A stretch of 64,000 nucleotides of DNA from contig NZ_CP115921.1 of NCBI RefSeq assembly GCF_040412085.2, forward strand, positions 1,178,001 to 1,242,000. Reading direction: 5' to 3'. Positions 1 to 64,000 of the stretch are shown here, piece after piece. The position numbers were made by a program, and so were the translations under genes. The notes below the pieces were generated by a model. The model did not search any database. It saw only the letters and a list, made by a program, of their open reading frames with translations, and was not told the DNA's origin. Origin of the DNA: Vibrio sp. CB1-14 (lineage in GTDB: Bacteria; Pseudomonadota; Gammaproteobacteria; Enterobacterales; Vibrionaceae). How positions within the stretch are numbered: the first letter of the stretch is position 1; the number at the start of each line of letters is the position of its first letter.

Positions 1-778
1 GGCGAAGCTTCGTGAACAGCTTGGTGACCCGCTGTTTATTCGCCGTAGTTCAGGCTTAGAGCCTACACATTATCTCGAGCGAATAATGCCTGGCATACAG
101 CGCGGTTTGCGCTCGGTTGAAAATGCTCTCAAGCAAGGTGAGGTGTTTGATGCAACTCAATATGAACATCCGATTGTTATTGCCTTAGACAACACTTCCA
201 TTGAGCGTTTTGCCCTTCCTATACTCTCTGCTCTTAGAGCGGAGTTTGGTAATTCGTTAATTGAGTTGATCACATGGCGACGTGATACTTATCAGCGTAT
301 TCTTGATGAAAAAGTGCAACTGGGTATTCAGATGTTTAACGAAGATTGTTCCAAGTCTTTGTATCAAAGCGCTTTGTTCAATGTCGAGATGGGAGCCTTA
401 GTAGGCGAGCAAAGTGATCTCCACCAATGGCAAGATGTGTTTGACAACCCATGTATCTTTTTTGAGGTTCGGGGCTGGAATGAAACAAACCATCGTCTGA
501 TCAGACAAATGGCGCAGTACGATCTTTCTTTCGATTATAAAACCAAGCTTGATAATTTTTCATTGGCGATGTCGCTAGTTCGTCGGGAAAACACTTCGGT
601 GGTGTTGGCAAAGCATCTTGCTTCGAGAGAAGGTGTTCGATATATACCGTTTCCAGAGCGCATGCAGACTTATGCACCGGTTGTCTCTTGTATTAAACAG
701 AGTGATAGGCAAAACCCGTTACATCAAAAGCTACATAGTGTGATTAAGCTGGCGGTATTGAGTTCTTTAGGGGAGTAA
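1..778 (+). CDS. LysR-family transcriptional regulator, 5' end missing
   Basis: The gene is cut by the left edge; the open frame runs from base 2 to a TAA ending at 778. The first visible residues (KLREQLGDPLFIRRSSGLEPT-type text, directly before an internal Met at 86) match the end of the winged helix-turn-helix of LysR regulators, where LGxxLFxR is the hallmark. The remaining roughly 230 residues are the inducer-binding domain with weak sequence identity to well-known members. An internal ATG at 86 is not the start because the DNA-binding domain lies upstream of it. Target and inducer cannot be read from this side. It converges with the response regulator gene to its right. Confidence 0.85.
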   Translation, partial: AKLREQLGDPLFIRRSSGLEPTHYLERIMPGIQRGLRSVENALKQGEVFDATQYEHPIVIALDNTSIERFALPILSALRAEFGNSLIELITWRRDTYQRILDEKVQLGIQMFNEDCSKSLYQSALFNVEMGALVGEQSDLHQWQDVFDNPCIFFEVRGWNETNHRLIRQMAQYDLSFDYKTKLDNFSLAMSLVRRENTSVVLAKHLASREGVRYIPFPERMQTYAPVVSCIKQSDRQNPLHQKLHSVIKLAVLSSLGE

Positions 779-800
779 CTTGGCGTCCTTGCCAAGAAGT
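779..800. terminator. weak hairpin between convergent genes
   Basis: CTTGGC and GCCAAG form a six-base-pair stem just after the LysR stop. There is no good T tract, so this is only a possible terminator. Confidence 0.3.
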
Positions 801-815
801 AAGCGGTTTAGAAAA

Positions 816-1517
816 TTATAAGACTGCTTCTGCAACTGGAAGAGGAGTCATCGCTGGCGCAGTGTCATGATTCGCCGCTGTACCACTGATAGCGACACCC
901 ACAGTAGGCTGAGTTTGTACTACATCTTGTGTATGCAGTAGCTCAACAATGGAATTAGCCTCATATTTGTCCAGTATTCGTGATTTGTAAGTGCTGATCG
1001 TTTTTGCACTCAACGACAGGAATTCTGATATTTGTTTGTTAGTGTAGCCTTTCTTCAAGTAGTTAAAGACCACAGTTTCTCGCTGCGACAACACAATGTT
1101 ACGGCTGCGTTGTTTGTAATCCGTCTTGAACAAGTTATATCCACGCATCACGCCCGCAATGGCATCGCGAATCAACGCAGTATCTTCCGTTTTGCTAATG
1201 TAACCATTGGCGCCTAGTTTATACGCGGTTTCTGAATATACAGGGTAGCCATAACTTGAAACGAAAATCGCTTTGCCTTTATAGCCTGCAGTATAGGCAC
1301 GGCGCATTAACTCGAAACCATCGGCCTCTGCTAGGTTAACATCGAGAATGATCAGTTCGATATTGCCAGTTTTAACCAGGTTCAGAGCAGTTTGAATGCT
1401 GTCTGTTTGGTGCACCAAGTTCATGTCATCAATACTGGTTACGATCTTGGCAATCGACTCCCTAACGATAGGGTAGTTATCAATGATGAGACAATCTTTG
1501 CTGTTTGGATAGAGCAT
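816..1517 (-). CDS. LuxR/FixJ-type response regulator
   Basis: A 233-residue two-domain regulator. The receiver domain occupies about residues 8-125, with the phosphorylatable Asp at about D59 in LIILDVNLAEADGF, a conserved Ser/Thr region (IFVSSYG) and the Lys of ISKTED. A LuxR-type helix-turn-helix follows (about 140-195: LSQRETVV...GYTNKQISEFLSLSAKTISTYKSRI). A low-complexity tail rich in Ala, Thr and Pro ends the protein. I chose the ATG at 1517 because AAGG lies 8 bases before it; a longer frame from 1574 has no such signal. No histidine kinase gene is adjacent, so it looks like an orphan regulator of the BvgA/EvgA type. Its targets are unknown. Confidence 0.85.
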   Translation of the reverse strand: MLYPNSKDCLIIDNYPIVRESIAKIVTSIDDMNLVHQTDSIQTALNLVKTGNIELIILDVNLAEADGFELMRRAYTAGYKGKAIFVSSYGYPVYSETAYKLGANGYISKTEDTALIRDAIAGVMRGYNLFKTDYKQRSRNIVLSQRETVVFNYLKKGYTNKQISEFLSLSAKTISTYKSRILDKYEANSIVELLHTQDVVQTQPTVGVAISGTAANHDTAPAMTPLPVAEAVL

Positions 1518-1951
1518 TAACTTAACCTTGCAAAACAAGTGAATAACAAAAAATGAGCATTGAGAAGGGCGCATCCACGTTGCTTGTAGGTGTCGCCAGC
1601 ATAGGCTGCGACAGATTTAATTCATGGCTCAAATTAACTTGTTCAAAAGTATATGAAACAATTGAATGAAAGTCTGGAAAGACAGAAATTCCAAAATGGA
1701 ATAGTGTCAGAACTCTCAAAGGCTAATTAGAGATCAGAACCTTGCTTGGTGGCAATTCCGATTTTTTGTCGTGTTAAGAACAAAGTTTGTTTGACAGGAT
1801 TAATGTTCCATAAGAGGGCTCGAATATTGGGTTTTCGCTATTTTTTGGAAATTTAGTACGAAAAAGTGTGATATGCCTCTTGTTTTATTCTCTCTTAGGT
1901 ATAAAATTACAATTAGTTGAAAGTTAATTACATATCTATCGGAGAACGATC
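1518..1951. other. divergent intergenic region
   Basis: AT-rich spacer between the response regulator (minus) and the 44-residue peptide gene (plus). A TTGACA hexamer occurs at about 1790 and a TATAAA stretch at about 1900, both usable for rightward transcription. No other gene was seen here. Confidence 0.4.
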
Positions 1952-2086
1952 ATGAGCTACGAACTAGGTTCAGCGTATGTTGGTCAATTGGCAGCAAAGA
2001 AAATGATGGATGACATGCTTTATGGAAAAGCACAGCCGAAGAAAAAGTCTTTCGTTAAACGAATGATGAAAAAACTGGCTAAATAA
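1952..2086 (+). CDS. small basic peptide, 44 residues, unknown function
   Basis: ATG at 1952 is preceded by GGAG with a 7-base gap, and the frame runs 44 codons to TAA at 2084-2086. A strong intrinsic terminator follows 12 bases later, so this looks like a complete one-gene transcript. The peptide starts MSYELGSAYVGQL and ends in a strongly basic segment (KKKSFVKRMMKKLAK) that could form an amphipathic, membrane- or nucleic-acid-binding helix. There is no signal peptide. I do not recognise a family. Confidence 0.65.
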   Translation: MSYELGSAYVGQLAAKKMMDDMLYGKAQPKKKSFVKRMMKKLAK

Positions 2087-2098
2087 TGGATTGAAAAA

Positions 2099-2132
2099 AA
2101 GAAGGCTCGCACATTGCGAGCCTTCTTTTTTA
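2099..2132 (+). terminator. intrinsic terminator of the 44-residue peptide gene
   Basis: GGCTCGC/GCGAGCC stem extended by A/T pairs, five-base loop, then a T-rich run. Confidence 0.8.
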
Positions 2133-2185
2133 TCTGAAGCTATGAATCGATATCTTGAAAACGCCTGAACAGCAATTCTTCTAGC

Positions 2186-2803
2186 TTAAGAGGCATTCTT
2201 CTCACTAAAATCAACGACGTTATCAGGCGCTTTTGCTGGGGTGCGACTTTCAAGCCACGTCTTTAAGTTGTCTGCTCCGCCGATATACTCACCCTCGAGC
2301 CAGATTTGCGGCACTGTTACCGGCGTCTTGAGGCCAATATGTGCTTTTACTTCCGGTATCATTCGATATAGTGCAGCGCTGTCCTTGACCACATCATGAT
2401 AGGTATAAGGAATACCCGCGTCGTCGAGTAGCTTTTTGGCTTTAACGCAGTAAGGACAAGTGGCCTTTCCGTAAACGATATTGCCTTGTAATGTGTCGCG
2501 TTTCGTCCACTCTTGAATCACCGACTGAACCAATACGCCGCGATTCAATGCCTCCCCTTGGCTAACGACTTTGCCTTCGACCATTAAAATCGGAGCATGC
2601 CAAGAACCTGCTTTTAACGGCTCCCACCAATGTGATAGCCAGTCTTTTACTTCTAGTTCAATTGGAATACCGTCAAGTTCATTGGCAAAGGTGTCGGTCA
2701 GTATGTCTTTGGTTAAGGTGCACTCACCGCACGGAATGTTAACTTTGAATGGTCCCCAGCTTCCAGCCCAGCGGTATAAAGTCAGTTTAATTGGTTGTGC
2801 CAT
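2186..2803 (-). CDS. glutaredoxin-like protein with two redox domains
   Basis: A 205-residue cytoplasmic protein (no signal peptide). The second half, from about residue 108, is a canonical glutaredoxin: C116-P-Y-C119 active site, then TVPQIWLEGEYIGGADNL, which holds the cis-Pro and glutathione-binding segment. The first about 100 residues hold a second possible redox motif, C25-G-E-C28, in a thioredoxin-like context (PCGEC). The expected reaction is glutathione-dependent disulfide or mixed-disulfide reduction; the substrate is unknown. The start at 2803 has a purine-rich AGAGG upstream. It stands alone between two unrelated genes. Confidence 0.8.
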   Translation of the reverse strand: MAQPIKLTLYRWAGSWGPFKVNIPCGECTLTKDILTDTFANELDGIPIELEVKDWLSHWWEPLKAGSWHAPILMVEGKVVSQGEALNRGVLVQSVIQEWTKRDTLQGNIVYGKATCPYCVKAKKLLDDAGIPYTYHDVVKDSAALYRMIPEVKAHIGLKTPVTVPQIWLEGEYIGGADNLKTWLESRTPAKAPDNVVDFSEKNAS

Positions 2804-2877
2804 GTTCTTTGCCTCTTAATTCTTCCATTTAATAGAGTAGAACCTTGAATACGGGTTTTCATTTCAATCAGCGCAAA

Positions 2878-3873
2878 TTATTTTTTGTCGCGTTTGGATG
2901 TTTCCCAGTGGGTAATAAAGGCAACCGATGCGATGATGATGGCCGCGCCAAGCCATAACCTTCCTGGTGGTGCCCAGCCAAATACTATCCAACCCGCGAG
3001 AACGTTCATTGGCAGCTTCGCATGGTCAAAGGGCTGGACAAATGATGCGTCTGCGACCGAATACGCTTTAACGATTGCCCATTGTGCTAGGGCTGTTAAA
3101 GCACCAGCACCAACAAGTAAAGCCCACACCCAGCCTGTTGTTGGTAACGACCATTCTGGAAGCGCCAGAAATAGGTTAAATGGTGTGATGAGCAGCAGTA
3201 AGTACACGACCATAGTTGATGGAGAATCATCCGAAGATAAGTGTTTGACCATCAATGAATAACACGCCCAGAAGAATGCCGCACCAATGGGCAACAGTGT
3301 CGCCCAGCTAAAGTCGTCAGCCCAAGGTTCTAGAATAATCATCGCACCGATAAAACCAAACAGCGTCGCCAGCCAACGTGCTGGTCCCACTTTTTCTTTG
3401 AGTAGTAGTCCTGAGCCCAAGGTGGCAAAGAGAGGCGATGTCATAAGTAGTGCGATGCCTTGCCAAATAGGTACCGGATAGGCTAGCGCCCACATCCAGA
3501 GCTGGATCCCGACGACAGAGAGAAAAACTCGAAACAGATGTTTGGAGAAGTGCTGAGTTTTTAATGAGCGCCTAAATCCAAGTGATGTCAGATAAGGCAG
3601 AATCACGAAGAATGCGATCGCATATTGAATAAGCGCCACCATGGTTGATGGCATACTATGGCGAATACTGACCACTTGGGCAATGTTGTTAACTAAGGCA
3701 AAGGCTGCACCGGCAGCTAGCATCCAAAGTGCGCCACGAATAGGGTGGTGATGTGAGCTCATAAATAGTTTTGGTAGTTTTTTCCGCATGTTACTACGAA
3801 TGTTAATCACGACCAAGCGAGAGAGAGTATCAAAGAAGGGGTAGGGGTAGGCAAATCCAGTGCGATAGATCAA
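2878..3873 (-). CDS. DMT-superfamily (EamA-type) transporter
   Basis: Inner-membrane protein with about ten hydrophobic segments and the two-fold repeat of EamA transporters (for example AAGAAFALVNNIAQ in the first half, IGAAFFWACYSLMVKH in the second). Such proteins export or import metabolites; the substrate cannot be told. The start is debatable: a TTG at 3873 has GGAG seven bases upstream and gives 331 residues; ATG codons at 3789 and 3762 give lengths closer to the family norm but lack a clear ribosome site. I keep the TTG start. It is divergent from the YfcC-type carrier. Confidence 0.8.
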   Translation of the reverse strand: MIYRTGFAYPYPFFDTLSRLVVINIRSNMRKKLPKLFMSSHHHPIRGALWMLAAGAAFALVNNIAQVVSIRHSMPSTMVALIQYAIAFFVILPYLTSLGFRRSLKTQHFSKHLFRVFLSVVGIQLWMWALAYPVPIWQGIALLMTSPLFATLGSGLLLKEKVGPARWLATLFGFIGAMIILEPWADDFSWATLLPIGAAFFWACYSLMVKHLSSDDSPSTMVVYLLLLITPFNLFLALPEWSLPTTGWVWALLVGAGALTALAQWAIVKAYSVADASFVQPFDHAKLPMNVLAGWIVFGWAPPGRLWLGAAIIIASVAFITHWETSKRDKK

Positions 3874-3941
3874 TTTAATCTCCGAATGTTCAAATGATGT
3901 CCAGTCAGATATTGATTTTTTATGCTGAATAAAGGATATTT

Positions 3942-5507
3942 ATGCCAAATTTTATGCTTAACCCTCACGTAATTATGAATACTCATACTGAAGCGTCATC
4001 AAACGTGTCACAAGGGACGAAAACCTGGCAAATGCCAGATACCCTTATTCTTATCTTTATCGTCGGCATCCTGGCTACATTGCTAACTTACTTTGTCCCA
4101 GCTGGTCATTTTGACAGCCAGGAAGTGACTTACCTTGTTGACGGTGCAGAAAAAACGCGCACCGTTATCGACCCACATTCTTTTGAATACGCAACCGATG
4201 AAAATGGTGACTTGGTATACAAGTCAGTCGGACTGTTTGCTTCAGGTGGCGGTATCGGCCTAATGAACTTTGCCTTTGAAGGTTTAGTTTCTGGCTCGAA
4301 ATGGGGTTCCGCGATTGGTGTGATCATGTTCATGCTGGTCATCGGCGGTGCGTTTGGTATTGTGATGCGCACAGGCACAATCGATAACGGTATTTTACGA
4401 CTGATCGATAAAACCAAAGGCAGCGAAGCGCTGTTCATTCCCGTATTGTTTGGCCTATTTTCTCTGGGCGGTGCAGTCTTTGGTATGGGTGAAGAGGCGG
4501 TGGCATTTGCTATTATTATTGCCCCGTTGATGGTTCGTTTAGGTTATGACGGTATTACGACGGTCATGGTGACTTACGTAGCGACGCAAATTGGTTTTGC
4601 AACGTCATGGATGAACCCATTTTCTGTTGCGGTTGCACAGGGGATTGCGGGTATTCCAGTGCTGTCAGGGATGACTATGCGTATGGTTATGTGGGCAGTG
4701 TTTACCGTTATTGGTATTGTGTTCACTATGGTTTATGCCTCTCGCATTAAAGCGAATCCAGAGCTCTCATACAGCCGCCGTACTGATGTTTACTTTAGAA
4801 AGCAAGCTGATACGGTTAAAGAATCTCGTTGGAACTTAGGCGATACGCTGGTACTTCTTACAGTAGTTGCAACGACAGTATGGGTAGTATGGGGCGTGGT
4901 GATGCACGCTTGGTACATCCCTGAGATCGCTTCTCAGTTCTTTACTATGGGTTTTGTAGCCGGTCTTATTGGTGTGTTATTCCGCTTGAACGGCATGACC
5001 CTAAATGACATGGCTGATGCTTTCAAAGAGGGCGCAAGCATTATGCTTGCACCAGCGTTACTTGTTGGTTGTGCTAAGGGTGTACTGCTAATTTTAGGTG
5101 GCGGTACTACTGATGAGTCTAGCGTTCTAAACTCTATTCTTAACAGTGCTGGTGGCATGATTAGCGGTCTACCTGATGTTGCCGCTGCTTGGTTAATGTA
5201 CGCATTCCAGTCGGTATTTAATTTCTTCGTGACCTCAGGTTCTGGCCAAGCTGCACTAACAATGCCGCTGCTGGCACCTTTAGCAGATATTGCCGGTGTG
5301 ACACGTCAAGTTGCGGTACTGGCATTCCAGCTTGGTGATGGCTTTACTAACGTTATCGTACCAACATCAGCATCCTTGATGGCAACGCTTGGTGTGTGTC
5401 GTATTGATTGGGGTGACTGGGCAAAATTCTGTTGGCGCTTTATACTGCTGCTATTCGTTTTAGCAAGTTTTGTGGTTATCGGTGCGCACCTCGCTGGGTT
5501 CGCGTAA
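3942..5507 (+). CDS. yfcC: YfcC-family carrier (DcuC/ArcD-like)
   Basis: A 521-residue polytopic inner-membrane protein with 12 or more hydrophobic segments. Motifs typical of the YfcC / C4-dicarboxylate anaerobic carrier group are visible: MPDTLILIFIVGILATLLTY at the N-terminus, FGMGEEAVAFAIIIAPL, ATSWMNPFSVAVAQGIAG and FFVTSGSGQAALTMPLLAPLAD. Relatives are described as putative basic amino acid or dicarboxylate carriers. The ATG at 3942 follows AAGGAT with six bases between, so it is preferred over the ATGs at 3954 and 3975. A zinc deacylase gene follows beyond a terminator. A shared job in amino acid or acyl-amino acid catabolism is plausible but inferred. Confidence 0.85.
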   Translation: MPNFMLNPHVIMNTHTEASSNVSQGTKTWQMPDTLILIFIVGILATLLTYFVPAGHFDSQEVTYLVDGAEKTRTVIDPHSFEYATDENGDLVYKSVGLFASGGGIGLMNFAFEGLVSGSKWGSAIGVIMFMLVIGGAFGIVMRTGTIDNGILRLIDKTKGSEALFIPVLFGLFSLGGAVFGMGEEAVAFAIIIAPLMVRLGYDGITTVMVTYVATQIGFATSWMNPFSVAVAQGIAGIPVLSGMTMRMVMWAVFTVIGIVFTMVYASRIKANPELSYSRRTDVYFRKQADTVKESRWNLGDTLVLLTVVATTVWVVWGVVMHAWYIPEIASQFFTMGFVAGLIGVLFRLNGMTLNDMADAFKEGASIMLAPALLVGCAKGVLLILGGGTTDESSVLNSILNSAGGMISGLPDVAAAWLMYAFQSVFNFFVTSGSGQAALTMPLLAPLADIAGVTRQVAVLAFQLGDGFTNVIVPTSASLMATLGVCRIDWGDWAKFCWRFILLLFVLASFVVIGAHLAGFA

Positions 5508-5530
5508 TACCTAGATACTTGAAGGTTTAA

Positions 5531-5562
5531 AAAAGCGGGCTTTGTCCCGCTTTGTTTTTTTA
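5531..5562 (+). terminator. intrinsic terminator after the YfcC-type carrier
   Basis: AAAGCGGG/CCCGCTTT stem with a short loop, followed by GTTTTTTTAT. Confidence 0.8.
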
Positions 5563-5571
5563 TTGGGCGAA

Positions 5572-6573
5572 ATGATGGAACAACAAACTCAGCAACACAT
5601 CAAACCAACTTATCCAACCATCACATCACTTGATGTCGATACGCTTCCTTCCGGTGAGCACCGGTTTTGGTTTCAAGTTTCCACCAACGCAATGGGCGTG
5701 GGTATTCAGCTGCCCGTTATCGTCATAAAGGGCGAAAAACCGGGCGCTAAGTTTATGATCACCGCTGGTGTGCATGGTGATGAGCTCAATGGTATTTTGA
5801 CGGCTCATAAACTTGCTAGAAAACTGGAAGGCAATGTGGATGCGGGCGTCGTTACGATCGTGCCTTCTGTGAATATTCCTGGCATTTTAAGTCACAGCCG
5901 TGATTTCAGCTCGTCTGATCCGGACGCGTCACCCGCCAACCTCAATCGCTTCTTTCCTGGCAAAGTCGATGGTGATGCGGCAAATCAATATCTCTATCGT
6001 CTTTGGAATCAACTGCTGAAGCCCAATGCTGAGTTTGCCATTGATTTGCATACTCAAACCCGAGGCGCTACGTATCCTCTTTATGTGTTTGCTGACTTTA
6101 GGCTAGATCCTGCGCTGGAGATGGCTCGCTCGATAAAACCAGACGTAATTCTTAACGATCCGGGCGACGCAGGTGTACTTGAAACGGTATGGAACAGCTC
6201 AGGTGTGCCGAGCATTACTATTGAAGTAGGGATGGGTAAGATCACTCAGCCTGAGCTCATTGAGCGCACGGTTGACGGCGTTCGACAAATATTGACCCGT
6301 CATGGTTTGATGAAAGGAAGTGCGCCTGAAGTGCTGCCTTGCGCAGTAGAGGGGCAGAGCATTACTACAGTGCGAGCACGTCAAGGTGGGTTTGTTATCC
6401 CTCAGGTTGAGCTATTACAGCAAGTGGAAGCTGACCAGCTTATAGCCACGCAGTATGACGCTTTTGGGCAGGTACTCGACCAATATTATGCACCTCATGC
6501 TGGTACGGTTCTTAGTTACAATGTAGATAGCCTACGTGATCCGGGCGCTTTGGTTGTTCGTTTGATCCAGTAG
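5572..6573 (+). CDS. succinylglutamate desuccinylase/aspartoacylase family zinc deacylase
   Basis: A 333-residue cytoplasmic M14-type metalloenzyme. Zinc ligands are visible: H68 and E71 in GVHGDELNG and H160 in IDLHTQT; the general-base Glu is at about 218 in ITIEVGMG. These fit hydrolysis of an N-acyl amino acid or related amide. The C-terminal part (about 255-333) is the beta-rich domain seen in AstE/AspA relatives. I start at 5572 (tandem ATGs) because an upstream in-frame start at 5542 would lie inside the preceding terminator hairpin. No other arginine-succinyltransferase pathway genes are nearby, so this is not simply astE. The exact substrate is unknown. Confidence 0.85.
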   Translation: MMEQQTQQHIKPTYPTITSLDVDTLPSGEHRFWFQVSTNAMGVGIQLPVIVIKGEKPGAKFMITAGVHGDELNGILTAHKLARKLEGNVDAGVVTIVPSVNIPGILSHSRDFSSSDPDASPANLNRFFPGKVDGDAANQYLYRLWNQLLKPNAEFAIDLHTQTRGATYPLYVFADFRLDPALEMARSIKPDVILNDPGDAGVLETVWNSSGVPSITIEVGMGKITQPELIERTVDGVRQILTRHGLMKGSAPEVLPCAVEGQSITTVRARQGGFVIPQVELLQQVEADQLIATQYDAFGQVLDQYYAPHAGTVLSYNVDSLRDPGALVVRLIQ

Positions 6574-6601
6574 TCATAAGCGCGATAGCCAAAATCAGGA
6601 C

Positions 6602-6635
6602 AAAAAAAACCTCCCCTAGTTTCGCTCAGGGGAGG
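6602..6635 (-). terminator. intrinsic terminator read on the minus strand
   Basis: CCTCCCCT/AGGGGAGG stem; the T tract (eight T) is on the minus strand, so it ends leftward transcription coming from the 6.65-6.9 kb gap, not the deacylase gene. Confidence 0.75.
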
Positions 6636-6667
6636 CAAATAGTGACCACTTATGAAGTCCCTTCTGC

Positions 6668-6754
6668 CTAGAGTGTGTTTATCAAGTCACTTTCTCCCTC
6701 TAAAAAAGCAACCCGACTAACACCGAGACCGATAAGTGCAAATGCTGCCAGCAT
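6668..6754 (-). CDS. possible 28-residue hydrophobic peptide, or an sRNA
   Basis: A minus-strand ATG at 6754 opens 28 codons (starts MLAAFALIGLGVSRVAF) and ends shortly before the strong minus-strand terminator at 6602-6635. The peptide would form one short membrane helix. The ribosome site (AGAG, about 5 bases before) is weak. The terminator implies a transcript here that is separate from the porin gene, which has its own terminator at 6888-6920. It may equally be a non-coding small RNA. Confidence 0.3.
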   Translation of the reverse strand: MLAAFALIGLGVSRVAFLEGESDLINTL

Positions 6755-6887
6755 TTGTCTCTACTACTAAAGCAGTAGTCGTGCCAAGTGTGTTTAAGTT
6801 TTTAACGTATTGATTTTGTGTGACTTTAACTGTTATGGAATTGATAGGTCATCTTGAGGAAGGGCGTAGGCTGGTGCATTTGCACTA

Positions 6888-6920
6888 AAATAGGGAAGGC
6901 TGAGCGAGATGCTCAGCCTT
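6888..6920 (-). terminator. terminator of porin gene 1
   Basis: AAGGCTGAGC/GCTCAGCCTT ten-base-pair stem with a five-base loop, followed on the minus strand by CCCTATTTTAG. Confidence 0.7.
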
Positions 6921-7006
6921 AAAGTACGAAGCTATATAGCTAGGTTTCTAGGTGTCCAGGATGCTAGCTAAATTGTTGGCAGTGGTTTAGTTGCTACGAG
7001 ACGTGA

Positions 7007-8008
7007 TTAGAAGTCGTAACGTAGACCTAGACGCATGGAATCTTCTGCATCATAAGCCAATGCGTTGTCACCTTTCTTAAGATTGTTCAGTTTGAACGCT
7101 AGGTAAGAACGTAGGTTGCTGTTGAACTTGTATTGACCCGTAAGTTCGTAGAAATCGGTTTTCTTCTTTTCAGCAGATGCCGCTTGTTCTTGTTCGGTAT
7201 TCTGGTAGGCACCCATTACTGAGAAACCACCACCGATTTTGTAGTTCGCAGAGACTTCTGTACCTTTGAATTCAGTGCCGTTAGCAGTGTCTAGATCACC
7301 TTGAGTGTAGGTACCGCCCAGCTCTAGGCCAGCGATTGCGTAAGTTAAACCAGCGATAGTTTGTTTTTGATCGCCGTTAGAATTTTTACCCGCGCTGTTT
7401 TGTGAGTAACCAAGGCCTAGCCCTAGACCGAAAGGAAGGTCGTAGCGAGCAGCAATACCATAGCCGTTAGAGTTACTTTCTTGACCTGCAATGGCACTTG
7501 CTTCAATCGTTAGCGCATCTGCGAAGTTGCCAGAGTACTTCACAGTATTGTTAATTTGTTCGTTACCTGATGTGATGAACTCTTTTTGAGCACCTGTGTA
7601 GATTTGGCCGTTGTCCGACATTTGAGAAATGATAACACCAGCAGTATCTTGACGACCAAACGAAACCGCACCAAAGTCAGTTTCTAGGCCAGCAAACATG
7701 TAACGCTGCTTAAAGGTTTCTTCCTTGCCAGATGCTTTCTTCGCGCTGTGTTCAACTTCCCACTTGCCAAAACCTGCTAGACTGTCATTGATTTTTGTTT
7801 TGCCCTTGATGCTAAGACGTGCACGGCTTTGGTTATCCATAGAGCCATCCATTTTTTCGCCGCTAGACTTGCCACCAAAATCGCCACGAAATTCCATACG
7901 ACCGCCAACTTCTAGAGAAGTGCCATCGCTGTTGTAAACTTCCGCTGCGCCGACTAGACCAGACATCAATGCTGAAACAACTGCGCTCGCCAATACTGCT
8001 TTTTTCAT
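7007..8008 (-). CDS. OmpU-type outer-membrane porin 1
   Basis: A 333-residue outer-membrane beta-barrel. It has a signal peptide (MKKAVLASAVVSALMSGLVGA, cleaved before AEVY), the EVYNSDGTSLEVGGR start of Vibrio OmpU-type porins, alternating amphipathic strands (RARLSIKGKTKIND, AGFGKWEVEH), and ends LGLRYDF with the C-terminal Phe used for BAM-mediated insertion. It forms a general diffusion channel for small hydrophilic solutes. It is the last of three tandem minus-strand paralogues, each with its own terminator, so each is probably expressed separately. It has more Lys/Lys-Glu rich loops than its neighbours. Confidence 0.85.
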   Translation of the reverse strand: MKKAVLASAVVSALMSGLVGAAEVYNSDGTSLEVGGRMEFRGDFGGKSSGEKMDGSMDNQSRARLSIKGKTKINDSLAGFGKWEVEHSAKKASGKEETFKQRYMFAGLETDFGAVSFGRQDTAGVIISQMSDNGQIYTGAQKEFITSGNEQINNTVKYSGNFADALTIEASAIAGQESNSNGYGIAARYDLPFGLGLGLGYSQNSAGKNSNGDQKQTIAGLTYAIAGLELGGTYTQGDLDTANGTEFKGTEVSANYKIGGGFSVMGAYQNTEQEQAASAEKKKTDFYELTGQYKFNSNLRSYLAFKLNNLKKGDNALAYDAEDSMRLGLRYDF

Positions 8009-8252
8009 TTTCTAAATACCTTGGTTATCAAAAGTGAGGCTATACCCCTCAAAGTTGAGGCTAAGGTAAGTGGCGTTTATGAAGCTTATATTTCAGTTTG
8101 ATTAAGAGAAAAATACACATTTATTATTGTTTTCAAGTTGTTAAGTGAGAATGTGTTTATTTGTGAAAGTGCATTTTCGAAGCTTATTGCAGGGTGGGGA
8201 TGGTTGTGTTTGAGTGAATTTTATATGCTTCATTTATGCATTGGGCTGAAAC

Positions 8253-8283
8253 AAAAAATGCCTGAGAACTAGGTCTCAGGCAT
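8253..8283 (-). terminator. terminator of porin gene 2
   Basis: ATGCCTGAGA/TCTCAGGCAT stem followed on the minus strand by six T. Confidence 0.85.
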
Positions 8284-8310
8284 AGGATTAAAGGGTGTAC
8301 TAAGTTTCGC

Positions 8311-9351
8311 TTAGAAGTCGTAGCGTAGACCTAGACGTAGAGAGTTGTCTGCATCTTCAGAAAGCGCCGAGCTATCTGCTTTCAAGTTGTTGATTTTGTA
8401 GGTTGCGTAAGCACGAAGACTCTTGTTGAAGTCGTAACGACCAGTTAACTCGACAAAATCATGTTTGCTTGTTTTATCGCCAATCTCGTCTTTTACCTCT
8501 GACTTGTTGTATGCTGCAATGACGCGGAAACCATTACCAACCTTGTAGTGACCAGCCAATTCTGTACCTATGAACTCTTTAGTATCGGTTCCCGTCGCTT
8601 TATCATTGATATCGCCTTGAGTGTAGGAACCCGCAATGTAGAAAGAGCCAATTTCATAGCTTAGACCACCAATTATCTGGTTTGAGCTGCCGTTGTCTTG
8701 ACCAGCTGTTTCGCCAAGGTCACCAGCAGAGTAGCCAAGACCGATTCCTAGACCGATTGGTAGTTGGTAAATACCAGAGATACCGTAAGAGTTGTTACTT
8801 TTCTCGTCACTAGCAACGAAGTTAGCTTCGACTACCAACGCATCCATAAAGTCGCCAGTATATTTGATGGTGTTGTTAACTTGTTCATCACCAGCATCGA
8901 TAAAGTCTTTTTGCTTGTTTGTGTGCGTGCCGATATCCGTCATTTTAGATACTTGAACGTTAGCAGTATCTTGCTTACCGAATGAAAATGCACCAAATTG
9001 AGTACCGATACCAGCGTACATGTAACGTTGTTTGAAATTGCTGTTCGCTGAGTTGTTGCCGCCGTTGTCTTTGTCAGTATTTTGGACTGTTTGCTCAGCT
9101 TCGTAGAAACCAAAACCTGTTAGGTTGTCAGAAATTTGAGTTTCACCGCCTACGTTTAAACGAAAGCGAGATTTGTTTTCCATTGTACCGTCGAGCTTGC
9201 TCCCTGAATCTTTACCTTGAAAGTCACCACGGAACTCAGCACGGCCACCAATGTTTAGCGTAGTACCGTCTTGGCTGTACACCTCTGCTGCTAGAGCTGA
9301 ACCTGATACCATTGCTGCAAATACTGCACTCGCTAGAACTGCCTTTTTCAT
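8311..9351 (-). CDS. OmpU-type outer-membrane porin 2
   Basis: A 346-residue beta-barrel with signal peptide MKKAVLASAVFAAMVSGSALA, mature start AEVYSQDGTTLNIGGRAEFRGDF and terminal LGLRYDF. It is closely related to the genes on both sides: the blocks FKQRYMYAGI, VNNTIKYTGDFMDALVVEA and LRAYATYKINNLKADSSAL recur in porin 3. Differences are concentrated in loop regions (KDNGGNNSANSN, TDTKEF), as expected for surface loops under diversifying selection. Own terminator downstream. Confidence 0.85.
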   Translation of the reverse strand: MKKAVLASAVFAAMVSGSALAAEVYSQDGTTLNIGGRAEFRGDFQGKDSGSKLDGTMENKSRFRLNVGGETQISDNLTGFGFYEAEQTVQNTDKDNGGNNSANSNFKQRYMYAGIGTQFGAFSFGKQDTANVQVSKMTDIGTHTNKQKDFIDAGDEQVNNTIKYTGDFMDALVVEANFVASDEKSNNSYGISGIYQLPIGLGIGLGYSAGDLGETAGQDNGSSNQIIGGLSYEIGSFYIAGSYTQGDINDKATGTDTKEFIGTELAGHYKVGNGFRVIAAYNKSEVKDEIGDKTSKHDFVELTGRYDFNKSLRAYATYKINNLKADSSALSEDADNSLRLGLRYDF

Positions 9352-9523
9352 TTTAATTACCTTTATAAGTATTGAATAACGTGATGCATTGAAGCGACAT
9401 CACATCTTCCTTGGGATGTGGATAAGGTATGATTTGAATATGACAGATAGATGTGGGTAATATTACATTCTGATTTAATTGGGTATTTTCAATATCAGAG
9501 TGTATATAAGTGTTTCACGAAGT

Positions 9524-9549
9524 AAAAAAGGGCGAGTAAACTCGCCCTT
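9524..9549 (-). terminator. terminator of porin gene 3
   Basis: AAGGGCGAG/CTCGCCCTT stem, four-base loop, then a T run on the minus strand. Confidence 0.85.
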
Positions 9550-9572
9550 GTGGTATTGGTTAACCGGGTAGG

Positions 9573-10592
9573 TTAGAAGTCGTAACGTAGACCTAGACGT
9601 AGTGAGTTGTCTGCGTCTTCAACTAGCGAAGAGCTATCAGCTTTCAAATTGTTAACTTTGTAAGTTACGTAGGTGCGCAGTGCACTGTTAAAGTAGTAGA
9701 CACCGGTTAGCTCGAAATAGTCACTTACATCGATTTTAGATGCACCAGACGGATCGATTTCACCTTTTTGATAGCCAACTAGGGCTTGGAAGTTATTTTC
9801 GAACAAGTAATGGGCAACAAACTCATAACTAGTGAAGTCATTATCTGCTGAGGTTAACTTCTTGGAGCCTTCACCTTGTGTGTACGTTGCGGCAACATAT
9901 AGGCCTTCCCATTTATAGTTCAAGCCCCCAATAAACTGCTTAGAATCTTGCGTTCCATCATTTTCATTTGCGGCATAACCCAAACCAACACCAAGACCAA
10001 ACGGAAGTGTATAAATACCCGAAAGAGCGTAGCCATCTTCGCTTGATTCGCTTGAAGCTAGCAAGCTTGCTTTCACAGACAAGGCATCCATGAAGTAACC
10101 GGAATAGTTGATAGCGTTGTTTATTTGCTCATCACCCGCTTCAATGTACGTTTTTTGAATACCACTGTGCGTTGCTACGTTATCCGACATTTGTGAGATT
10201 TGTACCGTCGCTGCATCTTGACGACCAAACGAAACCGCATTGTTATTCGACTCTAAACCTACATACATGTAACGTTGCTCGAAAGTCAATCCTTTCGTGC
10301 CTTTGTCGTTACCGCCTGAAGAGTTTACTTTTTGTTCAGCTTCGTAAAAGCCAAAACCAGACAAATCGTCAGTAATTTGGGTTTTGCCACCTACGTTCAA
10401 ACGAACTCGTGACTTGTTGTCCATTGTTCCATCGAGCTTAGCGCCTGACTCTTGACCCTGGAAGTCACCACGGAATTCCGCACGACCACCAATGCTTAGA
10501 GATGTGCCATCTGAGCTATAAACCTCTGCTGCAAGTGCTGAACCAGAGACGAGTGCTGTTGTAATCGCCGTAGCGATGGCTGCCATTTTCAT
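9573..10592 (-). CDS. OmpU-type outer-membrane porin 3
   Basis: A 339-residue porin and the first of the minus-strand trio. Signal peptide MKMAAIATAITTALVSGSALA, mature start AEVYSSDGTSLSIGGRAEFRGDF and C-terminal LGLRYDF. The N-terminal and C-terminal thirds are almost interchangeable with porin 2, pointing to tandem duplication followed by loop divergence or gene conversion. Its leader carries a nine-base-pair hairpin (10639-10670), which might stabilise the mRNA. Confidence 0.85.
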   Translation of the reverse strand: MKMAAIATAITTALVSGSALAAEVYSSDGTSLSIGGRAEFRGDFQGQESGAKLDGTMDNKSRVRLNVGGKTQITDDLSGFGFYEAEQKVNSSGGNDKGTKGLTFEQRYMYVGLESNNNAVSFGRQDAATVQISQMSDNVATHSGIQKTYIEAGDEQINNAINYSGYFMDALSVKASLLASSESSEDGYALSGIYTLPFGLGVGLGYAANENDGTQDSKQFIGGLNYKWEGLYVAATYTQGEGSKKLTSADNDFTSYEFVAHYLFENNFQALVGYQKGEIDPSGASKIDVSDYFELTGVYYFNSALRTYVTYKVNNLKADSSSLVEDADNSLRLGLRYDF

Positions 10593-11249
10593 AATTCTAT
10601 CCTTTAATTATTTTAACCACTGCAATGTTTCCACTGCGAGATCGCTCCGATACCACTCTAAGAGCGATCTATTTGAAGGATAGGACGCCTTTTGAATGTT
10701 TCCTCACCGATTGATGTAAAGTTCCATCTTATCTGTAATTTTGTGATCTATTGCTCATATATCACCCATTTCATTAGTGGTTTTGTAACTCATTTCTCCA
10801 AGTGCGTGCTCTCTAAGTACGGTTCCGGCAAGAGAGAGGCTGATTTGTCTGACTTAACCTGTTGTTTTACTTATTCAATACCCAATTGGATTTGTTTGAA
10901 ATTTAAACAAATTTAACTGCTTAACATCACAAAACAGACCCCAAAAGATCTAAATTGGCTAAAAATCACTGAATTGAATACTGCTTTTATAACGCTTTAT
11001 GATTTTTGTTGTTGCTGTATGTGGTTGTTTTAAAAGAACTTATTAAAATAGAAAACAGTGTTTTTAATGTTTTACGTCTTTTTATGAAGGCTTTGGGAAC
11101 TTTGAGGTTAGAGTGGCTCTCGTCATGTTAATCCAGCGTTACATCGAGTCGGGTTGCATGCATGGGTGTTATGTCTGTGTGCGTAACCTCTTAATGAGCG
11201 TGATGTCATCCATCGAGATGATACAAAAACTTGAAATATGGAAATCCCA
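10593..11249. other. divergent porin promoter region with 5' leader hairpin
   Basis: About 650 AT-rich bases separate porin 3 (minus) from porin 4 (plus). AGATCGCTC (10639-10647) pairs with GAGCGATCT (10662-10670) inside the likely leader of porin 3; no T tract follows. Both long leaders are typical of osmotically or ToxR-regulated porins, but I cannot identify binding sites by eye. Short open frames here look non-coding. Confidence 0.4.
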
Positions 11250-12302
11250 ATGAACAAAAAATTTATCGCACTAGCAGTGGCAGCTGCTGCATTCGGTACT
11301 ACTGCACAAGCAGTTGAACTATACAACAACGACGGTTCTACATTCACAATCGGCGGCCACGCAACTGTTGGCGTAGCTGGTGGTGACGAGTCTCACTTCG
11401 CAGTAGACGAAAAATCTCCACGTATCAACATGGAAGCAACTCAAGACCTAGGCAACGGCTTCACGGCTGACGTTAAAGGTGAGTGGGCGCTTAACATGCT
11501 TAACGGCGGTGACAACTCTTTCACTACTCGTCTAGGTTACATCGGTGTTTCTCACGCTGATTACGGTCGTCTAGCAGCTGGTACACAGTGGTCTCCATAC
11601 TACTCTGCAGCTGGTATTGCTGATGCTCCTATCGCGTTTGCGAACGACTTCCTATACAACAACCATGGTGCATTCGGTACAGGTCGTGCTGATAAGCTAG
11701 TTGCTTACACTAAAGGTTTTGATTTTGCTGACGCTGGCGCACTTAACGTTGGTCTAGGTTGGCAAGGTTCTCAAGACATCAAAAACGGTGATGTTAAAAC
11801 TGGTATGACTGATGACCGTGGTCAAGTAGCTCTTGGCTATGATATCGCTGGCTTCAACGTGAACTACGCATACACAGGTGGTGACATCCAGCATACGTCT
11901 ATCACTGGTACAGAAAAAGCACAATCTCACGTAGTTTCTGCTAAGTACGGTACGTACGGTAAAGGTCTATTCGTTGCTGGTGTATACGCAATGAACGACT
12001 ACATGAACTACGATGACGCAGCTAAGCCTGGTTACGCTGATCTACTTGAAGAGACTCGTGCATACGAAGCTATCGTAGCTTACGGTCTATCTAACAGCCT
12101 AAACTTAAGCGTTAACTATGAAGCAGTAAGCGATGAGAAGAAGAGCGACACAGTTTACGCTACTTCTGCTATCCAAGCTGAGTACGATATTCACCCACGC
12201 GTACGTGCTTTCGTAGCATACCAGTTTGACCTACAAGGTTCTGGCGACTACAAAACAGACAAAGACAACCAATACGCAGCTGGCGTACGTTTCTTCCTAT
12301 AA
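11250..12302 (+). CDS. outer-membrane porin 4 (OmpL/OmpT-like)
   Basis: A 350-residue porin of a different subgroup from the minus-strand trio. Signal peptide MNKKFIALAVAAAAFGTTAQA; mature protein begins VELYNNDGSTFTIGGHATVGV and ends AAGVRFFL. Strand motifs such as LGNGFTADVKGEWALN, RLGYIGVSHADYGRLAAGTQ and YNNHGAFGTGRADKLVAY match Vibrio/Photobacterium OmpL/OmpT-like porins. I start at 11250 because GGAAAT precedes it and the signal peptide begins there; an ATG 12 bases upstream lies in the ribosome site. Codon use is strongly biased (GGT, CTA, AAC), as in very highly expressed genes. Terminator directly downstream. Confidence 0.85.
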   Translation: MNKKFIALAVAAAAFGTTAQAVELYNNDGSTFTIGGHATVGVAGGDESHFAVDEKSPRINMEATQDLGNGFTADVKGEWALNMLNGGDNSFTTRLGYIGVSHADYGRLAAGTQWSPYYSAAGIADAPIAFANDFLYNNHGAFGTGRADKLVAYTKGFDFADAGALNVGLGWQGSQDIKNGDVKTGMTDDRGQVALGYDIAGFNVNYAYTGGDIQHTSITGTEKAQSHVVSAKYGTYGKGLFVAGVYAMNDYMNYDDAAKPGYADLLEETRAYEAIVAYGLSNSLNLSVNYEAVSDEKKSDTVYATSAIQAEYDIHPRVRAFVAYQFDLQGSGDYKTDKDNQYAAGVRFFL

Positions 12303-12326
12303 TAGAAACAGTTAGTCTTTTGATTG

Positions 12327-12358
12327 CAAAAACCCGCTCTAGTGAGCGGGTTTTTTTA
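12327..12358 (+). terminator. terminator of porin gene 4
   Basis: AACCCGCTC/GAGCGGGTT stem followed by seven T. Confidence 0.85.
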
Positions 12359-12750
12359 TGCCTTTTGTTCTAAGTGATAAATCGCTTGAATGTATGCTTT
12401 TACTTGCATTTGTGGAAAAAATGTCCAAAAGGTAAAAATATCTTACAAAAACTGAGTAATACTCATCTCATCTCAATTCTTTTGCTCGTATGTATCTGAA
12501 ATGCAAGAATTAAGTTGTTTGGTTTGCTGGCTTTTTAACTCTTCATTTCATTTAACGTCACATCACGGAACTTCCCGTTTAAAGTAATCCCATATCGCAA
12601 ATTCATGTTTTTCATGCACTTGTAATGAGCGTTCTGTTAATACAGCCGTTCAGAGTAGTGCGATTAACACCCAATTACTTAAGTTTTTGCTTCTCGCTCT
12701 TATGGATAGAAAGAAGCGCTTAAGTTTGAAACTGTCATATGGAAGTCATT
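12359..12750. other. porin 5 upstream region
   Basis: AT-rich, about 390 bases, no gene seen. The last 15 bases before the start (ATATGGAAGTCATT) nearly repeat those before porin 4, so the two genes share their translation-initiation region. Confidence 0.4.
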
Positions 12751-13824
12751 ATGAACAAAACACTACTAGCAGTAGCGGTTACAGCTGCAGCAATCGGTAC
12801 TCAAGCTAACGCTCTAGAAGTTTACAACAACGAAGGCACTGTAATGAACATCGGCGGTCACGTGACTGTTGGTCTTACTGGTGCACACAAAGGTCAAGAC
12901 GCTCGTGTTGAAGAGAAGTCTCCTCGTCTAAACGTTGAAGTAATCCAAGACCTAGGTAACGGCTTCAAGGCTGATTTCAAAGCTGAATGGCAAATGAACA
13001 TGCTTGAAGGTGCTGAGAACACGTTCAAGACTCGTCTAGGTTACATCGGTCTTGGTCACGAGACTTACGGTCGTCTAGCTGCTGGTACACAGTGGTCTCC
13101 ATACTACATGGCAGCTGGTGTTGTTGATACGCCAATCGGTTGGTCAAATGATTTCCTATACGACAACCACGGTTTCTTCGGTACAGCACGTGCTGAGAAA
13201 ATGGTTGCTTACTCAAACACTATCGATTTTGACACAGCTGGCGCACTAACTATCGGTGCTGGTTGGCAGGGTGCTAACCAAACAACTGAAACTGTTTCTA
13301 AAGTAGATACAGATGGTAAAGTAACTACCTCTAAAGATGTAGTTCTTAACTCTCAAAACCGTGCTCAAATCGCAGCTGGTTACGCTATCAACGGTTTCAA
13401 CGCAAACTACGCGTTTAACTCTGGTAACCTAACAGAGCGCGGCGTTGCACGCACAGCTGAATCTCACCTAGTTTCTGGTAAATACGGTAACTTCGGTGCT
13501 GGTCTATACGTAGCAGCGACTTACGCAGTGAACGAGTACATGAACTCTGCAAATGGCAAGCTTCTAAAAGACACGAAAGCGTTCGACTCTATTCTAGCTT
13601 ATGGTCTAGATAACGGTCTAAACCTAATCCTTAAGCACGAAGAGATGCAAGACGACAGCCTAGGTCTACGTGTTAAGTCTGGTACTTCTGTACAAGCTGA
13701 ATACACTATCTCACCACGCCTACGTGCATACACTGGTTACAACTACGATAATCAAGGTGAAGGTTCGGAATACAAGAAAGCGAAAGATCACCAGTTCATC
13801 ATTGGTACTCGTTTCTACCTATAA
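12751..13824 (+). CDS. outer-membrane porin 5 (OmpL/OmpT-like)
   Basis: A 357-residue paralogue of porin 4. Signal peptide MNKTLLAVAVTAAAIGTQANA, mature start LEVYNNEGTVMNIGGHVTVGL, shared blocks RLGYIGLGHETYGRLAAGTQ and FLYDNHGFFGTARAEKMVAY, C-terminal IGTRFYL. It has an extra loop with charged repeats (TVSKVDTDGKVTTSKDV) missing from porin 4. The start at 12751 is chosen over 12739 for the same reason as in porin 4. Codon use is again that of a very highly expressed gene. Confidence 0.85.
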   Translation: MNKTLLAVAVTAAAIGTQANALEVYNNEGTVMNIGGHVTVGLTGAHKGQDARVEEKSPRLNVEVIQDLGNGFKADFKAEWQMNMLEGAENTFKTRLGYIGLGHETYGRLAAGTQWSPYYMAAGVVDTPIGWSNDFLYDNHGFFGTARAEKMVAYSNTIDFDTAGALTIGAGWQGANQTTETVSKVDTDGKVTTSKDVVLNSQNRAQIAAGYAINGFNANYAFNSGNLTERGVARTAESHLVSGKYGNFGAGLYVAATYAVNEYMNSANGKLLKDTKAFDSILAYGLDNGLNLILKHEEMQDDSLGLRVKSGTSVQAEYTISPRLRAYTGYNYDNQGEGSEYKKAKDHQFIIGTRFYL

Positions 13825-13843
13825 TCACTTAGTTTGATTAGAC

Positions 13844-13871
13844 AAAAGGCGCTCACATTGAGCGCCTTTTT
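13844..13871. terminator. bidirectional terminator between porin 5 and batD
   Basis: AAAAGGCGCTC/GAGCGCCTTTT stem with ACATT loop; T runs exist on both strands, fitting the convergent genes. Confidence 0.8.
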
Positions 13872-13883
13872 AGTGTCTAGCTT

Positions 13884-15494
13884 TTAGAGTTTGGCTAAAG
13901 CTTCATTAGGATGCGTTTCTATTCGCATCGACTCTATGAGTTCAAGTAAGTGGCGTTTATCCCATTCACTCGATTGGTGTCCCAAAGCACTTGCACTCAT
14001 TAGTTCAAGCTCTTGTTTGATAGCAGATATAGAAGCCGTCGATAGACTTTCTTCTTTGCACCACTTTTCAAACTGCGTGTGAGCCGCTATCGCATCACTA
14101 GCGTGTACCGCTTGAATAAATTTGTTCTTCGATGTTTGCCTTTTGTCGCTAGATTTTTCTGATGGCAATGTTGAGTGACGTTTCTCTCTAATCCAAAGCC
14201 CCATAAAAGCCAACCAAAGCGCGGCAAATAGCGCAGTTAGCCACGGCCAAAACCCTGAGTCTTGCACAACAATCTCAGTAGGCGGGGGAGTAGATGATGT
14301 CGGCATTGCAGCTGTGTTGTCTTCATTAGCAGCAATTTCGACCTCTAAGCTATGGAGCGTGGTCGTGGCGGCTTGTTTTGACTTTGTATCCCACCATTGG
14401 ATATCCACGGCTGGCAGAGTGGCGACTTGAGGAGACTTAGCGATTAACACTTGTTTTAGGGTCATCGTAACAGAGCCATCAGCATTCTCAGTGAAACTCG
14501 GCTTTTCCGGATAGACTCTAAACGCTTTTGGATTGCGGATGTTGAGTTCTGGCATTTGCTCGGCAGACCCCCCTTGGGCAGTCACCGATAAAGTTCGCGT
14601 CAAAGCATCACCTGTCTCTACACTCACTGAGTCAGAATTGATAGATTCGCCGTTATCTAGCATCCATGTTTGTGAAGCCTTGAGTGAAGGAGTGGGTAAC
14701 CAAATGCCATTGTAGTTTTCAGGCACTGGCAGTACCGAGACGTTCACCTCTGGGGCTTTGCTATCAAGGTTCAAGATCTTCGTGCTGCCACCACGTTGGC
14801 TGCTATACAAAACACCACCTCGTAGCGTTGGAGCGACGATAGTGTAGTCGCCACTTTGTGTTGCGGTAACACGGTAGCTCTGATCAACGATTAATACCTC
14901 AACACCATCCAACACTGCTTGATACTGTTTGGGCTCTCCCATAGCTGTAATATCGAGATCAGAGGCGATAGGGTCGCTAAGAGAAGGGTTTTGTAGCATT
15001 CTCGGGTCGACTTTTACGATGATACGCACATCCAGAGTCGTGCTCTCTTTGGGATACAGTTCCGCTTTGCCGATTTGTGTTCTCACTTCAATCAGCTCGT
15101 CTGCGGTCGGTGTTTGATCATCCATTGTTACAGTAAGAGTAATGGGTGCAGTGGTCACGCCATCAATATCGAAACTTGGGATGGTGAGTGTACCGAGGCG
15201 CTGCGGTGCGATAGCAATTGTCCAAACACTGCTATCACGGCGCGTTCCGTTAAGAATATTCACTGATGAACTAAAGCTGGGTCTTCCCATGAAAAAGTCA
15301 TCACTCAGTGTATCGAAGTTAACTTTGCTGCCATCAAGCTTTTCATCGGCGACAATTTTAAGCTGGATGACCTCATCCTTACTGACATTGGTTTTCGTCA
15401 CGCTGGCGGTGACATTGAGCGCCATAGCGGTAAAGCTGCTGGTGATAGACAGCAGTGCGATGGCGATATTTATACATAGACGTTTCAATTTCAT
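13884..15494 (-). CDS. batD: BatD-family protein
   Basis: A 536-residue membrane-anchored periplasmic protein. Signal peptide at residues 1-25 (IALLSITSSFTAMA), a long beta-rich BatD region (LNVTASVTKTNVSKDEVIQLKI, RLGTLTIPSFDIDG, GDYTIVAPTLRGG), a transmembrane segment near residue 420 (FWPWLTALFAALWLAFMGLW) and a cytoplasmic tail of about 100 residues. BatD sits with the VWA proteins BatA/BatB in operons linked to envelope stress tolerance; its molecular role is unsettled. The start lies six bases after the out-of-frame end of the batB region, showing tight operon coupling. Confidence 0.85.
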   Translation of the reverse strand: MKLKRLCINIAIALLSITSSFTAMALNVTASVTKTNVSKDEVIQLKIVADEKLDGSKVNFDTLSDDFFMGRPSFSSSVNILNGTRRDSSVWTIAIAPQRLGTLTIPSFDIDGVTTAPITLTVTMDDQTPTADELIEVRTQIGKAELYPKESTTLDVRIIVKVDPRMLQNPSLSDPIASDLDITAMGEPKQYQAVLDGVEVLIVDQSYRVTATQSGDYTIVAPTLRGGVLYSSQRGGSTKILNLDSKAPEVNVSVLPVPENYNGIWLPTPSLKASQTWMLDNGESINSDSVSVETGDALTRTLSVTAQGGSAEQMPELNIRNPKAFRVYPEKPSFTENADGSVTMTLKQVLIAKSPQVATLPAVDIQWWDTKSKQAATTTLHSLEVEIAANEDNTAAMPTSSTPPPTEIVVQDSGFWPWLTALFAALWLAFMGLWIREKRHSTLPSEKSSDKRQTSKNKFIQAVHASDAIAAHTQFEKWCKEESLSTASISAIKQELELMSASALGHQSSEWDKRHLLELIESMRIETHPNEALAKL

Positions 15495-15499
15495 TCTTA

Positions 15500-15959
15500 C
15501 TACCAGTTGTTATCCGTTGCAGACGGAGCCGGTTTGTCTTTGGCTTGAAGTAACATTTGCGCTTTAAGAAGCAAACTAGGGTCACGCACGCTTTCTACTT
15601 GCTCTAGTTGACGTAAGTCCGCGTTGGCTTCTTGCTGTTGGCTACTTGAGGTTATAGCCTGGCTTTGTTCGGCTGATTCATTAGACGTTTTCGGTGCCTC
15701 GCTACTCATTGCTTGTTGCGTGGTGGGAGACTGTTTTGATTCATTTTGATCTTCACCGGCTTGTGGATTCGAACCTTGCTGCTCAGAGTCATCATGTGAC
15801 TTCGTATTGGGCTCTTGAGCGCTCTCCCTCGATGCATTATTTTGCGATTGCTTTTTGTTTTGCTCTTCACTTGATTGGCTTTGCTGCGATTGGTTGTCTT
15901 GAGAGGCGCTTTCGTTAGAGTCTTTTTGCGACTGACCTTGCTTGTCCTCTGCATCTCCT

Positions 15960-15965
<6 letters not shown>
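15500..15965 (-). pseudogene. batB: out-of-frame C-terminal part of BatB
   Basis: Directly after the polyglutamine tract, the reading frame shifted by one base stays open for about 155 codons to TAG at 15500. It encodes an acidic Gln/Ser/Asn-rich linker (KPEGDAEDKQGQSQKDS...) and a structured end (VRDPSLLLKAQMLLQ, ending ATDNNW) of the kind that closes full-length Vibrio BatB/TPR proteins. The stop lies five bases before the batD start, exactly where an operon gene should end. Removing one A from the A5 run (15966-15970 complement) would join it to the upstream part as a 613-residue protein. Confidence 0.7.
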
Positions 15966-17334
<1,369 letters not shown>

Positions 17335-17342
<8 letters not shown>

Positions 17343-18303
17343 CATTTCTCCTAATAATGGTAATGAGCACAAGGCAAATTAGCCCAAGAGAAGCAGGAAG
17401 AGGGAACCATTCAGTGCGTGGTCGCCAAGACTGAGTCGCTTTTTGAACCGGTTGCAGCGCATTGATGGTATCGTAAATCGTATTGAGCTCCTTAGCGTCT
17501 CGAGCACGGAAATATTGCCCGCCAGTGAGTTTAGCGATAGCGATAAGGGCTTTTTCATCCAGGTCTTCTGCGGTATTGACGGTGCGCGTCATAAAAAATT
17601 CTCGTACTTGCATTTCACCAGCACCAATACCTATGGTGTAAATGGTTGTGTCATTGCGTTTTGCGATTTCTGCCGCTTTTATTGGGTCGAGTACGCCGGC
17701 ATTGTTGCTGCCGTCACTGAGTAGAATCATCACGCGTTGCGGAGCGTCGCCATCGATAAAGGTTTTAGTGGCAAGCCCGATTCCATCGCCAATAGCAGTT
17801 TGGGTTCCAATCAGCTTGAGAACCGTTTGGTTGAGCTGGGTTTGAATCGCTTTGCGATCGAAGGTCAGTGGCGTTTGTAAGTAAGCATGGTCAGCGAAAT
17901 AGACCAGCCCTAAGCGATCCCCTTCACGGCGCTCAACAAAATCCGAAACCACACGTTTTACCGTCGAAAGGCGATCTTCATAGTCGCCATCATGCAGCAT
18001 GTCTTCACGAGACATAGAGTACGATAAATCAATGACTAACATCATATCGCGATGCTTAGGGTAGACGGTAATAGGCTCATCAAACCAAACGGGTCTTGCG
18101 CTAGCGGTGACTAAAGCAACCCAACCCAAAACCGCCATTACCTTGCAGAGTTTATCGCGTTGGTTAATGCGTGCATGTATTCCATCCATATGTGGTAAGG
18201 TGACTTGTACCCGCGTGGCTGGAGCAGAACGCAACCGGTAAATGACTATGGGTAATGGAAGCGCTAGAAACATCCACCACCATTCAAAACTAAACCCGCT
18301 CAT
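17335..18303 (-). CDS. batA: BatA-like VWA-domain membrane protein
   Basis: A 322-residue inner-membrane protein: N-terminal helix (WWMFLALPLPIVIYRL), second helix (VMAVLGWVALVTASARP), a VWA domain with complete MIDAS (D-L-S-Y-S in MLVIDLSYSMSRED, and later ILLSDGSNN), and a C-terminal helix (LPASLGLICLVLITII). VWA domains bind partner proteins through a metal ion. The start at 18303 overlaps the stop of the DUF4381 gene (ATGA) and has GGAAG upstream; a TTG 12 bases earlier is less likely. The 3' end overlaps batB. It belongs to one moxR-to-batD operon. Confidence 0.88.
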
Positions 18304-18791
18304 GACTGCTTCCAATTTCTAAACTTACGTTTTGGAGGAAGGGCATGTTGCACCCAATGGACACAATCGTTCACGAGGGCATGATCCGTTTCTTTGCTGC
18401 TGACCGCTTTTCGATACAGCACGTGTTGCCACTGTAGAGCCTTCGCTTTAAATCGAGGGTCATCGAGCTGCGAGTCAAGAAAGGCTAGCCACTGCTCACC
18501 ACTTAGTTTGGCGATATCCTCACGAGGGAAATAACTGAGTGCGGCTTGCCTAACGATCTCTATTGCCGAAGAGGGCGAGGAGCCAGAATGGGTTTCAATA
18601 AGCTTAATGGCGGCCTTTTTAGCCCGCGTTTTGTGTTTGTAATGGCGCGTTAGCCAAATCAATAGTAAAGCAGTGATAATAATAGTCGCGAGTATTGCCC
18701 AGTACCCCCACGGAAGTGGCCACATCCCGGGGGCTTCAGGAAGGTGTAGTGGCTGTAGGGGCAGAGGGTGAGTTTGCGTTGATGCGTTCAT
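18300..18791 (-). CDS. DUF4381-family membrane protein
   Basis: A 163-residue protein with one transmembrane helix (about residues 30-50, YWAILATIIITALLLIWL) preceded by a Pro/His-rich segment and followed by a cytoplasmic helical domain (LSGEQWLAFLDSQ). Members occur almost only between DUF58 and BatA genes, as here. Function unknown; it may couple the MoxR ATPase to the VWA proteins. Starts 11 bases after the DUF58 stop with only a weak ribosome site, suggesting translational coupling. Confidence 0.8.
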   Translation of the reverse strand: MNASTQTHPLPLQPLHLPEAPGMWPLPWGYWAILATIIITALLLIWLTRHYKHKTRAKKAAIKLIETHSGSSPSSAIEIVRQAALSYFPREDIAKLSGEQWLAFLDSQLDDPRFKAKALQWQHVLYRKAVSSKETDHALVNDCVHWVQHALPPKRKFRNWKQS

Positions 18792-18801
18792 AATAATGGT
18801 A

Positions 18802-19806
18802 CTAATTAAAACGAATAAGTTGAGAAAGCAGCGGGTTTCCGCTTGAAATCAGCGATAGGGCGATACCGCTTTTTGATAACTCAGCTGCTAGCTGGTGGTG
18901 TTGGGCGCCAAACGCGTCTGCAATATGACTTTTAATGCCAGCACTTGAAAAGTCGAGTGTGAGCTCTTGATGTTTGCCGATGACTTTCTGAGTCCCCCGA
19001 GCGTGAGTTTGTCCAGTTTCAATAGGGTCAAAGATCTGCACGGCTCGCACTCGGTTGTGCTGGGCTAAGCGAGCCATAGCTTGGATCTGAGGTTCATCAA
19101 GCTCTGAAAAATCACCTAAAACAATCACCTCGCTACCTTTTTTACAAAGGTTGCTTAACGCGTTGAATGGGTCGATGAGCGATTCTTCTTGTAACAACGA
19201 CCTGTGCTGTAATAAGTGATTGTGTTGCTCGCACAGTTGACTGAGTAAACGCATAATTGATGTACGCGAGCTGGATGGCTTAATCTCGATAAGCTCAGAA
19301 CCAACTCTAATCACTGCACCCACACGATCTTTGCTGCTGAGTGCAACAAACGCCAACAGCGCCGCCAAATGGCATTGCTGCACGGATTTGAGCAGTAGTT
19401 TTGTCCCTGTAAGCATACTCGCAGTGAAATCCACAAATAGGACAACTGGGCGCTCGCGCTCTTCTGTAAACAACTTAGTGTGTACTTTTCCAGTGCGAGC
19501 TGTCACTCGCCAGTCGATTTGGCGAACGTCATCCCCTGCTTGATATTGTCTTACCTCAGAAAACGTCATGCCACGTCCTTTACGAGGACTTGCATGAGCA
19601 CCATTGAGCTGTGACCAAATACTTTTTGCTGGTGGCTGCCAACACAGGCTGTGCGTTTGATAAAAACACAGCTCTTCAATGGAGACGGTTGCTCCATTGG
19701 TCGCCTTTGGAAGTTTCCCGTCTTCGATAAACTGCCGAAGCGTATCTCTAGGCGCGTGTTTTCTTGGTACCCCACGAGACAATACTGATTTGAGTTGATT
19801 TAACAT
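18802..19806 (-). CDS. DUF58-domain protein
   Basis: A 334-residue protein with the DUF58 signature GRGMTFSEVRQYQAGDDVRQIDWRVTAR near residues 75-105 and KLFTEERERPVVLFVDFTASM, where the last part resembles a degenerate VWA metal site. No signal peptide; probably cytoplasmic or peripheral. DUF58 proteins are constant partners of MoxR ATPases. The ribosome site GGGAG is well placed. Second gene of the operon. Confidence 0.85.
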   Translation of the reverse strand: MLNQLKSVLSRGVPRKHAPRDTLRQFIEDGKLPKATNGATVSIEELCFYQTHSLCWQPPAKSIWSQLNGAHASPRKGRGMTFSEVRQYQAGDDVRQIDWRVTARTGKVHTKLFTEERERPVVLFVDFTASMLTGTKLLLKSVQQCHLAALLAFVALSSKDRVGAVIRVGSELIEIKPSSSRTSIMRLLSQLCEQHNHLLQHRSLLQEESLIDPFNALSNLCKKGSEVIVLGDFSELDEPQIQAMARLAQHNRVRAVQIFDPIETGQTHARGTQKVIGKHQELTLDFSSAGIKSHIADAFGAQHHQLAAELSKSGIALSLISSGNPLLSQLIRFN

Positions 19807-19840
19807 ATCACTCTCCCAAATCCTCTAACGCTCTTAGCCA

Positions 19841-20797
19841 TTACGCTGACGCCACGGTATTGAGAAGCTCTTCAATAACAATGTTTCCAGTGACACCTTC
19901 AGCCTGAGCTTGGTAACTAAGCAACAAACGATGGCGCAGCACTGGATAAATGACTTGATGAACATCTTCAGGACTGACGAAGTCACGACCGGCGAGCCAA
20001 GCGTGGGCACGAGCGGCTCGATCCAGGGCTATCGTCGCTCTCGGACTCACCCCCATTTCTACCCAGTTAGCCAACTTATGGCTGTAGGTATCAGGCTGCC
20101 TTGTTGCCATGACCAATCGAACGATATAACGCTCAATGGCATCCGCCATATGGATCGCTAACACCTCTTGGCGTGCCTTAAAGATGGTCTCTTGGCTGAG
20201 TTTGCCTTCAAACTGTTGGAGTTCACCCTGAGCTTCACCTCGGTTCAGTCTCAGAATAGCGAGTTCGCTCTCTTCGTTTGGATAGTCCACCTCCAAATGG
20301 AGTAAAAAACGATCAAGCTGCGCTTCTGGAAGCGGGTAGGTACCTTCTTGCTCAATAGGGTTTTGAGTCGCCATCACCAAAAACAGTTCAGGAAGCGCGT
20401 ATGTAGTTTGCCCTACGCTGATTTGCTTCTCTGCCATGGCTTCCAGCATTGCCGCTTGCACTTTAGCAGGCGCTCGGTTTACCTCATCGGCAAGGATCAA
20501 TGAATGGAATATTGGCCCGGGCTTAAATTGAAACTCACCGGTTTCTGGTCGATAGATGTCGGTGCCAGTGAGGTCAGAAGGCAAAAGATCCGGAGTAAAC
20601 TGCACGCGATGAAAGCTGCCTTCAAGACAATCAGCCAGAGATTTTACGGCACGAGTCTTCGCAAGCCCTGGAGGACCCTCAACCAAAATATGGCCGTCGG
20701 CGAGTAGGGCGATGAGTAGTTGCGTGACAAGGTTGTCTTGACCAATAACTTGGGATTGCAAGTAACGTTGTAGTTGTTGGAAAGACTGTGCTGGCAT
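19841..20797 (-). CDS. moxR: MoxR-family AAA+ ATPase
   Basis: A 318-residue AAA+ ATPase: Walker A GPPGLAKT (residues 41-48), Walker B LILADEVNRA (about 100-108), sensor region MATQNPIEQEGTYPLPEAQLDRF and C-terminal lid SPRATIALDRAARAHA. MoxR proteins act as chaperone-like remodelers that insert metals or mature complexes, together with VWA proteins such as those encoded downstream. First gene of the operon; AAGGA lies about ten bases before the ATG. Confidence 0.9.
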   Translation of the reverse strand: MPAQSFQQLQRYLQSQVIGQDNLVTQLLIALLADGHILVEGPPGLAKTRAVKSLADCLEGSFHRVQFTPDLLPSDLTGTDIYRPETGEFQFKPGPIFHSLILADEVNRAPAKVQAAMLEAMAEKQISVGQTTYALPELFLVMATQNPIEQEGTYPLPEAQLDRFLLHLEVDYPNEESELAILRLNRGEAQGELQQFEGKLSQETIFKARQEVLAIHMADAIERYIVRLVMATRQPDTYSHKLANWVEMGVSPRATIALDRAARAHAWLAGRDFVSPEDVHQVIYPVLRHRLLLSYQAQAEGVTGNIVIEELLNTVASA

Positions 20798-21043
20798 GAT
20801 GAAAATTCCTTATTGCAGATATAAGAACATAGGTAAGAACATAGAAAAGTTGAAGAGCGAAAAGTTCCAAACTCTAGGTCATTGTTTTGTAACTATATAA
20901 CTTTGGGGAGTTTAATCAAAACTTCAATAGCAAAACGACGCAAAAGCAAACAGTAGCGTAGTGCGTTCCACGCAATGTTGGTACCTGCTCGCTAAAACAA
21001 GTACAATCGCCACAGTTTACAAGTATTGATGAGGTTAATCATT

Positions 21044-21244
21044 ATGAGCGATTTTGAGAAAGAGTTAGAGCAAATGGCTTCGCAGGTAGAATCTGAACCT
21101 GAGGTGGCATTGCCATCGATTGAAGAGCAGCGCGAAATTGCGGCAGAGCTAAAGCGACTAGAAGCTGAAGGCAAGTTAACGCCAGAAGTACTTGAGCAGT
21201 ATTTTGGCAAGTTTAATAAAGATAACCAGACACCTATTCATTAG
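21044..21244 (+). CDS. small acidic helical protein, unknown
   Basis: 66 residues, strongly charged and helical (SDFEKELEQMASQVESEPE; EQREIAAELKRLEAEGKLTPEVLEQYFGKF). No signal peptide or membrane segment. It is divergent from the moxR operon. I prefer the ATG at 21044, with GAGG about nine bases before it, over 21026. No family recognised. Confidence 0.6.
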   Translation: MSDFEKELEQMASQVESEPEVALPSIEEQREIAAELKRLEAEGKLTPEVLEQYFGKFNKDNQTPIH

Positions 21245-21618
21245 GCTTAGGTCTTAGAATCAGATTATAAAACCCTCGCCACTTATCAGTCGTTGTCGAG
21301 GGTATATTGTTCTACATATATCTTCAAAAAATGACATAAGTAACCCATTAATTAAATCGAATAAATAAACTATCGTTTGATTTTTCCATTCGTTCTGTGC
21401 CTTTCGGCAAATTATTTGACTATTTGTCAATGTTATTCTTAGTGTTCTCAAAAGTGAGACGTGACTCTAACTTGCTGTTATAAATCTATTTAATTGAATG
21501 AAATCGATTTCATTGTGATTTTTATCACAAAAGTATCGGCTTGACGATTAGGTGATACTTCATCCTATTATTAACTTTGTAATTAGACTCGTGCACAACT
21601 CATCACATGGAGTGAATA
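21245..21618. other. csgD-type regulator upstream region
   Basis: Contains a CCCTCG/CGAGGG hairpin at about 21273-21303 (possible terminator of the 66-residue protein gene) and, further right, the CRP site listed separately. The rest is AT-rich promoter DNA. Confidence 0.4.
21514..21529. promoter_or_regulatory. consensus CRP-cAMP binding site
   Basis: TGTGATTTTTATCACA matches the CRP consensus TGTGA-N6-TCACA in all ten conserved positions. It is centred about 98 bases upstream of the ATG of the first VpsT/CsgD-type regulator, so curli control by carbon status is likely. Confidence 0.75.
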
Positions 21619-22296
21619 ATGACAAAGGCTCACCTGAAGAGCCAACGTGCAGTATTGTTGGCGGAAAACAATTTACAGTCTAGCTTGCTAAAAGACTTGC
21701 TAGAGCAAAATCTGGATATGGATATTCGGCTTATTTCCCCAGATCGGCTTAGTAATTATCGAGGGCATCCTGGTGATGAAGATGTATCACTTATCATCAT
21801 TGACCAGCCTACGTTAAATGATCATCACTTAAAAAAGTACAATGAGCTTCGAATGTACTTAGACGCAGAAGCGCAGGAGGTGATTATCAATGCGCAGCCC
21901 AGTATACAGCAGAACGAACTACTACGTTGGCAGCGCTTAGTTGGGCTGTTCTACAACGACGATGAAATGGATAAACTAATCAAAGGATTCAAATGCATTT
22001 TGTCTGGCGAAATGTGGATGAGTCGTAGGTTGGTTCATCAATACATCCAGCTTTACCGTAGGAGACTATGTACGTCTACCAACCCTTACTATACGAACCT
22101 GACCAAACGAGAACAACAAATCATAAAACTGCTCGGTGAGGGTGCGACAAACATTCAGATTGCAGAGGAATTGTTCCTAAGCGAGAACACCGTAAAAGCC
22201 CACCTACATAATACGTTTAAGAAGATCAACGTTAGCAACCGACTGCAAGCGCTGATCTGGGTGAAGGAGAATATTTCGCCTCACGAGTATATTTAG
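21619..22296 (+). CDS. VpsT/CsgD-type LuxR-family regulator 1
   Basis: 225 residues: an atypical receiver-like domain (about 10-125; IIIDQPT replaces the phosphorylation-site context) and a C-terminal LuxR helix-turn-helix (about 160-215: LTKREQQIIKLLGEGATNIQIAEELFLSENTVKAHLHNTF). At residues 133-136 it has W-M-S-R, fitting the W[FLM][TS]R motif with which VpsT binds cyclic di-GMP. Such proteins switch on biofilm matrix genes. It lies next to curlin genes and is about as similar to the second regulator at 25014 as expected for duplicated paralogues. Upstream is a perfect CRP site. Confidence 0.88.
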   Translation: MTKAHLKSQRAVLLAENNLQSSLLKDLLEQNLDMDIRLISPDRLSNYRGHPGDEDVSLIIIDQPTLNDHHLKKYNELRMYLDAEAQEVIINAQPSIQQNELLRWQRLVGLFYNDDEMDKLIKGFKCILSGEMWMSRRLVHQYIQLYRRRLCTSTNPYYTNLTKREQQIIKLLGEGATNIQIAEELFLSENTVKAHLHNTFKKINVSNRLQALIWVKENISPHEYI

Positions 22297-22357
22297 TAAT
22301 CATGAGCGTGTTACGCATACTGTTGTGGATATATACTTACTTAACTAAAATTCTAGC

Positions 22358-22387
22358 AAGGTAACTTCTGTGTTTAGAAGTTACCTT
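22358..22387. terminator. hairpin between convergent regulator and curlin genes
   Basis: A perfect 12-base-pair stem (AAGGTAACTTCT with its complement) and six-base loop. T tracts are weak on both sides, but its position between two 3' ends fits a bidirectional terminator. Confidence 0.6.
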
Positions 22388-22405
22388 ACTGATCTAGAAT
22401 ACTGA

Positions 22406-23746
22406 TTAGTTTTGGGCAACAGTAATAATATTTCCGCTACCTTGCATAGTATTGTTGCTGGTGTTCATACTGCCCGTTTGGGTGATGGTAGCTGTATTAG
22501 TAGAACCGTCAATGTTAAGTGTTGTTAATTGGCCAAGACCAGACTGCATAACCGATGCGCCGTTACGACTGCCTGCAATATCAACACTGGCTACGATATA
22601 ACTACCGTCTTGATTTACAGTTGTTGAGTTACTGTTGCCATCAATGCTAACTCCAGCTAACGTATGATCTCCTTCTTGGATAACAACTGTCTGGTTACGG
22701 TTCCCTTCAATGTTGGTGCCACCGTCAATGTAAGTTTCACCAATACTGACTCCAGCTAACATATAATCTCCTTTTTGAGTTACAGTTGTCATGTTTTTGT
22801 CACCATCAACAAAGACACCAGCTAGCACAAAGTTTCCGTCTTGAGTCAAAGTTGTTGTGTTAGTGTTACCTTCAACAACGACCCCAGCCCCCAGAGTAGC
22901 GCCGATTTGAGACAAAGTTGTTGTGTTGTCGTTACCATCAATTGTGACCAACGTATTAATATCGGTACCATTCTGATTAGCTTCAGTGCTGTTAGTATTT
23001 CCTTTTACGCCTATGGCAAGACCTATGCGTTGACCTTCTTGAGCATAAACTTTATTGAAGTTGTTGTTACCATTGACGGTGATCGTTGCTGTAAGGTCTG
23101 AGCTGGCACCACCTAATTGAAAGATAGAAGATTTATTACCGGTACCACTTCGTTGATTAATGGTAGCCTCTAAATCAGTACCAATCTGTTTGATGTTATT
23201 ATCGTTGGTAATAAACATAGTTTTGTTACCACGCTCATTAATAGAGGCGGTAGCATTGGTTGCAGCGTGCTGTTCGATGCTGGTGTTTCCGTCGCCATAG
23301 GCCTTAATTTTCGCGGTGGAACCTGAAGTATAACCCTTCTGGGTAATCGTTGTTTTACCTGTACCATCTTGAATGAGTCTTGCTCTGTTGTCAGTCGTGC
23401 CGGCTTCTTGTGTAATCTGGGTAATACCATAGTCGTTAACATTACCTCTATATCCAGTTACAGTTTGCTTGATATAAGCAGTAGAGTCGTCACCTTGTTG
23501 AGCTATGGTCGCTTGTGCTTTTCCTATCGTGTACTCATCTGTCATATCTTGAGTGATAGTTGCTTTGTTTCCTTCAACGTCATTAGCAGATGTACCTATT
23601 GTAATAGTCGCTTTACTATCGAACGTATCGGTTTGTGTTACTGTTGCCTTATTGCCATTACCATAGATATCGATATCACTAGTATCTGCTATGCTCGCTG
23701 CACTAAACGATAACAAGATTGACGTTGCTAGTATCGTATATTTCAT
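22406..23746 (-). CDS. giant curlin-repeat protein (CsgA-like)
   Basis: 446 residues, about three times E. coli CsgA. Signal peptide MKYTILATSILLSFSAASIA. The rest is a long array of about 22-residue curlin-like units rich in Asn, Gln, Gly and Thr: G-N-x-N-x-T-T-x-x-Q-x-G patterns such as NTTTLTQDGNFVLAGVFVDG and NMTTVTQKGDYMLAGVSI are clear in the second half. These strands should stack into a secreted amyloid fibre. The gene follows the nucleator-like gene at 23812 on the same strand (65-base gap), as csgA follows csgB. AAGGA is seven bases before the ATG. It must rely on the CsgG/E/F exporter encoded nearby. Confidence 0.8.
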   Translation of the reverse strand: MKYTILATSILLSFSAASIADTSDIDIYGNGNKATVTQTDTFDSKATITIGTSANDVEGNKATITQDMTDEYTIGKAQATIAQQGDDSTAYIKQTVTGYRGNVNDYGITQITQEAGTTDNRARLIQDGTGKTTITQKGYTSGSTAKIKAYGDGNTSIEQHAATNATASINERGNKTMFITNDNNIKQIGTDLEATINQRSGTGNKSSIFQLGGASSDLTATITVNGNNNFNKVYAQEGQRIGLAIGVKGNTNSTEANQNGTDINTLVTIDGNDNTTTLSQIGATLGAGVVVEGNTNTTTLTQDGNFVLAGVFVDGDKNMTTVTQKGDYMLAGVSIGETYIDGGTNIEGNRNQTVVIQEGDHTLAGVSIDGNSNSTTVNQDGSYIVASVDIAGSRNGASVMQSGLGQLTTLNIDGSTNTATITQTGSMNTSNNTMQGSGNIITVAQN

Positions 23747-23811
23747 TGTTTCTTCCTTAATTTAATGGTTTGCCGTTTTTATGGATGTTGTAAATTACTA
23801 ACACCACATAT

Positions 23812-24519
23812 TTATTGGTTCACTACGTTTACCGACATAGCGCTGGATATATCCATTACAATCGCTTGTGGTGAATTGCCTCCCTGCTCAATGCCTACAT
23901 TTGCTCTTGGGCCTGCCAATATAACCGCTGTATGCCCATCGCCCTGTTGAGAAACACTTACGTTGCTATGACGCCCCCTTATTCCATTCTTTTGCGCAAC
24001 GAAAATCAGGTTTTCATCCCCCTCTTGTAGAGCTAGTGCAGTATTATTGACACCCTTTTGGAGTAATAGAGCGGTGTTATCGTTGCCATTTTGTGATACA
24101 TAAGCTTGGTTTTGTGTGCCTTGCTGGGCTACAAGTGCATAATTACCATCACCGGTTATGTAAACTTGAGCCCAGTTGGTACCCCAGCCATCACTTTGTT
24201 GATAAATATCTGCCTGGGAACCTCCCTCACTACTAATATCTATTTCTGAATAATTGAGCTCGCTTGTGGAGGCTAAATCTCGTTGATTTTCGATATCTTT
24301 AATTGTCCCAAACGGCGTAAGTTGAATACCTGAGCCAAATTTACCTTTGTTATCAATTTTGCTTGCCAGCGGTATGGCGTAACCCTTTAAGACACTTGCC
24401 TCTGCATATGGAACATTATTTATTAGCCATACAATGCTCATGAGAATAGCGGCTACGCTCTTGAACAGAGCGGCGTTAAACGTTGAGAAATGAGATAAGC
24501 CTAGTAATGTACATTTCAT
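23812..24519 (-). CDS. CsgB-like curlin nucleator, second copy
   Basis: 235 residues. An N-terminal hydrophobic segment (SVAAILMSIVWLINNVPYAEA) acts as signal peptide. After a non-repetitive about 60-residue stretch come curlin repeats (YALVAQQGTQNQAYVSQNGNDNTALLLQKGVNNTALALQEG) with the N-x-A-x3-Q spacing of CsgB/CsgA. The final third (GPRANVGIEQGGNSPQAIVMDISSAMSVNVVNQ) matches the end of the other CsgB-like protein at 27974, so the two are paralogues. The likely role is to seed polymerisation of the giant curlin encoded next to it. Confidence 0.8.
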   Translation of the reverse strand: MKCTLLGLSHFSTFNAALFKSVAAILMSIVWLINNVPYAEASVLKGYAIPLASKIDNKGKFGSGIQLTPFGTIKDIENQRDLASTSELNYSEIDISSEGGSQADIYQQSDGWGTNWAQVYITGDGNYALVAQQGTQNQAYVSQNGNDNTALLLQKGVNNTALALQEGDENLIFVAQKNGIRGRHSNVSVSQQGDGHTAVILAGPRANVGIEQGGNSPQAIVMDISSAMSVNVVNQ

Positions 24520-25013
24520 AATTACGACCTGCTTTTCTATCCCACGTTACGTTACGGCACGCGGAGTTTATTTTCATGTGTAATTAAATACTATGTTTAA
24601 AAAGTGGAACGCTTCATAAACTATCCCTAGTAATTAGGATGAATAGTCTTAGCTAGGTACGGCTAATTAGAATGTTTAGAGTATGGTTATTTGGTTTAGG
24701 TAATGGGACTAGAAACATAAACTAAGGTTCATGAGTGATTTGTGGGTCTTCGTAAGATGACTACGACTCAACGATAATTAGTAGGCTCCGGAAATATTCT
24801 TAGTGACAGACTGCTCTAAACTAGGTTGTATAAGGTTATCTTGAACAACATGATTCCATTTAAGCTATTCTCATTAGTGAGAAAATTAACTAAGTCATTG
24901 AAGATAAAGCCGTATACAGTTGGTTCCTTGTTTCCCCGAAGTAACGTGCTCTAAATCCTCTGTTATACTTTCTGCTTAGAAGCTTTGAAAGATTTACATA
25001 CAAGGAGCTAGAC
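24520..25013. other. divergent region between csgB-like gene and second regulator
   Basis: About 490 AT-rich bases without a convincing gene. It should hold the promoters of both divergent units; no consensus CRP site is present, unlike upstream of the first regulator. Confidence 0.35.
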
Positions 25014-25694
25014 ATGCCCCAAGATAAGGACATCACCCCTCATGCCATTCTTCTTGCAGGTAATAGCCTGCAATCTAACTTACTCAAAGACTCTATTGAG
25101 CAGAAGGTTGCGCTCAACATTCGTTTAGTGTCTCCTGAAACGCTGTATAGGCATCGTGATGAAACGCTGGGTAGTGACACCGACTACATCATCATTGACT
25201 ATGCTACTATTGGTAGCGCCAATGCGTCAAAGTATCTTGAAATTATCGAAGGGGTAGAGAAGTACACCCAAGAGATCCTGCTCAATGCACCCACCAACCT
25301 TGCTCATGCAGAAATGCTGAAATGGCAAAACTTGGTGGGTGTGTTCTATGATTCAGATACTATCGAAACTTTAGTTTCTGGCTTTGAACGCATTTTAGCT
25401 GGTGAGCTTTGGATGAGTCGTAAGCTTGTTTATGAGTATGTTCACTTCTACCGTCGTCGTCAGTGTGCGAAGACCAGTCCTTACTACACTCGCCTAACAA
25501 AACGCGAGCAACAGATCATCAAATTGTTGGGTGATGGGGCATCCAATGTCGAGATCGCCGAGACGCTTTTTGTTAGCGAGAACACAGTTAAAGCGCATCT
25601 CCATAACGCGTTCAAGAAGATTAAAGTTAAGAACCGACTTCAGGCTCTATTGTGGGTAAAAAACAATGTCGCATCGAGCGAGTTTGTACAGTAA
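25014..25694 (+). CDS. csgD: VpsT/CsgD-type LuxR-family regulator 2
   Basis: 226 residues, same architecture as the protein at 21619: receiver-like domain with IIIDYAT in place of a phosphorylation site, W-M-S-R at 133-136 (cyclic di-GMP binding motif of VpsT), and helix-turn-helix LTKREQQIIKLLGDGASNVEIAETLFVSENTVKAHLHN. It lies immediately next to csgG, the neighbour it has in enterobacterial csgDEFG operons, but is here convergent to csgG instead of co-transcribed. AAGGAG lies seven to eight bases before the ATG. Confidence 0.88.
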   Translation: MPQDKDITPHAILLAGNSLQSNLLKDSIEQKVALNIRLVSPETLYRHRDETLGSDTDYIIIDYATIGSANASKYLEIIEGVEKYTQEILLNAPTNLAHAEMLKWQNLVGVFYDSDTIETLVSGFERILAGELWMSRKLVYEYVHFYRRRQCAKTSPYYTRLTKREQQIIKLLGDGASNVEIAETLFVSENTVKAHLHNAFKKIKVKNRLQALLWVKNNVASSEFVQ

Positions 25695-25717
25695 TAAGCG
25701 CTACAATTGAGGATGCG

Positions 25718-25756
25718 AAAAAGCGCCATGGTCTATTTGAGAATGGCGCTTTTTTT
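25718..25756 (+). terminator. terminator of regulator 2
   Basis: AAAAAGCGCCAT/ATGGCGCTTTTTT stem with seven T. Confidence 0.85.
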
Positions 25757-25791
25757 GACGGCGACTCGCTTTGTCTTTGACTCTCTCACAG

Positions 25792-25839
25792 AAAAAAACA
25801 GGGCTAAGGGTAAGTTCCGTTTTCCACAAAGCCCTGTTT
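25792..25839 (-). terminator. terminator of the csgEFG operon
   Basis: AACAGGGCT/AGCCCTGTT stem with a run of seven T on the minus strand, just after csgG. Confidence 0.75.
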
Positions 25840-25855
25840 ACTGCTTACTCGGTTG

Positions 25856-26692
25856 CTAGAGGATTTCCGTTTCAGCTTGAGAGTATCTTGCGATGATCGG
25901 GTTAGACATGGCTTGCGGGTCGTTAGCAGACCACATACCACGTTCCATACCTTTGACAATCAGATGAATCACTGCGGCATCGATGGCCGACATAACCGCA
26001 ATGTTAACCGGTTCGTTGTTGCTGTAGCCCATTTCCACTTCTAGTAGTTCTTTGTAATCAATGAAGCGGAATGCGCCCAGCCCCATTTCATGTGAAGAGA
26101 TGGTCTTTGATGTGGTAATACTGAGCAGTACCTGACCGCTACGAACATCAACCGCTCTTAAGTTAACAGTGACTTGATCGGTTCGATACTGCCCTGATGC
26201 GCCAATCCCGAGATATTTTGCGCCGAGTCCACCGGTGCGAATATTTGAATCGTAAGCCACAATCCCGCCTTCGATAACAACGTTGGCAGAGTTAAGCGAA
26301 GAGAGGTCTGCGCCGTGATTGGAGATGACTTTGTCTTTCTTTTGAGCGGCGCGAATGATTTTTCGTTCCGTTAAAAGGTTTTGCAGTCCCTCACGCTCTA
26401 ATGGAATAAACCATTGAGAGTCCAATAGAGACGTCGTCAATAGTGACGTGCCGCCCTGAGGAACAGCGGTTGAAAAGTTACTGTTTGGTTGCGGTTTGTA
26501 TTGACCAGTTTGATCCCTAAAGTCATACACAGAAACCAAAATTTTACCTGCCGGTCTAGGTAGTGACACGAGATCAGTATAGGTTGCGCCACGCGGCATT
26601 AGTTTAGGTGATGCGTCGGTATCTGGAATATCCAACGAATACGCGCATCCGCTTAGCAATATCGCTAAGCCAATAGCAATTAGACCTTTCAT
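25856..26692 (-). CDS. csgG: CsgG curli secretion channel lipoprotein
   Basis: 278 residues with a lipoprotein signal peptide (lipobox LLSGC, C16). CsgG signatures follow: PAGKILVSVYDFRDQTGQYKP, the constriction-loop region SNFSTAVPQGGTSLLTTSL with the Tyr/Phe-Asn-Phe type gate (NSNFST), and WFIPLEREGLQNLLTERKIIRAAQ. CsgG forms the nonameric outer-membrane channel that exports curlin subunits. Last gene of a csgE-csgF-csgG operon; 17 bases after csgF. Confidence 0.95.
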   Translation of the reverse strand: MKGLIAIGLAILLSGCAYSLDIPDTDASPKLMPRGATYTDLVSLPRPAGKILVSVYDFRDQTGQYKPQPNSNFSTAVPQGGTSLLTTSLLDSQWFIPLEREGLQNLLTERKIIRAAQKKDKVISNHGADLSSLNSANVVIEGGIVAYDSNIRTGGLGAKYLGIGASGQYRTDQVTVNLRAVDVRSGQVLLSITTSKTISSHEMGLGAFRFIDYKELLEVEMGYSNNEPVNIAVMSAIDAAVIHLIVKGMERGMWSANDPQAMSNPIIARYSQAETEIL

Positions 26693-26709
26693 AATACGTT
26701 CCTTGTAAA

Positions 26710-27120
26710 TTAGAGGTCGGGGTTAAGTCCTGAAACACTGATTTCCGTTGATTCACCGCTTACTTTGTCCACGATCTGCACCAGTAGCGTGCCGGAGTCG
26801 TCAACAACGTTTAGGAAAAAGTCATCGGTTTCTAGCTGCCCGGTATTGCCGTTGCCTATATCAGCAAGTAGTTGGCTAATGAGTCGTGACTCCAGACTAG
26901 AAGCCAACCTATCGAGCGCCGATTCTTCTTCAAAATCGAATGTAGATGCGTTTGGATCACTGTAGTCATTGATCGCATTTGCATGGTTGATCAGTATGGT
27001 ACTGTTGAGTGGGTTGCCACCGAAACTTGGGTTAACAGGTGTATACACGAGCTCTGAACTGTGGACAAATGGTGTCGCTATCACAGCTAAAAGAGCGAGT
27101 TTGCTTGATAAATTTGCCAT
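26710..27120 (-). CDS. csgF: CsgF curli assembly factor
   Basis: 136 residues with a signal peptide (LALLAVIATPFVHS) and the CsgF core NPSFGGNPLNSTILINHANAINDYSDP, ending in the VSG segment of the family. CsgF plugs the CsgG channel at the cell surface and links the nucleator to it. I start at 27120, with AAGG upstream and ten bases after the csgE stop, giving the usual family length; upstream ATGs overlap csgE. Confidence 0.92.
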   Translation of the reverse strand: MANLSSKLALLAVIATPFVHSSELVYTPVNPSFGGNPLNSTILINHANAINDYSDPNASTFDFEEESALDRLASSLESRLISQLLADIGNGNTGQLETDDFFLNVVDDSGTLLVQIVDKVSGESTEISVSGLNPDL

Positions 27121-27130
27121 CCTTGCCGCC

Positions 27131-27625
27131 TTAAAATTCATCATGTTCTAGGTCAAAGGTATCCAAATAAAGGCGCTCAGCCTGCCAACGAATGATGTAG
27201 TTACTCACCACACGTAAAGCGTCTTGAGCTCTGTCTTTTGCTTGGCGTCGACCCGGGGACAGCGCAGTTCGGTAAATTACCTGTCTTGAGTGGAAGACTT
27301 CGATGATGCTACCTGAAAGCGCTGTTGGTATTTCATTAATAGTGAGATTTTCTTGAAGATCCGGATATTGGTCGTTCAACTGTTGAGAAAAGAAAAAATA
27401 AAAGTCTTCCCCCAGCCGTGTGATTGTTCTATCCACAATAACGCCACTCACTTCGTTAAAGTTATAAAATGGCGGTTTCAGTCTATCTCCCTGTTCCTCG
27501 AGTTTTTTCCCATTTTCGAGTTTGGTTCCGTTTTCGAGAGGAGCCCCGTTTTCCAACTTGCTGTTATCTGCGATGCTAGGAAGCGCAAGAAACATAAGCG
27601 TCAATGTAAGCATTTTTGAAGTCAT
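27131..27625 (-). CDS. csgE: CsgE periplasmic curli adaptor with extra LENG repeats
   Basis: 164 residues: signal peptide (MLTLTLMFLALPSIA), then a tetrapeptide-like repeat (KLENG, PLENG, KLENG, KLEEQ), then the CsgE domain (SGVIVDRTITRLGEDFYFFFSQQ, LTINEIPTALSGSIIEVFHSRQVIYRTALSPGR). CsgE caps the periplasmic side of CsgG and feeds unfolded curlins. E. coli CsgE has no such repeat. ATG at 27625 follows GGGAG with six bases between. First gene of the operon. Confidence 0.92.
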   Translation of the reverse strand: MTSKMLTLTLMFLALPSIADNSKLENGAPLENGTKLENGKKLEEQGDRLKPPFYNFNEVSGVIVDRTITRLGEDFYFFFSQQLNDQYPDLQENLTINEIPTALSGSIIEVFHSRQVIYRTALSPGRRQAKDRAQDALRVVSNYIIRWQAERLYLDTFDLEHDEF

Positions 27626-27973
27626 AAAGGCTCCCATTCCAAAATCCTTTTAAAAAATGAGAAATAGATTCGTGAAAATCTAATCTAAAGCCTAACTTAA
27701 GCTCCGTCGTTTAAACATAAACTTACGACCTAGAAGTTAGGTGTTTTTTTTCATACTTCGGACGCTATAAATGCCCTTTAGATAAGACAACTTATCAATG
27801 AATTATTTCTGTAACTCGTTTTTAGTTTAGAGCTAAAGTCATGGTGCAATTTTAGAATAGTAACTGTCAGGCGATGAAAAATGGCTTTTTTAAATTTGCT
27901 TTAGAAAAGTCTTGGCCAAAATATCAAGTCATTTTTATACGCCAAATAATCACGGAAGAAGTGGTAAACAGGC
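27626..27973. other. divergent csgE / csgB promoter region
   Basis: About 350 AT-rich bases. As in enterobacteria, the secretion operon and the structural operon are divergent. No gene seen. Confidence 0.45.
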
Positions 27974-28636
27974 ATGGTTTTAAATAACAAAATGCTCAAA
28001 TCTAAAGGGCTCACGACCGTATTGTGTTCAGTGGTCTTTGCCGCTGGCGGTTCTGTACAAGCAGCGACATTTTGGTATGCGCCAAACGGGGGTCTTAGCG
28101 CACCTCCAGGGACGTTTCTTGATGGCGTGAGTGAGAATGTGGTGACTGATTATGATGCGTTTGTGACTGGGGCGAGTTCTGACTTAGACAATTACTCAGA
28201 AGTTCACTCAGTTAATGTCGTTGATTCGGTTGCCATAATTGTGCAAGAAGGGGGCAGTGTTTCGAGGGCTGGTAACAAAGCCAAAGTGGTGCAGCGTGAC
28301 GGAGCAAACAACACCGCACTTGTCACGCAGTCAGGACGTAACCACACCGCATACATAACCCAAACAGGAAGCTCGAACGCTGCATACGTCGGCCAGTTAG
28401 GGAGAAACGCGGAAGCGTTGATTGAGCAAAATGGCGATAACAATCTCGCGTTAATCGGGCAGGCTAATTACGGGTTAGCAGGTAGTCAATTGAGTATTTC
28501 TCAGCGAAGTGATAACAACATTGCCGTTGTTGCTGGTGCTGGGGCTGCAAATTTAGGTATTTCTCAAGATGGTGGTGACACCGCCATTATTAATGCTTCG
28601 GCGTTAATGAGAGTTTATATAAACCAAGGAAACTAA
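27974..28636 (+). CDS. csgB: CsgB minor curlin (nucleator)
   Basis: 220 residues with a signal peptide (LTTVLCSVVFAAGGSVQA). Curlin repeats with N-x-A-x3-Q spacing run through residues about 85-165 (NKAKVVQRDGANNTALVTQSG, NHTAYITQTGSSNAAYVGQLG). The end (NLGISQDGGDTAIINASALMRVYINQGN) matches the C-terminus of the second nucleator at 23812. CsgB anchors to the surface via CsgF and templates CsgA. ATG at 27992 is an alternative start. Confidence 0.85.
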   Translation: MVLNNKMLKSKGLTTVLCSVVFAAGGSVQAATFWYAPNGGLSAPPGTFLDGVSENVVTDYDAFVTGASSDLDNYSEVHSVNVVDSVAIIVQEGGSVSRAGNKAKVVQRDGANNTALVTQSGRNHTAYITQTGSSNAAYVGQLGRNAEALIEQNGDNNLALIGQANYGLAGSQLSISQRSDNNIAVVAGAGAANLGISQDGGDTAIINASALMRVYINQGN

Positions 28637-28726
28637 GAGGTATCAGAGCAGTCGGTTTATATACAAATACTCTTGGTTAGAGAGTATGTAATGACATGGA
28701 AACTTATAAGGAATAAGGGTTATATT

Positions 28727-29530
28727 ATGAAAGTATTATTATTAGCTGTTAGTGTTGCTGTCGCTTCTTCCACGGTTATGGCTGCAGGCCCTGGCACAGG
28801 GAAAGAAGTCTCTTTCAACAATTACGCAGCTTACCAAAACATGGATGTACAAGGTGACAAGGACAACAAAAGTGTCGTACTTCAATCCAATGACGTAGGT
28901 ACCACCGTTACTGTGATGCAGGGTGAACTGGGTGTATTCGATGGTAACCGCTCGGTCGTAGACATCCGTTTGAACAGTCCTGGTAATAATAATGATGTTA
29001 TGATCGACCAATCTGGTGGTTACAGCTTCAACGACTCTAAAGTGAAGATCGGCGGTACTACTGGCGGGGCAGATATTGATGTCAATCAAGACGGTCATGC
29101 CAACGATTCGGTGGTGAATTTCCGTCATGATGAAGACAACTCGACGGTAACGGTTGCACAAACCGGTATTGATAACTGGTCTCGAGTCCGCTCGAGAGAT
29201 GCGAGTAAATACAATACGGTTGCTGTAACACAAAACGGTGAAAACCAAGACTCTGAAATCCGTCTGTCTGGAAGCTCCTCAAATAACATGGTCACTGTTA
29301 TGCAGGGTAAAAATACTTCCAAGAAAAATAACGTGTCTATCGTTGAGCTAAGCGCGTCTAGTTCGAACAACGACTTGCTGATTAACCAAAAAGGTAACAA
29401 CAGCCTATCTGAGGCTTATCTAGTGGCTTCAAGCGGCGGCGATATTGATGTTATTCAATCTGCACAAGACAGTTCATACATTTCTCAAGTGAACTCTCTA
29501 AACACGACGGTATATGTACATCAAAACTAA
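28727..29530 (+). CDS. csgA: CsgA-like major curlin
   Basis: 267 residues. Start at 28727 with AAGGG upstream; earlier in-frame ATGs lack a signal peptide. Signal peptide MKVLLLAVSVAVASSTVMA. Repeats alternate Asn/Gln/Ser strands (YNTVAVTQNGENQDSEIRLSG; NNMVTVMQGKNTSKKNNVSIVEL; NNDLLINQKGNNSLSEAYLV) ending VNSLNTTVYVHQN. Secreted amyloid subunit. It follows csgB by 90 bases. It is only distantly similar to the 446-residue curlin, so the two fibres are probably different in composition. Confidence 0.82.
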   Translation: MKVLLLAVSVAVASSTVMAAGPGTGKEVSFNNYAAYQNMDVQGDKDNKSVVLQSNDVGTTVTVMQGELGVFDGNRSVVDIRLNSPGNNNDVMIDQSGGYSFNDSKVKIGGTTGGADIDVNQDGHANDSVVNFRHDEDNSTVTVAQTGIDNWSRVRSRDASKYNTVAVTQNGENQDSEIRLSGSSSNNMVTVMQGKNTSKKNNVSIVELSASSSNNDLLINQKGNNSLSEAYLVASSGGDIDVIQSAQDSSYISQVNSLNTTVYVHQN

Positions 29531-29906
29531 ATCCATTTCGGTGGGTGTAAAAAAGGCGGTGTTATGCACCGTCTTTTTTTGTTTAACTGCTTTTGATGGA
29601 TTTTCTGCACTGTTCAAGACCCAAGTCAGTTGCCAAGTAAAGCAGGAGCAAATACAGATTGCGATCGAAGCTGACACTAGTCACCTCTCAATCCATGTCA
29701 AAACAGAACCGGGCAACGACTATCATTGGCGAGGTTCTGGTGGTGTCGCGATGTTTATTCTGTCGAAAAGTAGTTTCCCTATCGATCTTCAAGATAAGGA
29801 AGGCAAAGCGCGATTCATTATTGACGAGCATTGTCGTATAAAAGATAAGAAAAATCCTCCCTCTCCGTTAAGAGAGGAAGGATTTTCAGCAAGCAAAGGT
29901 GCTTAA
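29514..29906 (+). CDS. secreted protein in the csgC position, unknown
   Basis: Up to 130 residues, overlapping the csgA end by 17 bases. A plausible signal peptide is encoded (KKAVLCTVFFCLTAFDGFSA), followed by a small domain with two Cys (VSCQV and EHCRI) that could form a disulfide. E. coli CsgC, which blocks premature amyloid assembly, is encoded at the same place, but I see no clear sequence match. Odd: a csgA-terminator hairpin lies within the signal-peptide codons, and the malK terminator lies within the 3' end. Expression would need read-through. It could be non-coding. Confidence 0.5.
   Translation: MYIKTKSISVGVKKAVLCTVFFCLTAFDGFSALFKTQVSCQVKQEQIQIAIEADTSHLSIHVKTEPGNDYHWRGSGGVAMFILSKSSFPIDLQDKEGKARFIIDEHCRIKDKKNPPSPLREEGFSASKGA
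29549..29580 (+). terminator. intrinsic terminator after csgA
   Basis: GGCGGTG pairs with CACCGTC (one G-T), extended by A/T pairs, ending in seven T. It overlaps the beginning of the next reading frame. Confidence 0.75.
29847..29886 (-). terminator. terminator of malK
   Basis: AAAATCCT..CTCTC pairs with GAGAG..AGGATTTT; the better T run (ATTTTTCTT) is on the minus strand, 36 bases beyond the malK stop. Confidence 0.75.
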
Positions 29907-29921
29907 AACTATTAGAGAGGC

Positions 29922-31031
29922 TTATACGCCTGCTTCTTTATATAGGCGACGGCAAGCTCTGCCATCGCTGTGGAATAGGTGACAACGGTGAGCTGGAATA
30001 CCAATCTCAAACTTATCGCCAACTTCAACAGCAAGTGTGTCCGGCTGACGGTAGATAACGTCCGCGTCTGCGCTCTCTAGGTTAAGATAAACTTGAGTTT
30101 CGTTACCTAGCTTCTCAACGATCATCACTTCACCGCCCACTTTCGCATCGCCTTCTTGCGCCGATACCAAATGCTCTGGACGTACGCCCATAGACATACG
30201 ATCGCCTTTGTTCACGGTTGTTCCATCAACTGGGATCCAGAATGAATCACCATCAGAAAGCTGAACTTTCACGCGCTCTGCTTCTACTTCTTCAATGAAC
30301 ACGCTCATGAAGTTCATCTTAGGCGAACCAATAAAGCCTGCAACGAAGCGGTTGTCTGGGTAGTGGTATAGCTCAAGAGGCTTACCAACCTGTGCAACAT
30401 AGCCTGCGTCTAGTACAACAATCTTGTCAGCCATGGTCATCGCTTCAACCTGATCGTGCGTTACGTAGATCATGGTGCAGCCTAGTTGGCGTTGAAGCTT
30501 AGTGATTTGCGAACGCATGTTTACACGAAGTGCTGCATCTAGGTTAGATAGCGGTTCGTCTAGTAGGAATACGTTTGGTTGAGAAACCAAAGTACGGCCG
30601 ATAGCCACACGCTGACGCTGACCACCTGAAAGTGCTTTAGGTTGGCGCTCAAGTAGGTGACCGAGCTGTAGAATTTCTGCTGCGTGCTCAACGCGGCGGT
30701 CGATTTCTTTTTTGTCTGCTTTAGCAAGCTTAAGACCAAATGACATGTTGTCATAAAGGTTAAGGTGAGGATAAAGTGCGTAAGACTGGAATACCATGCC
30801 CACGCCGCGCTTCGATGGTTCAACATCGTTCATGCGCTCTTCACCAATATATAAATCACCGGACGTGATGTCTTCTAAACCTGCGATACAACGTAGTAGA
30901 GTTGATTTACCACAACCTGATGGACCAACAAAGACAACAAACTCGCCTTCGTTGATTTCTAGGTCGACATTCTTGGAGATCAGTACGTCGCCGTACGCTT
31001 TACTAACATTTTTTAACGTGACACTCGCCAT
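29922..31031 (-). CDS. malK: MalK, maltose ABC transporter ATPase
   Basis: 369 residues. Walker [10 protein letters not shown] (about 36-44), Q-loop [13 protein letters not shown] signature [13 protein letters not shown], Walker [15 protein letters not shown] and H-loop [11 protein letters not shown]; the C-terminal half is the MalK regulatory (TOBE) domain with VRPEHL. It powers the MalFGK2 maltose/maltodextrin importer and can sequester the activator MalT. It is divergent from malE-malF-malG, as in E. coli. Its long leader contains an intrinsic terminator and a structured region (see findings). Confidence 0.95.
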
Positions 31032-31216
31032 GTAGCTCGTCCTCGATTCATTTTTTCTTTCCGTCGGTCATTATAGAGATAATTCGACAGGTAATAATAG
31101 TAGGAAATTGGTCAGTGTGTGACTCCAACAACGTGGTTTGGAGTTCTGGGAAACTGTTGCGTGATGATTCTAGGTTTTGATGTTCCTTAGTTTGTGCAAA
31201 TAGTCCCAGATGGAAA

Positions 31217-31252
31217 GAAAAAAGGGTGGCGCTGTACGATTTGGCGCCACCC
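31217..31252 (-). terminator. strong intrinsic terminator in the malK leader
   Basis: GGGTGGCGC (31224-31232) pairs with GCGCCACCC; six T follow on the minus strand. It lies about 190 bases upstream of the malK start, so it ends a leftward transcript that starts inside the malK/malE spacer. Confidence 0.8.
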
Positions 31253-31273
31253 TCAAAGCCAAGACTTCGCTAG

Positions 31274-31304
31274 TATCCCCCGACACAAACTGAAAACCTC
31301 CCCC
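31274..31304 (-). promoter_or_regulatory. possible MalT boxes facing malK
   Basis: On the minus strand GGGGGAGG and GGGGGATA occur 23 bases apart as direct repeats; the MalT consensus is GGGGA[TG]GAGG. If the leader RNA starts near 31505 these would lie inside it, so the call is tentative. Confidence 0.35.
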
Positions 31305-31516
31305 GTAAAATACATTTACCACTAGTGCTTCAGATTGTGACTACTTGGCGAGTCCGGCGATGAAAACCCAGTATACGTTCCCTGTAGAAGTTCATTCCTT
31401 AAAGAAACTGTCAGAGCATTCGCTCTTACTGGTAAAGGGTTCTTACCATCCACTCTTGGATGACTGCAGTTTCCTTGATTGAGGTCGCAGGTACATCCTC
31501 CTGACAAAAATAATTA

Positions 31517-31554
31517 TGGGGGTAGTAGGGAAGGAGGAGGAGGGTGGGGGGAGA
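31517..31554 (+). promoter_or_regulatory. possible MalT box cluster facing malE
   Basis: A purine-rich block with GGGGGTAG, GGAGGAGG and GGGGGGAG, resembling overlapping MalT boxes, lies about 245-280 bases before malE. Confidence 0.4.
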
Positions 31555-31798
31555 ATGTATGTGTGAGATCTCGGTCAAAAATTTGCGCCTGATAATAGTG
31601 AATTCTGTCACAACAGGAGATTGTTTTGTGATGTTGATCTATAGTCTTGGGCGATTGAGGTCACGGAAATCAACGCTTGTGGCGAGGGCGTAGAGAGTAG
31701 GATGATGAGAGCTTGCTGTATTTTTAAGATGATACTCATCGAAACTTGGGAAATCCTCTGGATGAACCTACGATCAAAACTATAAAAAGGATATAAAC

Positions 31799-32980
31799 AT
31801 GAAAAAAGCCCTAAGCACTGTAGCACTAGGTACGCTAGTCGCTCTAGGTTCTTTTGGTGCAAATGCTGCTATCGAAGAAGGACAACTCACTATTTGGATT
31901 AATGGTGACAAAGGTTACAACGGTCTTGCAGAAGTAGGTAAAAAGTTCGAAGAAGACACAGGTATTAAAGTGACAGTTGCTCACCCTGATGGTCTAGAAG
32001 CGCGCTTTCCTCAAGTTGCAGCGACTGGTGACGGTCCTGATATCGTGTTCTGGGCTCACGACCGTTTCGGTGAGTACGCTCAAGCAGGTTTGCTGGCTGA
32101 AATCAAACCTTCTAAAGAAACTAAAGAAGGCATTGTTGACTTTGCATGGGACGCAGTTAAGTACGATGGCAAAATCATCGGTTACCCAGTAGCAGTTGAG
32201 TCACTATCTCTAATCTACAACAAAGACTTGGTTCCAAACCCACCTAAGACCTGGGAAGAAGTAGAAGCATTGAACGCAAAACTTGCTAAAGATGGCAAGA
32301 CAGCAATCATGTGGAACCTAAAAGAACCGTACTTCACATGGCCACTAATGGCAGCTGATGGCGGTTACGCATTCAAATACAACGGTGGTAGCTACGACGT
32401 TAAAGACGCAGGTATCGCTCAAGACGGTGTTAAAGACGCACTGACTTTCGTTAAAGGTCTAGTAGACAAAGGCGTTATCTCTGCAGATATGGATTACTCG
32501 GTATCTGAGTCTGCGTTCAACCAAGGTAAAACTGCAATGACTATCAACGGTCCGTGGTCTTGGGCGAACATCGAGAAGTCTGGCATCAACTACGGTGTGG
32601 CTACTCTACCTAAGTTCAACGGCCAAGCTTCTAAGCCTTTCGTTGGCGTACTAACAGCAGGTATCAGCACTGCGTCACCTAACCGTGACCTAGCAGTTGA
32701 GTTCCTAGAGAACTACCTACTAACTAACGATGGTCTTCGTGAAGTGAACAACGACAAACCTCTAGGTGCTGTTGCTCTAACTTCATTCCAAGACGAGCTA
32801 GGTTCTGATGCACGTATCGCAGCGACAATGGACAACGCGATGAACGGCGAAATCATGCCTAACGTTCCACAAATGAGTGCATTCTGGGCTTCTGCTAAGA
32901 ACACAATCATCAACGTGGTAGACGGTCGTCAATCAGTAGAAGCAGCAGTTGCTGACGCTGAAAAGCAAATGACGAAGTAA
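31799..32980 (+). CDS. malE: MalE, periplasmic maltose-binding protein
   Basis: 393 residues; signal peptide [23 protein letters not shown], mature start [19 protein letters not shown] as in E. coli MBP. Ligand-site residues typical of MBP are visible ([37 protein letters not shown]). It binds maltose and maltodextrins and delivers them to MalFGK2. AGGAT lies eight bases upstream. Codon use is that of a highly expressed gene. A hairpin after the stop probably limits malF-malG expression. Confidence 0.96.
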
Positions 32981-32999
32981 GTTTCTAGAACAACCCTTT

Positions 33000-33034
33000 T
33001 AAGGAGGGGGTAACCCCTCCTTCTTTTCTATTTT
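33000..33034 (+). terminator. intercistronic hairpin/attenuator between malE and malF
   Basis: AAGGAGGGG/CCCCTCCTT stem with a short loop and T-rich tail. It likely protects malE mRNA or lowers malF-malG transcription. Confidence 0.7.
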
Positions 33035-33061
33035 TTTGTATTATCGCTAGCAGGTCCTTTT

Positions 33062-34633
33062 ATGCAGTCAGTTCAAGGTACAGATGCCATGTCAGCAGAA
33101 ACTAATACAGTTCCAAGCAGTAAAAAAGTATTCATCAAGTGGGGACTTCTTGGCTCAGTGGGACTTATCAATGGTTATGCGACTATTCTAATGTATTCCC
33201 GCGGTGAGCTTGCATTCGCATTGCTTACTGTGATTCTTACCGCTCTGGCACTCTATATTTTCGGCAGTAAGAAAACGTACGCGCACCGTTATATCTACCC
33301 AGGTATTGCGGGTATGATCCTTTTCATTCTTTTCCCTTTGGCGTACACGGTTGGCTTGGCCTTCACGAACTACAGCGCGAAAAACCAACTTTCCCTGGAT
33401 AGAACGCAAAGCGTATTGATGCAGCGTACTTTCCAAAGTGGTGATAGCTATTCGTTTGAGCTTTATAAGACAGACAACGGTCACCGCATCTATGTAAAAG
33501 ACGGTGAACAGCTGCTTGCTACGCCTGATTTTGATATCAGCAGCCCTTCTGCAGACTACGATCTTAACGCGGCAGATGTGCCAGTAGGTGAGAAAGAGAA
33601 GATCAAAGCGATTATTCAAAATCGTGCGAAACTCAACACGGTTGACCTTCATATGCCAGATGGCTCTGACATCCGTATGAGTGGTCTACGTAAATTTGCT
33701 TCTGTACAACCGCTATACACTATGGTGGAAGGTACAAACGACATGCGTAACAACAAGACTGGTGAGCTACTGCGCCCTAATATGGACGAGGGTTTCTACC
33801 AGCCAGTTAACGATAGTGGCGAGTTTGTTGGTAACACAGTATCACCAGGTTTTATTGTTGGTATTGGTACACACAACTTTGAACGTGTATGGAAAGACGA
33901 TGGTATTAAAGAGCCGTTCATCAGTATCTTTATCTGGACGATTGTTTTCTCAGCAGTGAGTGTTGCGCTAACGGTTCTTATTGGTCTTGTACTGGCAAGT
34001 GTGGTTCAGTGGGAAGCACTACGTGGCCGTGCTATTTATCGCGTGCTGCTGATCCTTCCGTATGCAGTACCAGCGTTTATCTCGATTCTTATCTTTAAAG
34101 GCTTGTTCAACCAAAGCTTTGGTGAAGTGAACATGCTCCTTGAAGGTCTGTTTGGCATTAGTCCAAACTGGTTCTCAGACCCAATGCTAGCGAAAGCAAT
34201 GATTCTCATTGTTAACACATGGCTAGGTTTCCCTTACATGATGATTCTATGTATGGGTATGCTAAAAGCGATTCCTGATGACCTGTATGAAGCGTCAGCA
34301 ATTGATGGTTCAAACTTTGTTTCGAACTTCACCCAGATCACAATGCCACTGATGATTAAGCCGCTAACTCCGCTACTGATTGCAAGTTTCGCGTTTAACT
34401 TCAACAACTTTGTACTGATTGCCCTTCTAACGAACGGTGGTCCTAACATGATTGGTACTTCTGAGCCAGCGGGTTACACCGACCTATTGGTTAACTACAC
34501 GTACCGTATCGCGTTTGAAGGTTCTGGTGGTCAAGACTTCGGTCTAGCGAGTGCAATCGCGACACTGATCTTCCTACTAGTTGGTGCACTAGCACTACTT
34601 AACCTACGCGTCACGAAAGTAGCTCAAGACTAA
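33062..34633 (+). CDS. malF: MalF, maltose ABC transporter permease
   Basis: 523-residue inner-membrane permease with N-terminal helices, the large periplasmic P2 domain (about residues 95-280) unique to MalF, and the C-terminal permease core. The EAA loop that docks MalK is visible in [29 protein letters not shown] is eight bases before the ATG at 33062. A second ATG nine codons in is possible. malG follows 11 bases later. Confidence 0.95.
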
Positions 34634-34644
34634 GGAGACCTAAA

Positions 34645-35535
34645 ATGGCAATGGTACAAGGTAAGTCATTAAAATACCGCGTTTGGGCAACACACATCGC
34701 TATGTGGGCTTTCCTATCGCTAATTATTTTCCCACTACTGATGATTATCGCTATCTCGTTCCGTGAAGGTAACTTCGCAACGGGTAGCCTAATCCCAGAG
34801 CACCCATCGCTAGAGCACTGGAAACTAGCACTAGGCTTCTCGGTAACGAACGCAGACGGCTCAGTAACACCACCTCCGTTCCCTGTACTCACTTGGTTGT
34901 GGAACTCGATTAAGGTTGCGGGTATTTCATCAATCTTGATTGTATGTCTATCAACAACGTCTGCTTACGCATTTGCTCGTATGCGCTTTAAAGGCAAGTC
35001 AACCATCCTAAAAGCGATGATGATTTTCCAGATGTTCCCAGCAGTACTAGCATTGGTGGCGATTTACGCATTGTTCGATAAACTAGGTCAGTACATTCCG
35101 TTCCTAGGCTTGAACACACACGGTGGTCTGATTTTCTCTTACTTGGGTGGTATCGCACTTCACGTATGGACAATCAAAGGTTACTTCGAAACGATTGATG
35201 GCTCTCTAGAAGAAGCAGCAGCACTTGACGGTGCTACGCCATGGCAAGCATTCCGTCTCGTTCTTCTGCCACTGTCAGTGCCAATCCTAGCGGTTGTGTT
35301 TATTCTGTCGTTCATCATGGTTGTTGGTGAAGTACCGGTAGCATCACTACTACTTTCTGATGTAAACTCGTACACACTAGCGGTTGGTATGCAGCAGTAC
35401 TTGTATCCTCAGAACTACCTATGGGGTGACTTCGCGGCAGCGGCTGTACTATCAGCATTACCTATCACAGTCGTATTCCTACTCGCACAGCGTTGGCTGG
35501 TTGGTGGTTTGACCGCCGGCGGTGTAAAAGGATAA
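34645..35535 (+). CDS. malG: MalG, maltose ABC transporter permease
   Basis: 296 residues, six predicted helices, with the EAA loop [24 protein letters not shown] contacting MalK, and the C-terminal segment [12 protein letters not shown] that enters the MalE-MalF path in E. coli. AAGGAG lies upstream. Last gene of malEFG. Confidence 0.95.
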
Positions 35536-35540
35536 AAACG

Positions 35541-35570
35541 ATAAGGGTGACCGCAAGGTCACCCATTTTA
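35541..35570 (+). terminator. terminator of malEFG
   Basis: GGGTGACC/GGTCACCC perfect eight-base-pair stem, GCAA tetraloop, then ATTTTATTT. Confidence 0.8.
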
Positions 35571-35728
35571 TTTGTATTGTTTAACATTATTTGGTTTGGC
35601 CGCCGACAAGTTGAACAAGCAACACTGGTGTTACGTATAGCTGGCTGTTATCAGGATTCCTTACTATCACGACTAACAGTTCTTGTAACCGACGCCCGAG
35701 CATTCGCTCGGGCTTCTTCTTTTCTTGT
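35566..35728 (+). ncRNA. micX: MicX-like small RNA downstream of malG
   Basis: Between malG and the next gene lies a non-coding stretch ending in a second, strong intrinsic terminator (GCCCGAGC/GCTCGGGC, ATTC loop, TTCTTCTTTT) at 35694-35728. In V. cholerae the sRNA MicX is encoded exactly here, beginning in or just after the 3' end of malG (VCA0943) and processed from its primary transcript. MicX targets outer-membrane protein mRNAs. The call rests on position, lack of coding potential and the terminator; the 5' end is uncertain and may lie inside malG. Confidence 0.6.
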
Positions 35729-35945
35729 CAGTTGTCTCTTTTGTCACTAGTTGGTTTAGACTCACTATGTCTGCTATCGGTAAAACGAATTGATATATTG
35801 ACCAACTCATGTAGGAATAGCATAAGATGCTGATATCTTTGCGCTAACTTTGAACAAACAGGGCTAGGTGCCATAGGAAAGGTCATATTCCTGTGTTATA
35901 AGGATGAAAGTCCGAGCAATAATCGCGTTTGGAAAGGATGGCCAA

Positions 35946-36869
35946 ATGACAAAAATTACCGAATCAAAAGCACTAATTTATTCTGCCGTGGGTGCCGCGG
36001 TATTGTCGCTCTGGGGCGGCATAATGGCGCTGATTTCTGAATCTAGCGCCATACTACTGGATGCCTCTTTCAACCTCTTGTCTGCGGCGGTGTCGTACGC
36101 TTCTCTATGGATAGCGAAGCTAACCCAAACTGGCCGAACTCGTCATTACCCAATTGGATTTTTTGCCTTTGAGCCGCTGATCGTGGTGATTAAAGGCATT
36201 ACCATACTTATTCTCATCGCCTTTGCAGTAGGCAGTAATATCCCGGTGATTCTAGCTGGGGGGCGGGAGCCTGCGTTAGGGCTGATGGCTGTGTATGTGT
36301 TCCCAGCCGTCGCTCTGTGCGCCCTTTTGTACTGGGTGTGTCATGTGGGTCACAAACAGTCTCATTCCGACATTCTAAAGGCAGAGAAAAACGCTTGGTT
36401 CATCAACGGTGTGATTTCTGGTGCGATTGGTGTGGCATTGGTGTTGGTGATTGCTATCCAAGAGACATCATTTGGGTGGGTTGGACGTTACATCGACCAG
36501 ATCTTAGTGGTGCTGTTCAGCCTAGCGTTTATCAGCGATCCGATAAAGCTTGTCAAAAATGGTATGCGAGAGTTGACGATGGCGACGCCTCCAATTGAGC
36601 ACACTAAGCCTATCTATCGCAGCTTAAAGGGACTCGCTCAGGAATATGAGATTGAGATTGTGGATATTTTTATCGCCAAGCTTGGCCGTAAAACCTGGGT
36701 CTCTGTCTATGTCGATCCGAAGCGCGAATCCATGACATTTAAGAGTTATGAACGATTTGTGGAAGATCTAAGAACGAAGGTGGATAAGCCATATACCGTC
36801 ACAGAAGTGGATGTCATTTTACAACGTTCACCCACTTCAGAAAGCACGCCTAAGTTAGCTCACGGCTAG
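35946..36869 (+). CDS. cation diffusion facilitator-like transporter
   Basis: 307 residues with about six membrane helices and a cytoplasmic C-terminal domain, the layout of CDF zinc/iron exporters. The usual metal ligands are altered: helix 2 has D39-xxx-N43 (LLDASFNLL) instead of DxxxD, and helix 5 has AEKNAWFINGV instead of an HxxxD pair. HYPIGFFAFEPL replaces the HPYGHGRxE motif. Substrate or metal dependence may thus differ from classical CDF proteins. Start at 35946 (AAGGATGG upstream), not 35904. Its 3' end overlaps the convergent small gene by 20 bases. Confidence 0.75.
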   Translation: MTKITESKALIYSAVGAAVLSLWGGIMALISESSAILLDASFNLLSAAVSYASLWIAKLTQTGRTRHYPIGFFAFEPLIVVIKGITILILIAFAVGSNIPVILAGGREPALGLMAVYVFPAVALCALLYWVCHVGHKQSHSDILKAEKNAWFINGVISGAIGVALVLVIAIQETSFGWVGRYIDQILVVLFSLAFISDPIKLVKNGMRELTMATPPIEHTKPIYRSLKGLAQEYEIEIVDIFIAKLGRKTWVSVYVDPKRESMTFKSYERFVEDLRTKVDKPYTVTEVDVILQRSPTSESTPKLAHG

Positions 36870-37098
36870 AAGGCGCGCAGCCAAGATACTGGAGCAAGAC
36901 ATACAAACTTTCTTGCTCCAGTGCTACACGCTGGAACAAGTCGGCAAACACCTCATCACCGCCAAAGCAGGTCTGGATGTAATGATTGATTTCATCCCGC
37001 TGATACCCTTCAACGTACATGGTACGTATCCATTGATATTCCACCGATTTTAAATCAGTTAACGTGGATTGACTTAGGGTAATATCGCTCAGGGTCAA
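36850..37098 (-). CDS. small hypothetical protein
   Basis: 82 residues, acidic, predicted helical (KSVEYQWIRTMYVEGYQRDEINHYIQTCFGGDEVFADLF), no signal or membrane segment. A TTG start at 37098 has GGAG seven bases upstream, which supports translation. The 3' end overlaps the CDF-like gene. No family recognised. Confidence 0.55.
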   Translation of the reverse strand: MTLSDITLSQSTLTDLKSVEYQWIRTMYVEGYQRDEINHYIQTCFGGDEVFADLFQRVALEQESLYVLLQYLGCAPSSRELT

Positions 37099-37179
37099 GT
37101 CGAGCTCCTCTCTCAGACTATTTTAACGCTGGGCGATTACATCAAAGTTTAATGAAAGAAAAATGACAGTTTGGTGACC

Positions 37180-38076
37180 TTACTTGGAATTGACATTACT
37201 GGTGAGAAGCTGAACAAGGGCTTCCACGCTCGATTTGTTTTCACCTTGTTTGGTGTAAATACCGATATTGCCGACCTTTTCTTTATCTAGATACGCGATG
37301 ACGATGTCATGTTTTTCAAGCCAATCACTGGCTTTGTGGCTGTAGGGCATGATCGCTTGCGTCATATGCAGCATATCCATACTGGCCATTACTGAATCCA
37401 CGTCGTAGGTGATGCGCTCATCAAACTGAGTGTCATGAGGAAGGCCGTTCGCTAGCACCGATTGATGCCTTGGATGGTTTGGGGTCACCCTTAGAAGCGG
37501 GTAGCGGTGCAAGGTGCTTGGCTCGCTTATCCCAGTTGCAAGTGGGTGGCTCTTAGAAACGTAGATGGCTTCATAATCTTGAAACAGTGGCTGGAACACA
37601 ACACGGCACGACTCTGACAGGTCTAAAACTTCATGACCTATGAATAAATCTATATCACCTTGAACGAGATGGTGTAGCAGAGACAAGTTATTCCCGAATT
37701 CAAGGTGAAACGAGCTGGCTGGATTTGACGCTTGGTAATCTGCCACCGATTGGCGCACAAAGCCCTCCCACCATACTTCTCCCGTACCGATTTTTACTTT
37801 ACCGAATTGGCGCTGCTGCATGTCGTTAAACTGGTGCTTAAGGGCAAAGTACTGTTCTTGTTGCTCTTGTGCAAACTTACGAAATTTATTGCCATAAGGC
37901 GTCAATTCCACGCCCTTAGATAGACGATTAAACAAGGGCGCACCCATCTCCACCTCAAGCTTTTTGATTGCAGAGGTGAGAGACGGCTGACTAATAAATA
38001 GCTCATCAGAAGCTCGTTTAATGTTGCCGTGTTTTGCTACTGCCAAGAAGTACTTAATGGATTTGTTCAGCGCCAT
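37180..38076 (-). CDS. LysR-family regulator of alpha-glucan genes (inferred)
   Basis: 298 residues: N-terminal winged helix-turn-helix (LNKSIKYFLAVAKHGNIKRASDELFISQPSLTSAIKKLE) and a periplasmic-binding-protein-like effector domain from about residue 90. It is divergent from the GH13 glucosidase at 38205. A LysR-type box (ATAT-N7-CTAT, 38107-38121) lies in the shared promoter, and perfect copies lie upstream of the orphan binding protein and of the GH13 amylase, so all three are candidate targets. AAGG lies well placed before the ATG. Confidence 0.88.
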   Translation of the reverse strand: MALNKSIKYFLAVAKHGNIKRASDELFISQPSLTSAIKKLEVEMGAPLFNRLSKGVELTPYGNKFRKFAQEQQEQYFALKHQFNDMQQRQFGKVKIGTGEVWWEGFVRQSVADYQASNPASSFHLEFGNNLSLLHHLVQGDIDLFIGHEVLDLSESCRVVFQPLFQDYEAIYVSKSHPLATGISEPSTLHRYPLLRVTPNHPRHQSVLANGLPHDTQFDERITYDVDSVMASMDMLHMTQAIMPYSHKASDWLEKHDIVIAYLDKEKVGNIGIYTKQGENKSSVEALVQLLTSNVNSK

Positions 38077-38106
38077 ACATTGCCTTTTGGTGTGCCTGTC
38101 TTTGGT

Positions 38107-38121
38107 ATATAAAAAATCTAT
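38107..38121. promoter_or_regulatory. LysR-type box between LysR gene and GH13 glucosidase
   Basis: ATAT-AAAAAAT-CTAT: T-N11-A dyad, one mismatch from ATAG-N7-CTAT. It ends 84 bases before the glucosidase ATG and 30 bases before the LysR ATG. A further partial copy is at about 38134-38150. Confidence 0.55.
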
Positions 38122-38204
38122 ATGATTATACGGAGAATCTATTTTTAATCCCAGCGATAACTTCGTAAAGTGGGGGTAATTTAACGATAAGCTAGGACAG
38201 ACTC

Positions 38205-39839
38205 ATGGAACAAAAATGGTGGCACGATGCGGTGGTATATCAGATTTACCCGCGCAGCTTTTGTGATTCGAATGGAGATGGCATTGGAGATTTAAATGGT
38301 ATTCGCTCCAAGCTCGATTATTTACAAGAATTAGGTGTAGATGTGATTTGGTTATCGCCCGTGTATCAGTCTCCTATGGATGATAATGGCTACGATATCT
38401 CCAGCTACCAGGCTATCGCGCCTGAGTTTGGCACCATGCAAGATATGGAAGCGCTGATCGCCGAAGCAAAACAGCGCGGTATTCGTATCGTGATGGACTT
38501 GGTGGTTAACCATACCTCGGATGAACATTCTTGGTTTCAGCAAGCGTGCGAATCAAAAGATTCTCCATATCGTGACTACTACGTTTGGCGTGATGCGAAG
38601 CCAGATGGTAGTGCACCTAACGACCTTGATTCGATCTTTGGCGGCAGTGCATGGCAGTGGCATGAGCCGACTCAGCAATATTATATACACCTGTTTTCAA
38701 AAAAACAGCCTGATCTTAACTGGGAAAACCCGAAGGTGCATGATGAAGTCCACCGTATGATGAACTGGTGGATAGACAAGGGTATCGGCGGCTTTAGGCT
38801 TGATGTTATTGATCTGATTGGTAAAGAGATCGACAAAGGCATCACGGGGAATGGCGAAAGATTGCACCCACTTCTGAAACAGATGAATCAGGCCACCTTT
38901 GGCGGTAAAGACCTTCTGACGGTTGGGGAAACTTGGGGGGCGACACCGGAGATAGCCAAGCTATATAGCGCCCCCGAACGTGATGAGCTGTCGATGGTGT
39001 TCCAGTTTGAACACATTACGCTCACTTGGAAAGACGGTGATAAATGGCAGCCGATCGCACTCGACTTGCCTGAGTTTAAGAGGGTGCTGACCAAGTGGCA
39101 GTTAGAACTCGCCGATCAAGGTTGGAACTCACTGTTTTGGAATAACCACGACCTGCCTCGCGCGGTTTCCAAGTATGGTGATGATGGTGTGTATCGCACC
39201 AAGTCAGCCAAAATGTTAGCCACTGTACTGCATGGACTTAAGGGCACGCCTTACATTTATCAGGGTGAAGAGATCGCGATGACCAATGTGAAGTTTGAGC
39301 GCTTAGAGCAATACAAAGACATTGAGTCGCTTAACTTCTATAAAGTGAGAACACAAGCGGGCGTAAGCCATGAAGAGATGATGCATGCGTTGGGTGAAAA
39401 TGGTCGTGATAACGCCAGAACACCGATGCAATGGTCAGCAGCTCCGCAAGCTGGTTTTACACAGGGTACGCCTTGGATTGAAGTGAATCCAAACTACACC
39501 GAAGTAAACGTTGAAGATGATCAGGCGAGTAGTGATTCTGTGTATCGTTATTATCAGTCTTTAATTGCACTTCGTAAGCGCTATCGTGCGATCGTGCACG
39601 GCGATTTTATCCCAGTACTTGAGCAGCATGACAAAGTCTTTGCTTATCTCAGAACCGAAGGAGAGACACGTTTAATGGTTGTCGCGAATTTCAGTGGCGA
39701 GTCATTAACGGTCGATTTGAGTGAGTTCAGCCAAAGTTCGGCTGAAGCGCTGTTATCAAACTCTGGGAGAACTACGTTTGATTTCAATAAGTTAGAGCTT
39801 AAACCTTACGATGCCTTTATGATCAAGCTTAGTGAATAG
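38205..39839 (+). CDS. GH13 alpha-glucosidase (oligo-1,6-glucosidase type)
   Basis: 544 residues, no signal peptide, so it acts on imported oligosaccharides in the cytoplasm. GH13 motifs: DLVVNHTSDEHSWF (region I), GGFRLDVIDLIGK with nucleophile D200 (region II), VGETWG with acid/base E242 (region III) and WNNHDLPRA with D316 (region IV). The calcium-site-like DSNGDGIGDLNGI near residue 21 and the overall length fit subfamily GH13_31 (oligo-1,6-glucosidase, alpha-glucosidase, dextran glucosidase). Exact linkage preference cannot be read. AGGA eight bases upstream of the ATG. Confidence 0.9.
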   Translation: MEQKWWHDAVVYQIYPRSFCDSNGDGIGDLNGIRSKLDYLQELGVDVIWLSPVYQSPMDDNGYDISSYQAIAPEFGTMQDMEALIAEAKQRGIRIVMDLVVNHTSDEHSWFQQACESKDSPYRDYYVWRDAKPDGSAPNDLDSIFGGSAWQWHEPTQQYYIHLFSKKQPDLNWENPKVHDEVHRMMNWWIDKGIGGFRLDVIDLIGKEIDKGITGNGERLHPLLKQMNQATFGGKDLLTVGETWGATPEIAKLYSAPERDELSMVFQFEHITLTWKDGDKWQPIALDLPEFKRVLTKWQLELADQGWNSLFWNNHDLPRAVSKYGDDGVYRTKSAKMLATVLHGLKGTPYIYQGEEIAMTNVKFERLEQYKDIESLNFYKVRTQAGVSHEEMMHALGENGRDNARTPMQWSAAPQAGFTQGTPWIEVNPNYTEVNVEDDQASSDSVYRYYQSLIALRKRYRAIVHGDFIPVLEQHDKVFAYLRTEGETRLMVVANFSGESLTVDLSEFSQSSAEALLSNSGRTTFDFNKLELKPYDAFMIKLSE

Positions 39840-39966
39840 AGGCTATATTCATGCTGCCAAGCGCATCTTGAGATGCGCTTATTTTAGCTTTGTCTAAAAT
39901 AAATAATTGACAGTTCCGGTTAGGGTATATACATTAGATTTAACTTAATTAGCTGGAGCTGTTGTT

Positions 39967-40293
39967 ATGAATTCTACTGTTGAAGCAACCACGACCTCAA
40001 ATACGAGTGCCATTCCTAACACGTCTAAATCTGTGGCGGCTAAGCAATATTTGATCGATGTGCGTTCGCCACAAGAGTTTGCCTCAGGCCATATCCCAGG
40101 TTCTTTGAATGTTCCGTTACAAACGATTTTCGCGGTTGCCAATAGTGATATTCAGCCTCAAGACAGCCTTATTGTCTATTGCGCATCCGGTATGAGAGCG
40201 ACTCAGGCGGTTCAAATTCTTGAATCCATGGGCTATCGAAATATCGTTAATGCCGGTACGTTATCAGCGGCTAGCGACTATATTTCACAATAA
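39967..40293 (+). CDS. single-domain rhodanese-like protein
   Basis: 108 residues. Rhodanese fold with IDVRSPQEFASGHIPGSLNVPL and the active-site loop YCASGMRA (C72 as persulfide carrier). The N-terminal about 25 residues are Thr/Ser-rich and not a clear signal peptide. It likely moves sulfane sulfur or acts in thiol defence. The next gene, 48 bases on, encodes a DsbA-like protein, so the two may share a redox role. Confidence 0.85.
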   Translation: MNSTVEATTTSNTSAIPNTSKSVAAKQYLIDVRSPQEFASGHIPGSLNVPLQTIFAVANSDIQPQDSLIVYCASGMRATQAVQILESMGYRNIVNAGTLSAASDYISQ

Positions 40294-40341
40294 TCGTTCT
40301 TGATCCTCAGAAGAAGTCATAACCAAACGGGAGAATGCATC

Positions 40342-40998
40342 ATGTTAAAAATCGACTATGTCAGCGATGTACTTTGTGTGTGGGCGTGGGCAGCGGAGGC
40401 TCGAAACGATGCCTTGTTAGCTAACTTTGATGGCCAAATTGAACTAGCACCTAAGTTCATTAACTTGTTTGGTGATGCGCAAACTCGCATCGGCAAGGGA
40501 TGGAGCGACAAAGGCGGTTTTGATGGATTCGCAAAGCACACCGAAGAGGTGGCAGCTAAGTTCCCTGAATTAACACTGAGCCCTTCTGTATGGCGCAGCA
40601 CTCAACCAACTAGTTCCATGCCTGCACATCTTCACTTAAAAGCCGCAGAGCTTGCTGGCAGCAGTCAAAATGAGGTGTTGCAACTCGCTAAGGCGTTAAG
40701 ACAGGCTTTCTTTGAACAAGGGAGAGATATCGGCAATGTTGAAGTTATTACGGATGTTCTTGCCTCTCAGGGAATAAACATTGAAGCACTTCAGCCGTAC
40801 CTTATGGATGGCTCTGCTTATGCGGCACTGTGGAGTGACCAACTGCTACGTGAGGCTCAACAGATCAAAGGTAGTCCAACTTATATTATTGATGGCGGGC
40901 GACAAACCTTGTTTGGCAACGTCGGCTATCGAGTCATAGAAGCGAATGTGAAAGAGCTTTTAAAACCGCATACGGGCCAAGGCGCGAGTTGGTGTTAA
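40342..40998 (+). CDS. DsbA-family (FrnE-like) thioredoxin-fold protein
   Basis: 218 residues, no signal peptide. The thioredoxin fold of the DsbA/FrnE/2-hydroxychromene-carboxylate isomerase group is indicated by IDYVSDVLCVWAWAAE at the N-terminus and GSPTYIIDGGRQTLFGNVGYRV near the end (cis-Pro loop). Only one Cys (C12) is in the active-site position, and the CxxC is incomplete. The function may be isomerase or glutathione-transferase-like (kappa) rather than a dithiol oxidase. Start at 40342 with GGAG upstream, not 40300. Confidence 0.75.
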   Translation: MLKIDYVSDVLCVWAWAAEARNDALLANFDGQIELAPKFINLFGDAQTRIGKGWSDKGGFDGFAKHTEEVAAKFPELTLSPSVWRSTQPTSSMPAHLHLKAAELAGSSQNEVLQLAKALRQAFFEQGRDIGNVEVITDVLASQGINIEALQPYLMDGSAYAALWSDQLLREAQQIKGSPTYIIDGGRQTLFGNVGYRVIEANVKELLKPHTGQGASWC

Positions 40999-41024
40999 CT
41001 TAAATTTGTCCTTAAGATCGAATT

Positions 41025-41059
41025 AAAAGGCGGCTTTATGTTGAGAAGTCGCCTTTTTT
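41025..41059 (+). terminator. terminator after the DsbA-like gene
   Basis: AAAAGGCG-CTT pairs with AAG-CGCCTTTT, then T-rich tail. Confidence 0.8.
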
Positions 41060-41283
41060 GTGAGTATCTATTTGTCAATTTTGTAAAGAACAACCTTTCT
41101 ATGCATAGAGTTGGACGCCTACCCCATTTGCCTATTGGCTCTAGGTTCATGTTTGCATAGAAATTTGAGTTCTACCGAGTTCTGTTGTTTAAAGTCTTCT
41201 AGTGCCAAGGATACTCTCATATGTTGTCGCCATCAGTGTTTATTGCTAACAAAGTGATATGTTAACGAGGTGGACGAGAAATT

Positions 41284-41718
41284 ATGTCAGTATACATAGG
41301 AGCTAGGGATCTTAGCGGTGTTCCTTTAGGTACACACCAGTTCATTGTTCTCCATTTTAGTGAGCCCCAGTTTCCAATCCATACAAGCGGTATGGTGTAT
41401 CACACTAAATATTTAGGAGATGGTCATTATGGTGTTGTTATTGGTGCGCAGAATAGAGGCAGCCTTGTTGTAGAGATAGCAGAGAAGGGTGACCTTTTGG
41501 CGACCAGAGAGTACTTTGGTGCAGCCAATACATCTATATTTAAACCTGACTTTTCTTCTCAACTAAGGCTAGTGGATTATGGCACTGTTCCTGACGCTGA
41601 AGCTAAACGAAGAGTCATGCAGTTAGCAACAAACTTTAGATTAAACCAGGCTATTCACCAATTCCCTATCCTTTTATGGGGCTGGGGTACAACAGTAATA
41701 GTTTTGTTCAGTCATTGA
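41284..41718 (+). CDS. unknown protein, 3' end out of frame
   Basis: 144 residues as read; I do not recognise a family. The N-terminus (VYIGARDLSGVPLGTHQFIVLHF) and the middle (GDGHYGVVIGAQNRGSLVVE) look like a small alpha/beta enzyme-like domain without signal peptide. From about residue 128 the reading frame seems wrong: in the neighbouring frame, a coherent continuation of 58 codons follows (next entry), which ends two bases before the small membrane protein gene. One missing base near 41664 would explain it and give a 186-residue protein. The purine-rich GGACGAGAA precedes the ATG. Confidence 0.55.
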   Translation: MSVYIGARDLSGVPLGTHQFIVLHFSEPQFPIHTSGMVYHTKYLGDGHYGVVIGAQNRGSLVVEIAEKGDLLATREYFGAANTSIFKPDFSSQLRLVDYGTVPDAEAKRRVMQLATNFRLNQAIHQFPILLWGWGTTVIVLFSH

Positions 41719-41843
41719 TTAGGCATTCCGGTGGGAATGTAGATACCAATATGAATGGCTGGGATGTTTCACACGACAAAGTTATTCCAAAGACGTATTT
41801 TGAAGCGCAATGTCCAGTCAAACCGAGGCCAACGCTGAATTGA
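41667..41843 (+). pseudogene. out-of-frame C-terminal part of the gene at 41284
   Basis: Frame +1 relative to the upstream part. It encodes YPFMGLGYNSNSFVQSLIR followed by HSGGNVDTNMNGWDVSH and DKVIPKTYFEAQ, ending TGA at 41841-41843. The NSNSFV pattern with a following Gly-rich turn recalls catalytic or structural motifs of papain/NlpC-like folds, but the usual Cys is Tyr here, so I assign no function. Confidence 0.5.
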
Positions 41844-41844
41844 T

Positions 41845-42150
41845 ATGAATAAAAAAATGTACTTATTTTCACTAGTGTCTTGGCTGAGTGGGCTTGTTGC
41901 TATTCTAGCAATAAGCTTTTTGTTACGTGGGTTGGGGAGTAACAGCGGTTTAGGTTTTCCCGAAGTAGTGTGGTTTACTCTTCAAGCTTTACTGTTTTGC
42001 TTCTCGATGGTTCTGGCTTACAAATCAGTTGCCAAAACTAGAGTGGGTTTAAGACTACTATGGATGCTGTTGATGGCTATAGCTTGTGGAGTATCTTATT
42101 TCGTACTCACGTGGTGGTATGTTGTCGAGACAGGCGTGGATTCTATTTGA
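41845..42150 (+). CDS. small membrane protein coupled to the frameshifted gene
   Basis: 101 residues with three hydrophobic segments (LFSLVSWLSGLVAILAISFLL; VVWFTLQALLFCFSMVLAY; LLWMLLMAIACGVSYFVLTW). Its ATG follows the restored stop of the preceding gene by one base, so the two genes form a tight pair. A small polytopic membrane protein directly behind an unknown enzyme-like gene is the arrangement of effector/immunity or enzyme/anchor pairs; this is inference only. Confidence 0.65.
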   Translation: MNKKMYLFSLVSWLSGLVAILAISFLLRGLGSNSGLGFPEVVWFTLQALLFCFSMVLAYKSVAKTRVGLRLLWMLLMAIACGVSYFVLTWWYVVETGVDSI

Positions 42151-42196
42151 GATTTTATTTCAGATAGGGCAGCGTGTAGCTTACTGCATTGATCAA

Positions 42197-42226
42197 AAAG
42201 GCGACCACGTATTGTGAGGTCGCCTT
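42197..42226. terminator. bidirectional terminator
   Basis: AAAGGCGACC/GGTCGCCTTT ten-base-pair stem between the membrane protein gene (plus) and the zinc-ribbon peptide gene (minus), with T run on the minus side. Confidence 0.75.
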
Positions 42227-42250
42227 TGTGACGATTATCGCCTTGTGATT

Positions 42251-42409
42251 CTAATAAGGACGATCTTGCTCCATTTCGCGCTCTTGTGCAGGCTCAAGTT
42301 CATGTAGGTAGGGATCATAAGCGCAGTCACCAATTTCATTTCTTGGGCAAACATGTACGTTGTTTCTCTCTATCATTGGCGTTTGGCACATTGGGCAAAT
42401 TCTGTCCAT
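42251..42409 (-). CDS. 52-residue zinc-ribbon-like protein
   Basis: ATG at 42409 has AAGGAG seven bases upstream; the frame ends TAG at 42251. The peptide starts MDRICPMCQTPMIERNN and has a second Cys cluster (VHVCPRNEIGDCAYDP). The CxxC plus C-x6-C arrangement suggests a zinc-binding ribbon. The acidic tail ends EQDRPY. No known function; it stands alone with its own terminator. Confidence 0.7.
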   Translation of the reverse strand: MDRICPMCQTPMIERNNVHVCPRNEIGDCAYDPYLHELEPAQEREMEQDRPY

Positions 42410-42743
42410 CGTAATCTCCTTGTTTCGCTTTAATCTCGTTTGTTTTCATCACTTTGTCACCACCCATCACCTTCTAACAAGCGTGATCGTGTGGTGTCGT
42501 ACGTGCTCGAACAACAGAGGAACTGCGAGCATAGTTAAAGGGTATAGATAGCGATAGTGACAAATTCAATCGGCTGTTTAAGATCTTGAGTGAGAATGTG
42601 ATGAAGAAGGGGATCTGTTGCAGAGCGATTCAAAGCGTTACATTGCGACTTTAAGAGAGGGTCACGAGCTGACAAGAAACAACAAAACTTCGATTGATTT
42701 ACTCGCCAAGCGCGGTTTTTGCGCACTTGGCGATTGGTTCGCA
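42410..42743. other. intergenic region
   Basis: No convincing gene. Near the right end, TCGCCAAG and CTTGGCGA form an inverted repeat with a 15-base spacer (about 42701-42736), just after the stop of the binding-protein gene; it lacks a T tract. Confidence 0.35.
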
Positions 42744-43919
42744 TTAACGCGCCAATTGTTTTTCCGCAGTAGCAAGTGCCTCGGAAACAGTCTGGCGACC
42801 TAGTAGCGTGTTTTCGATGGCAGCGCCTTCAGACATCCAAAACGTCATCATCTTTGGAATCGCTGGCATGATTTCGCCGTTTTCAGCGTTAATCATGGTT
42901 GAGCGAATACGCTGATCAGATTCTAAGGTCTGTTGGAAAGACTTCAGAGTCACGGCACCAAGCGGCTTGTCGTTGTTGATAGTGGTGAGCGCTTCGTCGG
43001 TAAACAGATAGTTTTCAATAAACTCTACCGCCAAATCTTCATTTGGACTTGCTGAGCTGATACCGGCACTCAAGATACCAACGAATGGGTTCGATTTTTC
43101 GCCACCCAGCGTAGGGAAGGTGGCAACGCCGTAGTTGATGCCTGCTTTGTCTAAGTTACCCCATGACCAAGGGCCGTTGATCGTCATCGCCACTTCGCCT
43201 TTGGCAAAGGAGGACTCGGCATTAGCATAATCCATTCCTGGATCCACAATGCCTTCTTGCTTCATGTTCAGCAAGAACGCTAGGTTGTCCTGAGCGCGTT
43301 GATTGTTAATCCCTGTATCATTAGCATTATGACCTTGTGGGGTTTTCGCGAAAGAATAGGTGCCGGCAGAGACAATTGGCCAAGTGAAGTAGGCGTTTTT
43401 CACATCCCACATAATGGTGTCTTTGCCTTGTGCTTTCATCTTAGCGTGAATAGCTGGTAGCTCTTCCCATGACTTAGGTGGTTTTGGCAGCAAGTCTTTA
43501 TTGTAAATCAGTGAAATGGCTTCAATAGCAAGTGGGTAGCCAATGGGCTTACCTTTGTAGTTCACCGCATCCCAACTAAAGTCGACCAGTTTCTCTTGGA
43601 ATTCTTTACTCGGTTTTACTTCTCGCAGCAGGCCAGATTCGGCATAGCCACCAAAGCGGTCGTGCGCCCAGAAAATGATGTCTGGACCATCGCCAGTCGC
43701 AGCGACTTGCTGAAAGCGTGCTTCTAATGACTCTGGAAACTGAACGCTGACTTTAATACCAGTATCGGTTTCAAACTGTCGGCCGACCTCTGCTAGCCCT
43801 TCGTAACCTTTATCACTGTTGATCCAAATAAGCAGTTCACCTTCTGTGACCGCCATTGCTGGAGCTGCCGTTAACGTTGCTAGTGCCAAAGCGGTTAAGG
43901 ATGTTTTTAGTGTTTTCAT
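42744..43919 (-). CDS. MalE-like sugar-binding protein without adjacent permeases
   Basis: 391 residues from the ATG at 43919 (AGGAT upstream; an upstream ATG at 43943 is less likely). Signal peptide [18 protein letters not shown]. The mature protein is a close paralogue of MalE at 31799: [48 protein letters not shown] and [21 protein letters not shown] match block by block. No ABC permease or ATPase gene is adjacent, so it may share MalFGK2 or act as a sensor or capture protein. A perfect LysR-type box lies 82 bases upstream. Confidence 0.88.
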
Positions 43920-44000
43920 TGTGACTATCCTGTCCATGTGCATTGGGATAAGAATAATCGGATGCGATGAGGTGTAAAAATAGCCTTTTTGTAAAGTGGT

Positions 44001-44015
44001 ATAGATTTTTACTAT
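44001..44015. promoter_or_regulatory. LysR-type box upstream of the MalE-like gene
   Basis: ATAG-ATTTTTA-CTAT, a perfect inverted repeat with T-N11-A geometry, 82 bases before the ATG. Confidence 0.6.
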
Positions 44016-44109
44016 TTCACTTGCGCTAGGTGTGATCTGAATGAGTCAATAAAAGCCCCAGTTTTTACGCTGGTGCTTGATAGCATTGGGCTTCGATAAA
44101 GTCGGGAGG

Positions 44110-45921
44110 TTAACGCTCGGTAGCCATGAGTTGAAAAATATGTGAAGCCAGTGGGTTGAGGGCAATATCAACTTTGCCAGAGCCATTTTCGACACTAAGC
44201 TCTGTGGTTACTTTTGGATTTAGCGCGCAGGATAGCGAGTAGGTACCATCGATTAGTCCTAAGGCTTTGATCGCCTCGGCTGGAATGGTAATCGGTTCAC
44301 TGCTGGCTTGGTGTGCATCAAAGTTAACCAAGACTAACGCAGCATCGCCTCTGTTCTCGCGCCAGTATCCATAAAGTTTATGGCGAAGCTCACCATGGCG
44401 TTCATCACGCTGAATATCCAGTAACAGTCGAGAGCCTGACATAGCAGGGCTACGTTGCACAAAGCGCATTAAGTTTTGGTAAAAACGACGCAGAGTTAAC
44501 TCTTGTTCGGTGGATTGACCGCCATCGAATGCGCCATTATTCATCCAGCGTTGGTGGCTTGGAACACCGATATAGTCAAAAATCGAGGTGCGTGTTGGCT
44601 GACCAAAGCCTGCGTGTTCTTCGCCTGTTTCTCCTAGTTCTTGGCCAAAGTAAAGCATGGTAGGCGCGTTACTGATGGTCGCCGAAACAACCATTGCAGG
44701 TAGGGCAGCTTCGGCGCTGCCGGCAAACTCAGCGCAAGGGATTCGCTGCTCGTCATGGTTATCGAGAAAGTGCAGCATGTGCGGCTCGATGTCACTAAAC
44801 TCTGTTTGGATGCGAGAGATGGACTCTGTGCCTTCGCGGCCTTGGATAATCGCCTTGAGCGTATCGTAAAGATCAACCTTGTCGTAGAGCGCATCCATTT
44901 TGCCAAACTGAATGTAATCTCGGTAGAGGTGTGGCTGGTACACTTCGGCCACTAATAAAGCATCGGGATTGTTGAGTTTGATTGATGCGTTGAGAAAGCT
45001 CCAGAACTCCACCGGCACCATTTCTGCCATGTCATAACGAAAGCCGTCGACACCTTGCTCGAGCCAGTACATGGCGATGTCGCGAAACTTGCGCCATGAG
45101 CTCGGTACATCTTTGCCATCCCAGAATTTAGCGTGTTCCGCATAGTTTTTGTGTCGATAACATTCCGGTAATTCAGGAAAGTCTTTGCTGCCATCCGGTC
45201 TTACACCGTAATTGACTTTAACCGTTTCATACCAGTCGTCAGCGCTTGGCTTGGCGGCTCTAGCGCCGTTGCCTGTCCACTTTGCTGGGTACTCATGATA
45301 AGGCTGCTTGAGTCGTGGATGATCCTCTCCACCGAGCGGTGCGAGATGCGTTGGTACATCGGGCAGTTCGAACGCTTGCTCTGGAATGTAGTAAAAGCTG
45401 TTTTCACGCGAGTACTCAAGGCTGGTGTCATCTTCCGCACCAAAATCGGTTACACCTTCAGGGTTATTCAAGCCTTGATATTGGCGAGCCACGTGGTTTG
45501 GCACGATATCAATCACCACTTTCAGTCCCGCTTTGTGCGTGCGCTCAATAAGCTGTTTAAACTCTTGATTTCTCTGGGCTGGTTCGTCGGCTAAATCTGG
45601 GTTTACCGAGTAATAGTCCTTCACCGCATAAGGTGACCCAGCGCGGCCTTTGACAACGGCGGGGTGATCATTGCGTATGCCATACTCGCTGTAATCACGG
45701 ATCACCGCATGGTGCGGCACGCCGGTATACCAAATATGGGTCATGCCGAGCTCTCGAATGGATGCTAGCGCGGTGTCACTGATGTCACTGAACTTGCCGA
45801 CACCATTTTGTTCTATGGTGCCCCAAGGCTGGTTGGTCGAGTTAGTATTGCCAAATAGGCGGGTGAAAATTTGGTACAGATGAACCTTTTGCTCAGGTTT
45901 AGAAATGGAAGGGTTGGGCAT
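44110..45921 (-). CDS. GH13 alpha-amylase-family enzyme, cytoplasmic
   Basis: 603 residues, no signal peptide. GH13 regions: KVVIDIVPNHVARQY (I), GVDGFRYDMAEM with nucleophile D297 (II), LLVAEVYQP with E326 (III) and HFLDNHDEQR with D390 (IV). The N-terminal region (VHLYQIFTRLFGNTN) and the C-terminal beta domain with VNFDAH are seen in alpha-amylase-like maltodextrin hydrolases. It probably breaks imported maltodextrins. It is transcribed toward the MalE-like gene with a 190-base gap, and has its own upstream LysR-type box, so co-regulation is likely. Confidence 0.85.
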   Translation of the reverse strand: MPNPSISKPEQKVHLYQIFTRLFGNTNSTNQPWGTIEQNGVGKFSDISDTALASIRELGMTHIWYTGVPHHAVIRDYSEYGIRNDHPAVVKGRAGSPYAVKDYYSVNPDLADEPAQRNQEFKQLIERTHKAGLKVVIDIVPNHVARQYQGLNNPEGVTDFGAEDDTSLEYSRENSFYYIPEQAFELPDVPTHLAPLGGEDHPRLKQPYHEYPAKWTGNGARAAKPSADDWYETVKVNYGVRPDGSKDFPELPECYRHKNYAEHAKFWDGKDVPSSWRKFRDIAMYWLEQGVDGFRYDMAEMVPVEFWSFLNASIKLNNPDALLVAEVYQPHLYRDYIQFGKMDALYDKVDLYDTLKAIIQGREGTESISRIQTEFSDIEPHMLHFLDNHDEQRIPCAEFAGSAEAALPAMVVSATISNAPTMLYFGQELGETGEEHAGFGQPTRTSIFDYIGVPSHQRWMNNGAFDGGQSTEQELTLRRFYQNLMRFVQRSPAMSGSRLLLDIQRDERHGELRHKLYGYWRENRGDAALVLVNFDAHQASSEPITIPAEAIKALGLIDGTYSLSCALNPKVTTELSVENGSGKVDIALNPLASHIFQLMATER

Positions 45922-45963
45922 AAAATCTCACCAAACTGATGTTGTAGGAGTTCAATTTTGGAT

Positions 45964-45978
45964 ATAGAAAAAATCTAT
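45964..45978. promoter_or_regulatory. LysR-type box upstream of the GH13 amylase
   Basis: ATAG-AAAAAAT-CTAT, perfect inverted repeat with T-N11-A geometry, 43 bases before the ATG. Confidence 0.6.
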
Positions 45979-46066
45979 CACGTCAATCTAGTGTAGTTGA
46001 AGGGAAAAGATGAAAACTCCTCCTTTTGGAGGATGATTTAGGGCGTAGATGAGATCTGTATAACAA

Positions 46067-46092
46067 ATGCAGACCGAGGATTCAGTCTGCAT
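46067..46092 (-). terminator. terminator of the thioesterase gene
   Basis: ATGCAGAC/GTCTGCAT stem followed by TTGTTAT on the minus strand. A second smaller hairpin (TCCTCC/GGAGGA) lies at about 46015-46033. Confidence 0.5.
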
Positions 46093-46129
46093 GAACTTTA
46101 GGGCTTGATTAACAAGTAACGAGAGGGAG

Positions 46130-46615
46130 TTACTTGAGATATTTGACGTGCGCTTCCATCTCTTCGCCAATCTGTTTGCGCATGTTCATCAGCTTGATTG
46201 CCGATTCACGAAGTTTAATATCGTCTTCGGTTTGCGGTACCCATTCTGGCACCTCGGTTGGTTTGCCATTTTCATCCACCGCCACCATGATAACGATACA
46301 GTGTGTTGTGAGACGATTTTTCAGCTCTTTGGGATCACTAGCTTGCACATCGATGGCAATGTGCATTGAGCTTCTGCCGGTGTATATCACTTTGGCACTC
46401 ACTTCTACTAAGTTGCCAACGTGGATTGGCTCAACAAAGCGAATGCCACCAGCGTAAGCGGTGATACAATACTTGCCACTCCATGCCGCGCTGCAAGCGT
46501 ACGCCGCTAAGTCAATCCATTTCATTACTGCGCCGCCATGCACTTTGCCGCCAAAGTTAACATCGCCTGGCTCGGCTAGAAAACGCAGGGTGGTCTCTCT
46601 TCTGCCACTACTCAT
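46130..46615 (-). CDS. acyl-CoA thioesterase, hotdog fold
   Basis: 161 residues. Hotdog fold of the YciA/acyl-CoA hydrolase group: RFLAEPGDVNFGGKVHGGAVMKWIDLAAYACSAAW carries the catalytic Asn/Asp and HGG motif, and ITAYAGGIRFVEPIHVGNLVEVSAKV follows. It hydrolyses acyl-CoA thioesters in the cytoplasm. Single gene with AAGGA upstream. Confidence 0.88.
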   Translation of the reverse strand: MSSGRRETTLRFLAEPGDVNFGGKVHGGAVMKWIDLAAYACSAAWSGKYCITAYAGGIRFVEPIHVGNLVEVSAKVIYTGRSSMHIAIDVQASDPKELKNRLTTHCIVIMVAVDENGKPTEVPEWVPQTEDDIKLRESAIKLMNMRKQIGEEMEAHVKYLK

Positions 46616-46713
46616 TATTTTTATTCCTTTATCTGAGCTGCTAAGTGGCTTGATTATGACAAACTTGTTAACAACACGCTATGAGTTTGAGTGTGCGAGT
46701 TTTTTGCTGTTCG

Positions 46714-47688
46714 CTATTGTTTATCGATAGTGAGTTTAGGTGCCACCGCTTCTGGCGCAGGCTGGAGCTTTTTGGTCTTAATTTGCGACAAGATAACGCC
46801 GGAAATGACCATGAGCCCGCCAATAAGGTGGAACTGGGTAATTGACTCGCCAAGCAGTACTGCAGCGAGAGCGACCGCGATGACTGGCAACAAGTTCATG
46901 AACATGGCACTGCCATCTGCGCCAATTAAGTCGATCGCTTTTACCCAAAGCAGAGGCGCGACAAAGGAGCCGAGCAATCCCGCGTAGGCAATAAGCGGCA
47001 GGGCAGAGCTGCTTGGCAAGATTTGCTCGCTAGTCAGTAATAGTGGAAATAACATGATGACGGCAAATACGCCTTGGGTGTAAATCAGCATCCAGCTAGA
47101 CAGCTGCATTTTCCAGCGTTTTAGCAGCACACAGTACGTCGCATACACAATCGCTGCGAGTACCATCAGGCCGTCCCCTTGAGAAATGTCTTGATGCAAA
47201 AAGAAGCTGAGGTCGCCTTGTCCTAGCATAAACGCAAGGCCAGCTAGCGAGATCACGCCGCCAACGATGCTCAGCTTAGAGATACGTTTGCCAAGTAACG
47301 GCACGGAAATGAACACCGCGAGCAGGGGGACTAGTGAGGTTATCAGCGCCATATTAGAGGCTGTAGTGGTTGCCGCCGCGTAGTAGCCCAACGATTGGTT
47401 AAGTACCATGCCCAGCAATGCAAGAAACGCGAGTTTGGCGCTGTTTTTGCGGATCTCTGGCCAATGGCGCTTCACTTTCGGCAAGCAGAATGGCGTCATT
47501 ACCAAGATCGCAAGCGCCCAGCGATAGAAACTCATCGCGCTCGGTTCGATCATAGAGGCGGACATCTTGTTCACAATGGCGTTGCCGCCCCATATCAACA
47601 CAGTAAAGAAGGGAAGAAGATAGACCACTGTGAACCTCATCGCGTTTTGTAAGTTGATACATAGTGTGACAGGTCGGTATAATTGCAT
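46714..47688 (-). CDS. DMT-superfamily (EamA-type) transporter
   Basis: Up to 324 residues with ten hydrophobic segments and duplicated EamA domains (PFFTVLIWGGNAIVNKMSASMIEP; GDGLMVLAAIVYATYCVLLKRW). The natural start may be the ATG at 47640 (308 residues), where the first helix begins; neither start has a clear ribosome site. It is divergent from an AraC-type regulator with only 39 bases between, which suggests direct control by it. Probable exporter of an amino acid or metabolite. Confidence 0.82.
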   Translation of the reverse strand: MQLYRPVTLCINLQNAMRFTVVYLLPFFTVLIWGGNAIVNKMSASMIEPSAMSFYRWALAILVMTPFCLPKVKRHWPEIRKNSAKLAFLALLGMVLNQSLGYYAAATTTASNMALITSLVPLLAVFISVPLLGKRISKLSIVGGVISLAGLAFMLGQGDLSFFLHQDISQGDGLMVLAAIVYATYCVLLKRWKMQLSSWMLIYTQGVFAVIMLFPLLLTSEQILPSSSALPLIAYAGLLGSFVAPLLWVKAIDLIGADGSAMFMNLLPVIAVALAAVLLGESITQFHLIGGLMVISGVILSQIKTKKLQPAPEAVAPKLTIDKQ

Positions 47689-47727
47689 GTATCTTTAAAA
47701 CGACATTGCGCGCGATAGGAAGACAAG

Positions 47728-48516
47728 TTGAAAAAACACACTAGAAATTTGCACCCCTCTTTGTCTATAGACAAGATGCCCTCCAATGTTTTCATGAACT
47801 TCGATGCGTTTTTGTCGAACACCGAAACCCGCGTTCATTGCCACCCATGGGGACAAGTTCAGCTGATTAGCGGTGGGATATTGGAAATGGAAGCGCAGGA
47901 TACGCGTTTTCTAGCACCGCCACACCTCGCCATTTGGGTTCCGGCGGGCGTGATGCATTGCAGCTACAACCGAAAACCGCTCGAATACTGCTCTCTTAAT
48001 ATTGCTCACGAGTTTACTGACGGGTTTCCAGATAAAACCAGCTTAATCAAAGTGACACCGATCGTCTCCTCGATCATTGAGGATTTTCGTCACCGTAACG
48101 TTAACGTGGCCGAATCTGAAAAAGATCAGCGCCTGATCCAAGTGCTCCTAGACCAGCTGAGCGATCAGCAAGAGCAGCATCACTTCCTACCTTCTAGTAA
48201 TAACAAATACCTCGCCCCCATTCTGGCAGCCATTGAAGAAGAGCCAACTAACGACATTAGTCTTAAGGAGTGGGCATCAAAAGTTCATACGACCGAGCGC
48301 ACGCTTGCACGTTACTGCCAAAGCGAACTCGGCATGAGTTTTACCGAGTGGCGCTTGCGAGTACGGTACTTGTTTTCAATGGATCTATTACGAAGTGGCC
48401 ATTCAGTAAAAGAAGTTGCGTTTACGCTCGGTTATAACCAAGCAAGTCCATTTATCTCGATGTTTAAGAAATATTCTGGGCAAACGCCGGAGCAGTATAA
48501 GAATAAGTTGTTGTAG
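47728..48516 (+). CDS. AraC-family regulator with cupin N-terminus
   Basis: 262 residues starting at TTG with AGGA seven bases upstream. The N-terminal half is a cupin-like sensing domain (TRVHCHPWGQVQLISGGILEMEA, APPHLAIWVPAGVMHC). The C-terminal half has two AraC helix-turn-helix motifs (DISLKEWASKVHTTERTLARYCQSELGMSFTEW and SVKEVAFTLGYNQASPFISMFKKYSGQTPEQYK). It likely controls the divergent DMT transporter in response to its substrate. Confidence 0.9.
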   Translation: MKKHTRNLHPSLSIDKMPSNVFMNFDAFLSNTETRVHCHPWGQVQLISGGILEMEAQDTRFLAPPHLAIWVPAGVMHCSYNRKPLEYCSLNIAHEFTDGFPDKTSLIKVTPIVSSIIEDFRHRNVNVAESEKDQRLIQVLLDQLSDQQEQHHFLPSSNNKYLAPILAAIEEEPTNDISLKEWASKVHTTERTLARYCQSELGMSFTEWRLRVRYLFSMDLLRSGHSVKEVAFTLGYNQASPFISMFKKYSGQTPEQYKNKLL

Positions 48517-48724
48517 GGTAATTCCTGGTGACTCAGTGTGATTGGGATATTTGACACTGCAAGATATTCTGTTGCGCTGCTATAAGCGACTCAGCTATAG
48601 CTTAATGCTACTGAATTCTCACTCACTGAGACAGCTCTCTCAAAAGGTTGAGTTAGATTAAAGACATAGCTTCGAAGTGGTGATTATTATTCGCCAGTTC
48701 TATGGTTGTGAGTAGTTTTATTGC

Positions 48725-49522
48725 ATGTTCCCCAAGCGCACTTGGCAAAATCTGATCTTCATCTTTCTCTATACGCTGCTTATTGGTTGTGTTTATCAAG
48801 TACTCACGTTTCGTCAGGAGCTGAGCAGCAGCGCTGAGCAAATTCTTAGCAAAGTTGAGTTTCAACTATCAAAGATCGAAAGAGAGTTGAGAGCCGTTTA
48901 TCAACCGACGGATTGCAGCACTGAAGCGCAAAAGGTTCTGGCTCATCATGTGTTTCGAAGCATAGGCTTACGTGGACTCGCGGTTGGAACAGTGCAAAGC
49001 GGCGATGAGGAATCTTTTATCGCTTGTAGTAATTTTGGTCAGCACAAAGCTGCGGTTACGTCGACATTTTGGGATGCTAGATACAGCCGAGATGTGGCGT
49101 TTGCCAAAATCAAGCAGATTGAGTATCGACGCGATCCCTCCTATGCCTTAGCGATTATCAAAGACAATACCATTGTCCTCGGTGCTATTAACCCGCGCAT
49201 TATTCTTGGCTGGTGGATTGAACCATTTTTCCCGGAGACCAAGGCTGTCCTGTCTTTTAGTAATGGTGAAGCGTTGTTGTCTCGTGGTATCGATATTGCC
49301 GATGGTGATGGCATTGAAATGACGACCGATTCCGAGCGCTACCCAATACAGATTCGTGTGACGCAACCTATTACTGTGCTTTGGGGTAAGCTTTTAACCT
49401 TTATCGAGCGGCTAACGCTCGGCGGAGTATTGGTATTTGGTAGCCTGTTGCTGTTTGACGTTTATCGTCGTAGCACACGCAGAGAAAACCCTGAGCAAGA
49501 CTTTGAGGTGAGTCATGATTAA
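48725..49522 (+). CDS. CSS-motif periplasmic sensor-domain protein A (no EAL domain)
   Basis: 265 residues: N-terminal membrane helix (IFIFLYTLLIGCVYQVL), periplasmic domain, second helix near residue 225 (TLGGVLVFGSLLLFDVY) and a short charged tail. The periplasmic domain has two Cys (C64 in TDCSTE, C101 in CSNFG) and the segment INPRIILGWWIEPF. This is the pattern of the CSS domain that senses redox state on E. coli c-di-GMP phosphodiesterases, but no EAL domain follows. Its end overlaps the start of the next gene by eight bases. Type A is shared with the gene at 50466. Confidence 0.7.
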   Translation: MFPKRTWQNLIFIFLYTLLIGCVYQVLTFRQELSSSAEQILSKVEFQLSKIERELRAVYQPTDCSTEAQKVLAHHVFRSIGLRGLAVGTVQSGDEESFIACSNFGQHKAAVTSTFWDARYSRDVAFAKIKQIEYRRDPSYALAIIKDNTIVLGAINPRIILGWWIEPFFPETKAVLSFSNGEALLSRGIDIADGDGIEMTTDSERYPIQIRVTQPITVLWGKLLTFIERLTLGGVLVFGSLLLFDVYRRSTRRENPEQDFEVSHD

Positions 49523-50246
49523 GTGGCTGGTGGTGATGTCGCTATCGGCATTGGTGAGCCTAGTTGGTGCCTATTTCAGAATTACACATGAATTGGAGAC
49601 GAGTGCGATCGGCGCAACAGCAAGGGTGGATAGGGAGATAAAGAGTATTCTCAATGTTATCGACATGCTGCCAAGCGATCCCAATTGTGGTGATGAAGTG
49701 AAGCGAGAGTACGCCAATATTGCACATGAAAACGAGCGTATTCGTGCGGTGGGTTATATCTATGACACGGGCGAACAATGGCATGTTTGTAGCATGCTCG
49801 GGCGCCAACTTTCTAAGCTTAATTACTGGCAAGGCAGCAAAAAAGAGGGGGTGTTTATTGGACACTCATTGTTGACAGTACACTTCCCAGAAACTTCGTT
49901 TGTTGTATCCAAAGATAAAGGGAAGCAGAAAGCCTTCGCTTACGTCAATCCAAGAAGAGTGCTTGGTTACTGGATTGAACCAAGCCTTCATTATGCAAAT
50001 TACAGCCTGACGTTGGACTCGGACTGCGTGCCTTTTTACACACGTTCACCTTTGAGAATGCAAAGCATGTTGCTACAAACGGCGCATTCTAAGCACCATC
50101 CTTATTCCATTCAAGCGACGGCTTCGTTTGTCGATGTGTTGAAACGTAGTGGGATTTATTGGTTGCGCGTGATGTGTATAGTGGGTTTGGTTTGGATCAG
50201 TTATCGGCTGCTTAAAGGCTCTCTTCTTCAAGTGGTTGAAAAATAG
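49515..50246 (+). CDS. CSS-motif periplasmic sensor-domain protein B (no EAL domain)
   Basis: 243 residues: N-terminal helix (LVVMSLSALVSLVGAYF), periplasmic CSS-like domain with C58 (PNCGDE) and C92 (VCSMLG), the block EGVFIGHSLLTVHFPETSFVVS and YVNPRRVLGYWIEPS, then a C-terminal helix (IYWLRVMCIVGLVWISYRLL). No catalytic domain. It overlaps gene A, implying coupled translation and possibly a heteromeric complex. It pairs in sequence with the gene at 51245. Confidence 0.7.
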   Translation: MIKWLVVMSLSALVSLVGAYFRITHELETSAIGATARVDREIKSILNVIDMLPSDPNCGDEVKREYANIAHENERIRAVGYIYDTGEQWHVCSMLGRQLSKLNYWQGSKKEGVFIGHSLLTVHFPETSFVVSKDKGKQKAFAYVNPRRVLGYWIEPSLHYANYSLTLDSDCVPFYTRSPLRMQSMLLQTAHSKHHPYSIQATASFVDVLKRSGIYWLRVMCIVGLVWISYRLLKGSLLQVVEK

Positions 50247-50465
50247 CGAGTGCCATGTCGTATAAATACTTAGACTAAATGAGAATATTCCGTGATGGTT
50301 GTTTTACGTAATATTTATACAGTGTATATGTGGTTTTTATTTCATTTTAATTTTGAATGACGTCTCGCAATATATATAAACAATGTTTAGAAATTTGAGG
50401 TGGGATAAGGTTCGTATAAATTTGATGCTGTATAACAGTGAGGAAATTCAGCGCAAATTTATTCA

Positions 50466-51248
50466 ATGCAATTAAAACAGTCCTTCACCAATATTTTCTA
50501 TATTTTTCTCTACACGCTGCTGATTGGCTGTGTGTATCAGTTCTTTACGTTTCGCGAACAGGCTCATCAAGAAGCACAGCAAGTGCTAAGTGGTGTCGAG
50601 CGTCAGCTTACCCAAATCCAGTCAGAGCTGCATGTATTGTCTAACTATCTGTTTCCTTTAGCAGAGTGCGATAAATCGATGCAGACAGAGCTTGGTCATA
50701 CGGTTTTTCGCAGCGTTTCAATGCGCGGCCTTTTTGTTGGTACCAAGCAACCAGATCTTTATCAATTTTGCAGCAACCTAGGACCTACGAATCAGCCGCT
50801 GGATAATTCGTTTTGGAATGAAGCTCGAAAAGGGGATATTGGCTTTGCCAAGTTGCGCTCACCCACTCATGACGGTAATACTTCTTACGCGCTAGCACTT
50901 TATCGAGATGATAACGTCGCTATTGCAACGATTAACCCCACGGCGATATTGGGATGGTGGGTACAAGAAGCGCCTCAGGAAACTCATCGGATCCTTCACT
51001 TCTCAAACGACGAAACGCCACTTTTGCAGAAAAATAGCGCTTCATTTGGGGATTACAAAGCCACCAAAGAGTCGCTATTGTTTCCTATTTCGATTTCACT
51101 CTATAAAGATACTGCTCTATACAGGCAAGGAATCGTCACCTTTATCGTAAGGTTGTTGGTGGTGTTCGGAATGGTAGTGGGTGCCATTGCAATGATTGGC
51201 TTTCGTAAAAAGCAGGTGCAGCCTGAGAAGGTGCAGGAGCAAAAATGA
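50466..51248 (+). CDS. CSS-motif periplasmic sensor-domain protein A' (no EAL domain)
   Basis: 260 residues, paralogue of the gene at 48725: first helix FYIFLYTLLIGCVYQFF is nearly identical to that of A, then C68 (AECDKS), C102 (FCSNLG), TINPTAILGWWVQE and a C-terminal helix (LLVVFGMVVGAIAMIGF) with a basic tail. It overlaps the following gene by four bases (ATGA). Weak ribosome site before the ATG at 50466. Confidence 0.7.
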   Translation: MQLKQSFTNIFYIFLYTLLIGCVYQFFTFREQAHQEAQQVLSGVERQLTQIQSELHVLSNYLFPLAECDKSMQTELGHTVFRSVSMRGLFVGTKQPDLYQFCSNLGPTNQPLDNSFWNEARKGDIGFAKLRSPTHDGNTSYALALYRDDNVAIATINPTAILGWWVQEAPQETHRILHFSNDETPLLQKNSASFGDYKATKESLLFPISISLYKDTALYRQGIVTFIVRLLVVFGMVVGAIAMIGFRKKQVQPEKVQEQK

Positions 51249-52030
51249 GAGTTGTCATCTATTCACTGTTGCTAACGGTACTGCTCAGTGTTTTGAGTTA
51301 TATCTTTGCAACCGCCACCATTAAACAAGACATCGCCAACGAACTTGAGGCCAGTTTGACAAGCATCGATAGTAGGATTGAATCGACGCTGAATTTGGTG
51401 GTGTCTCTACCCAAGCATGAAGGGTGCGAATCAGAACATCGCCGATTCTACAATCGAAAGGCGTATATCGAAGAGGAAGTTCGAGCGCTCGGCTATGTAA
51501 GAAACCACACAACGGGCTGGTATGCGTGCAGCTTGTTTGGAGAAGTGTCATCAAACAAAAGCTATTGGGCTGGCAATACCAGTGAACAAGGTGTGTTTAT
51601 TGGTTGGTCTCTGCTTACGACATACTTCCCGGAGCCATCGTTTGTTGTTGCTCAGCAGGTAGGAGAAACCGAGTATTTTGCTTATATAAATCCGCGCAGA
51701 ATGTTGGGACACTGGTTAGAGAGCCCGCTTCGCGATTACTTTTATCAGGTGTATTTATTGGGAGAGTCACTGCCGCGTTATTCAAGTGAACACGTCAATA
51801 TCGATAACAGTTTTTGGTCTACTTTTGTTCTTAGCCATCGTGTTGTATCGCCACAATACCCTTATGAGTTAAAGGTATCGGTATCACGCAGTGCAGTATT
51901 GCTGAGAACGGCGACCTATACGTTAAGAATGCTATTGGCCTTTGGCGTCATTTGGTGGCTTCTCATCGTTGTAAGACGAGCATTAAAGCCCGTTGTCCAA
52001 CACCATTCTAGCTATGCTAACGACGATTGA
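51245..52030 (+). CDS. CSS-motif periplasmic sensor-domain protein B' (no EAL domain)
   Basis: 261 residues, paralogue of the gene at 49515: helix (IYSLLLTVLLSVLSYIF), C61 (EGCESE), C95 (ACSLFG), the shared block QGVFIGWSLLTTYFPEPSFVVA, YINPRRMLGHWLES and a C-terminal helix (LRMLLAFGVIWWLLIVV). Overlaps A' by four bases. Its 3' end overlaps the convergent LacI-type gene by 14 bases. Confidence 0.7.
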   Translation: MRVVIYSLLLTVLLSVLSYIFATATIKQDIANELEASLTSIDSRIESTLNLVVSLPKHEGCESEHRRFYNRKAYIEEEVRALGYVRNHTTGWYACSLFGEVSSNKSYWAGNTSEQGVFIGWSLLTTYFPEPSFVVAQQVGETEYFAYINPRRMLGHWLESPLRDYFYQVYLLGESLPRYSSEHVNIDNSFWSTFVLSHRVVSPQYPYELKVSVSRSAVLLRTATYTLRMLLAFGVIWWLLIVVRRALKPVVQHHSSYANDD

Positions 52031-52973
52031 TAACCGATTCACGAGTGACGAGTCGGCCAGTAATTAGAGGCTTGTGCGACATCGGTTTGTCTTCCAGAAT
52101 TGCGTCTAACTTCTCCATAGCCATATCGACGATCTGCTGTGAAGGGTAGCTGATGCAGGTGAGGGGAGGATTGAGCTGGCTTGCCAATTGTGAATCTTCC
52201 AGTGACACGATCGAAACTTCTTGAGGTGTCGCCAAATTGAAATCTCTGAACAGGTTCATTGCTACAGCAGCTTGGCTGTCACGCATCACTACTAAGGCCG
52301 TAAACGGGTGGTAGCTGTTTAATAGCGACATAATTGCTTGCTCATTGTTGCCATTTGCTGTCACGATAAGCTGTCTGTTGACTGGCATTGCCGAGTTTTG
52401 TAGCGATGTTTTATAGCCTTCGAGCACTTGTGTCGATGCGTAACTTTCATCGTCTACTACAATGGCTATGCTTGCGTGACCTTTGCTCGATAAGAAGCGG
52501 CACGCACTCTCTGCTGCAAATTTGTAATCGTATCCGATAGCATGCTCAGCGCTCGCTAAACTATCGATGGCAATGACGTTGTCGTTAGCTAAGGATTGAA
52601 TCGTGCCACCGAGTGAGATGATGGCGTCACAGTGTCTTTGATTAAGTTCTTCCACCATACGAACTTGCTCGTCTGCGGTTTCTGCAAATTGAACCAGCAT
52701 GTGTTTGCCTTTCGCTTTCAGTGATTTTGCAAGCAGAGGTAGGTAAGTAGACACTTGTCCAGCGTCGCTAGAGGAAAGGATAACGCCAATATAATCGGAG
52801 CGTTGATTTGCCAGTGTTTGTGCAGCGGCATTTGGGCGGTAGTTAAGTTCTTCGGCGGCGCGTAATACAGCCTCACGACTCTCTGGCTTAACACCACGGC
52901 TGCCGCTCATCACGCGAGAAACGGTCGCTTTCGATACGTTTGCTAGCAGAGAGACATCGGTGATAGTAGCCAT
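52017..52973 (-). CDS. LacI-family regulator of beta-glucoside genes
   Basis: 318 residues: LacI helix-turn-helix ATITDVSLLANVSKATVSRVMSGSRGVKPESREAVLRAAEELNYRPNA at the N-terminus, hinge, then periplasmic-binding-like sugar domain. Resembles AscG-type regulators. LacI-type palindromes with GGAAAC/GTTTCC cores lie just upstream (53011-53027), before the EIIB gene (55462-55497) and before the second EIIC gene (55710-55729), so autoregulation and control of the PTS genes are likely. AAGG lies nine bases before the ATG. Confidence 0.9.
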   Translation of the reverse strand: MATITDVSLLANVSKATVSRVMSGSRGVKPESREAVLRAAEELNYRPNAAAQTLANQRSDYIGVILSSSDAGQVSTYLPLLAKSLKAKGKHMLVQFAETADEQVRMVEELNQRHCDAIISLGGTIQSLANDNVIAIDSLASAEHAIGYDYKFAAESACRFLSSKGHASIAIVVDDESYASTQVLEGYKTSLQNSAMPVNRQLIVTANGNNEQAIMSLLNSYHPFTALVVMRDSQAAVAMNLFRDFNLATPQEVSIVSLEDSQLASQLNPPLTCISYPSQQIVDMAMEKLDAILEDKPMSHKPLITGRLVTRESVINRR

Positions 52974-53010
52974 GACAACAACCTTAATAGATTCATAGAG
53001 TTTCTAGAAC

Positions 53011-53027
53011 TGGGAAACCGTTTCCCA
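53011..53027. promoter_or_regulatory. LacI-type operator upstream of the regulator gene
   Basis: TGGGAAACCGTTTCCCA, a perfect palindrome with odd centre, 38 bases before the regulator ATG. Confidence 0.7.
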
Positions 53028-53091
53028 AGATTTCCGTTATTGTACTCTTTCAGAGGTAGTGATCCAAGTCTGATGAGAGGATATAAGGTGA

Positions 53092-53146
53092 GAAAAAAAG
53101 CAGCTCAGCGTAAGGAGCACGACTGGGCTTTTACGACTAAGCTGCT
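53092..53146 (-). terminator. terminator of the PTS operon
   Basis: AGCAGCTTAG pairs with CTGAGCTGCT (one mismatch), long loop, then seven T on the minus strand, downstream of the EIIA gene. Confidence 0.7.
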
Positions 53147-53244
53147 ACGACCAAAGATATTGAAAACGCTCCTATAAGACGCTTTCATGCCTGACTCGCC
53201 CCGTGAATGGTCGAAAAAACTGAAAAAAGTAAAGTGAGACCGAA

Positions 53245-53562
53245 TTACTTAGCGGTACGCTTGTGTAGTTCAATCATTTCCGCGACTAACTCTTTCGCAA
53301 GCATGGAAGTCATTAGGTGATCTTGTGCGTGAACCATCACTAGCGTCATCTTCATTTTGCCCGTGCCTTCGTCGGCTTCAATAAGCTGGGTCTGAACTAA
53401 GTGAGCTTGGTTTGCAAACTCTTGCGCTTCTTTCATCAAGCCTTCAGCCTCTTCAAACTCGCCGTTTTTAGCATGGCGAAGTGCTTCATAACACAGGCTG
53501 CGAGACTGACCCGCATTGATGATGATGCCCATCACTTGTTCTTCTAGATCCATAGTTTCCAT
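53245..53562 (-). CDS. PTS lactose/cellobiose-family EIIA
   Basis: 105 residues, all helical. Phosphohistidine H78 in MVHAQDHLM; the C-terminal part and AGQSRSLCYEALRHAKNGEFEEAEGLM match ChbA/LacF-type EIIA. It passes phosphate from HPr to EIIB. Third gene of EIIB-EIIC-EIIA; AGAGG is eight bases upstream. Confidence 0.92.
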   Translation of the reverse strand: METMDLEEQVMGIIINAGQSRSLCYEALRHAKNGEFEEAEGLMKEAQEFANQAHLVQTQLIEADEGTGKMKMTLVMVHAQDHLMTSMLAKELVAEMIELHKRTAK

Positions 53563-53612
53563 TTTGCTTACCTCTTAAATTCTTAAATGGAGCCTACCGA
53601 AAGGTAGACAGT

Positions 53613-53658
53613 GTCGCCCCACGCTCAACCCCAATTAAGACTAGGGGGCGACTTTTTT
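53613..53658 (+). terminator. hairpin between EIIC and EIIA with T run on the plus strand
   Basis: GTCGCCCC (53613-53620) pairs with GGGGCGAC (53645-53652), loop 24 bases. Six T follow on the plus strand only, so it looks like a terminator for antisense transcription, or an mRNA-stability hairpin on the operon strand. Confidence 0.5.
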
Positions 53659-53700
53659 ATTATTTGTTTCAACAGTGTCTGATAGCTCAGAACTGGATGA

Positions 53701-55029
53701 TTATGCTGTTACTGGCTGACCTGCCGCTTCCTGTTGCTTTTTCTCGTCCGCTGCTTCTTGCTCAAGAAGTTGTTTCTCATAAGCTTTTAGGAATGGTAGG
53801 TACATCATTGCTGACATAGCCATACAGATGAAGCACATGATGACAGGACTGAATGCCCAGTTAGCTGCCCACGATGCACCGATAGGTCCTGGTGTTGTCC
53901 AAGGCGTTAGAGAAACCACACGCTCAACTAGACCCCAGTCAAGAGCAAACCAACCTAGAGTCGCGTTCACCATTGGTACCAAGATGAATGGCAGGAAGAA
54001 CACAGGGTTCATGATGATTGGCGCACCAAATAGAATTGGCTCGTTGATGTTAAATAGGCCTGGTACGGTACCCATCTTACCAATGGTACGCAGGTGAACG
54101 GCTTTACTACGAAGTAGTAGGAACGCAAGTGGAAGTGTTGAACCTACGCCACCAATAAGTAGGTAGTGATCCCAGAAACCTTGAACGAAGATGTGCGGAA
54201 TGGCTTCACCTGCTGCCATTGCTGCTTGGTTAACTGATAGGTTCGCCATCCAGAATGGGTTCATGATACCTGTCACGATTAGTGCGCCATGGATACCAGC
54301 AAACCAAAGAATCTGACAAACGAGTACCGCTAGTAGAACTGCTGGTAGGGTGTCAGAGGCAGAAACAAGCGGCTGAACGAGAGCCATGATTGCTTCTGGG
54401 ATGATCATGCCAGTTTGCGCTTCGATGAACAGGTTCAGAGGGTGAAGCGTGATGATGATTGCCAGCACAGGGATCAGGATTTCAAATGAACGCGCAACAC
54501 CTGTTGGTACTTCAGGTGGAAGTTTAATAGTGATGTTGTTGCGCTTCAGGAATGCGTAAACTTCAGTAGAGTACAACGCCGTCATGATCGCCGTGAAGAT
54601 ACCCTGACCAGAGAAGTATTGCATTGACAGCATGCCGTCTTGAACTGGCGCTGCAACAAGCAAGAAGCTCATTAGTGATAGCAAACCTGTCGTAACAGGA
54701 TCAAGATCGTGATGGCGAGCCAAGCTTGACGCTATCCCCACCGATATGAATATGGTCATGATCCCCATACTCAAGTTGAATGGCAGTATAAGCTGCTCAC
54801 GATATGTCTCAGAAAAATCTAGCCATGCGCGTGCAAATCCCCAAGTTGTTTCCGCAGAAAACGGAGGGAAGATAAACACCAGCATGAAAGAACCAACAAT
54901 CATAAAAGGTAGTGCAGCAATGAAGCCGTCACGTATAGAAGTGATGTATTTTTGTTGACCAATTTTACCAGCAATAGGGGTGACCTTTTGCTCGATAACA
55001 TTGACCATTTTGTCGTACATAGCGCCCAT
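53701..55029 (-). CDS. PTS cellobiose/chitobiose-family EIIC
   Basis: 442-residue permease with about ten helices. Family motifs: PFMIVGSFMLVFIFPPF, IHGALIVTGIMNPFWMANL, VGSTLPLAFLLLRSK, PGLFNINEPILFGAPIIMNP. It carries beta-glucoside or chitobiose-type sugars across the inner membrane during phosphorylation. The C-terminal tail is Glu/Gln/Ala-rich. Second gene of the operon; 80 bases after EIIB. Confidence 0.93.
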   Translation of the reverse strand: MGAMYDKMVNVIEQKVTPIAGKIGQQKYITSIRDGFIAALPFMIVGSFMLVFIFPPFSAETTWGFARAWLDFSETYREQLILPFNLSMGIMTIFISVGIASSLARHHDLDPVTTGLLSLMSFLLVAAPVQDGMLSMQYFSGQGIFTAIMTALYSTEVYAFLKRNNITIKLPPEVPTGVARSFEILIPVLAIIITLHPLNLFIEAQTGMIIPEAIMALVQPLVSASDTLPAVLLAVLVCQILWFAGIHGALIVTGIMNPFWMANLSVNQAAMAAGEAIPHIFVQGFWDHYLLIGGVGSTLPLAFLLLRSKAVHLRTIGKMGTVPGLFNINEPILFGAPIIMNPVFFLPFILVPMVNATLGWFALDWGLVERVVSLTPWTTPGPIGASWAANWAFSPVIMCFICMAMSAMMYLPFLKAYEKQLLEQEAADEKKQQEAAGQPVTA

Positions 55030-55110
55030 GTCGTTACTCTCGTTAAGATAAAAGTTAAGAAACGCTCGGCGTCGAAAATTGACTAAGGGGGGACGCCGAG
55101 CAAAAACAGG

Positions 55111-55416
55111 TTAGCCGATAAGTTCTAGTGCAAAATCAAGCACTTTATCGCCTTTCTGCATGCCGTAATCCATCATGTTGATTGGCTCAACTTTGATGCC
55201 GTGAGCATCTGCTTTCTTTTGGAAATCCGCTTGCATGTATTTCACTTGAGGACCAAGAAGAACAACCTCGTAGTTACCTACTTGAACGTCGAACTCACTT
55301 GCGCCAAATGCTTTGATTTGAGCCTCGATACCGCGTTCTTGCGCAGACGCTTCCATTTTCTTAACCAGTAGAGAGGTAGACATACCAGCAGAGCAGCAAA
55401 GCATAATTTTTTTCAT
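55111..55416 (-). CDS. PTS cellobiose-family EIIB
   Basis: 101 residues. Phosphocysteine C8 in LCCSAGMSTSLLVKKM, as in ChbB/CelA. LLGPQVKYMQADFQKKA is the family's second block. GGAG is eight bases before the ATG. First gene of the operon, behind the 36-bp palindrome. Confidence 0.93.
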   Translation of the reverse strand: MKKIMLCCSAGMSTSLLVKKMEASAQERGIEAQIKAFGASEFDVQVGNYEVVLLGPQVKYMQADFQKKADAHGIKVEPINMMDYGMQKGDKVLDFALELIG

Positions 55417-55461
55417 TTTTTCTTCTCCAGAATCTCGAATTCCTAATCAATATGCCCTTAA

Positions 55462-55497
55462 GGAAATAATTTGGAAACCGGTTTCCAAATTATTTCC
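55462..55497. promoter_or_regulatory. perfect 36-bp palindromic operator
   Basis: An exact inverted repeat of 18 bases with core GGAAACC-GGTTTCC, flanked by A/T arms. It is centred about 63 bases before the EIIB ATG, in the divergent EIIB / second EIIC spacer. Most likely the main LacI-family operator. Confidence 0.75.
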
Positions 55498-55709
55498 GTT
55501 TAAGTGTGAAAACGATCACTGGAAACCAGAGTTATGGCGAAAAATTCGTGACACAGTTAACGAATGATCTTGACCTGGGAAACCCAGCGCTGCAAATGGC
55601 GCTGATGACCTTAAATTCAGCATTAGAAATGGCTGAGTAGTAGGTGAATCGTGATCTAAATTCGGAATTTAGCGAGTGATGGGGTAAAAAACGTGGTGGA
55701 GACGGCAGA

Positions 55710-55729
55710 TTTGGATAATCGGTTTCCGA
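55710..55729. promoter_or_regulatory. degenerate LacI-type operator before the second EIIC gene
   Basis: TTTGGATAATCGGTTTCCGA keeps the right half (CGGTTTCC) of the 36-bp palindrome core and part of the left, 53 bases before the ATG at 55782. Confidence 0.5.
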
Positions 55730-55781
55730 GAGTCAGTGTATTCGGGTATCCTGACGCGGATCCATATAGCCGGTAGAGTAA

Positions 55782-57104
55782 ATGAACCAATCCATTATGA
55801 GACTGTGTGCCAATCAGGTAGAGCAGTTCATGAATCCTGTAGCAAAATTGCTGATGCGCAGTCAGCACCTTATGGCTATGCGTGATGGTTTCCAGTTGGC
55901 AATGCCTTTCATTTTTGTCGGCTGTATGTTTGTCCCGATTATCTTTCCTCCGTTTGCCGATTCCGAGTCTTGGATGTCGATGGCTTGGATGGACTTATCT
56001 CTGGCGTTAAGACCCATCTTGCTGCCAACTTATCAACTGACACTGGGCGTCGTAGGGCTTATCGTTTCTTTTGGCGTTTCGGCCAGCCTCGCGAAGAGCT
56101 ATCAGTTGCCAGAGCGACTGTCTGGATTGACGGGGTGTATGGCGTTTCTCATGCTGGCCGGATTCTATATCGATGGGCAAGAAGATGCTCGCTACTTAGG
56201 TGGTGCCGGTCTGTTTACTGCGCTTATCGCGAGTCTGTATTCAATAGAAGTCGTTAGGTTCTTTATCCGTATGGGCTGGTACATCAAGATGCCAGAAGAC
56301 GTGCCTATCTTAACGATTCAAAGTTTTAAGCTCATCGTGCCGATCTTTGCTGTGATGATCAGTATTTCGACATTCAATGTTTTTCTTGATGCTCAGTTCG
56401 GAGTGCATTTCCCTCAATTGATAGAAGAGCTGTTTCGTCCGTTGGTACTGGCCTCAGACAGTCTCGCTGCGGTTTTGATTTCGATACTGATTTGTCAGCT
56501 TCTTTGGTTTATGGGGATTCATGGTGCACTGATCATTACCGGAATTATGAATCCATTCTGGATGTCTAACCTACTCGAGAACCAAACTGCGTTGGAAGCT
56601 GGCGGTCAGGTACTCCCTCATATCTACCTACCTGCTTTTTGGGACTTTTTTGTCCTTATCGGCGGGGTAGGTTCAACATTGCCTTTGGTCTATCTTGCGA
56701 TTAAAAGCCGTTCAAAACAGTTGAAGTCGGTGGGTAAGGTTGGCGCTATTCCCGCGATATTTAATATTAACGAGCCAATATTGTTCGGCTTCCCAATTAT
56801 TATGAACCCGCTTTTTCTTGTGCCGTTTATTTTTGTCCCAATGCTCAATGCTACGATTGCATGGTTCTTAACGTCGGCGGAGATATTGGATCGCGTGGTA
56901 TTAATGATTCCATGGTCGGTGCCCGCCCCAATAGGTGCTGCGTGGGCTGCCAATGGTAGCTACATGAACGCTCTAATGGTGGTGTTTGCTATGGTGAATT
57001 CTTACTTTATCTATCTGCCTTTCTTCAGAACTCATGAGAAAATCTTGGTAGAGCAAGAAGAAGAGCGCGCCAAACGAATGCAGCAAGTACAAGCGGCTCA
57101 GTAG
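55782..57104 (+). CDS. second PTS cellobiose-family EIIC, stand-alone
   Basis: 440 residues, paralogue of the EIIC at 53701 (shared IHGALIITGIMNPFWMSNL, VGSTLPLVYLAIKSRSK, PAIFNINEPILFGFPIIMNP). No EIIA or EIIB of its own is adjacent; it is divergent from the EIIB gene and probably uses EIIB/EIIA of the neighbouring operon. The first 16 residues align with those of the paralogue, which supports the start at 55782. Confidence 0.88.
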   Translation: MNQSIMRLCANQVEQFMNPVAKLLMRSQHLMAMRDGFQLAMPFIFVGCMFVPIIFPPFADSESWMSMAWMDLSLALRPILLPTYQLTLGVVGLIVSFGVSASLAKSYQLPERLSGLTGCMAFLMLAGFYIDGQEDARYLGGAGLFTALIASLYSIEVVRFFIRMGWYIKMPEDVPILTIQSFKLIVPIFAVMISISTFNVFLDAQFGVHFPQLIEELFRPLVLASDSLAAVLISILICQLLWFMGIHGALIITGIMNPFWMSNLLENQTALEAGGQVLPHIYLPAFWDFFVLIGGVGSTLPLVYLAIKSRSKQLKSVGKVGAIPAIFNINEPILFGFPIIMNPLFLVPFIFVPMLNATIAWFLTSAEILDRVVLMIPWSVPAPIGAAWAANGSYMNALMVVFAMVNSYFIYLPFFRTHEKILVEQEEERAKRMQQVQAAQ

Positions 57105-57133
57105 CTACGTGTACCCGCTGTTATTGATGCGTT

Positions 57134-58021
57134 TTATTTAGAAGCGACTCGTTTACCGAAGGTATTGACGAGAGCCCCTATCACAATGAGTGAGCCACCA
57201 ATGTAGGTCCAAACAGTGGGGACTTCATTGAACAACGCCAAACCTAGCAAAATAGAGAACACAATCTGGACATAGGAGTATGCCGAAGCTTTACCCGCTG
57301 CTTGGGTTTGCATTGCTTTGGTTAAACCTAGTTGACCTATTTGTGTGAAGACGCCCACCAGCACCAACATCATAGTGAGATACCAATCTGGCATCACGAA
57401 ATCGTCGCCAATTAATAGAATTGAGACTGGCAATGCGACCAATGGGAAATAGAAAATGATCACTGAGCTGTCTTCAGTTTGGCTTAGCTTTCTAACGATA
57501 ACGTAAGCGATAGAGCTGCCAAATGCGCCAAGGAGCGCAATACCCACACTAAATAACGGCAGTGACTCCGCGGTATTGCTGCCTAATGTTGGCCCCACCA
57601 TAAACGTTAAGCCGAAAATACTCAGCACGATACAAATGATGGTCGACTTCTGAATACTTTCTTTTAGAAACCAGAACGCAAGTAGGGCGGTGAAAATAGG
57701 GTGGATATACTGGAGTATTGTTGCTTCGGCTAGAGGTAGCGTTGTCACTGCGTAGTACACACAAATCAAAGCCAGTGAGCCGACGATACCGCGCAATAGC
57801 AGCAAAGGCCTATTGTGCCCCCACACAGAAATACCTTTCCTTTTGACATCTAGGTAGCTTAGCACCAGTGAAACCAATGCACGCGCTGCTACGATTTCAA
57901 ATACGGGAATACCATAAGTGCTCACGTATTTCACACAGGCCGACATCAGCGCAAAGCCAAGCGCTGATAACACCATGTAGCGAACGCCGACAGGGACGAT
58001 GGAGTCAAAAGTTGTGGTCAT
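57134..58021 (-). CDS. DMT-superfamily (EamA-type) transporter
   Basis: 295 residues, ten hydrophobic segments, two EamA repeats (YMVLSALGFALMSACVKYVSTYGIPVFEIVAARALVS; GIALLGAFGSSIAYVIVRKL). Putative metabolite exporter; it is the third EamA protein in this window and not closely similar to the others. Upstream lies the exonuclease gene on the same strand with 29 bases between, so they may be co-transcribed. Confidence 0.85.
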   Translation of the reverse strand: MTTTFDSIVPVGVRYMVLSALGFALMSACVKYVSTYGIPVFEIVAARALVSLVLSYLDVKRKGISVWGHNRPLLLLRGIVGSLALICVYYAVTTLPLAEATILQYIHPIFTALLAFWFLKESIQKSTIICIVLSIFGLTFMVGPTLGSNTAESLPLFSVGIALLGAFGSSIAYVIVRKLSQTEDSSVIIFYFPLVALPVSILLIGDDFVMPDWYLTMMLVLVGVFTQIGQLGLTKAMQTQAAGKASAYSYVQIVFSILLGLALFNEVPTVWTYIGGSLIVIGALVNTFGKRVASK

Positions 58022-58050
58022 AGTCGTCTCTTTAATAGGTTGAAGTCGTG

Positions 58051-58668
58051 CTATTTGTGTTTGGTTAAGAATTTCCCAACTGATGCTTTTGGTTGCTTGG
58101 CGAGCTTTTGCATCAACTCAAAACTTGGTTGTGCAATTGCGTGATTCTCGGTAAGAGAGTTCACAAGAAGCAACCAGAGTGACGCTGTCACTTCGGCGTC
58201 AGCTAATGCGCGGTGAAATACACCATCGTTAGCAATGTTATGGTAAGCCACCAGATCACCCAATTTGTGTGAATTTGCTTCTTGGTTTAATCGGCGAGAA
58301 ACCAAAAGTGAACAAGCAAACTCTCCACCATAACCTTTACCAATTAGATCCAGTTCTGCATCTAGAAAACGCTTATCGAAAGAAGCGTTGTGAGCCACTA
58401 GATTGGCATCGCCAATAAAATCGACGAACTCACTCATCACTTCGTCACAGCTTGGTGCGTGGCTAAGCATATTGTTGGTGATGCCTGTGTAGCCCTCGAT
58501 GAAGCTGCTGACTCGAAAACCTGGATTCATCAATGATTGAAAGCGATCAACCACTTGGCCATTTTCCAGTTTCACGGCACCAATTTCGATAGCGCGATCG
58601 CCTTGGTTCGGTGATAAGCCCGTAGTCTCAAAGTCGAGTACGATAGCGGAAGTGGCGGGTGCGGTCAT
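58051..58668 (-). CDS. DnaQ-like 3'-5' exonuclease (DEDDh)
   Basis: 205 residues. Exo I IVLDFETTGLSPNQGD (catalytic Asp/Glu), Exo II LVAHNASFDKRFLD, Exo III with HRALADAEVTASL (His/Asp of DEDDh). Similar in size to stand-alone PolC/DnaQ-type exonucleases and the ExoX group. It trims 3' ends of DNA or RNA; its physiological role is not clear. Confidence 0.88.
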   Translation of the reverse strand: MTAPATSAIVLDFETTGLSPNQGDRAIEIGAVKLENGQVVDRFQSLMNPGFRVSSFIEGYTGITNNMLSHAPSCDEVMSEFVDFIGDANLVAHNASFDKRFLDAELDLIGKGYGGEFACSLLVSRRLNQEANSHKLGDLVAYHNIANDGVFHRALADAEVTASLWLLLVNSLTENHAIAQPSFELMQKLAKQPKASVGKFLTKHK

Positions 58669-58769
58669 AGTGAAATCTCACGAAAAAGTAGGGAGGCAGA
58701 GTCTAGCTTGAACGCGTCATGAAGGAAACCTTCCAAGCACTGTTTTTGGTTAAAGACTGCTTGCATCAA

Positions 58770-58800
58770 AAAGAAAAGGTCCAGATAAACTGGACCTTTT
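58770..58800 (-). terminator. terminator of the GH1 gene
   Basis: AAAAGGTCCAG/CTGGACCTTTT perfect stem, five-base loop, then TTTTCTTTTT on the minus strand. Confidence 0.85.
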
Positions 58801-58807
58801 AAGATGG

Positions 58808-60232
58808 TTAATCGAGGTTCTCACCGTTAGTTTCTATGACTCTTTGATACCAATAGAAGCTATCTTTCTTGTAACGTTTGAGGTCTTTTTCGCTTTCTTC
58901 ATCGCGGTCAACGTAAACGAAGCCATAACGTTTCGCATAACCATTTAGCCAACTGAATAGATCTTGATAAGACCAAGTGCAGTAGCCGATCACTTCACAG
59001 CCATCTTCGATAGCATCGTTAATCGCTTCAACGTGCGCTTTTAAGAATGAGATACGATAGTCATCGTGCACTCGACCATCTTCAGTCAATGTGTCGTACG
59101 CGCCTAAACCATTTTCACTGATAAGGATCGGTAGGTTGTAGCGAGACGTGATGCGGCGAAGTGCGACGCGCAGGCCTTCAGGATCGATCGCCCAGTTCCA
59201 ATCCGTCATTTTTAGGTGCTCGTTATCAGCGCGAACATAGTAATCATCGGTAGGGATGCGAGCGACATCAGAGACGACAGATACTTGCGCGGCATTTCCG
59301 GTTTGTGCTGTTTGTTCGCGGTTTTCAGGTGCGACAAACGTGGCAGACTGATAATAGTTTAGACCCATGAAATCGCAGATACCGGCTTTAAGCAGTTCTT
59401 TATCGCCTTCTTGGAAATCGATGTGGATGCCTAGACGCTCTAGCAGTTTTAGACCAATCTTTGGATAGGCGCCTTTTGCGTAGACATCCATCCAGAGCAG
59501 ATCTTGTATTTCTTGTGCGTTTTCAGCGGCAATCACATCCTCAGGAGAGGCGGTTTTTGCGTATGTCGGGCTGTACGCAAAGCTCGCCCCAATTTGACCC
59601 TTGATACCCATCTCTTTGAATCGCTTCACAGCATTTGCATTAGCTAGGCTTGCGATATGGTTGGCATTGATAAAGCGTTGGTAATCAGAAACTTTTGGTG
59701 GATGGATCTTTTGAACGTACCCTAGGCTTGTGAAAATATTCTGCTCATTCATGCAAACCCAGTACGGCACTTTGTCACCATACTCGCTGAATAAGACTTC
59801 GCAATAACGGGTAAAGTCCGTCAGAATTTCACGACTTTCCCAGCCTTGATATTCGTCTTGCAGTGCTTGTGGAAGATCCCAGTGGTAGATAGTTAGGATC
59901 GGTGTGATACCACATTCGATCAGTTTATTGATAACGTTATGGTAGAACTCTACGCCTTTCGGGTTTACCGTGCGGCCATCTGGCATGATTCGAGTCCAAG
60001 CGACAGAGAAGCGATAGGCCTTTAGTCCCATCTCTCGCATCAGTTCGATGTCTTCTTCATATTTATGGTAGAAGTCGATCGCCACTTCACCTGTTGTATC
60101 TTTAAACGTATTGCCCGGAACACGTGAGTACACATCCCAAATCGAATCGCCTTTACCATCTAGATTTGCTGCGCCTTCGATTTGATAGGCTGCGGATGCG
60201 CTGCCCCATAAGAAGTTCTCTTGAAATGCCAT
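58808..60232 (-). CDS. bglA: GH1 6-phospho-beta-glucosidase
   Basis: 474 residues, cytoplasmic. GH1 signatures: N-terminal FLWGSASAAYQIEGAANLDGKGDSIWD, acid/base Glu in CMNEQN, nucleophile Glu in ILISENGLGAYD, and the phospho-binding C-terminal region KRYGFVYVDRDEESEKDLKRYKKDSFYWY typical of BglA-type 6-phospho enzymes. It would split phosphorylated beta-glucosides delivered by the PTS next door. GGAG six bases before the ATG. Divergent from a GntR/UTRA regulator, with a perfect palindrome in between. Confidence 0.92.
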   Translation of the reverse strand: MAFQENFLWGSASAAYQIEGAANLDGKGDSIWDVYSRVPGNTFKDTTGEVAIDFYHKYEEDIELMREMGLKAYRFSVAWTRIMPDGRTVNPKGVEFYHNVINKLIECGITPILTIYHWDLPQALQDEYQGWESREILTDFTRYCEVLFSEYGDKVPYWVCMNEQNIFTSLGYVQKIHPPKVSDYQRFINANHIASLANANAVKRFKEMGIKGQIGASFAYSPTYAKTASPEDVIAAENAQEIQDLLWMDVYAKGAYPKIGLKLLERLGIHIDFQEGDKELLKAGICDFMGLNYYQSATFVAPENREQTAQTGNAAQVSVVSDVARIPTDDYYVRADNEHLKMTDWNWAIDPEGLRVALRRITSRYNLPILISENGLGAYDTLTEDGRVHDDYRISFLKAHVEAINDAIEDGCEVIGYCTWSYQDLFSWLNGYAKRYGFVYVDRDEESEKDLKRYKKDSFYWYQRVIETNGENLD

Positions 60233-60284
60233 AGCTACTCCGATTAACCCTTTTTCATGTATTTGTTTTCTGCGTTCGATATTA

Positions 60285-60304
60285 TTAAAACCATATGGTT
60301 TTAA
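60285..60304. promoter_or_regulatory. perfect 20-bp palindrome, likely GntR/UTRA operator
   Basis: TTAAAACCATATGGTTTTAA, 53 bases upstream of the GH1 ATG. Confidence 0.65.
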
Positions 60305-60371
60305 AAGTTAAATTGATTATAAATGAGAGGTTGATCTGCTTTGGTGGTGATGTTGTTGGTTTTTAGGACAC

Positions 60372-60387
60372 TAAACCATATTGTTTA
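60372..60387. promoter_or_regulatory. second GntR/UTRA-type operator
   Basis: TAAACCATATTGTTTA shares the AAACCATAT core of the first palindrome with one mismatch in symmetry; it lies 82 bases before the regulator ATG. Confidence 0.55.
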
Positions 60388-60468
60388 ATGGTTTGCCTTG
60401 TGCGTTGAATCATTAGACAGTAATCTCACATCAAATGAGAGTTGGCGTAGTAAAGGGATCAGGCGAGA

Positions 60469-61185
60469 ATGGTGAAATATCAGGGCATTTACAACGAAAT
60501 GAAGGCCAGGATTTTAGCGGGCGAATATTCACCATCGGGTAAGCTTCCCGATGGAAAATCGTTGGCGAATGAATTTCAGTGTAGTGAGATAACGCTTAAG
60601 AAAGCCCTAGACTACTTGGTTAAAGAAGGTTTAGTCGTGCGTAAGCGTGGGGCGGGTTCGTTTGTTAAGCAGCCTTCAAGTCCAGTATCTGATTCACATC
60701 TACTGGGCACCAAAAAAAGAGCAGAAGAGAAAGGTAAGTCGGTCAAAACGCGCGTGGTTAAGTTTGTCAAAGTGAATGCCGATAAGGCTATCGCCGATAA
60801 ACTGAAATGCCAGATAGGTGAACCAGTCTACGACATTACTCGTGTCCGTGTGCTTGATGGTGTGCCAACTATTATTGAGTACATCTACTTGTCCGCTAAC
60901 ATCATTCCTCGTTTAGCGATCGAGGATGTTAAAGCATCCATCTATGGTTATATCACTGGTAAGCTCGGCCTTACGATACATAGCGCTAATCTTAAAATCA
61001 CCATCGCTAATGCGACCATAGCGGAGGCGGAGCACCTCAGTCTGCCTGTTGGAGACAATATAGTGAGTGTCGCTCAGAATGCTTACTTGGATAACGGCCA
61101 AATTTTTGAATACTCCGTCGCTAAGCACACTTGCGACACGTTCGAGTTCTCAACAACTTACGTCAAGAGCGAAACGCAGCTGTAA
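60469..61185 (+). CDS. GntR-family regulator with UTRA domain
   Basis: 238 residues: GntR winged helix (YNEMKARILAGEYSPSGKLPDGKSLANEFQCSEITLKKALDYLVKEGLVVRKRGAGSFV) and a UTRA ligand domain (GEPVYDITRVRVLDGVPTIIEYIYL). Resembles BglR/LicT-unrelated GntR repressors of 6-phospho-beta-glucosidase genes. Two palindromes in the divergent spacer are its likely operators, and the ligand may be a sugar phosphate. Confidence 0.9.
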   Translation: MVKYQGIYNEMKARILAGEYSPSGKLPDGKSLANEFQCSEITLKKALDYLVKEGLVVRKRGAGSFVKQPSSPVSDSHLLGTKKRAEEKGKSVKTRVVKFVKVNADKAIADKLKCQIGEPVYDITRVRVLDGVPTIIEYIYLSANIIPRLAIEDVKASIYGYITGKLGLTIHSANLKITIANATIAEAEHLSLPVGDNIVSVAQNAYLDNGQIFEYSVAKHTCDTFEFSTTYVKSETQL

Positions 61186-61288
61186 CGTTTTGAATCACAG
61201 CTAGATAAGAGCGCATGAGCGGTTGATTTTTGACCTATGCTTATCCTGACAACCTTCATTAGAAAGCGTTGAATATAAGGAAAGCACG

Positions 61289-62827
61289 ATGAGCAAACCC
61301 ATAATCGCTGGCAACACACCTATCAAGGTCGAAGTGAAAACAGGGCAAGACTATTATTTTTGTACCTGTGGACGCTCGAAAAACCAACCCTTTTGTGACG
61401 GCTCCCATGCAGGAACAGACTTCAAACCAAAAAGCTTTTCTGTCTACAAAGACGGAGATGCCTTTTTATGTCGATGCAAACACACCGCCAATCCTCCTTA
61501 TTGCGATGGCAGCCACAAACAGTTTTCAAACGAACAAGTAGGTACTGAAGGGCCGGGTGTCACCGCTAAAGCAAATGACGCCCCAGTCGCTACCCAAACT
61601 AAAGAGGAGCCTACCGTTGAGTTTATTCATCAGCTCGCGCGCGAAGGACTATCAAAGCTTGGGCATCATGGCCCCATGACCTCGATGGGTGTACCACGAC
61701 ATCTATTACCTCATTGGGATGATCTGCAAGTCATGGTGGCTCAAATGGCGACAAAACCCTTGTTGGAAGATGCGGTGGTGGGTACAGAGCTTGTGATTGG
61801 TCCGCAAGCCAAAAAGCCGCTTAAGCTTAATATTCCCTTATTCGTATCTGACATGAGCTTTGGCGCGCTATCTGAGGAAGCAAAGGTTTCGTTGGCAACG
61901 GGTGCTGAGCTAGCAGGAACGGGTATTTGTTCAGGGGAGGGAGGCATGCTTCCTGAAGAGCAAGCTGCCAACTCGCGCTACTTTTACGAGCTTGCCAGTG
62001 CTGGCTTTGGTTACGATGAGGACAAGCTCAAATCAGTGCAAGCTTTTCACTTCAAAGGTGGGCAGGGTGCGAAAACGGGTACTGGCGGGCATCTTCCAGG
62101 TAACAAGAATATAGGCAAAATATCTCAAGTTCGCGGCATCCCCGAAGGCGAGCCAGCCATCTCGCCCCCGACCTTTAAAGATCTCAATAGCGCTGAAGAC
62201 TTCAAAGCATTTGCAGACCGAGTACGAGAAGTCACAGGAGGCATACCAATCGGTTTTAAACTGAGTGCGAACCATATTGAAGAAGACATTCAGTTCGCCC
62301 TAGATGCCAGCGCGGATTACATCATTTTAGATGGGCGAGGCGGCGGTACTGGTGCTGCACCAGAAATGTTTCGTGATCACATCAGTGTGCCAACCATTCC
62401 TGCTCTAGCGAGAGCGCGGCGATATCTAGATGAGCAAGGGATGAGTGGCAAAGTGACGCTCATCATAACTGGTGGGCTGCGCGTCCCAATGGATTTTGTG
62501 AAAGCGATGGCGCTGGGTGCCGATGGGGTCGCAATATCAAATAGTGCCATGCAATCAATAGGCTGTGTAGCGGCGAGAATGTGTAATACCAATAATTGCC
62601 CAGCCGGGATCGCCACTCAAAAAGCCGACTTGCGCCAAAGATTGAATGTAGACAAAGCGTCAAACCAACTTAAGAACTTTTTTGAAGCCTCGGTTACACT
62701 CATGCAAGTGATGGCAAGAGCATGTGGGCATCATGATTTGAGTCAGTTCAACCGTAACGATTTAACGACTTGGGATCGTGATATGGCACATTTGTCTGGC
62801 GTGAAGTACTCGGGGTATGAACACTAG
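61289..62827 (+). CDS. CDGSH iron-sulfur / glutamate synthase-like FMN fusion protein
   Basis: 512 residues. Two CDGSH motifs at the N-terminus (C25-x-C27 ... C36-DGSH40 and C61-x-C63 ... C72-DGSH76) each bind a 2Fe-2S cluster. From about residue 150 to the end is the FMN-binding synthase domain of glutamate synthase large subunit (FVSDMSFGALSEEAKVSLATGAE, GGQGAKTGTGGHLPG, DYIILDGRGGGTGAAP), with the 3Fe-4S Cys pattern C-x5-C-x4-C in GCVAARMCNTNNCPAG. No amidotransferase domain and no gltD neighbour, so it is not a normal GOGAT. AAGGA upstream; terminator downstream. Confidence 0.88.
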   Translation: MSKPIIAGNTPIKVEVKTGQDYYFCTCGRSKNQPFCDGSHAGTDFKPKSFSVYKDGDAFLCRCKHTANPPYCDGSHKQFSNEQVGTEGPGVTAKANDAPVATQTKEEPTVEFIHQLAREGLSKLGHHGPMTSMGVPRHLLPHWDDLQVMVAQMATKPLLEDAVVGTELVIGPQAKKPLKLNIPLFVSDMSFGALSEEAKVSLATGAELAGTGICSGEGGMLPEEQAANSRYFYELASAGFGYDEDKLKSVQAFHFKGGQGAKTGTGGHLPGNKNIGKISQVRGIPEGEPAISPPTFKDLNSAEDFKAFADRVREVTGGIPIGFKLSANHIEEDIQFALDASADYIILDGRGGGTGAAPEMFRDHISVPTIPALARARRYLDEQGMSGKVTLIITGGLRVPMDFVKAMALGADGVAISNSAMQSIGCVAARMCNTNNCPAGIATQKADLRQRLNVDKASNQLKNFFEASVTLMQVMARACGHHDLSQFNRNDLTTWDRDMAHLSGVKYSGYEH

Positions 62828-62879
62828 CGGCTGATATGCACTGAATAATGAAGTCGTAGTTCAAGCTTTAGTAGTTAGG

Positions 62880-62912
62880 ATGCCGCGGCCACTTTGGCCG
62901 CGGTGTTTTTTT
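62880..62912 (+). terminator. terminator of the CDGSH/glutamate synthase-like gene
   Basis: CCGCGGCC/GGCCGCGG eight-base-pair stem, ACTTT loop, seven T. Confidence 0.85.
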
Positions 62913-62984
62913 GTAATTTCTCGCTGACCTGTCTATAGCTTTATAGTTTAAAGTTCATAACCATCAATCACCGAGGGCGATAGT

Positions 62985-64000
62985 GTGTATCGAATATCTG
63001 AGCTGGCAGCCGAAGTTGGGTTGTCACGAACGGCGCTGCTTTACTACGAGAAACAGAAGCTAATTTGTGGCAAAAGGTTGGCTAACGGCTACCGAGTCTA
63101 CAGCGATAAAGATTTACAACGAGTCCGATTGATACAGCAATTGCAAGCGGGTGGATTAACACTAAGAGAATGCAAAGCATGTCTAGAAGCTAAAGTCGAT
63201 AGAGCGCTGCTGCAAAGCCGTTTGCATACGCTTGAACAAGAGATTGAGCACAAGCAGAAGTCGCGCGATTTATTGGCGGCAATGCTGGGTGAGGGAGACC
63301 TAAAAGCGTGGCACGAAGGATTGGATAAACTCGCACCCGATGCTCATTTAGATTGGTTGATTAAGCAGGGCTTTAGTGAAAAAGATGCCCTGCGACTGAA
63401 ATGGTTATCAAAAAATATGAACGAACACGAAATTTACATGGCTGACTTTATGACGGTTTTTGAAACGCTTGAGCGTTGGGGGCCGGGAAGTGAGCAGGAA
63501 ACACGAAAAGCACTCAACGCAGTACCAAAAGCGCCGAAACAGCTTCTTGAAGTTGGCTGTGGTAAAGGCTTGGCAACCAAAGTACTAGCAGAAAACAGCA
63601 ATGCAAACATCACTGCAATCGATAATGAGCAGTCTGCGCTGGATCGACTTAATGAGCGCTTCGAAGCGCTTGGCTTATCCAAAAGGCTAATTACTGTCGC
63701 TGCAAGCATGACAGATCTACCGTTTGAACAGAAAAGCTTCGACCTTATCTGGGCAGAAGGCAGTGCCTACATCATGGGTGTTGAGAAAGCCCTAACACAA
63801 TGGAAGCCTCTTTTAGCCGACAACGGATATATCATGTTGAGTGACATGGTTTGGAAGACACCGACACCAAGTGAAGCGTCTGTTGAGTTTTGGAATCAAG
63901 AATATCCAGATATCCAGCAGGTAGAAACTCGTCTTGAGCAGATGAAAAAGGCGGGTTACCTCGTTGTTGACCACTTTCCGATGAGCCGTGAAGCTTGGAT
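62985..64000 (+). CDS. MerR regulator fused to SAM methyltransferase, 3' end missing
   Basis: Starts with GTG at 62985 (GAGGG eight bases upstream) and is open to the right edge. N-terminal MerR domain: YRISELAAEVGLSRTALLYYEKQKLICGKRLANGYRVYSDKDLQRVRLIQQLQAGGLTLREC, then a coiled-coil (ALLQSRLHTLEQEIEHKQKSRDLLAAML). From about residue 175 comes a class I SAM-dependent methyltransferase: motif I LLEVGCGKGLATKVL, acidic motif NITAIDNE, then LPFEQKSFDLIWAEGSAYIMG. Such a fusion may sense or modify its inducer. The end of the gene is outside the window. Confidence 0.8.
   Translation, partial: MYRISELAAEVGLSRTALLYYEKQKLICGKRLANGYRVYSDKDLQRVRLIQQLQAGGLTLRECKACLEAKVDRALLQSRLHTLEQEIEHKQKSRDLLAAMLGEGDLKAWHEGLDKLAPDAHLDWLIKQGFSEKDALRLKWLSKNMNEHEIYMADFMTVFETLERWGPGSEQETRKALNAVPKAPKQLLEVGCGKGLATKVLAENSNANITAIDNEQSALDRLNERFEALGLSKRLITVAASMTDLPFEQKSFDLIWAEGSAYIMGVEKALTQWKPLLADNGYIMLSDMVWKTPTPSEASVEFWNQEYPDIQQVETRLEQMKKAGYLVVDHFPMSREAW

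Follow-up and report, generated by a model that had tools for sequence, protein, structure and literature searches.

Paired membrane-anchored sensor proteins without an attached enzyme, apparently related to CSS sensor regions, occur twice in a Vibrio genome

In the YfiBNR and HmsCDE systems, the genes for regulator and enzyme are linked, and the folds of the regulators differ from the one considered here. According to the accessible part of PMC8846402, HmsC is a redox- or envelope-responsive periplasmic protein that acts in trans on a membrane cyclase; YfiBNR, as far as the available text describes it, likewise exerts periplasmic regulation in trans of a membrane cyclase. The closest family to SMP_2, in the portion of its source at hand, is the BarA/GacS-type sensor DUF2222, and SMP_2 is confined to proteobacteria. 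The sensor of CSS-EAL phosphodiesterases is a periplasmic domain between two membrane helices with two conserved Cys, and in these respects it is similar to the cassette described here.

The window (the whole analyzed stretch of 64,000 nucleotides from Vibrio sp. CB1-14) carries two copies of this cassette, which is found in some marine Vibrio bacteria and encodes two membrane-anchored, outside-facing sensor proteins without an attached enzyme (Table 1). All four genes are intact, and the coordinates, strand, and reading frames assigned in the first-pass annotation are exact, as are the overlaps of 8 bases (A/B) and 4 bases (A'/B'). Each of the four proteins has two spaced Cys, the second within C-S-x-[FL]-G. 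The block that had been read as INPR-x2-LG-x-W is present in all four in the broader form [IV]NP[RT]-x2-LG-x-W; its Arg is retained in three, A' having T in place of R (INPTAILGWW). The two flanking helices are seen in AlphaFold models of A and B' and in hydropathy profiles of A, B, and B' (cut-off 1.6, which the second helix of B does not reach; its position is taken from homology). By sequence, A is the counterpart of A' (36% identity) and B that of B' (33% identity), and the tree of family members supports one duplication of the two-gene cassette; A is in turn homologous to B (hhalign probability 99.8%, E 3.8e-29). The Pfam scan agrees that none of the four proteins has an EAL domain, and none has a Pfam or NCBIfam match above the cut-off.

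Table 1. Features of the four-gene cluster and of its upstream region (positions in the window; aa, residues of the protein).
Feature	Position	Strand	Description
Candidate operator	48616..48632	+	TTCTCACTCACTGAGAC; inverted repeat TTCTCA-N5-TGAGAA, 1 mismatch
Weak sigma-70-like promoter candidate	48661..48690	+	AAGACA, 18 nt, TATTAT
Gene A	48725..49522	+	265 aa; C64 and C101; short tail
Gene A, first helix	aa ~10-30		Highest conservation within the family
Gene A, second helix	aa ~216-246
Gene A, periplasmic part			Putative CSS-related double-Cache domain between the two membrane helices
Gene B	49515..50246	+	243 aa; C58 and C92; layout like A by homology
Gene A'	50466..51248	+	260 aa; paralogue of A
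Gene B'	51245..52030	+	261 aa; C61 and C95; paralogue of B
Gene B', most conserved part	aa 115-135 and NPR block		Periplasmic core

Sequence comparison of the families supports a relationship between the A and B domains and CSS-EAL sensor regions. In the HMM search against the CSS profile (PF12792), the best of the four proteins scores 12.5 bits, the cut-off being 23. The first-pass annotation, which had likened the proteins to CSS sensors and had named the lack of a significant profile match as a first point against this, thus fails literally here, since no single protein exceeds the cut-off; the likeness holds for the families only. At E up to 1, PF12792 matches four of nine A-family members (best 2e-4) and two of nine B-family members (best 6.5e-3). 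The family profiles align with the CSS-EAL sensor regions end to end (hhalign probability 94.0 with E 1.4e-7 and 95.1 with E 3.3e-8, from alignments of 7-9 sequences and with two-profile E-values that are not calibrated against a database), compared with 0.4 and 1.8 for a chemoreceptor control.

The CSS-EAL alignment comprises 7 of 12 loci, the five left out being those for which the start-codon finder gave no ORF. Here, as in the CSS-motif domain generally, a conserved Cys pair of the cassette proteins lies between two membrane helices. The letters CSS or C-x-S at the second Cys are absent from the cassette proteins, which read C-S-[NML]-[FL]-G; C-x-S is seen in 6/7 CSS-EAL rows, and C-x-S-[LI]-x-G in 5/7. 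Between C and G, the CSS-EAL motif has one more residue, and it is therefore related to the cassette motif, not identical. An S-x-x-x-P motif precedes the second helix in 10/10 rows of a further alignment (in the seven CSS-EAL rows above, S in 7/7 and P in 4/7); the NP-x3-LG-x-W block is extra in the cassette proteins. Outside the cassette, the B profile has four matches among 329 Vibrionaceae genomes, in ORFs of 492-534 aa; both of those scanned for domains carry EAL (G183, G285; G212 and G027 were left out of the scan). Stand-alone CSS proteins are mentioned in no title or abstract found in a literature search that covered few subscription papers.

AlphaFold models of A and B', based on nine sequences each, both have the double-Cache (dCache) fold, which suggests that the CSS sensor type belongs to this fold. 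For the A and B proteins, the listed matches (E up to 1) include neither dCache_1 (PF02743) nor SMP_2, and a sequence search for solved structural relatives, with B' as the sole query, gave none.

The A-B cassette is rare, being found in 14 of 329 Vibrionaceae genomes (13 of the carriers are Vibrio). A lies directly 5' of B in 19/19 cassettes with a visible A, of 20 found (one A ORF is fragmentary), and neither cysteine varies (19/19 A rows, 20/20 B rows); this recurrence together with the retained Cys argues against chance. A phage, plasmid, or defence origin was rejected, as searches of PHROG and PADLOC with the four proteins gave nothing up to E 0.1 and B', the sole query, has no plasmid or viral-contig relatives. 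The place of the cassette within the locus has changed: it lies between AraC and LacI genes here and beside EamA2 elsewhere; hence, its neighbours are not fixed partners. In agreement with the earlier view that these are not broken phosphodiesterases, the last B is followed immediately by a gene for LacI, EamA, or a chemoreceptor in 13/13 genomes, never EAL. In this genome, there is no EAL match within ~180 kb (the nearest is ~184 kb away) and no GGDEF in the window (the nearest match is ~49 kb away). The survey for linked c-di-GMP genes found them directly upstream in two of the 13 genomes whose surroundings were examined: a GGDEF gene plus two ORFs belonging to a GGDEF-EAL type gene in G275, with a rearranged flank, and two GGDEF genes with an arginase gene in G005. 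Due to the low count and the rearranged G275 flank, these genes are not used as support.

Of 23 dN/dS comparisons, seven are saturated; the remaining 16 give ratios of 0.058-0.185. Relative to G035, at similar pS (0.15-0.33), pN is 0.026-0.038 for the four genes vs. 0.004-0.015 for six neighbours. The most conserved stretch is the first membrane helix in A and periplasmic in B. Mean column identity in A is 0.71 for the first helix and 0.45 for the core, and in B, 0.32 and 0.50, respectively (these tables contain 17/19 A rows; the second A ORFs shortened in two draft genomes, G275 and G326, were dropped here and kept in the tree). In eight diverse rows, conservation of the first helix is 0.645 for A and 0.211 for B. 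N9, Y16, T17, G21, and Y24 are among the residues conserved in the A helix. The same trend is observed between the paralogues: the first helices of A and A' are identical at 16/21 positions (pN 0.12, pS 0.67; whole-gene pN 0.44), those of B and B' at 4/19 (pN 0.55).

We tentatively prefer, with slightly less than even confidence, a two-subunit, input-only sensor, in which B would read the signal and A would couple it through the first helix to a separate membrane protein. A and B would be subunits of an inner-membrane sensor built of input parts only, each having a periplasmic double-Cache domain (as modelled for A and B'), two membrane helices, and no cytoplasmic output domain. The signal-reading role would fall to B, since selection holds its periplasmic core fixed, and the coupling role to A, since selection holds its first membrane helix fixed; the signal is probably passed through the membrane to the separate protein, by intramembrane contact of A. 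As the A and A' helices are nearly the same while the sensor domains are at 36% identity, the two pairs probably share one partner, to which A-B and A'-B' would report different or differently tuned signals. The invariant Cys pair probably forms a state-setting periplasmic disulfide, as in E. coli PdeC, and by this analogy A/B would contain a redox switch.

No partner of A/B was found. The likeliest candidate, itself rather improbable, would be a membrane-bound GGDEF/EAL protein encoded in this same genome. A single CSS-like EAL protein was recognised there, a divergent protein of 529 aa on the third replicon (L097), which shares the short C-S-x-F-G motif. In a single-sequence search, which could miss distant forms, its sensor region has close relatives in 5/227 Vibrio genomes and in 2/13 Vibrio cassette carriers; due to the latter count, L097 was rejected as an obligate partner. 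We regard as unlikely the fullest version of separated input to c-di-GMP (or other) signalling, in which two paralogous two-subunit sensors, with B reading and A coupling, would converge via the conserved helix on one trans enzyme; CSS-type sensing would then be modular, and several redox inputs could share one output.

The strongest competitor, a serious possibility that we still rate below even, is a CSS-related sensor or accessory complex unrelated to c-di-GMP, which would sense a ligand or the envelope state and steer, e.g., a transporter, a kinase, or a chemoreceptor. The fold is generic for ligand-binding receptors, the window is free of EAL and GGDEF, and among 12 loci compared with the window, 11 have an EamA-type transporter gene in the same stretch and nine have PTS genes; in G005, a chemoreceptor gene is next, on the opposite strand. 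However, EAL-linked CSS regions are the closest sequence relatives found, and the mobility of the cassette within the locus leaves none of these neighbours fixed.

Alternatively, A and B could be cut-off CSS domains that block full-length CSS-EAL proteins by forming mixed dimers. In E. coli PdeC, free thiols of the CSS domain permit dimer formation and activation, as given in the available part of PMC8846402, and the motif shared with L097 would suit such an interaction. Still, this reading is improbable: close relatives of the L097 sensor region are found in only 5/227 Vibrio genomes and two of the 13 Vibrio carriers, a blocker needs fewer than two co-maintained subunits, and PF12792 matches occur in 1/7 carriers vs. 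135/240 other genomes (Fisher p 0.048, confounded by descent and taking two draws of 247 genomes as identical), i.e., PF12792 is rarer in carriers, the opposite of what inhibition predicts. Equally improbable is a non-signalling role in the envelope. The disulfide may be only structural, and the conserved A helix can act as an insertion or quality-control signal instead; if it is a mere insertion or stability signal, the faster evolution of the four genes relative to their neighbours is consistent with such proteins, but, as the first helix of B illustrates, such an anchor needs no residue-by-residue conservation, and the fold is a sensor fold. Finally, the reading of the window genes as remnants of broken CSS-EAL phosphodiesterases is highly improbable and was rejected: lone CSS ORFs of other taxa do look alike (L051 is overlapped by an EAL ORF according to Pfam, and L101 is followed 11 bases on by an ORF that is EAL by eye) and the second A ORF is shortened in the two draft genomes, but purifying selection is strong, the Cys pair and gene order are invariant, and no adjacent EAL remnant follows the last B (0/13 genomes).

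The candidate operator occupies positions -109 to -93 relative to the A start codon. A similar site with one or two mismatches is seen at -106 to -111 in 10/13 first cassettes, five of the ten being close relatives (for several rows, the start used is the internal ATG that aligns with A); in G143, another site of equal quality lies at -257. The site is absent in G196, G295, and G005, and also before A' in both genomes examined. In the window, the motif has three matches with up to two mismatches vs. 3.42 expected, i.e., is at chance level. Genome-wide, there are 44 sites vs. 15 for the reversed control, and 18 of the 29 sites in 20 chosen stretches fall inside ORFs; a single giant repetitive ORF, adhesin-like by eye, holds five of these 18. 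As these pattern counts are weak, only the conserved position of the candidate stands. One gene with an operator-like site upstream is, we assume, gbpA; the candidate presumably also resembles a SypG site, for which a literature check gave no confirmation. The half-sites are similar to those of the V. cholerae VpsR site given for craA in the accessible text of PMC6890996, TTTCACAATTGAGA, although the spacing differs by eye (two in the craA site vs. five here). Regulation by VpsR is not upheld, given the spacing, the weak counts, and the lack of a significant VpsR role for gbpA in V. cholerae in the available part of PMC4545359; the parts at hand of VpsT and other papers gave no VpsR consensus. 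An FNR-like site (two mismatches) is present in five close relatives including the window and absent from other lineages, and CpxR-like sites are scattered. The TATNAT element of the promoter candidate is conserved in aligned relatives; promoter-like sites are no commoner than in shuffles (6 vs. 6.9).

A conserved, enzyme-free, paired CSS relative shows that fusion of sensor and enzyme is not obligatory. If the two-subunit sensor proposed above is correct, the cassette would be a natural experiment separating signal reading (B) from coupling (the first membrane helix of A); a binding partner of A should then bind A' too. A Cache sensor lacking output has a precedent in SMP_2. Stand-alone sCache_heme proteins are, like the cassette, lone Cache modules, with redox-related roles proposed in the accessible part of PMC12889525; they differ in having a single Cache with the covalent c-type heme motif CXXCH, which is found in 0/4 window proteins. 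While YfiBNR and HmsCDE couple regulator and enzyme genes, the cassette stands apart from any linked enzyme; and unlike PF12792 proteins such as E. coli PdeC, it consists of two different proteins encoded as an EAL-free gene pair.

The four sensor proteins are 243-265 aa long, and their genes overlap within the pairs as the first-pass annotation had it, by 8 bases (A/B) and 4 bases (A'/B'), with a 219-base gap between the pairs. According to structure models of A and B' and hydropathy of A, B, and B', two membrane helices flank a periplasmic domain of ~185 residues, and the second helix is followed by a short tail; in B, this second helix falls below the hydropathy cut-off used. In the window, the genes are preceded by an AraC-type regulator and followed by a LacI-type regulator and PTS genes.

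Sensor cassette genes and upstream inverted repeat in the window
Feature	Position	Strand	Type
Inverted repeat	48616-48632		TTCTCA-N5-TGAGAA
Gene A	48725-49522	+	ORF
Gene B	49515-50246	+	ORF
Gene A'	50466-51248	+	ORF
Gene B'	51245-52030	+	ORF

The cassette is real and conserved. The alternative raised at first reading, that these are broken phosphodiesterase genes, is dismissed: of 23 comparisons, the 16 without saturation give dN/dS values of 0.058-0.185, and no EAL domain follows the last B, the next gene being LacI, EamA, or a chemoreceptor in 13/13 genomes read. The Cys residues are invariant (19/19 A, 20/20 B); the second A ORF is shortened in two draft genomes.

Lone CSS ORFs in other genomes can look broken. 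At L051:7075-9706 (genome G013), an EAL ORF overlaps a 240-aa CSS ORF (49.7 bits), and a protoglobin ORF and a GGDEF ORF come next; it looks as if the genes for a CSS-EAL protein and for a globin-coupled cyclase had been split. At L101:673-2306 (G907), a CSS-type sensor ORF is followed 11 bases on by an ORF that resembles EAL by eye; the two represent either one split gene or a two-gene form that occurs naturally.

All four genes diverge faster than their neighbors. Compared with genome G035, at similar pS (0.15-0.33), pN is 0.026-0.038 in the four genes vs. 0.004-0.015 in six neighbors. Compared with G276 (locus L085), the four differ at 36-45% of residues and eight neighbors at 0-6% (pN 0.25-0.31 vs. 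0.004-0.032); since pS, too, is higher here in the cassette (0.80-0.89 vs. 0.11-0.63), it is possible that the cassette was exchanged or is older than its surroundings.

The proposed kinship with the CSS domain fails for single sequences and holds for family profiles. None of the four proteins exceeds any Pfam or NCBIfam cut-off, A reaching 12.5 bits over nearly its full length against a cut-off of 23. Profiles built from relatives gathered from whole genomes (nine rows each for A and B) are homologous to each other (probability 99.8, E 3.8e-29) and match the sensor regions of CSS-EAL proteins with probabilities of 94.0 over 219 columns (A) and 95.1 over 215 columns (B). The comparison set comprised seven Vibrionaceae regions, selected with PF12792 independently of A and B; four chemoreceptor dCache regions, used as a control, gave 0.4 and 1.8 against the same two profiles. 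Among 329 Vibrionaceae genomes, 18 match the B profile; in four of them, the matching ORF (492-534 aa) is not part of an A/B cassette. Both of the two such ORFs scanned contain EAL, and one also has both CSS models over cut-off. A joint alignment (six A/B rows, three CSS-EAL rows, and an EAL protein of the third replicon, L097) retains as invariant both Cys, the Gly after the second Cys, and the Ser and Pro of S-x-x-x-P; among the seven CSS-EAL rows, this Gly is kept in 6/7 and this Pro in 4/7.

Conservation is distributed differently in A and B. The top-conserved 21-residue windows of A cover its first membrane helix (residues 10-30, 0.71 vs. 0.45 for the core; 0.645 vs. 0.37 in eight diverse rows), a level equaled by random columns in 5e-5 of draws; N9, I13, Y16, T17, L19, G21, and Y24 are invariant in this region. 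The first helix of B is poorly conserved (0.32; 0.211 in diverse rows), and its top windows are periplasmic, namely, residues 115-135 of B' (QGVFIGWSLLTTYFPEPSFVV) and the NPR block. Between A and A', 16/21 residues of the first helix are identical (pN 0.12), between B and B' only 4/19. Because silent sites of the A/A' helix are near saturation (pS 0.67) and whole-gene pN is 0.44, its identity is maintained by selection rather than by recent copying. The first helix of A may contact something common to both pairs, while B would read the signal.

The cassette occurs in 14/329 Vibrionaceae genomes. Among 227 Vibrio genomes, 16 match and 13 carry it, the other three matching only via long non-cassette ORFs; the fourteenth carrier, G005, belongs to another genus. 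Named carriers are V. variabilis, V. maritimus (two strains), V. methylphosphonaticus, V. mediterranei, V. qingdaonensis, V. barjaei, V. hangzhouensis, V. madracius, and V. thalassae. A single-sequence search yielded 7/247 genomes. The A profile matched 3/345 genomes of an order-level sample, none outside Vibrionaceae: two Vibrio carriers and, weakly, a 100-aa frame in another Vibrionaceae genome. Of 20 cassettes found, A is visible in 19, always directly before B (19/19); in the twentieth, B is at the contig start. Six genomes have two cassettes, and in the trees the duplication predates the divergence of G276 and the window's lineage.

The cassette neighbors are not fixed. In G276, G201, G182, G277, and G143, it is flanked by the second PTS EIIC gene and EamA2, and in G196 and G295 it adjoins EamA2. 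In the window's lineage, LacI is on one side; the other side carries AraC in G000 (the window's genome) and G274, transposase-like ORFs (by eye) in G035 and G326, and GGDEF genes in G275. In the latter (V. maritimus JCM 19240, L084:6375-9150), two ORFs matching GGDEF/EAL and a GGDEF gene immediately precede the first A on its own strand; none of the other Vibrio loci read showed this next to the cassette.

A c-di-GMP enzyme is favored as the putative partner, solely by family analogy. The window contains no EAL or GGDEF match; of the 23 EAL and 40 GGDEF match rows genome-wide, those nearest to the cassette are ~184 kb (EAL) and ~49 kb (GGDEF) away. On the third replicon, L097:1000-2589 (G000:C3) encodes a divergent 529-aa EAL protein (EAL 198.6 bits) whose CSS-like sensor region has C-S-P-F-G and short spacing as in A/B, with no Pfam CSS match up to E 0.1; close relatives of this region occur in 5/227 Vibrio genomes, two of them cassette carriers. 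PF12792 and A-profile searches of the genome found no other CSS-like EAL protein, 3/23 EAL regions being read in sequence. At G000:C3:196839-197793, a GGDEF-EAL frame appears interrupted, its EAL match being in two pieces, one with internal stop codons.

The inverted repeat (one or two mismatches) is found at -106 to -111 before the first A in 10/13 genomes, its position being kept although much of the surrounding DNA is unalignable. The three exceptions are G196, G295, and G005, and neither of the two genomes examined has it upstream of A'; repeats within a single giant ORF inflate its genome-wide count relative to a control pattern.

No description of such proteins was met in the literature searched. 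A and B are best classed with Cache-type sensors, as a CSS-related, output-less, paired form; SMP_2 (PMC4822843) is the established precedent of a Cache sensor that lacks an output domain.
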